Positions 1 through 22,404 of a stretch of DNA of 22,404 bases are shown here, piece after piece; positions within the stretch are counted from its first letter, which is position 1, and the number at the start of each line of letters is the position of its first letter. A program made the position numbers and the translations under genes. The notes under the pieces were generated by a model that saw only the letters and a list, made by a program, of their open reading frames with translations, searched no databases and had not been told where the DNA came from. This stretch comes from a virus. The stretch lies in the IMG/VR virus record IMGVR_UViG_3300006165_001776, positions 1 through 22,404 of that record; one strand, given 5' to 3'.

Positions 1-9
1 ACATTATAT

Positions 10-37
10 ATTATAAAGGTTTTTCAGAAAAAGTCAA
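10..37 (-). promoter_or_regulatory. Sigma70-type promoter leaving the window
   Basis: On the minus strand TTGACT (37..32) is followed by a 16-bp spacer and TATAAT (15..10). It lies just after the stop of the IscA-like gene and would drive genes left of the window. The -35 block sits in the 10-mer CTTGACTTTT, which also occurs at the two other promoter candidates near 4950 and 7220. A second TATAAT copy at 8..3 is less well spaced. Confidence 0.6.
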
Positions 38-79
38 GTAAAAAATGAACTATTTTACCTTATAGCGTGTATTTGTTGC

Positions 80-406
80 TTAAGCAGAGAAAGAAGAGCC
101 ACATCCGCAAGTCGCGGTTGCATTCGGGTTATTGAACTCAAAGCCCTTCCCGTTCAAGCCTCCCGAATAATCGAGAATGGTACCGTAAAGAAAGAGATAG
201 CTCTTCTTATCTACGTACAACTCTACGCCCATTGGTCCGGTAAACACTTTATCGCCGTCTTCAGCAGCTTCTGCAAAGTCTAGAGTATAGGTCAACCCAG
301 AGCATCCGCCCCCCTTGACTCCCACTCGAACTGATTTTCCAGTTCCGCCTTCACGGTCAACCAATTTTAATACTTGCTGTGCTGCTGCTTCGGTAATCTC
401 GATCAT
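80..406 (-). CDS. IscA/SufA/HesB-type iron-sulfur carrier protein
   Basis: This 108-aa protein belongs to the A-type Fe-S carrier family, which binds a [2Fe-2S] or [4Fe-4S] cluster or iron and passes it to apo-enzymes in the cytoplasm. The three family cysteines are visible: C35 in GGGCSGLTY, and C100 and C102 in the C-terminal CGCGSSFSA. Length and end position match bacterial IscA/SufA. The start at 406 is chosen because GGAGGA lies 4 nt upstream and MIEIT is a normal family N-terminus; the open frame continues to 451 but would overlap the RNR end. It begins 14 bp after the RNR stop, so it is the last gene of that operon. HesB/IscA-like genes are known as auxiliary genes in marine phages. 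The client is unknown; the RNR itself has no Fe-S cluster. Confidence 0.9.
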   Translation of the reverse strand: MIEITEAAAQQVLKLVDREGGTGKSVRVGVKGGGCSGLTYTLDFAEAAEDGDKVFTGPMGVELYVDKKSYLFLYGTILDYSGGLNGKGFEFNNPNATATCGCGSSFSA

Positions 407-420
407 GAGTTCCTCCGTTG

Positions 421-2289
421 TTAAGTGATCTCGCACTGCCCACCAGAACAAGCCAGTTCTCCAGACAAATCTGTATTGTCCTCGACTTCTACCACCTTAG
501 TCAAATCAACTTCGGTTAGGCTCTCTAGCATAGCCTCGTAGGTTTCCTTGGAGCAGTCCTCGAAAGGAGCCTGTTTGTAAGAATGATCCGAGAATGGAAG
601 AACAGACAAGCCGTTATAAACATCTCGATTGTCCCACATCCATTCACCAATATCTGCCCACTCTGCTTCCTTGATAGAGATGGTGGCTGATACATTGTGG
701 GTGTTCTGACCATTCCTAGTTCCCGGCTTCACCCATTCTGTGCTTACCTTAGCAACTCGTTTGAGTAACTGTAGTGCGCTCTCTGTTCTTAGAATCGCAC
801 CCTCTGGGGCTTTCTGGGGGATAGAGATGACCGCTGTATCATGAGGTCTAAAATATTCGTCCTCTACCATATCTGGATGATATAGAGCTAGATAGGTATA
901 GATTGCCTCGTTCTTGCCTACTCGGAGACGACGGATGTAATAATCGTTGTGCCATGCATGGATGCCGCTGGATGTTCCCAGAGTCAAAGAGGTTGTACCT
1001 GCTGGCTTAACTGTTGTAGTTCTGGCTGCTGCCTTAACTCCGATGATCTTTGCGACTCTCTTGTTTTCCATCTTAACGACAGAACAGGCTTCCTTCGTAT
1101 CTAAGTTGAGAATCTTGCCGGAAGCAATCCCAGTCATACTAACACCGATCAGCGCGTCTTTCTCTGTTGTGGTTCGCCATACATCGCGCAAGTAGTGGAA
1201 ATCAGAGTAGCCAGCCTGAAGTGTTCCAATGAACGAAGCGGCTTTCACCCTGCTATTCAACTCACCCTGACTCTCTACATCACTTACATTCACCTCTGTT
1301 AAGTTGCAGAACTGGTATGGTCGGAGGGCTATCTCGCAGCAAGGATTGGTACCCCAGTCTTTATCATTTGAAAAATAAAAACCCGGCTCTCCGCTGCCTG
1401 ATTCTTTTACCCTTTCCCAAAGATCTTGGAAAAATTCTTTGGTAATTCTGTGGCGAAGTAGCACAACTGAGTTGTTTGATCTCCCTCTCTGTGGGTTCTT
1501 CTCCCACCAGTTGCCTGTCTTGGCAGATAACATTTCTTGGTCATCGGCTGAAAACAAAGAGATCAGGGCTGCTCGACGGATACCCCCAGCCAAGACCGCA
1601 TCTGCGATGTGGCAAATCATATCGTGAACTTCAATCGTACTCAACCTGTCGCCGTTCTCCTTCTCTTCGAGCATCCCCTGAAGTTTAACCAAGCACTCGT
1701 TGAGGGGCTGTGGACCGGGAGCCTTGCCTCCAGATGTAACCAAGAGAGCGCCCTTTGGTCTAATGTCTGAGTAATCAAATCGCAGCTTGGAACCCCCGAA
1801 GAAGTAAGAACGGACTAGTGTCTTGACCGCATCTGCCCACCCTTCGATGGAATCATTTACCAAGAATCGTCGTGCCCTCTTGGATACCGGCTTGTTGATA
1901 GCTGGTAGTTTCTCTACGTGGTGCATCTGTACGCTATAGCCAACCCCAGTACCTCCTAAGAGGAGGAACATGATCTCCCCAAAGGCATGCCAGTCGTCAA
2001 TTGGAGCAAATGCACAATTATAAATACGGTTGGGGGCGACTTCAATAGGTTTGCCCCCAAACTGCATTGAGCGCATAGAGGGCAACACCTTCTTATTATA
2101 TACCATCTCGTAGGCACCGTTGATCTCGTCTTCCAGTTCCGGGTATTTCTTTACGTGCATAGCTTTGTTTCTATCCACAATCTCTTCCCAAGTTTCCCTT
2201 CGTTCTTTTTGAGAGAGATATCTTGCATACTTCATGTGAACAGTGATATCAGATAAAATGTCTCTTGCTACTTTATTCTTGCCTGTCAT
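421..2289 (-). CDS. nrdJ: Class II (adenosylcobalamin-dependent) ribonucleotide reductase, RTPR-like
   Basis: This 622-aa enzyme reduces ribonucleotides to deoxyribonucleotides using a radical from coenzyme B12, supplying dNTPs without oxygen or a second subunit. The active site follows Lactobacillus RTPR. The finger-loop motif NPCCE (315-319) gives the Asn, the thiyl-radical Cys (C317) and the Glu. C328 lies 11 residues later, as in RTPR, and pairs with C92 (NCAFAP) as the reducible pair. PAGTTSLTLGTSSGIH (429-444) is the conserved phosphate-binding segment. The C-terminal CSGGQC (C614, C619) is the swinging dithiol. The protein is shorter than the roughly 740-aa bacterial RTPR, as phage members often are. 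An additional Cys (C318) sits beside the radical Cys. The start ATG has AAGGGA upstream, in a 22-bp gap after the helicase gene. Activity would depend on host cobalamin. Confidence 0.95.
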   Translation of the reverse strand: MTGKNKVARDILSDITVHMKYARYLSQKERRETWEEIVDRNKAMHVKKYPELEDEINGAYEMVYNKKVLPSMRSMQFGGKPIEVAPNRIYNCAFAPIDDWHAFGEIMFLLLGGTGVGYSVQMHHVEKLPAINKPVSKRARRFLVNDSIEGWADAVKTLVRSYFFGGSKLRFDYSDIRPKGALLVTSGGKAPGPQPLNECLVKLQGMLEEKENGDRLSTIEVHDMICHIADAVLAGGIRRAALISLFSADDQEMLSAKTGNWWEKNPQRGRSNNSVVLLRHRITKEFFQDLWERVKESGSGEPGFYFSNDKDWGTNPCCEIALRPYQFCNLTEVNVSDVESQGELNSRVKAASFIGTLQAGYSDFHYLRDVWRTTTEKDALIGVSMTGIASGKILNLDTKEACSVVKMENKRVAKIIGVKAAARTTTVKPAGTTSLTLGTSSGIHAWHNDYYIRRLRVGKNEAIYTYLALYHPDMVEDEYFRPHDTAVISIPQKAPEGAILRTESALQLLKRVAKVSTEWVKPGTRNGQNTHNVSATISIKEAEWADIGEWMWDNRDVYNGLSVLPFSDHSYKQAPFEDCSKETYEAMLESLTEVDLTKVVEVEDNTDLSGELACSGGQCEIT

Positions 2290-2311
2290 TCGTTTGTTCC
2301 CTTTGGTTGAT

Positions 2312-3655
2312 TTATAGCGTCTTGTACTTTACTCTCATTGATTCTTTCTGTTCCTTAACAGTCGGGGCAGCGCTGCTTTCCATTGTTCCCAGAGATAAAA
2401 CCTCTATGCTAACATTGGAGGCATCCATCCTGATTGGATAAATAATATTATCAGGACCGTTCCTGTTCTTGGCTACGTAGATCCTGCCCTTGTTGGTGGC
2501 TCTGTCTTCTTGTGTTCTGGACAGGGAGAAGATAAAATCAGCCACAAAACATTTGTTAAAAGATTCCGAGATGGCTTCCATTGTGACAACTTCGGCATTA
2601 ATACCGCTTCGATTGGTTTGTGAAGCTGTCCAAATTGGGCACTCATGGACCTGAGCTATTCCACGGAGTTCTTCATAAATAGATTCCAAATCGTGTCTTT
2701 TCTCACTTAATCTATTATTACCTATTGGTCTAAGCAAATCAGCATAGTCGACAATGATCATGTCTACCTTCATTCCCTTGGATTTGACTTTCTCTAAATG
2801 ATTTTTAATTGTTGCAGTAGTCGCTGATTTCGTTGGATACTCCTTGATTATAACATTACCCTCAATGTCTTTAATCTTTTCGAAGATTTGATCTTTGAAC
2901 TGGAACATTTCGTTTAATCTTAATCCAGTAATACAACTATCATAACGACCGGCGATGGAAGTGTCAGACATCTCAAGGCTATAATGAATAACCGTTTTGC
3001 CCAGTTTTACCGCTTCCGCTCCCAAATGAACCAGAGCCATAGACTTACCAGCACCAGTTGGAGCAATGACCACACCCATTTCTCCACTTCCTAAGCCATC
3101 CTTGCAAATTGCATCTATTTCTTTCCAACCAGTTGTGATTGGATTCCTTTGTTTAAACTTAAATCTTTCTTCAAAGTCCAACTTATAGTCATGACCGAAG
3201 TCGTTGTCGTTTCCCAGTTTCAAAGCTTCATTGATTACCGTGCTGATCTCATCAAATGAAGAACGGTTAAGAAGTTTGACCGATTTCATCATTGCCTCTT
3301 TTAATTTCTGCTTCTTGCAGAATTCAAGCGATGTTTCCTTGACATAATCACAGTCTTCAACAATGGAGGAATCCTTAAGAACACCAAGCAAATACTCCTT
3401 AGCCTGTTCTTTTACAACCTCATCATCAATATTATTTCTAATAAGGCTAGCCATAATCTTTAAAGAAGGATAGACCTCATATTTTTCCTTGTATTGGTAT
3501 ATGCTTCGCACTAATGTCTGAAGGTATTTAAACTCCAGAAAGCTCACATCTATAACCTCGCCGATTTGATCTGCGAAAGGTCTCTCGGTCAAAATGAGGT
3601 ATACCAACTTATCTTGAAATATCTTACCAAATTTTGAGAAATCCGTATTTTCCAT
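2312..3655 (-). CDS. DnaB/T4 gp41-like replicative DNA helicase
   Basis: This 447-aa RecA-fold hexameric helicase should unwind DNA at the phage fork. The N-terminal half (to about 165) is a helical DnaB-N-like domain. The motor domain follows: Walker A APTGAGKS (198-205), catalytic Glu in YSLEMS (E228), Walker B MIIVDYADLL (299-308), the sensor motif TASQTNRS (343-350), and a probable arginine finger in VAKNRNG (R398). Length matches T4 gp41 and DnaB. It lies 56 bp after the 5' nuclease gene, a gap filled by a possible 18-codon mini-ORF whose stop overlaps this ATG (TAATG). Its Shine-Dalgarno GAAGGA is inside that mini-ORF, so translation may be coupled. No primase gene is visible in this window. 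Confidence 0.93.
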   Translation of the reverse strand: MENTDFSKFGKIFQDKLVYLILTERPFADQIGEVIDVSFLEFKYLQTLVRSIYQYKEKYEVYPSLKIMASLIRNNIDDEVVKEQAKEYLLGVLKDSSIVEDCDYVKETSLEFCKKQKLKEAMMKSVKLLNRSSFDEISTVINEALKLGNDNDFGHDYKLDFEERFKFKQRNPITTGWKEIDAICKDGLGSGEMGVVIAPTGAGKSMALVHLGAEAVKLGKTVIHYSLEMSDTSIAGRYDSCITGLRLNEMFQFKDQIFEKIKDIEGNVIIKEYPTKSATTATIKNHLEKVKSKGMKVDMIIVDYADLLRPIGNNRLSEKRHDLESIYEELRGIAQVHECPIWTASQTNRSGINAEVVTMEAISESFNKCFVADFIFSLSRTQEDRATNKGRIYVAKNRNGPDNIIYPIRMDASNVSIEVLSLGTMESSAAPTVKEQKESMRVKYKTL

Positions 3656-3711
3656 TACATTCCTTCTAATAATTTATATTCTCTTACCCACTCTCGCGTT
3701 CTTCCATTCAT
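3655..3711 (-). CDS. Possible 18-aa mini-ORF coupling nuclease and helicase
   Basis: An 18-codon frame, beginning MNGRTREWVREY and ending LLEGM, fills the gap between the 5' nuclease and helicase genes exactly. Its ATG directly follows the nuclease stop (TAAATG), its stop overlaps the helicase start (TAATG), and GGGGGA lies 4 nt before the ATG. It could be a leader peptide that couples translation of the two genes, or chance. The frame is too short for recognition by composition, and no function is proposed. Confidence 0.35.
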   Translation of the reverse strand: MNGRTREWVREYKLLEGM

Positions 3712-4677
3712 TTATCCCCCTTTGTTTTCTACTGTTATTCTGTTTAAAAGAGTAAATAGATCATTCCAGTCGTAAGCGCCGAAGCCATCCTCAATCATCA
3801 TTGCCCTTACCCCGGTCTTGTTGAAGGCAAGTTCCGGGTTGCCTATCATTCGCCTAATGTGTTGGGCACTTTGGGCTGAGATGCAAGGAGCGTAGAGTTG
3901 CATCATCTTATAATTCTTTTCGATTAGATCTTTATTTTCTATTATGTTCTTGAAGACTTTTAGTTTGCTATCAGCGTTCTCGGCATAATCCACAAGCTCT
4001 TGGATTGTGTAAGCTTTCTCCTCGGATAGAAAGGGGAAACGCTTGGATATGGTAGCAAGACCTGCGCCGCCTACTCCGGGTAGGTTGTCGCTCTTGTCAC
4101 CTGCGATTGCTCGGGCTAATGCGAAGTTGGTCGGGTGGATTTGGAACTGCTCCAAGATCCTCTTCTTGTTTAAAATTTCTTTTTGGATTGGTCTGTAAAG
4201 AATAGTCGTGTCGTCGCACAACTGGATGAAGTCTTTATCAGAACTTAGAATGATTTTGTGATGCCCAGACAAAGCTTGGGACTGAGAGACTAGAGCGATG
4301 ATATCATCAGCCTCCACATTCTCGACATAAGACTGTAAGATCGGCAATTGATTCAAGTATTCAATAATCCTCTCCTGCTGCCAGTTCTTGTTGTCCTCCT
4401 GCTCGCCAGCAGTCATATTGTGTATGTCTCTGTTAAGACGAATAGGTTTTCTACCTGCCTTATAATTTTTATCCATACTCTTGCGCTTTTGTGAGCCGCC
4501 ATCCCAAGCAACAAAGATCAAGTCTGGGTTGATTATTCTGCAAACAGCTTGTAAAGATTTGATGAAACCCTTGGTGCCTCCGATTGGGTGCCCGTTGGTG
4601 GATAGACTGGGGTCTACAATGTAGTTTCTTATAAAAAGGTTCAGTGCGTCAATTAACAGTACTCTCTTATTCTTCAT
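3712..4677 (-). CDS. 5'-3' exonuclease / FEN-family flap nuclease (T4 RNase H or Pol I 5' domain type)
   Basis: This 321-aa metal-dependent nuclease would remove RNA primers and 5' flaps from lagging-strand fragments. The acidic metal ligands of the family are in order: D10 (LIDALN), D59 (VAWDGG), E122, D124 and D125 (VEADD), D147 and D149 (SSDKD), and D194 and D197 (AGDKSDNLPG). YKAGRKP (72-78) is the conserved basic arch segment. GVGGAG (201-206) is the helix-hairpin-helix that grips DNA. Standalone proteins of this type serve phages whose polymerase lacks a 5' nuclease, as here: the polymerase gene near 8049 has no such domain. Its start overlaps the end of the upstream small gene by 11 nt (translational coupling likely). 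A weak ribosome site (TTGGA) lies before the ATG. Confidence 0.92.
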   Translation of the reverse strand: MKNKRVLLIDALNLFIRNYIVDPSLSTNGHPIGGTKGFIKSLQAVCRIINPDLIFVAWDGGSQKRKSMDKNYKAGRKPIRLNRDIHNMTAGEQEDNKNWQQERIIEYLNQLPILQSYVENVEADDIIALVSQSQALSGHHKIILSSDKDFIQLCDDTTILYRPIQKEILNKKRILEQFQIHPTNFALARAIAGDKSDNLPGVGGAGLATISKRFPFLSEEKAYTIQELVDYAENADSKLKVFKNIIENKDLIEKNYKMMQLYAPCISAQSAQHIRRMIGNPELAFNKTGVRAMMIEDGFGAYDWNDLFTLLNRITVENKGG

Positions 4678-4852
4678 ATTCCAACTCGATGCTTAAGTCT
4701 TTGAGGATCTTTTCAAGTTCCTCAATTAGTTTGTCTTCATCGCTGGAGTTGGTGTAATTGTGTTCTTCGAGAGCATTTAAATAATAGAGAGCCTCATCAA
4801 TCAAGTCTCTCTTCTCTTCTAACTTCTCTCTAAGTCCTTCATAATCATTCAT
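4667..4852 (-). CDS. Small acidic helical protein, function unknown
   Basis: This 61-aa protein is rich in Glu, Leu, Asp and Lys. It reads as two amphipathic helices (about 3-30 and 37-58) separated by a polar turn with HNYTNSSDED, and probably forms a coiled coil or helical hairpin. No known family is recognised. It has a clear AAGGAG site 8-9 nt upstream and is the first gene after the promoter at 4954..4926. Its stop overlaps the start of the 5' nuclease gene by 11 nt. Its place at the head of a replication operon suggests an early or accessory role; this is inference. Confidence 0.7.
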   Translation of the reverse strand: MNDYEGLREKLEEKRDLIDEALYYLNALEEHNYTNSSDEDKLIEELEKILKDLSIELEYEE

Positions 4853-4925
4853 AGTAAAGTTCTCCTTAATCTTTTAGAACATAACTATGAATGATTTTTC
4901 TTTTTGACCTCCAACGATCTTGATT

Positions 4926-4954
4926 ATAATATCAAAGGATGTTGGAAAAGTCAA
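4926..4954 (-). promoter_or_regulatory. Sigma70-type promoter of the nuclease-helicase-RNR operon
   Basis: The minus strand shows TTGACT (4954..4949), a 17-bp spacer and TATTAT (4931..4926); an overlapping TATAAT at 4928..4923 has a 20-bp spacer. It lies in the gap after the lipoprotein gene and upstream of the 61-aa gene. Transcription would start near 4919 and could run through nuclease, helicase, RNR and IscA-like genes. It shares the CTTGACTTTT block with the other two candidates. The host RNA polymerase could read it, so these genes may be early. Confidence 0.65.
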
Positions 4955-4961
4955 GAAGTAT

Positions 4962-5228
4962 TTATCGATGTCGGTAAATTACTGTCTTTTTTTTCTTTGA
5001 ATGGTATTTGTATTTATAGATGACTTTGGTCTTTGTGATGTAGCGGGGCACATACTTAACTTTGGTCCTATACACATAGGTGGGGACGTGTTTAACTTTG
5101 GTTTTGTAAACGTATTTGGGGACATAGATACGCTTTTCGACGATGGTGGGCTGCTTTAGGTGATGCACTCTGATTGTGCAACCAGAGAGTAAAATAGCAG
5201 CGATAAGTCCAATTAATATATTCTTCAT
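4962..5228 (-). CDS. Small, very basic repeat lipoprotein
   Basis: This 88-aa protein starts with a lipoprotein signal: MKN, a hydrophobic segment (4-14) and the lipobox LLSGC with C17 as the acylated residue. The mature part is extremely basic and rich in Tyr, Val, Lys and Thr. Residues 35-70 are three tandem 12-residue repeats: YVPKYVYKTKVK, HVPTYVYRTKVK and YVPRYITKTKVI, followed by a Lys/Arg-rich tail. The alternating pattern suggests beta strands. The start has a strong AGGAGG site held in a hairpin loop. The gene sits between the recombinase and a promoter, an odd place for an envelope protein. Phage lipoproteins of similar size can block superinfection (T5 Llp) or act in lysis; either is only a guess here. 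No family is recognised. Confidence 0.8.
   Translation of the reverse strand: MKNILIGLIAAILLSGCTIRVHHLKQPTIVEKRIYVPKYVYKTKVKHVPTYVYRTKVKYVPRYITKTKVIYKYKYHSKKKKTVIYRHR
5019..5126 (-). repeat. Three tandem 36-bp (12-codon) repeats in the lipoprotein gene
   Basis: Codons 35-70 of the lipoprotein gene consist of three in-frame units of the pattern (Y/H)VPxY(V/I)xxTKV(K/I). The DNA copies keep blocks such as taactttggt on the plus strand (two copies), so the array probably arose by tandem duplication and then diverged. Confidence 0.8.
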
Positions 5229-5250
5229 TAGTGTAGCCTCCTATACTAAT
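5227..5250 (-). promoter_or_regulatory. Hairpin presenting the lipoprotein ribosome binding site
   Basis: On the minus strand ATTAGTATA (5250..5242) and TACACTAAT (5235..5227) form a 9-position stem with one A-C mismatch. The loop is GGAGGC, which is the Shine-Dalgarno, and the first two bases of the ATG lie in the stem. Such a structure could tune initiation. The stem is AT-rich, so its stability is uncertain. Confidence 0.4.
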
Positions 5251-5270
5251 TAGACGTATCGCTGGCTTAT

Positions 5271-6371
5271 TTATTCACCAGTTTCTTCATAAAAGTCTTT
5301 TGCTTTGCCAATACGCTTGTCAAACTTCTGGACTACTTCCTCATCCATCACATCGTAGACACGCTGCTTGAAAGCTGGGTCTTTCATCTTCTCATCCCAT
5401 TTGGCGGGCTGAAACTTTACTATCTTACCATCACCCATCTCTAACGAAAACCACGATCCGGCACTCGTCATGTAACTGGAACCTTTAATGGCTTCAAACA
5501 AACTTTGATCGTCTTGGACACCGATATCATCAGTACCCCATAAGATTTTAAAGTTGCATTGTCGACCCTGTGTTCCGAAACGGCTCTTCTCAAGTTTTAC
5601 CTTGACCTCTGATCCGATGCGAAAGCCACTGTCGTCGACGATGAACGATGCCTTAGCCTTGCGACCTGTTAACCAGATACGGAGGGAGTAAGCATAGATC
5701 ATTGCCTTGCCACCGGGAGTGACATAGGGAGTAGTCATTGCCTCGCTGGGGCTTCTGGTAATGTTACTCTTCAACTGGTTAAGCACCAAGAATGTTGACT
5801 GACTGTTCGCAATAGGAACAGTTAATTTGGACATTCCTTTGGCTAAGATACGAGCCTTTACTGCCATGGAAGATTGAGGATTAAAGTCTCCTTCCACGTC
5901 GGAAATAGCAGGTGTAAGAGCAAGAGAATCCCAGATGAAAAGCATACGATTTTCATTGTTGACCAGAAGATCCTCGATAGTTTCCAATACAAACTCAACA
6001 GACTGAGCCTGAACATATAGTACAGTACCAACATCGCAACCCGCCTTCTCTAGAAAGGTTGGATCAATTGCTGATTCCGAATCAAAGTAAATAACATCGA
6101 TCCCTTTCTTTTGTGCATTGGCTGCAACTTGTGCTGCCATGTATGATTTACCAGTCGCTTCTAGACCTGCGATCTCGGTTACTTTACCGACTGGTATACC
6201 TGCTAACTTTCCTTTGCAAACAATAGAATCAAGCCAGCGTGATCCTGTTGGGATCCAATCAATAACTTCGGTTGGATTTGCTTCATTTAGATTGTGTGCA
6301 ACAGTCATGCCCGCACGTTTATTAATCATCTTACGCATGTCTGTCATAGACAACTTGCCTACTTTGGTCAT
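5271..6371 (-). CDS. uvsX: RecA/UvsX-like recombinase
   Basis: This 366-aa ATP-dependent strand-exchange protein should form filaments on single-stranded DNA and support recombination-dependent replication and repair. The Walker A motif is GLEATGKS (69-76), the catalytic Glu is E99 in DSES, and Walker B is MLFIWDSL (143-150). Loop 1 (about 160-182) and loop 2 (about 199-222, with NQLKSNI and VTPGGKA) are the DNA-binding loops. Length and motif order fit T4 UvsX or a short RecA. The Walker A variant with EATGK is closer to UvsX-type proteins than to bacterial GPESSGKT. It follows the SSB gene but is separated from it by a strong terminator, so expression would rely on readthrough. AAGGAA lies 6 nt before the ATG. 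Confidence 0.93.
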   Translation of the reverse strand: MTKVGKLSMTDMRKMINKRAGMTVAHNLNEANPTEVIDWIPTGSRWLDSIVCKGKLAGIPVGKVTEIAGLEATGKSYMAAQVAANAQKKGIDVIYFDSESAIDPTFLEKAGCDVGTVLYVQAQSVEFVLETIEDLLVNNENRMLFIWDSLALTPAISDVEGDFNPQSSMAVKARILAKGMSKLTVPIANSQSTFLVLNQLKSNITRSPSEAMTTPYVTPGGKAMIYAYSLRIWLTGRKAKASFIVDDSGFRIGSEVKVKLEKSRFGTQGRQCNFKILWGTDDIGVQDDQSLFEAIKGSSYMTSAGSWFSLEMGDGKIVKFQPAKWDEKMKDPAFKQRVYDVMDEEVVQKFDKRIGKAKDFYEETGE

Positions 6372-6384
6372 AATATTTCCTTAT

Positions 6385-6414
6385 AAAAAAATAGGGGGGC
6401 TTTCGCCCCCCCTA
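6385..6414 (-). terminator. Rho-independent terminator after the SSB gene
   Basis: On the minus strand a GC-only stem (GGGGGGC paired with GCCCCCC) closes a GAAA tetraloop and is followed by TA and seven T residues (6391..6385). It starts 3 bp after the SSB stop and ends 13 bp before the recombinase start. It would let SSB be made in excess over UvsX. Confidence 0.88.
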
Positions 6415-6416
6415 GG

Positions 6417-7166
6417 TTATCCTGCCAGTTCTTTGAGGGCAGCTTCTACGTCATTAGAGGGTTCTGCTTTCCCTCCATACTTAGAAGTCTCGGATGAGAC
6501 AGTCTCTGCATCTACCTCAGAATTGAGGAACTCATCAAGGATGCTTTGCACATCTTTAGCGGATTTGCGCTCGAAAAGCGTATCCAAGTCTGGGACAGTG
6601 GCAACAATCTCCTGACATGCTTCATCACCATCTTCGCACAATGAGGAGGATTTACGTCGTGGCTGTACCTTTGTTTGCGGGTACATCATGCCGGGAGCCT
6701 TCCCATAAACAAGAACAAGATCTGTTCCCTCAATAGGATCGGTAATATCACCGTAGTCTGGATTAAGCACCAAGCTGAGAAGGTTCTCATATACAGTCTT
6801 TCCGTATCCCCAAACCTTAACACCTTCAGCTTCTTCTCCGCGAACGAGGACAGGAGAAAAGAAGCGCTGGCGGGCAAAGAGGGTTTTTGCCTGTGTTACA
6901 CTTTCATTCGACCCTTCATTGAAGAGCTTCGTAGCAAAGTTACACACAGGGCAATCATCCCCAAAGTTGCGCTTCGGGCAAAGGAAACCAGAACTGGCTC
7001 CTAGATTGTAGTGGAAGTGATGTTCCTTGAAGGGGTCTTCGTCAGGAGACGGAAGGATGCGGATAACATTCTCCCCATCCTGTGGTCGCCAGAAGTCGGA
7101 CTTCTTTCCACCCCTACCTTGAGCAGCACTAAGTTTTTGTTTCATCTTATCAATATTAATAGCCAT
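6417..7166 (-). CDS. gp32-like single-stranded DNA-binding protein
   Basis: This 249-aa protein should coat single-stranded DNA at the fork and during recombination, as T4 gp32 does. The N-terminal part (1-22) is basic. FWRPQDGENVIRILP (25-39) is typical of phage gp32-like OB folds. A zinc ribbon is visible: H50 or H52, C63, C72 and C75 (CPKRNFGDDCPVC), matching the one His, three Cys arrangement of T4 gp32. A basic stretch QPRRKSSS lies at about 168-175. The C-terminal 60 residues are acidic, as expected for partner contacts. It has its own consensus promoter at 7225..7197, an AAGGAGA site, and a terminator directly behind it, consistent with high stoichiometric expression. Confidence 0.88.
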   Translation of the reverse strand: MAINIDKMKQKLSAAQGRGGKKSDFWRPQDGENVIRILPSPDEDPFKEHHFHYNLGASSGFLCPKRNFGDDCPVCNFATKLFNEGSNESVTQAKTLFARQRFFSPVLVRGEEAEGVKVWGYGKTVYENLLSLVLNPDYGDITDPIEGTDLVLVYGKAPGMMYPQTKVQPRRKSSSLCEDGDEACQEIVATVPDLDTLFERKSAKDVQSILDEFLNSEVDAETVSSETSKYGGKAEPSNDVEAALKELAG

Positions 7167-7196
7167 TATTTCTCCTTTTTAAAAAATCATATACAC

Positions 7197-7225
7197 ATTA
7201 TAAGCGATCTAAAATCAAAAGTCAA
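7197..7225 (-). promoter_or_regulatory. Strong sigma70-type promoter of the SSB gene
   Basis: TTGACT (7225..7220), exactly 17 bp of spacer, and a perfect TATAAT (7202..7197) on the minus strand. The TGA stop of the upstream tubulin-like gene (7224..7222) is inside the -35 hexamer. It is the best match to consensus of the three promoters that share CTTGACTTTT. Confidence 0.75.
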
Positions 7226-8061
7226 GAACTTTTTTCATTTTGTATCTCTGATGTGCTTTCAATGAAATAAGCGTATTTGTCTGGGTATTGGGTAGAAAAT
7301 ACACCATAGGAAACTTTTACTTCTCTCTCTTGTGGTGTATCTTTTACTTGGCTCATTATCTTACTCATTAAAGTCTTATCAGTTTTTAATTCCGTTTCTG
7401 GAATAGCATAATAATAGCGCTTTTCTTTTGTATTGTCAAGAGAAAAGAATGGGCTTTCGTTGCCCGTTTCTGGATTTAATATACCGAAGGTTGAAATGCG
7501 GCAGGTGTTTTTTGGGCTAGATAGGGTTCCAACGATTGGCTCTGTGTGATTAAAGATGTTAATCATGTGGATTGTCGCGACGATTACTTCGTTTAAGCTA
7601 TCGTAATAGCCCATAATCGGCGCTCCACCTAAGATTTTGTCTATCAATTGGTTGTCAATGGCGTAAAGATGCTTAAAAACGCCAGATCTTGCGTATTGTT
7701 GCAGGACACCAAAGACAACATTAGTTTGTAATCTTCTTGTGTCTGATAGGGTGGCTACGTCTGGGTGGATATAGAGGATACTGATGTTTCCTTTACCATG
7801 AAGTTGTTCTAAGATGCGGAGGGCGGCACCAGATATGATGCTAGACCCTGCTACAATAAAAAGTATTTCCCCCTCAACACCTTTTAGGTGCTTGCCTATA
7901 GATGGGAAATTCTTCTCGTAATCCTCCGGGTGACTGTATTTGGGCACACGAATAGTAGAACCCTCTTCGTGGTCGATGGTAATCACTTTGTATTGAGGAT
8001 GCTTTGCGAAGGCTTTTGTTAATTTATAGCCCGCAGATCCAAGCCCTACTAATATATCCAT
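7222..8061 (-). CDS. Degenerate tubulin/FtsZ-superfamily protein, coupled to the DNA polymerase
   Basis: This 279-aa protein follows the FtsZ order of elements. A nucleotide-binding start DILVGLGSAGYKL (2-14, T1 loop) is followed by VITIDHEEG (27-34, T2). LFIVAGSSIISGAAL (67-81) sits where FtsZ has the T4 signature VTAGMGGGTGTGAAP. Then come a strand ISILYIHP (93-100), RRLQTN (109-114), LYAIDNQLIDKIL (132-144, T6 region, compare IPNDKLL) and the long H7 helix YYDSLNEVIVATIHMINI (152-169). A C-terminal domain with RISTFGIL and KVSYGVFS follows. The GGGTG loop is lost and the NxDxxD T7 catalytic motif is absent after H7, so it probably does not hydrolyse GTP by the usual means. The start overlaps the polymerase stop by 13 nt. 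Family assignment is by pattern only. A Rossmann NAD-binding protein is the main alternative. Confidence 0.55.
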   Translation of the reverse strand: MDILVGLGSAGYKLTKAFAKHPQYKVITIDHEEGSTIRVPKYSHPEDYEKNFPSIGKHLKGVEGEILFIVAGSSIISGAALRILEQLHGKGNISILYIHPDVATLSDTRRLQTNVVFGVLQQYARSGVFKHLYAIDNQLIDKILGGAPIMGYYDSLNEVIVATIHMINIFNHTEPIVGTLSSPKNTCRISTFGILNPETGNESPFFSLDNTKEKRYYYAIPETELKTDKTLMSKIMSQVKDTPQEREVKVSYGVFSTQYPDKYAYFIESTSEIQNEKSS

Positions 8062-9236
8062 AAGTCTTTCATATCTCCAAAGTCTCTTCCGCCCAAGACG
8101 TTGGTCCTGAAGCTGCCAAGAGGGGTAGTCATAAACTCCCGGTAAACCGAATTAACACAATCGCCGTCTTCATCAGCGTAGTCTAACACAATACTATCGT
8201 GAATGATAAATGCTATTTTAGTTTTCTTGCCCTCAAGCATTTCGTTGATGGCTACAGCCCTATCCATAATCAGATCACTACAGGTGCTTTGGATAATGTA
8301 ATTTAGAGAATGATACTCGTCAGATGGGATCTCTCGATGGAACATGGTTTTTACCGACTTACCATCCCAAAACATCTCCTTTACCGCTTCCCTATCATAG
8401 AGCCTAGATAGTTCCTCATCTTCGGCGTTTGGGTTGTAAAGCCATGAAAAAATCCTCTTTTTTGCCTCTTCTCGCGTAACCTTCCCACCGAAGAGTTCGT
8501 AGACATTGTAATCATGGAGGTCGATGTGTGGTTGGGGCTTGCCAAGAAGACCAAGGAGAACCCTAATCTCTGCTGCGTTATAATCGAGTTCCACAAACCA
8601 TTCGTTGTTTGGTTTGATTATCTTTCTGAACTTCTTATCCATGGTGAGGATTGGAAAAGAGTGTTTCTCCGTCGTCAGCCTTCCTGTCTTGGTACCAAAC
8701 GGGTTGAATTTAATGTAGGGGTCCGTTCTCATAATCTTCTTGTAGAAGTCTTTTGTTCTTGGGTCAGCCAAGTCATTATTGAGGACAGATAAGTCAATGT
8801 TTAGTTTCTGGTATTTTATGTCTGTGACCAACTTTGTGATCTCAACTATGTTCTCATAGTTCTCTGGTCGAGGGTAGGTGTCGAGGACGTTTCTGGTAAT
8901 CTTGTCCTTCATTAGGCAAAACTCTTTTAGGAAGCCTTCTGGGACGAGATCAAAGAAGCAATGATCTTGCAAGGAAACCTTAGCAATGGCGAATGATTTG
9001 TAGAATGCTTTGAGCTTTGACCAGATACGGTCGAAGTCTTCTTTGAGTTCTGGTGGGCAGACTTCCTCTAGGGACTTGCCTTCACAGTAAATGTTTGCGT
9101 AATCAACGGGTAGGTCTTTTAGAAATGAAGCATACTTCCAAGTCTCGTTGCCTTCCTTGGGTAAGTCTTTGTAGATTTCTCCGTCTGAATAGATGCCTAG
9201 GCACTTTTCTTTTTCGTCTAGGGCTTGGAATAACAA
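8049..9236 (-). CDS. polA: Minimal family A DNA polymerase (polymerase domain only)
   Basis: This 395-aa protein is the phage replicative polymerase candidate. Family A motifs are in order: TGRLTT (184-189); motif A VELDYNAAEIRVL (215-227) with metal ligand D218; O-helix with R255, K259, F263 and Y267, spaced as R754-K758-F762-Y766 of E. coli Pol I; NYIIQSTCSDL (312-322) with Q316; and motif C IHDSIVLD (345-352) with D347. The residue after D347 is Ser, where Pol I has Glu883. There is no 3'-5' exonuclease domain; only about 180 residues precede the palm. The start is TTG, preceded by AAAAGG at 6 nt; no in-frame ATG precedes it. Rhodothermus phage RM378 is a known case of a split family A polymerase. 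Any proofreading subunit must lie outside this window. Confidence 0.88.
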   Translation of the reverse strand: MLFQALDEKEKCLGIYSDGEIYKDLPKEGNETWKYASFLKDLPVDYANIYCEGKSLEEVCPPELKEDFDRIWSKLKAFYKSFAIAKVSLQDHCFFDLVPEGFLKEFCLMKDKITRNVLDTYPRPENYENIVEITKLVTDIKYQKLNIDLSVLNNDLADPRTKDFYKKIMRTDPYIKFNPFGTKTGRLTTEKHSFPILTMDKKFRKIIKPNNEWFVELDYNAAEIRVLLGLLGKPQPHIDLHDYNVYELFGGKVTREEAKKRIFSWLYNPNAEDEELSRLYDREAVKEMFWDGKSVKTMFHREIPSDEYHSLNYIIQSTCSDLIMDRAVAINEMLEGKKTKIAFIIHDSIVLDYADEDGDCVNSVYREFMTTPLGSFRTNVLGGRDFGDMKDLWIY

Positions 9237-9246
9237 TGCTGACCTT

Positions 9247-10695
9247 TTAGTAAAATTGTTTCAGGTACCGTTCAATATACCCCAAAGCCGAGGCTGTGTC
9301 AACCAAATTATACAAATTGTCTATCTTTTTTATATTTGCTTTGATAGCATCTTCATCAACATTGGCTTTCAGTTCTTTTAATCGCAACATGAAATAAAGC
9401 TTCATAAAAAAAGAAGTGCTGAATTCTTCATTAAAATCTAAAATTGATATTGGGATCCTATCAATTGTTATCTTCTTTGAGCGCCCCGAACCGCAAGGCA
9501 CTGTGTCGATGGCGTATGGGAATTGTTTTACATACCTAGCATAAAACTTGAACAGCTTCTTCCTTAGCCCAGTTACATCTTTTGCCGTCGAATTAAAATA
9601 GTATCTATCGAAAAACGTGGTCAGGGTTAGTGGCTCTGGGCTTTCGCTCATGGGAAGTTCATGGGAGTGTGGTCCAATTCCGTGTGGTATTTCATTTGGA
9701 TAATTCCACCCCTGCTCTTCTGAAGTGAGGAAGCTTCTTATTGAGTGTTTGTGCTTTATGCCATTTGGATCTGTAAATATATCAGTCTCCCCATTGCCAT
9801 CTTCATTAATTGAATATTGGTGAGAGTGTAGATCTAGCCCAGTGTCCAAGGGCAAGAATGCTTTTTTCTTCATCTTTGTTTCGGAATTTCTAGGTGTAGA
9901 TAAAAACTTCATCATTCTGCCCTCTAGATAAGCTAGCATTTTTGGAGAACTTAAGTTAGCGACCAAGCGGAATGGGACATTCTTGTCGACCATAAAGCCA
10001 TATTTTGATGCAATCATCAAATATGTTTTGTAATTTATATTGTTCAAATACGTATCGAATATTTTAAACACATTGGACTGATCGTCTTTCGATATCTCGA
10101 TGCATAATCCAGAAGCCATTGGGGATGTAATATCTGACAGCAACATCCCCTGTGTTGTTAGTGGAATGTCACTTACGATATTAATCATGCAAAGATTTAG
10201 AAATATTTCAAAAAAGTCTTCGGGGTTCTTGATCCTCTTGTGCTTGTTTCCCATTTTAAGATACTTCTTAACAAACGATTCATATATTTGATCGTCCATT
10301 CGTTCTCGCATTTCTATCGGATCATCCCACGCCTTGAATGCTTTCATTGGCTTTTTAATTCTGCCCCCGTCATCAACTAACTTCTGACCATTTTTGCCAT
10401 TCATATATCGTTGCATATCGTTGAAAGCGTCGACAACAAAATCAAAGGCAAACAAGCTGTCACTGGTGATGTCTTTAAGTTGAGTAATGAATTTAGGACG
10501 AGGGAACAGAATATTCTTCTGTTCGTCCATTAAACCGTACATTCTATTTTTTTGCAACCAGAAATCTATCGGTTTTGGATATCCAAACCCTTCTGGATAT
10601 AACTTATCGTATTTCTTTCTTTGATCGAAAAGAAGTTTGGCAGGGACATTGTTTGTTATGTACACGTTTTGATTATATTTCTTATATCTTGCCAT
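9247..10695 (-). CDS. Probable virion protein with three HxH motifs, function unknown
   Basis: This 482-aa protein belongs by position to the tail/baseplate module: it follows the 968-aa hub-like protein by 12 bp and precedes the polymerase by 10 bp. No family is recognised. The N-terminal part (1-270) is helical and aromatic. A central Gly/Asp-rich insert (285-347) holds three HxH pairs: LHSHQY (H290, H292), KHKHS (H315, H317) and PHSHEL (H343, H345), with H338 nearby. HxH pairs bind iron or zinc in phage tail-fibre tips such as T4 gp37, so this insert may bind metal. The C-terminal part (355-482) is helical again. There is no signal peptide or membrane segment. The nearest Shine-Dalgarno (GGAG) is about 15 nt from the ATG, inside the end of the upstream gene. 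Confidence 0.6.
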   Translation of the reverse strand: MARYKKYNQNVYITNNVPAKLLFDQRKKYDKLYPEGFGYPKPIDFWLQKNRMYGLMDEQKNILFPRPKFITQLKDITSDSLFAFDFVVDAFNDMQRYMNGKNGQKLVDDGGRIKKPMKAFKAWDDPIEMRERMDDQIYESFVKKYLKMGNKHKRIKNPEDFFEIFLNLCMINIVSDIPLTTQGMLLSDITSPMASGLCIEISKDDQSNVFKIFDTYLNNINYKTYLMIASKYGFMVDKNVPFRLVANLSSPKMLAYLEGRMMKFLSTPRNSETKMKKKAFLPLDTGLDLHSHQYSINEDGNGETDIFTDPNGIKHKHSIRSFLTSEEQGWNYPNEIPHGIGPHSHELPMSESPEPLTLTTFFDRYYFNSTAKDVTGLRKKLFKFYARYVKQFPYAIDTVPCGSGRSKKITIDRIPISILDFNEEFSTSFFMKLYFMLRLKELKANVDEDAIKANIKKIDNLYNLVDTASALGYIERYLKQFY

Positions 10696-10707
10696 AGTTT
10701 TATTATT

Positions 10708-13614
10708 TTACTCCGTTTCTATCGAAGAGGTTTGTTGAGCGCTAAATTGAGCATCTTCGTTGCCGGAGTTCATGTTTGCGCTAGTAGCTAGGGCTGCTGC
10801 TTCTTCTGGTGTAAGCGTTCTTCCAGATGCTTTGGAGGTGCGATCACCTCCGTTGGATTGCCAAGCTGCTGTCACATTAGTTGTCCATTCCCCGCTGGAG
10901 TTTATGTCATTTGATACTGATGTGACCATGTAATAGCCACCGAGACCCAATTCTTGAATTATAGATTTTTCATTCCCTCCTCTTCCGAAGCCAGAAATGA
11001 TAGGGCTTATTCGTATGTATTTCCCCGGAGCAAATAAGTTATTGCCAACCATTGTCATCTCAATGTTAAATATGTTCCAAAGTTCGATAACTGAGTTTGG
11101 ATTTCCTCCAGACATCTGCCTTTGTACCATCATCTCCCTTTGACCAGCAGCTTTAACTTTTACAAATTTTATATCTTTTATCAGGTCCGTCCTTCCCCCC
11201 GTGGAAGAAGACGAGGAGTCTCCAAATACAAAGTTGTATACTCCGTTCTCCGTATCTTTTTCATAACTGTTTTTTAATCCAACGATTTCTTTTGTCTCAA
11301 CACCGTAGATAGTGAGGTAATTCCATATTTGAGAAGCTTTAGCTAACTTAAGAATATTTGGGTCTGTATAGCTTTTAAAACGATCCAAATCCTCTTTTTT
11401 GTCTATACCTAGGCGACCGTATGTCCTATTGAATGATATGGTATGTCCGTCTGATAGGGTTCGGCTGCTGCCAACTAGTATGGGATTGTTCGCTCTAATG
11501 AAAGTAGTTCTCGCTCTTATTGGGCTAAAGACTGGGGATCCTGCTAGTTCTTGATTCAACAATGGCACGATTAATTGATTAACCAAGCCTTGCAAGAAAT
11601 CCATTAATGATAGTGCTTTGGCACCTTTGTTGATAATTGTCTCCGTAAAGAATCTTGAAAACATCTCAATGCTAACAGGGACATCTGCAAAGTTGATCGA
11701 TTCTCTTATTTGTTTTGTATCTCCACCACTTGATTGCTGTTGTTGGTTATCAACAAGGTTAATCTTATTCTCATATATAAAGTTTCCTAAAATTAAGCCT
11801 ATTTTTCTGTCTTGCATCTCTTTAAATACATCATCGCTAATTGCCTGTTGTATCAGGTCGCCCAGATAAATAAAGGTAACTCTCTTCTGGTTAACTGAGA
11901 AACCTGCACTAGTGTTCTGAGCTTTGCCCAAAGCTTTGTTTAAGCCGAGTGCCACCGCCAAATTAATATTTACGGCATCATCTCCAATACCAATCGAGCT
12001 TTCGTATCTATTCGCCTCTGATCCGGCAGCTTTCTTTGCTTGTTCGACAACTTGATCGTTTATGGCTTTGTTTAAATTGTCTCCAAATACTCCGCCTCCT
12101 TCGACTAATTTAGAATTGTCCGACATTAATTTAGATGCTGTGGCGTTTTTCTTTTTAACTAATTCACCCTTTAAATCCTTAATCTTACTAGAGGCTTCCG
12201 AGGAGAATTGAGGGGAGAAGAGAAGCAATTCATCCTTTGGTACATCAAAAGAATACACTCTTCCGTTTTTCACTATGTTGTTCATGAAGGAAGCATATCT
12301 TGCAATTTTGTTTACTCTAGAAATGGAGCTAATAACGTCTTCTAGTGCTTTCTCCACCTCATCGACGCTAGCCCTGATTGCTACTTCCATTTCTCGTGGT
12401 CCAGAGGTGGCAAACGATTCCGGGTTACCCGGCATGCCAGCTGGCATTTCGACCATTATTGTTTCATAGCCGACCACTCCGCCCTCGCCTTTGATCTTTT
12501 CTATTTCTTTAATCTGTTTCTCAATTATATCGTTCTGCTCCTTAATAGCTTCAGAAATATCCCCGCCTTGTCGAGGCAGATTAGCTAATTTCGCTTCTGC
12601 CGCAGAGATAAAATCTCTTTTTTTCGCCAGAGTGGTCCTAACCATGTCGCGCAGCCTCTTTGCTTCGAACTTTGCCTTATCGGCAGCTTTTGCCACTTCG
12701 CTTTTGGATCCGTCGCCAATAGCTGGAGTATTCGGCATTAGAACATCAAAGCTTAACTTTTTTGACATCTCTCTGTCAATGAAGGAATTGTAACTCATAT
12801 TAAGGGTCAGCATTCCATTTTGCTGAATGTCTAGCTCATAATCTTCAAGCTCAAGAATAAGAACTATATCATTAAAATCTGCCCCTGCCGCCGAAGCAGC
12901 TTCTAAATCTGGGGTGTCTCTTAAGACTTCGGATGCCACATGGTTCCACCCGATCTCTAGCCTCAAAGAATACGAGGCATATGCCTTTGGTCTGATTGCG
13001 CTAGCATTATCTTTGGCGCGTCCAGCAGTTCTTTTAATTAAATCTAGGTATGAAAAGGGAACATCCTCCCCTTTGTCTTTGGTTTTGCAAGTATATACTT
13101 TGTTTAGGGCACTAAACGAATTAAATCCTAGCGATAAAGAAGCCATTACATGCCTTGATGCCCCGAACGATGTTTGATCTTTGAGACTAAAACTCAACTC
13201 TTTGAAAAACGCCTCGGAGCTTCTATCTTGGGGATTTAATACTGTTTGTGCTCCGTAAAGAAACAAGGGTATTTCTACCTCGTCAATCGCCTTATTATCA
13301 GTGTCTCGATAAACTTTATATATCCTAATCTTCGGCGTTCTCGCTGAAGCGAGGACTGGGTGACCACCGACCTCGATGAAAGGTGTAACGCCCACCCCTT
13401 GCGATGTGATTTTAGAGATTAAGGTGCTGGGAATTTGGTCCTCCAAAGAAATGAATCTTTTGTAACCGTTTGGTTGTAAGTCCTTGGAGTTCTTAGCGTG
13501 TATATTGATTTGATTCAACAGAAGACGCTGAGAAGCCTCAATAAAATCAACACTGTCAGCATTTAGACTTAATTCTTGTTGGAGATTATTTAATTCATTT
13601 GGAACGCCAGCCAT
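10708..13614 (-). CDS. Large baseplate hub-like protein with coiled-coil insert
   Basis: This 968-aa protein is probably the central baseplate hub or a hub-associated structural protein. Its C-terminal domain (about 843-922) has the pattern of phage hub proteins related to T4 gp27 or gpD: FNIEMTMVGN, a loop APGKYIRISP, then LGLGGYYMVTSVSND and WTTNVTAAWQSNG. The N-terminal domain (80-290) is beta-rich (PKIRIYKVYRD, LILELEDYELDI, LNMSYNSFID). Between them, residues 303-377 form a long charged coiled coil (KAKFEAKRLRDM, EKQIKEIEKIKGEG), about 75 residues. The tail after 925 is Ala/Ser/Thr-rich and low in complexity. T4 gp27 is only 391 aa, so this protein is much larger. It sits between the LysM protein and the HxH protein. 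AAAGGA lies 8 nt before the ATG. Confidence 0.55.
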   Translation of the reverse strand: MAGVPNELNNLQQELSLNADSVDFIEASQRLLLNQINIHAKNSKDLQPNGYKRFISLEDQIPSTLISKITSQGVGVTPFIEVGGHPVLASARTPKIRIYKVYRDTDNKAIDEVEIPLFLYGAQTVLNPQDRSSEAFFKELSFSLKDQTSFGASRHVMASLSLGFNSFSALNKVYTCKTKDKGEDVPFSYLDLIKRTAGRAKDNASAIRPKAYASYSLRLEIGWNHVASEVLRDTPDLEAASAAGADFNDIVLILELEDYELDIQQNGMLTLNMSYNSFIDREMSKKLSFDVLMPNTPAIGDGSKSEVAKAADKAKFEAKRLRDMVRTTLAKKRDFISAAEAKLANLPRQGGDISEAIKEQNDIIEKQIKEIEKIKGEGGVVGYETIMVEMPAGMPGNPESFATSGPREMEVAIRASVDEVEKALEDVISSISRVNKIARYASFMNNIVKNGRVYSFDVPKDELLLFSPQFSSEASSKIKDLKGELVKKKNATASKLMSDNSKLVEGGGVFGDNLNKAINDQVVEQAKKAAGSEANRYESSIGIGDDAVNINLAVALGLNKALGKAQNTSAGFSVNQKRVTFIYLGDLIQQAISDDVFKEMQDRKIGLILGNFIYENKINLVDNQQQQSSGGDTKQIRESINFADVPVSIEMFSRFFTETIINKGAKALSLMDFLQGLVNQLIVPLLNQELAGSPVFSPIRARTTFIRANNPILVGSSRTLSDGHTISFNRTYGRLGIDKKEDLDRFKSYTDPNILKLAKASQIWNYLTIYGVETKEIVGLKNSYEKDTENGVYNFVFGDSSSSSTGGRTDLIKDIKFVKVKAAGQREMMVQRQMSGGNPNSVIELWNIFNIEMTMVGNNLFAPGKYIRISPIISGFGRGGNEKSIIQELGLGGYYMVTSVSNDINSSGEWTTNVTAAWQSNGGDRTSKASGRTLTPEEAAALATSANMNSGNEDAQFSAQQTSSIETE

Positions 13615-13630
13615 CTATTTAGTCCTTTTA

Positions 13631-13969
13631 TCAAACATTGAAGTATTCCAGAGTCCTAGCCAGCGGCATTGGGACTTGTATCACATCTCCATATTGTATA
13701 TTAGCTTCTGTTGGTTGTTTATTAAATAAAGCAATCACCCACCAGTATGTTGAATCTCCATAAAATTTATCTGCCAATTTATAAAAGTGGTCGCCTGTTT
13801 TCCAGAGATGTGTCTTCAATTGAAGATTACTAATTTGATTTGTCGTAGGGTAAGTGAATCGTCCTGTTAAGAATTGTCTTATTTGATTGACACCTCTTCT
13901 CTCAAAAATGCTTTTATACTGTGAAGTACCGTTAACACCTGTTCTTCTATTGTTATATCTGCTTGGCAT
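13631..13969 (-). CDS. LysM-domain baseplate protein (T4 gp53-like)
   Basis: This 112-aa protein has a basic N-terminus (1-40) and one LysM-like domain (about 54-102): HLWKTGDHFYKLADKFYGD, then YWWVIALFN and the closing IQYGDVIQVP. In contractile tails, small LysM proteins such as T4 gp53 join baseplate wedges or bind the tube end; they need not bind peptidoglycan. The position between the tube-cap protein and the hub-like protein fits that role. The start has AAGGA 10 nt upstream. Confidence 0.7.
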   Translation of the reverse strand: MPSRYNNRRTGVNGTSQYKSIFERRGVNQIRQFLTGRFTYPTTNQISNLQLKTHLWKTGDHFYKLADKFYGDSTYWWVIALFNKQPTEANIQYGDVIQVPMPLARTLEYFNV

Positions 13970-13986
13970 TGCCTTGTTCCTTCTAA

Positions 13987-14838
13987 TTAAATATTTGAAT
14001 TCAATCCTTTCTTTTTCATCACCTCTCGAAACTTTTTATTATTAAGTATCTCTTTCATCGCTGCTGCGTGTGCTGGATCATATTGTTGTCGTGCCTCGTT
14101 TGATCTATCCGCCGCTTCGCCAGAGGGCGTGGCATACTTTACTCTTGTTACTTGTAAATCATCATCTGGGCTACCTGCGAGTGCTCCATTAACGTCCTTT
14201 ACAGAGTACGGAAACGCTGTAAACTCTGATTTGTCTTTTCCGCTCGAATCAAATCCAAGTCTTTGGCTGTGAAGTGGGTTGAAATCGAAACTGATTGTCA
14301 AATACTTCGGATATAAAAAAAACTGCCCTTCATCATCGCCTTGACCGACCATCTCAAACACTCCCTCCTTCAAATCGAAGGTGTGATTAAGGGATGTTAT
14401 ATATCCCAATAAAGGACCATTGGTCTGTGCATCTTGTATTAGATTCATCATCTTTACTTGAAGGAGAGGTCTGTCTTTTAGCACTCCGCCATCGTAAGTC
14501 GGATACAAGAACTGCGCCATCTTTCCCATCTGACCCATATTCCTAACTGCTATTCCTGCCGATTCTGCTATCAATATTAATCTCACTTGCATTGTTCTAG
14601 TAGTGTTCGAGTAATTTGCAATCGAATCCATTCTACCATAGGATTGTTCTGCTGTCCAGTTTGCGTTAAAATTATCTGAGAAGTCGTCGACGATGCCAGA
14701 ATTAAAATTGATAGTTTCCCCTATCGCTGGGTATGTGATCTGAACTAGTTTTTTTTGAACGTATCCACGGAAACTATCGAGCATGGTAGTTTTTACATCT
14801 AGATCTTTGTATGGTGACTTTTTTACTTCTTTTGCCAT
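13987..14838 (-). CDS. Baseplate tail-tube junction/cap protein (T4 gp48/gp54-like)
   Basis: This 283-aa protein has the pattern of tube-initiation proteins between the tape measure and baseplate genes: YGRMDSIANYSNTTR (67-81), RLILIAES (86-93), FLYPTYDGG (110-118), PLLQVKMMNLI (124-134), GYITSLNHTFD (145-155) and YPKYLTISFDFNPLH (176-190). Proteins of this kind share the tube fold and cap the baseplate so that tube polymerisation can begin. The N-terminus (MAKEVKKSPY) is basic and likely flexible. The C-terminal 80 residues are polar. Assignment rests on motif pattern and gene order, not on a search. GGAGA lies 9 nt before the start. Confidence 0.55.
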   Translation of the reverse strand: MAKEVKKSPYKDLDVKTTMLDSFRGYVQKKLVQITYPAIGETINFNSGIVDDFSDNFNANWTAEQSYGRMDSIANYSNTTRTMQVRLILIAESAGIAVRNMGQMGKMAQFLYPTYDGGVLKDRPLLQVKMMNLIQDAQTNGPLLGYITSLNHTFDLKEGVFEMVGQGDDEGQFFLYPKYLTISFDFNPLHSQRLGFDSSGKDKSEFTAFPYSVKDVNGALAGSPDDDLQVTRVKYATPSGEAADRSNEARQQYDPAHAAAMKEILNNKKFREVMKKKGLNSNI

Positions 14839-14854
14839 TGTTTTGGTTCTCCGC

Positions 14855-17518
14855 TTATGTTAAAGCCATTTCCTTATTCATGATATCGACAACTGCCTGT
14901 CCCATCTTTCTCTTGTCCAACTCAACAGTAACATTCACAGAGGAACCTCCCGTTGTATTAGAAGGAGCAGACATTCTAGCAGCAATAGTTTCTAGGGCGG
15001 CGATTAGTCTTTCTGGTACTTGTCCTCCGCCACCACCAATAGCCTCGGCAACAGGGCCTCCGGGCTTTGCTGCTATTAATTGATCCTTCTTGTTGATTGG
15101 GGTGACCTTTGTTTTGCCTCCATTGTTTTGAATGATAGCATCATCAACCCCGCTAGTGGTTTGAAACCCCCCAGTTGTACCGATTTTTCCGATGGATGGT
15201 GTTCCGGTTTTTGATCCTTCACCAAACCCAGTAAAAGCAGCGTAGGTACCTGCCGCCATCACTCCCATTGCCGCACCCGCTGCCACGGCTCCGTAGACTC
15301 CTAATTTGGCAAAGTTCATGGCCACCGCTACCAAAGCAATAGCACCCGCGACTGCCAAGATGCTTCCTACTATTCCTTTTGATGTTCCATCTAATTGGTC
15401 CAAAAGCCCAGTTAGCATGCTGAATACTGCCATGCCGATCCCAATAGCTTCCATGGCCATACCTATGCCAGCCATCGCTTTTGCTGCTTTGCCAGCCCCT
15501 TTTGCTTGTTTGTCCAATTCCTCAGTCATCGATTTTGTTTGTTCTTTCGTTGATTCCAAAGTTTCCAATTGTGACTTAATGAATTCTTCTTTGTTTTTCG
15601 TTGTGACTATAGTAGCCTCGCCCTCCGCGGCCAATTGCGCTTTAATCCCTGCGGTCAATTTATCTTGATTACCTAGCATATCCTCTATTCCGGATTGCTT
15701 TTGCTGAAGAGATAACAATCTCAACTCTTTGGCAACATTGGCGATACTCATTGCCATGGCAGCAGCCTCTTGCTTTGCCACCTTAATACCAAGAGCAAAT
15801 TTGCCAATACCCATGACCAACATGCCGATCATCACAGGGCCAAAAGCTGATCCTAGGGCGCTAGTTATTGCCGAGAGCGAGTTTGCAACTGGCTCCAAGA
15901 GTTTAGCAAATGGTCCAAACACATTCATGAGAGCGGTTTGGAATTTTTTTAGTGCCGGGATTGCTTCACGAGCCATGTCCTCGATGGTCATTGAGTTTTC
16001 TTTTTGTACTTTATCCAACTCTTCTTGGCTTTTAATCTGACCGTCCAAGATAGCAGTAAGGTCATCAATCTCCATGCCAAAGTTCTTAGCAAGGAATTGC
16101 TTCTCTCTGAAAGGCATATCTCCTAAAGTCTTACCTGCCCTAGCCAAGCCTTGCTGTAGGATTTCCACTTGAGCAAAAGGACCATCGGCTGCTGCCGTAA
16201 CAAGTTCGAACGTGTCGACAAAAGAGCCTCCCAAAACTAGGTTAAAAGCTGCAACCTTGGAAGCTGCTTCATCAAACTCGTCCATCCCATCACTTAAGGA
16301 AAAAAGATTACCCCCAAGTTCGGCAACGGAAACGCCTAAGCTTTTTGCAGCAGCAGCAGTTTTCATCATGATGTCTGGTGCTCTTGCCCCAAATAGAGCT
16401 AGCCTAGGCTGGAGACTCTTCAGGGAGGCGCTAAGTTGATCCGGAGGGATGCCGATTGCTGCTCCTTGTTCCACCATCGTTCTAAATGTCGACTCGGCTT
16501 GTTCTCCACTCATTCCCAGACTGGTCATCATGAAATTCAAGTTATCGCCTGTCTCAGATGCACTGATGCCTAACTGGCTTAAACTCGCGGCTGTTGCGGT
16601 AATCTTATTTTGAAGAGCTACATTGCTTTCACCGTTTTTGTCGATCAATTCTGTAAAGCGGGGAAAGTCTCGCAGCAAAGCAAGTTGAGCCTCCCCTACC
16701 TCTGCTATATTTATACCCAGAGCAGCCATCTCGTTTTGTAAGCCAATAACATTTCCTAGGAATTTTCTTCCTGCGCCCGTACCAGCAGCCAAGCTAGCCC
16801 CAATTGAATCAAAGGCAAGTCCGAGTTCAAGAACCTTGCTGCCCAAGAAGCCAACCATATTGCCGAGAGAAAAGACTTCTCCTATTTGATCGCTTATACC
16901 TGCTGCAAATCCTTGAATTCCGCCTTTAGCGCCTTCTGTTCCGATTGTTTTAAAAAGGTTTGTAAGACCGGGATTAGGCTTAAGCCCTGCCAAACTCCCC
17001 ATCTTATTGACAAGGTTGGCACCAGCGGTTGTTCCTGCTTCTCTGGCGGCTGTGAGTTGGCGCTCAGTGTCGAGTGTCTTGATTAAAGTATTGAGCCTTT
17101 TATCTACTTCCTTGTTTTCATCGCCAGCGCTTTCAACAATCTCTTTTTTTAGAGTAATAATTTCAGCGATTATCTTTTTTTCTTCCTCTGCGGCGACATG
17201 AAGCAACCTACCCTTCGCTACCTCTTCGTCTAATAGGTCATTGTATTTCTTAGTTGTTTTAGTGATATCTTCGAGTGAGGTTTTTCTAAGAGTTGCAAAA
17301 TCAAGCAAGCGTTCGGCTGCTTCTGCTTGCTCTCCATACAACATGGCTGTCTTTTGAGCATCAGAAATTTCTTCACCACGCATACGCCTAAGCCTAGCCT
17401 GATAATCGACTTGCTTTTGAAGAGCCTTGTTCATGCCTTCGAGGAGCTTGCTTTGTTTTGTTTTTTCCTCCGTGACTTTCTTTTGATCTTCAGGAGTATT
17501 GTTGTCGCCTTCAGCCAT
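14855..17518 (-). CDS. Tail tape measure protein
   Basis: This 887-aa protein should set tail length and be ejected with the DNA. The N-terminal 165 residues are coiled coil. A Gly/Ala-rich helical middle follows. Hydrophobic segments that could form membrane helices lie at about 553-578, 681-706 and 713-765. The C-terminal region carries IIQNNGGKTKVTPINKKD and LIAAKPGGPV (796-823), a motif common near the end of tape measure proteins, then SVNVTVELDKRKMG (860-873). No lytic domain is seen. At about 0.15 nm per residue the tail would be roughly 130 nm. It lies after the putative chaperone genes, the usual place. GAGGA overlaps the stop of the upstream gene and precedes the ATG by 10 nt. Confidence 0.92.
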   Translation of the reverse strand: MAEGDNNTPEDQKKVTEEKTKQSKLLEGMNKALQKQVDYQARLRRMRGEEISDAQKTAMLYGEQAEAAERLLDFATLRKTSLEDITKTTKKYNDLLDEEVAKGRLLHVAAEEEKKIIAEIITLKKEIVESAGDENKEVDKRLNTLIKTLDTERQLTAAREAGTTAGANLVNKMGSLAGLKPNPGLTNLFKTIGTEGAKGGIQGFAAGISDQIGEVFSLGNMVGFLGSKVLELGLAFDSIGASLAAGTGAGRKFLGNVIGLQNEMAALGINIAEVGEAQLALLRDFPRFTELIDKNGESNVALQNKITATAASLSQLGISASETGDNLNFMMTSLGMSGEQAESTFRTMVEQGAAIGIPPDQLSASLKSLQPRLALFGARAPDIMMKTAAAAKSLGVSVAELGGNLFSLSDGMDEFDEAASKVAAFNLVLGGSFVDTFELVTAAADGPFAQVEILQQGLARAGKTLGDMPFREKQFLAKNFGMEIDDLTAILDGQIKSQEELDKVQKENSMTIEDMAREAIPALKKFQTALMNVFGPFAKLLEPVANSLSAITSALGSAFGPVMIGMLVMGIGKFALGIKVAKQEAAAMAMSIANVAKELRLLSLQQKQSGIEDMLGNQDKLTAGIKAQLAAEGEATIVTTKNKEEFIKSQLETLESTKEQTKSMTEELDKQAKGAGKAAKAMAGIGMAMEAIGIGMAVFSMLTGLLDQLDGTSKGIVGSILAVAGAIALVAVAMNFAKLGVYGAVAAGAAMGVMAAGTYAAFTGFGEGSKTGTPSIGKIGTTGGFQTTSGVDDAIIQNNGGKTKVTPINKKDQLIAAKPGGPVAEAIGGGGGQVPERLIAALETIAARMSAPSNTTGGSSVNVTVELDKRKMGQAVVDIMNKEMALT

Positions 17519-17532
17519 TTAAAAAGGTTCCT

Positions 17533-17865
17533 CTATTTGAAGGGCCACTTGATTTTTGTTGCTTTCTCAAAATCAGCGATAGCCCTCTCTAGTTTATGTC
17601 TATTATTCAAAGTTTTTGGGTCAGTTAGACCGAACTTTTCGAAGTCATTGAGGTATCTCCTCTCATTCCCTAGGGTGCGAGCAAAGAGATTCAATTGCTC
17701 GGATGTTCCCCTGATTTTTGTAACTGGCTTAAATCCCCCACCGAACATCGCCTTAAGGATAGTTTCGATCTGGAAGCCAAGAGACCTCAAATATGATTCA
17801 TCGACGAGATCTGAGTTTAAATCTATCTCAATGGGTGCAAATTCTTCTACTTTATTGTTGTTCAT
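17533..17865 (-). CDS. Small protein upstream of the tape measure gene, function unknown
   Basis: This 110-aa protein has an acidic N-terminus (1-22) and then a helical, charged body: LRSLGFQIETILKAMFGGG (26-44), VTKIRGTSEQLNLFARTL, FEKFGLTDPKTL and FEKATKIKWPFK at the end. No family is recognised. It lies between the chaperone-like ORFs and the tape measure gene, 14 bp before the latter, so a role in tail assembly is likely by context. The ribosome site GGAGGA is 7 nt before the ATG. It is the first gene after the terminator-like hairpin at 17947..17901. Confidence 0.75.
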   Translation of the reverse strand: MNNNKVEEFAPIEIDLNSDLVDESYLRSLGFQIETILKAMFGGGFKPVTKIRGTSEQLNLFARTLGNERRYLNDFEKFGLTDPKTLNNRHKLERAIADFEKATKIKWPFK

Positions 17866-17900
17866 AGCATATTCCTCCGATATAAATAGTTATAGATAAT

Positions 17901-17947
17901 AAAAAAAAAGATCAAAATAAGCCTTTGGTTATAACTTACCTTGATCT
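17901..17947 (-). terminator. Terminator-like hairpin overlapping the gp51-like stop codon
   Basis: On the minus strand AGATCAAGGTAAG (17947..17935) pairs with CTTATTTTGATCT (17921..17909) along all 13 positions: eleven Watson-Crick pairs and two G-U pairs. The loop is 13 nt and eight T residues follow (17908..17901). The stop codon of the gp51-like ORF (17938..17936) is inside the stem. The stem is AT-rich, so it may be a partial terminator that lowers expression of the tape measure and baseplate genes behind it. Confidence 0.65.
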
Positions 17948-18208
17948 GTTTTTAGATTTCTCTACTTGTTGGTTTTCTTCTTCAAATTGTTTCTGTAGTC
18001 TTCGGATAAACCATCTTCTAATCATTATTGGAAGATTGTATGCCTCAATGAAGCTCCAGCCACCGTGATGCTTGAGGGAAAACATCTCCTCATAGACACT
18101 TTGAATGTAATTACTGCTTAGGCCAAAAAAAGTCGGTGGTAAACGGTACCTCCAAGGCTTGCTCAAAACCACAGTCGCCGCACTCATAATGTTGAACAAG
18201 CTCAACAT
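17936..18208 (-). CDS. gp51-like protein / second tail assembly chaperone ORF
   Basis: The frame from 18208 encodes 90 aa, but the family-like part starts at about residue 27: FFGLSSNYIQSVYEEMFSL, HHGGWSFIEAYNLP and IMIRRWFIRRLQ. This resembles the short gp51-type or chaperone C-terminal proteins of T4-like phages, which start with FFG and end in a basic helix. The first 26 residues overlap the end of the zinc protein gene in another frame and look like by-product. Neither ATG (18208, 18187) has a Shine-Dalgarno. The frame can be joined to the upstream gene by a +1 (or -2) shift at the T7 run at 18131..18125. The main product may thus be a fusion of about 350 aa. The true start is uncertain. 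Confidence 0.6.
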   Translation of the reverse strand: MLSLFNIMSAATVVLSKPWRYRLPPTFFGLSSNYIQSVYEEMFSLKHHGGWSFIEAYNLPIMIRRWFIRRLQKQFEEENQQVEKSKNRSR

Positions 18209-18983
18209 TGGGCATAATATTTCTGTAAGTTGTCCTCAAGAACTTAGAATCCAAAGCTGGCATGTTATCAACAAACTGGCTAATTTCAACTGGGGTTCCT
18301 TCGGAAGTAATAGATACTACATATCCTTTAATTTGGTCTGTCATCCCCAAAGGATCTAAGCGATGTTTCTTCCTAGAAGCTTCATGGGCTGCAAGTTTTT
18401 TTTCATCATGACCTGTTTGTGGCTTTACCTCCACTACGGCATTGGTCTTTGGAAGTGTAATCAGGAACGTTCCATTGTTTGTTTGCTCTGCATCATATTG
18501 CGAAAGCTCTGGATCGTTGATTACTGCTGCTTCTTCTAAATCAAATTCCTTCTCTTCAGCGCTACCACAAGACGGGCAGGATACTTTTGTAATATATTCC
18601 GCTCCATATCCAGTAATTCTCGTTGCAACAACCAATGCGTTCTTGTCGCCAATGATGAGATCTTCAACCTTCACATTATTTTCCACGATAACGCTTTGAA
18701 GAAGCTTATCAATGGCGACACCTTTCTTAAGATAAGACTGGTTAACAAGGATATCCTCGTCCTTCGCTGTCATATGCCTAATTTCGATTGTGTCTTTATT
18801 GTGGAGGGGGTGACCTTCTGCATAGAACTTGCCCTTGGAAGGCAAATCAACATACTCAGTTGGAACAACATAAGACATTGTTTGAGTTCTTGCTTCGTGT
18901 TGTTGTAGAATTTCTTGGGGGGGAATGTCTGAATCAGGGGAAAGTGGACCCCCAAAACGATCTTGGTTATTTCTAGAACTCAT
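18111..18983 (-). CDS. T4 gp26-like zinc-binding baseplate/tail assembly protein
   Basis: This 290-aa protein matches the T4 baseplate gp26-type pattern: VPTEYVDLPSKGKFY (40-54), EIRHMTAKDEDIL (67-79) and KGVAIDKLL (87-95). Two CxxC pairs, CPSC (136-139) and CGDC (268-271), probably bind one zinc ion. DPLGMTDQIKGYV (210-222) lies in the helical part. The end, VPFTTDFFWPKQ, overlaps the next ORF by 98 bp. Position between tail tube and tape measure is that of tail assembly chaperones, which in many phages make a minor frameshifted longer form. It could therefore be an assembly factor that is absent from the virion. GAGG lies 6 nt before the ATG. Confidence 0.65.
   Translation of the reverse strand: MSSRNNQDRFGGPLSPDSDIPPQEILQQHEARTQTMSYVVPTEYVDLPSKGKFYAEGHPLHNKDTIEIRHMTAKDEDILVNQSYLKKGVAIDKLLQSVIVENNVKVEDLIIGDKNALVVATRITGYGAEYITKVSCPSCGSAEEKEFDLEEAAVINDPELSQYDAEQTNNGTFLITLPKTNAVVEVKPQTGHDEKKLAAHEASRKKHRLDPLGMTDQIKGYVVSITSEGTPVEISQFVDNMPALDSKFLRTTYRNIMPNVELVQHYECGDCGFEQALEVPFTTDFFWPKQ
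18125..18131 (-). other. Possible programmed frameshift site (T7 run)
   Basis: On the minus strand the reading frame of the gp26-like gene is GAC TTT TTT TGG, and the gp51-like frame is ACT TTT TTT GGC. A +1 shift on the last TTT (or a -2 shift) moves ribosomes from one frame to the other. Both frames read Phe-Phe here, so the tRNA can re-pair. The zero-frame stop is only 10 nt after the T run. A one-base loss in the run, real or from sequencing, would fuse the two genes. Confidence 0.45.
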
Positions 18984-19054
18984 CTATGCCTCATTAGATT
19001 GTGTGGTATAGTAACTATATCCTACTTCAAAAAAGATGTTAAATATTTTTTGCG

Positions 19055-19660
19055 TTATTTGACTTCTGCGCCAAGACCTGAGATGTTCTTAAAATCTTTG
19101 CCAGCATTGGCTCTTCTTGGACCCTCATTCTCACCAGCAGTATTATAAGTTGCGTAGTCATATTTAACTGTAACATCGAAGGACATAAGTTCGTCTCCGC
19201 TATAGTCAAACTCTCCAAAATTGGCTTGGCTAATCCAAGCATTGTGAAGTGACCACCTATCGATGATACCACCGTCTGCATCAATTGCCGTAATGAATAG
19301 GTTTATAACTGCTGATGCCTTAGATATCGTTCCTTGGGACTTAGGGTTAATTGCTTGACTAGGGAGTCGATATCCAGAAGATGCCAGCATCCCCATCAAC
19401 ATAGCGGTAGAGTCTGGATTAACTGCATCAACAACACTAAAGGAAACATCTTGCCAAGTTAATCTTCCGGGGAAGTAAAAGGTGTGATTCAAATAAGAGT
19501 GAGTCGCCTCGTTAATTTGAAAACTTGGGCGACTCACCTTTTGGATTAGCCATTGCTCAAAGCTTTGTCCACCCTTAGAAACATTTAAGAGAAATCTATA
19601 CTTTCTTTTTGCTTCTGCGTTTGAATTTGCCCAAAATCTTTTATTGTTGTCGACTGCCAT
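19055..19660 (-). CDS. Tail tube protein (T4 gp19-like)
   Basis: This 201-aa protein is the major inner tube subunit; hexamer rings stack to form the channel for DNA. The pattern is that of T4-like tube proteins: YRFLLNVSK (21-29), a mid-region WLIQKVSRPSFQI (37-49), YFPGRLTWQDVSFSVVDAV (62-80), then DRWSLHNAWISQANFGEFDY (134-153) and SFDVTVKYDYATY (160-172). Length is slightly above T4 gp19 (163 aa). It follows the sheath gene after 70 bp, the usual order. AAAGGA lies about 10-11 nt before the ATG. The AT-rich gap in front of it (19661..19730) holds no clear promoter on this strand. The 71-bp gap behind it (18984..19054) has a weak A/T hairpin only. Confidence 0.87.
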   Translation of the reverse strand: MAVDNNKRFWANSNAEAKRKYRFLLNVSKGGQSFEQWLIQKVSRPSFQINEATHSYLNHTFYFPGRLTWQDVSFSVVDAVNPDSTAMLMGMLASSGYRLPSQAINPKSQGTISKASAVINLFITAIDADGGIIDRWSLHNAWISQANFGEFDYSGDELMSFDVTVKYDYATYNTAGENEGPRRANAGKDFKNISGLGAEVK

Positions 19661-19730
19661 TGTATTAAATTTCCTTTAATTTTTTTGATTATAAAACCTG
19701 TTATATTATAAATAGTTTTTATATTACTTT

Positions 19731-22404
19731 TTAGTCCTCAAATCCTGCGCCGGAGTTGGTAATCACGAAATCAATTGCGAAGAACTCAACAGCCTTAGTA
19801 GGTTTCAAAAAGACTTTCGCGTAGATAGTGTTTCTGTCGATAAGGTCTGGTGTGGTTGTAGATTCATCCAAGATGACCTTAAAGGCATCTAGACCAAAGT
19901 TATTCTTAATATTGTTCAAGAATGGATTAGCTCTAGATAAGAAGTTGTTCCAAGTTAATTCAACATTTGGCTCAAATAACAATGTGGAAGCAATTCTGGA
20001 GATTTCCTTCTTAACAAAGATCATCAATCTTCTCACGTTGATTCTATCCAAAGCAGAAGGTGTAACTTGAAGGGTCTTTTGACCGAAGATTACAATACCC
20101 TCATTTGGGAAAGTTGCGATTGGGTTGATGTTTGCCTCGTAAAGATCGTCTCTTTGCTTAGAGGTCAATTTGCTTCTAACCATGGTAACAGGGATTCCTG
20201 CTGCGCCGCCTGTCAAGCCGCCTCTGCTAAACCCTGCTGGTGCAAACCAGAGGGCTGATTCTTTCTCGGAGAAGGATAGTGCTCCTAGTGCTGCCACTGA
20301 TGGTGGTGCCCACAAGCCCCTTCCATTAATTGTATCTGTAATTCTAACCCAAGGGTAGTAACAAGCACCGTAGCTTGAGTTAAGATTACGTGCAGTCATG
20401 TTATTGACAACATCGGCAACATGAGTTGTTGAAATCCTTTGCTGCTCAGTCTGATAGTCTTCAGAGGCTGGTGTGTATCCACCTCTTGGGTCGATGATTG
20501 CCAGAGTGTCTCCACGACCTTCTACAATTTCGATCATAGATGTTGTAAGACCTTGATTAACAATTCCGGGGGCAGTAAGAATATTGCCTTCGATGAATTC
20601 TGCATCAGCATACATATCAATAGCTTTCTTTACAGAGTAATACATAGAGTATCCAACATCAGTTGCTCCTTCGGGAAGCGCTCTGGTTTGATTAAAAGGT
20701 TCTTCTTCTGTGATGTCAAATCCATTATAGCCTCCATAGAACGGAGAGGTGAATCTATCATATCCAGCGTCCAAAACAGCCTTGTAAGATCCAGTCATAG
20801 CTGTAATTGAAGCTCCCCTAGATCTAGAACCAGAGGCGTAGAATACAGAACCTGTTGGGCTACCACCGCCAAGACCAGAAACGCCGCTTCTCTGCAAATC
20901 ATCAAGAGAGAAGTACCAAGATACTTGGGTCGTGTCTGCAACTGGTGTGAATCCGTTAGCCCCTCCTGCGCCTTTTGGCAATGTATATAAAGTGTCAAAA
21001 TTGCTCTCGTCGAATACAACCGACGTGAGTGTTTGTGAGAAAGATGCTCCGAAGTAAGCCTCAGTCGGATCCGACAACCCATCTGCGCTAGCACTAATTC
21101 TTAGAGGAATTTCTGGGAAACTAACTGACCCTGTGAATTGTATTCCAGTATGATTAGTACTTAACTGGACAACTCCGGGGTCGATGGATCCTGTCACCGC
21201 ACCAAAGCAGTTTCCGGCGGATCCGGAACCAGCATCAAGAAATGGTGCCACGTCCGTAACTGGCAAGCTTCCCGATAGATGCTCTTGACTACTGACAAGG
21301 GAGAAGTCTTTTAATTTGACTGGTCCATATACCCCGAACGGAAGAAGTTCAGGGTTTGTCTGTGCGGCTTCAACAGAAGAAGCCATTTCTATGCGAACAA
21401 TCTTGGAGATGTTAGGATAGGATCCATACTCAACCAATCTAAGGTTGGTGGTGTCCCACTCTACATGCATATCGCCAATTTGACTAGCGATATAGTTTGG
21501 TGAGTTGGGATCTAAAGTAAGGTTTGTGTATCTCTCAACATATTTCCTAGCACCATCTGAATCCCTAGCACCTCTGATAGCCAAAGTGAAAGTTCCGTAT
21601 GGGGTATTATCATTTCTAGAGTATCTCAAATCTTCAATAGAAACCTTAAAATCTCTCTGCTCCTCCTCTCCTGTAGATATAGTATGAAGCTTAAATAGTT
21701 TTGTGATTGTATTAAGGTTCTCAGGGTTGTAAGGAGGGCTTAGGTCTGCATTGACAGATTCGACTGCGCTTGCAGCAGTGTTTCTCAAGTCCTGAGAGAA
21801 GAACCAACCAGTTTGCGATGGGACTGTAGCGAATTTAAAATTACCACCATCAGCCATGGTAGCGCCATTACCAATTCTCATAATGACACCATAACAATTT
21901 TGACTAGCAGAAAGGGTTTGTTTGACATGTCTATCGTAAGACTGACCTAGAAAGAAGGTTGATGTACTGTCATTGGCTGTGTCGACCAACGCGCTGTTTG
22001 TTTTCGTTGGATTGGTGTTAAAAACTTTTCTGATATAGTTTTGAGAACTTTGATCAAAGTTAAATGCTGTTTCCTTAACAATGTTGTTTTCAGAAGCAAG
22101 TGTCCTGTTTCCTGTTTTGTTATAAACTCTAATTTTGAATGTCTTGCTGGTGTCCAATGAACAAACCATAACAGAAGATCCTGTGACTTTCGCCCCACCG
22201 TTGAACCCTAAAGTGGAATTTCTAATAGATCCAGAAAGGGTAGGACCGCCTTCTGTGCTATAGAATGTTGCAGCCAAACAACCGGGAACAGACTCTCTAT
22301 CTTGGCCGGCAGCCCCAGAATTAAAAAGGAAAAGACCGTATGCCCCACCACCTTCAGGAGATGTAGCGCCAGTCTTCTTTGGCAATTCCCACCCTGCGGT
22401 CGCA
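19731..22404 (-). CDS. Tail sheath protein, 5' end outside the window
   Basis: About 890 residues of the contractile sheath subunit are visible. The reading frame stays open to the window edge (…A-T-A-G-W-E before LPKK), and the first visible residues look internal, so the gene continues past 22404; the TTG at 22385 is not a convincing start. The C-terminal part is typical: FYGGYNGFDITEEEPFN, APGIVNQGLT, ALIDPRGGYTP-like AIIDPRGGYTP, then RRLMIFVKKEI, ANPFLNNIKNNFGL and a final strand-forming segment ending NSGAGFED, which links neighbouring subunits in the sheath mesh. T4 gp18 is 659 aa; this protein is larger even when cut, with Ser/Gly-rich middle segments (about 370-560) that are probably surface domains. 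Confidence 0.93.
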   Translation of the reverse strand, partial: ATAGWELPKKTGATSPEGGGAYGLFLFNSGAAGQDRESVPGCLAATFYSTEGGPTLSGSIRNSTLGFNGGAKVTGSSVMVCSLDTSKTFKIRVYNKTGNRTLASENNIVKETAFNFDQSSQNYIRKVFNTNPTKTNSALVDTANDSTSTFFLGQSYDRHVKQTLSASQNCYGVIMRIGNGATMADGGNFKFATVPSQTGWFFSQDLRNTAASAVESVNADLSPPYNPENLNTITKLFKLHTISTGEEEQRDFKVSIEDLRYSRNDNTPYGTFTLAIRGARDSDGARKYVERYTNLTLDPNSPNYIASQIGDMHVEWDTTNLRLVEYGSYPNISKIVRIEMASSVEAAQTNPELLPFGVYGPVKLKDFSLVSSQEHLSGSLPVTDVAPFLDAGSGSAGNCFGAVTGSIDPGVVQLSTNHTGIQFTGSVSFPEIPLRISASADGLSDPTEAYFGASFSQTLTSVVFDESNFDTLYTLPKGAGGANGFTPVADTTQVSWYFSLDDLQRSGVSGLGGGSPTGSVFYASGSRSRGASITAMTGSYKAVLDAGYDRFTSPFYGGYNGFDITEEEPFNQTRALPEGATDVGYSMYYSVKKAIDMYADAEFIEGNILTAPGIVNQGLTTSMIEIVEGRGDTLAIIDPRGGYTPASEDYQTEQQRISTTHVADVVNNMTARNLNSSYGACYYPWVRITDTINGRGLWAPPSVAALGALSFSEKESALWFAPAGFSRGGLTGGAAGIPVTMVRSKLTSKQRDDLYEANINPIATFPNEGIVIFGQKTLQVTPSALDRINVRRLMIFVKKEISRIASTLLFEPNVELTWNNFLSRANPFLNNIKNNFGLDAFKVILDESTTTPDLIDRNTIYAKVFLKPTKAVEFFAIDFVITNSGAGFED

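Follow-up and report, generated by a model that had tools for sequence, protein, structure and literature searches.

Two overlapping reading frames among the tail genes of a virus raise the question of whether the second frame encodes a protein of its own or is translated only when the first runs on into it. The source record is a 22.4-kb viral contig (IMG/VR), and the window analyzed here is the whole stretch of 22,404 nt. Its gene order is sheath, tube, A, B, a 110-aa ORF and tape measure, and the A/B pair thus lies between the tube and tape measure genes. The G-T frameshift found in lambda is described as conserved widely in long-tailed phages 'except T4' (Atkins 2016, PMC5009743). We consider it very likely that gp26-like A and the second frame constitute a one-gene tail assembly chaperone pair expressed via a +1 frameshift; the slip, its frequency, its stimulation by an upstream GGAGG and the chaperone role are inferred, with no protein or ribosome data. 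The features of the locus are as follows.

19731..22385, minus strand: tail sheath (gp18-like); Phage_sheath_1C, E=3e-10
19055..19660, minus strand: tail tube (gp19-like); PHROG 4542, E=8e-25
18111..18983, minus strand: ORF A (gp26-like, 'G'), 290 aa, ending ...EVPFTTDFFWPKQ before the stop; from the ORF and family matches
18149..18153, minus strand: Shine-Dalgarno-like GGAGG that may act as a stimulator; 20 nt separate it from the P-site codon downstream
18123..18131, minus strand: predicted slip site TTT_TTT_TGG; T7 run at 18131-18125, read in frame A as GAC TTT TTT TGG
17936..18208, minus strand: ORF B as called mechanically, 90 aa, from the ATG at 18208; start probably unused
17936..18124, minus strand: 'T', the B domain (C-terminal domain of gp51), translated following the +1 shift as GLSSNYIQSVYEEMF...KNRSR and stop, 62 aa
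17936..18983, minus strand: predicted A-B fusion ('GT', gp51-like), 348 aa via the +1 frameshift
17533..17865, minus strand: 110-aa ORF, function unknown, separating B from the tape measure gene
14855..17518, minus strand: tape measure-like protein, 887 aa, from position and length; PhageMin_Tail PF10145, E=7e-4, under the curated cut-off

Protein A matched the Pfam family T4_baseplate (PF12322) above its curated cut-off (E=3e-15; 56.9 bits against 24.5) as well as PHROG 150 'baseplate hub', and contains zinc-ribbon-like cysteines (CPSC/CGDC). ORF B, which overlaps A by 98 bp (18111-18208) in the +1 frame, gave a weak match to PHROG 634 'baseplate hub assembly catalyst' (E=0.007). Family searches with the 110-aa ORF gave no match above chance; an ORF occupies the same place in HTVC008M (110 aa; L286 1411-1743) and in phiM7 (139 aa; L288 1405-1824). 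Elsewhere in the window, 80-451 on the minus strand was judged by eye to encode an IscA/HesB-type iron-sulfur carrier-like protein (GGGCSGLTY ... CGCGSSF), adjoining a ribonucleotide reductase gene.

At the T7 run, reading one base forward gives TTT TTT GGC, and FTTDFF is joined directly to GLSSNYIQ in a product of 286+62 = 348 aa that ends at 17936, while the -1 frame is closed just beyond the site. In the predicted mechanism, most ribosomes would finish A at 290 aa, and a fraction would shift at UUU_UUU_UGG, when tRNA-Phe on the second UUU occupies the P site. This tRNA would re-pair one base forward, from UUU (18128-18126) to the overlapping UUU (18127-18125), leaving GGC as the next codon, and the ribosome would then read the B frame to produce the A-B fusion. 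The motif alone proves nothing, because an in-frame YTT TGG doublet occurs four more times in the genes of the window; the case rests on the comparison with relatives. Runs of seven and eight T's also lie within two other genes of the window (9247-10695 and 13987-14838, minus strand).

For this comparison we collected 80 related IMG/VR loci, of which those with the complete region, together with the window, collapse to 70 distinct sequences (42-89% protein identity). These window-type sequences are kin, and the counts below are therefore not independent events. The comparison shows a conserved site, a conserved frame, missing start codons and, as described below, the domain architecture of the T4 proteins. 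First, YTT TGG CC[T/A] was present in 70/70 distinct loci a few codons from the stop of A, within a nearly invariant GAC TTT YTT TGG CCT, and the site itself took the forms TTT TTT TGG (66), TTT CTT TGG (2) and TTC TTT TGG (2). Second, the +1 frame across the site was open in all 70 and continued past the stop of A, while the -1 frame closed near the site. Neither the site nor the open +1 frame is due to chance, as every related locus with the complete region has both. Third, the B peptide FGLSxxYxxxVYEExFxLKYHGGWSFxEAYNLP is conserved starting at the slip codon. Finally, codon variability follows a change of frame: upstream it is concentrated at position 3 of frame A, and past the stop of A at position 3 of frame B; the major-base frequency was 0.59 at position 3 of A upstream and 0.56 at position 3 of B downstream, against 0.79 and 0.91 at positions 1 and 2 of B downstream.

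The seven-T homopolymer sits exactly at the junction, which would also suit transcriptional slippage there or a simple in-frame fusion masked by an assembly error. We regard both as all but excluded, given that exactly seven T's are kept in 66 of the 70 sequences, that TTTCTTT and TTCTTTT, whose longest run is four, keep the same frame arrangement, and that cultured phages with complete genomes show it as well. A -2 shift, as in phage Mu, would reach the same frame and place one extra Phe in the fusion, and seven T's would still allow pairing after the P-site tRNA had slipped back by two. This reading is very unlikely, as the variants TTC TTT TGG (L032, L050, L053), TTC TTT CGT in GXN1 and CTG TTT CGC in BRock would leave a mismatched middle base after a -2 shift, whereas each gives a perfect or wobble pair (UUU or UUC) after a +1 shift.

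A third alternative is that B is independent, being started at its own ATG inside A or re-initiated after the stop of A by translational coupling, with the overlap as ordinary packing. In its favor, the window has ATGs in frame B at 18208 and 18187, an ATG overlaps the stop of A (TAATG) in the -1 relatives ValKK3, 121Q and Cygsa01, B of S-SCSM1 is a separate ORF with its own ATG, and a sub-clade (L047, L048, L056, L073, L076, L078) has GGAGG before a frame-B start codon. Against it, no Shine-Dalgarno sequence was found in the 20 bases upstream of either window ATG (TTACAGAAATATTATGCCCA and TGTTGAGCTTGTTCAACATT), and the needed start is missing in many relatives: frame B upstream of the slip site lacks any ATG, GTG or TTG in 11/70 window-type loci and lacks ATG in 34/70, and none of the 62 distinct cyanophage-type loci described below has a start codon in the -1 frame at or before the stop of gp26. 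Moreover, the peptide conservation begins at the slip codon and not at any start, and the B frame switches between +1 and -1 from clade to clade yet always meets A at the Phe-Phe codons. We therefore consider an independent B very unlikely, and the ATG at 18208 is probably unused, given the lack of a Shine-Dalgarno sequence and the starts missing in relatives.

Two exceptional arrangements deserve mention. In S-SCSM1 (L104, 2150-2240), GCA TCT TTT TTC GCT TAG is kept and about 11 extra bases after the site shift B out of the -1 frame, where it has its own ATG; this could be a natural two-gene variant or a sequencing or assembly indel. In the six-member sub-clade, GGAGG lies 6 nt further upstream, just before a frame-B ATG or GTG, and B might additionally be started separately there. 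Deposited annotations give B as a 36-aa ORF in immuto and a 39-aa ORF in SP-15, and omit it in GXN1, LIS04 and S-CAM8; in many phage records B is either missing or reduced to a stub whose start is invented.

Most of the original prediction for this locus held. The 98-bp overlap between the tube and tape measure genes was confirmed by the ORF coordinates and neighbors, the joining of FTTDFF to GLSSNYIQ by a +1 shift at the T7 run stands as an open reading in the sequence, and a Shine-Dalgarno sequence is lacking before both ATGs of the second ORF. The shift had been given as +1 or -2, and the +1 is now supported, the -2 being disfavored by the codon variants. A conserved homopolymer at homologous loci had been proposed as a check and was found; a six-T assembly error, which would have refuted the idea, is ruled out by the same seven-T count plus the CTT/TTC variants.

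Upstream of the slip site, GGAGG was found in 67/70 window-type loci (60 at -25 and 7 at -31 from the P-site codon) against 0.015 per 60 nt elsewhere in gene A, leaving a spacing of 20 nt to the P-site codon, or 26 nt in a sub-clade; in a second +1 family, the immuto-like loci described below, it stood at -31 to -37 in 42/64 against a background of 0.021. As a ribosome site for B it was rejected, because the main group has no suitably spaced start codon and L025-L028 keep GGAGG although frame B has a TGA just downstream; a TTA start 6 nt after GGAGG was ruled out on the same grounds. Since GGAGG persists even in loci without a usable start codon after it, we infer that it stimulates the slip or causes pausing, but this remains no more than possible and the spacing is unexplained. 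Known +1 stimulators sit about 3 nt from the P-site codon, against 20 nt here, and +1 stimulation with a spacing of 20 nt or more is, to our knowledge, not known. A conserved RNA structure around the site was considered and rejected, as there was only a weak hairpin, without covariation, that would melt inside the ribosome; an Rfam search of the window gave no match.

The +1 arrangement is not confined to the relatives of the window. An independent +1 family, the immuto-like clade, comprises 64 distinct loci with TTT [CT]T[TA] TGG CCT, including one TAC variant; loci with CTA as the second codon encode F-Y-G in the B product and therefore probably slip on the first UUU. Among cultured phages, Mel-JY01, immuto, SP-15, LIS04, GXN1 (UUU CGU) and BRock have the +1 arrangement, and UUU CGU is also the site in an Erysipelotrichaceae-assembly locus. 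A plasmid search with SP-15 gp26 gave no matches.

In other lineages B lies in the -1 frame, and the same Phe-Phe codons near the C-terminus of A make up a classical -1 heptamer (U_UUU_UUN); this holds for the gp26 genes of cyanophages, pelagiphages, KVP40-like phages, a Sinorhizobium phage and jumbo phages. All 62 distinct cyanophage-type loci have NNT TTT TT[C/A/G] one codon before the stop (directly before it in one), and NNT TTT TT[C/T] near the end of gp26 with B open in -1 was found in Atu_ph07, Phosso, Vibrio 2.275, PA5oct, Munch, CBB, 121Q, RaK2, SCTP-2, XacN1, RAS14 and LR756511. S-PM2, HTVC008M, ValKK3 (KVP40-like), phiM7 and pf16 share the -1 arrangement, and CBA120 and Cygsa01, with ATT TTC, are weaker cases. 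The B peptide of S-CAM8 from Phe-Phe onward retrieved 545 phage records by tblastn. On the gp26 tree the +1 and -1 arrangements each cluster (0/500 shuffles as low), and one pair of Phe codons, used for +1 or for -1 slippage depending on the lineage, offers a natural series for how shift direction is set. The uncommon shift direction in the original prediction thus held in part: it is +1 in the window clade, the immuto-like clade, Mel-JY01 and the SP-15 group, and -1 in cyanophages and jumbo phages. No report of a frameshift in gp26/gp51 genes was found in the open-licence literature searched; a report elsewhere is not excluded.

How, then, does T4 fit? Genes 26 and 51 of T4 are divergently transcribed and have no frameshift, unlike the one gene with an overlapping frame in the window. 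Residues 1-201 of T4 gp51 matched PF12322, the gp26 family (E=4e-52; gp26 itself 9e-64), T4 gp26 and gp51 resemble each other (E=2e-6), and the two group together (96/92) inside the -1 side of the gp26 tree, on long branches. The alignment of cyanophage B to T4 gp51 (E=1e-6) begins at F200, at the end of the PF12322 match, and PHROG 634 matched both cyanophage B (E=9e-30) and residues 147-246 of T4 gp51 (E=1e-23). T4 gp26 is thus a member of the A family, and T4 gp51 holds an A-type domain plus the B domain in one frame, like the predicted A-B fusion; since gp51 carries both domains, T4 encodes A and A'+B as two genes. In a profile-profile comparison of window A with T4-type gp51 only the zinc-ribbon segment aligned, and the link between them therefore rests on PF12322 and PHROG 150. 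The window-type B consensus lies nearer DUF6760 (E=1e-4, below the cut-off).

The proposal that gp26 and gp51 are equivalents of G and GT is accordingly supported by the comparison and by the domain make-up of T4 gp51, without any experiment, and is refined in that T4 gp51 is more than the second ORF, having a complete gp26-type domain in addition to B. A gp51 present as a separate gene had been named as a refutation; it occurs in T4, but T4 gp51 has its own copy of domain A, which supports the idea. Cyanophage and marine vibriophage gp51 proteins lacking the first ~200 residues have been noted without explanation (Sullivan et al. 2010, PMC3037559), and the frameshift, if true, would supply these seemingly missing residues. 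In a bolder reading, which we think likely, the T4 superfamily is no exception to G/GT: a frameshift at Phe-Phe gave its ancestor both gp26 and a gp26-gp51 fusion, with lineages using +1 or -1, T4 exchanged the frameshift for a gene duplication so that its gp51 is a fossil in-frame fusion, and the small cyanophage 'gp51' is only the second half of the real protein.

With regard to function, the lambda counterparts would be gpG for A and gpGT for A-B. If the analogy with lambda holds, the tape measure protein would be coated by A, and tail tube protein would be brought in by the B domain so that polymerization starts. We hold with fair confidence that A and A-B work like G and GT, on the basis of their position, the two-product architecture and the absence of T4 gp51 from the virion, with the binding and the product ratio inferred. 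The rival view is that the frameshift is real but A and A-B serve baseplate hub assembly only, without tape-measure or tube chaperoning, their likeness to G/GT being convergent. T4 gp26 and gp51 are indeed listed as hub assembly chaperones and were placed in hub assembly by genetics (PMC3004832), and the fold searches returned no solved tail chaperone. The gene order tube-A-B-tape measure speaks against this view, as does T4 gp51, which is essential, of unknown function and not in the particle (PMC3004832), just as gpG and gpGT are absent from it (PMC5009743); gp29 of T4 belongs to the hub and also acts as the tape measure, which means that one role does not preclude the other. The hub-only view is thus unlikely.

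AlphaFold2 models of A (pLDDT 85) and T4-type gp51 (pLDDT 83), folded separately, were compared with known structures. The model of A matched that of SP-15 gp26 (TM 0.81 by target length), but Foldseek with both models against the PDB returned nothing at E<=0.001 and no solved tail chaperone fold, and a PDB sequence search gave no match. Because no solved structure resembles A or gp51, we do not claim membership in G/GT by homology. Known G/GT pairs share little mutual similarity, and the missing match lowers the case for homology, not that for function. If the chaperone reading is true, the T4 exception to frameshifted chaperone pairs is removed, and the obscure gp26 and gp51 gain a testable mechanism.

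A link to extracellular tail-like systems (eCIS) via DUF6760 was rejected, as the family matched in 1/392 genomes of the phylum searched, in a decayed tail-like locus. This locus (L284; G320:C3:119500-127500), on a bacterial contig, has decayed sheath fragments, a tube-like ORF and the DUF6760 match with one TAG inside, and no gp26 neighbor. It remains possible that tail-like injection systems hold a domain related to B, which DUF6760 weakly resembles.

The arrangement resembles several known systems in part. With lambda G/GT and its frameshift equivalents (Xu, Hendrix and Duda 2004, cited in PMC5009743) it shares a slip near the end of the first gene and a short second domain read only as an extension; in contrast, window A is a 290-aa zinc-ribbon-like T4_baseplate protein without a sequence or solved-fold match to gpG, and the shift is +1 instead of the -1 of the lambda type. 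The SPP1 tail chaperone pair gp17.5/gp17.5* uses slippery UUUUUUC, the same Phe-Phe heptamer as the -1 relatives (PMC6316719), but SPP1 is a siphophage, shifts only by -1, and its protein is unrelated on present evidence. In 0305phi8-36, G and GT are recapitulated by paralogous genes without a frameshift (PMC2147016), as proposed for T4, although its proteins belong to another, four-helix gpG-like family. E. coli prfB (CUU UGA, with Shine-Dalgarno-stimulated +1) shares the re-pairing of a P-site YUU one base forward, and the CTT TGG variants resemble its CUU U; unlike prfB, the A-site codon here is the sense codon UGG and not a stop, and the Shine-Dalgarno-like element is 20 nt away, not ~3, so the locus is not of the prfB type. 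Finally, influenza PA-X (UCC_UUU_CGU, +1) has the same UUU CGU core as GXN1 and the Erysipelotrichaceae-assembly locus (PMC3498833, title).
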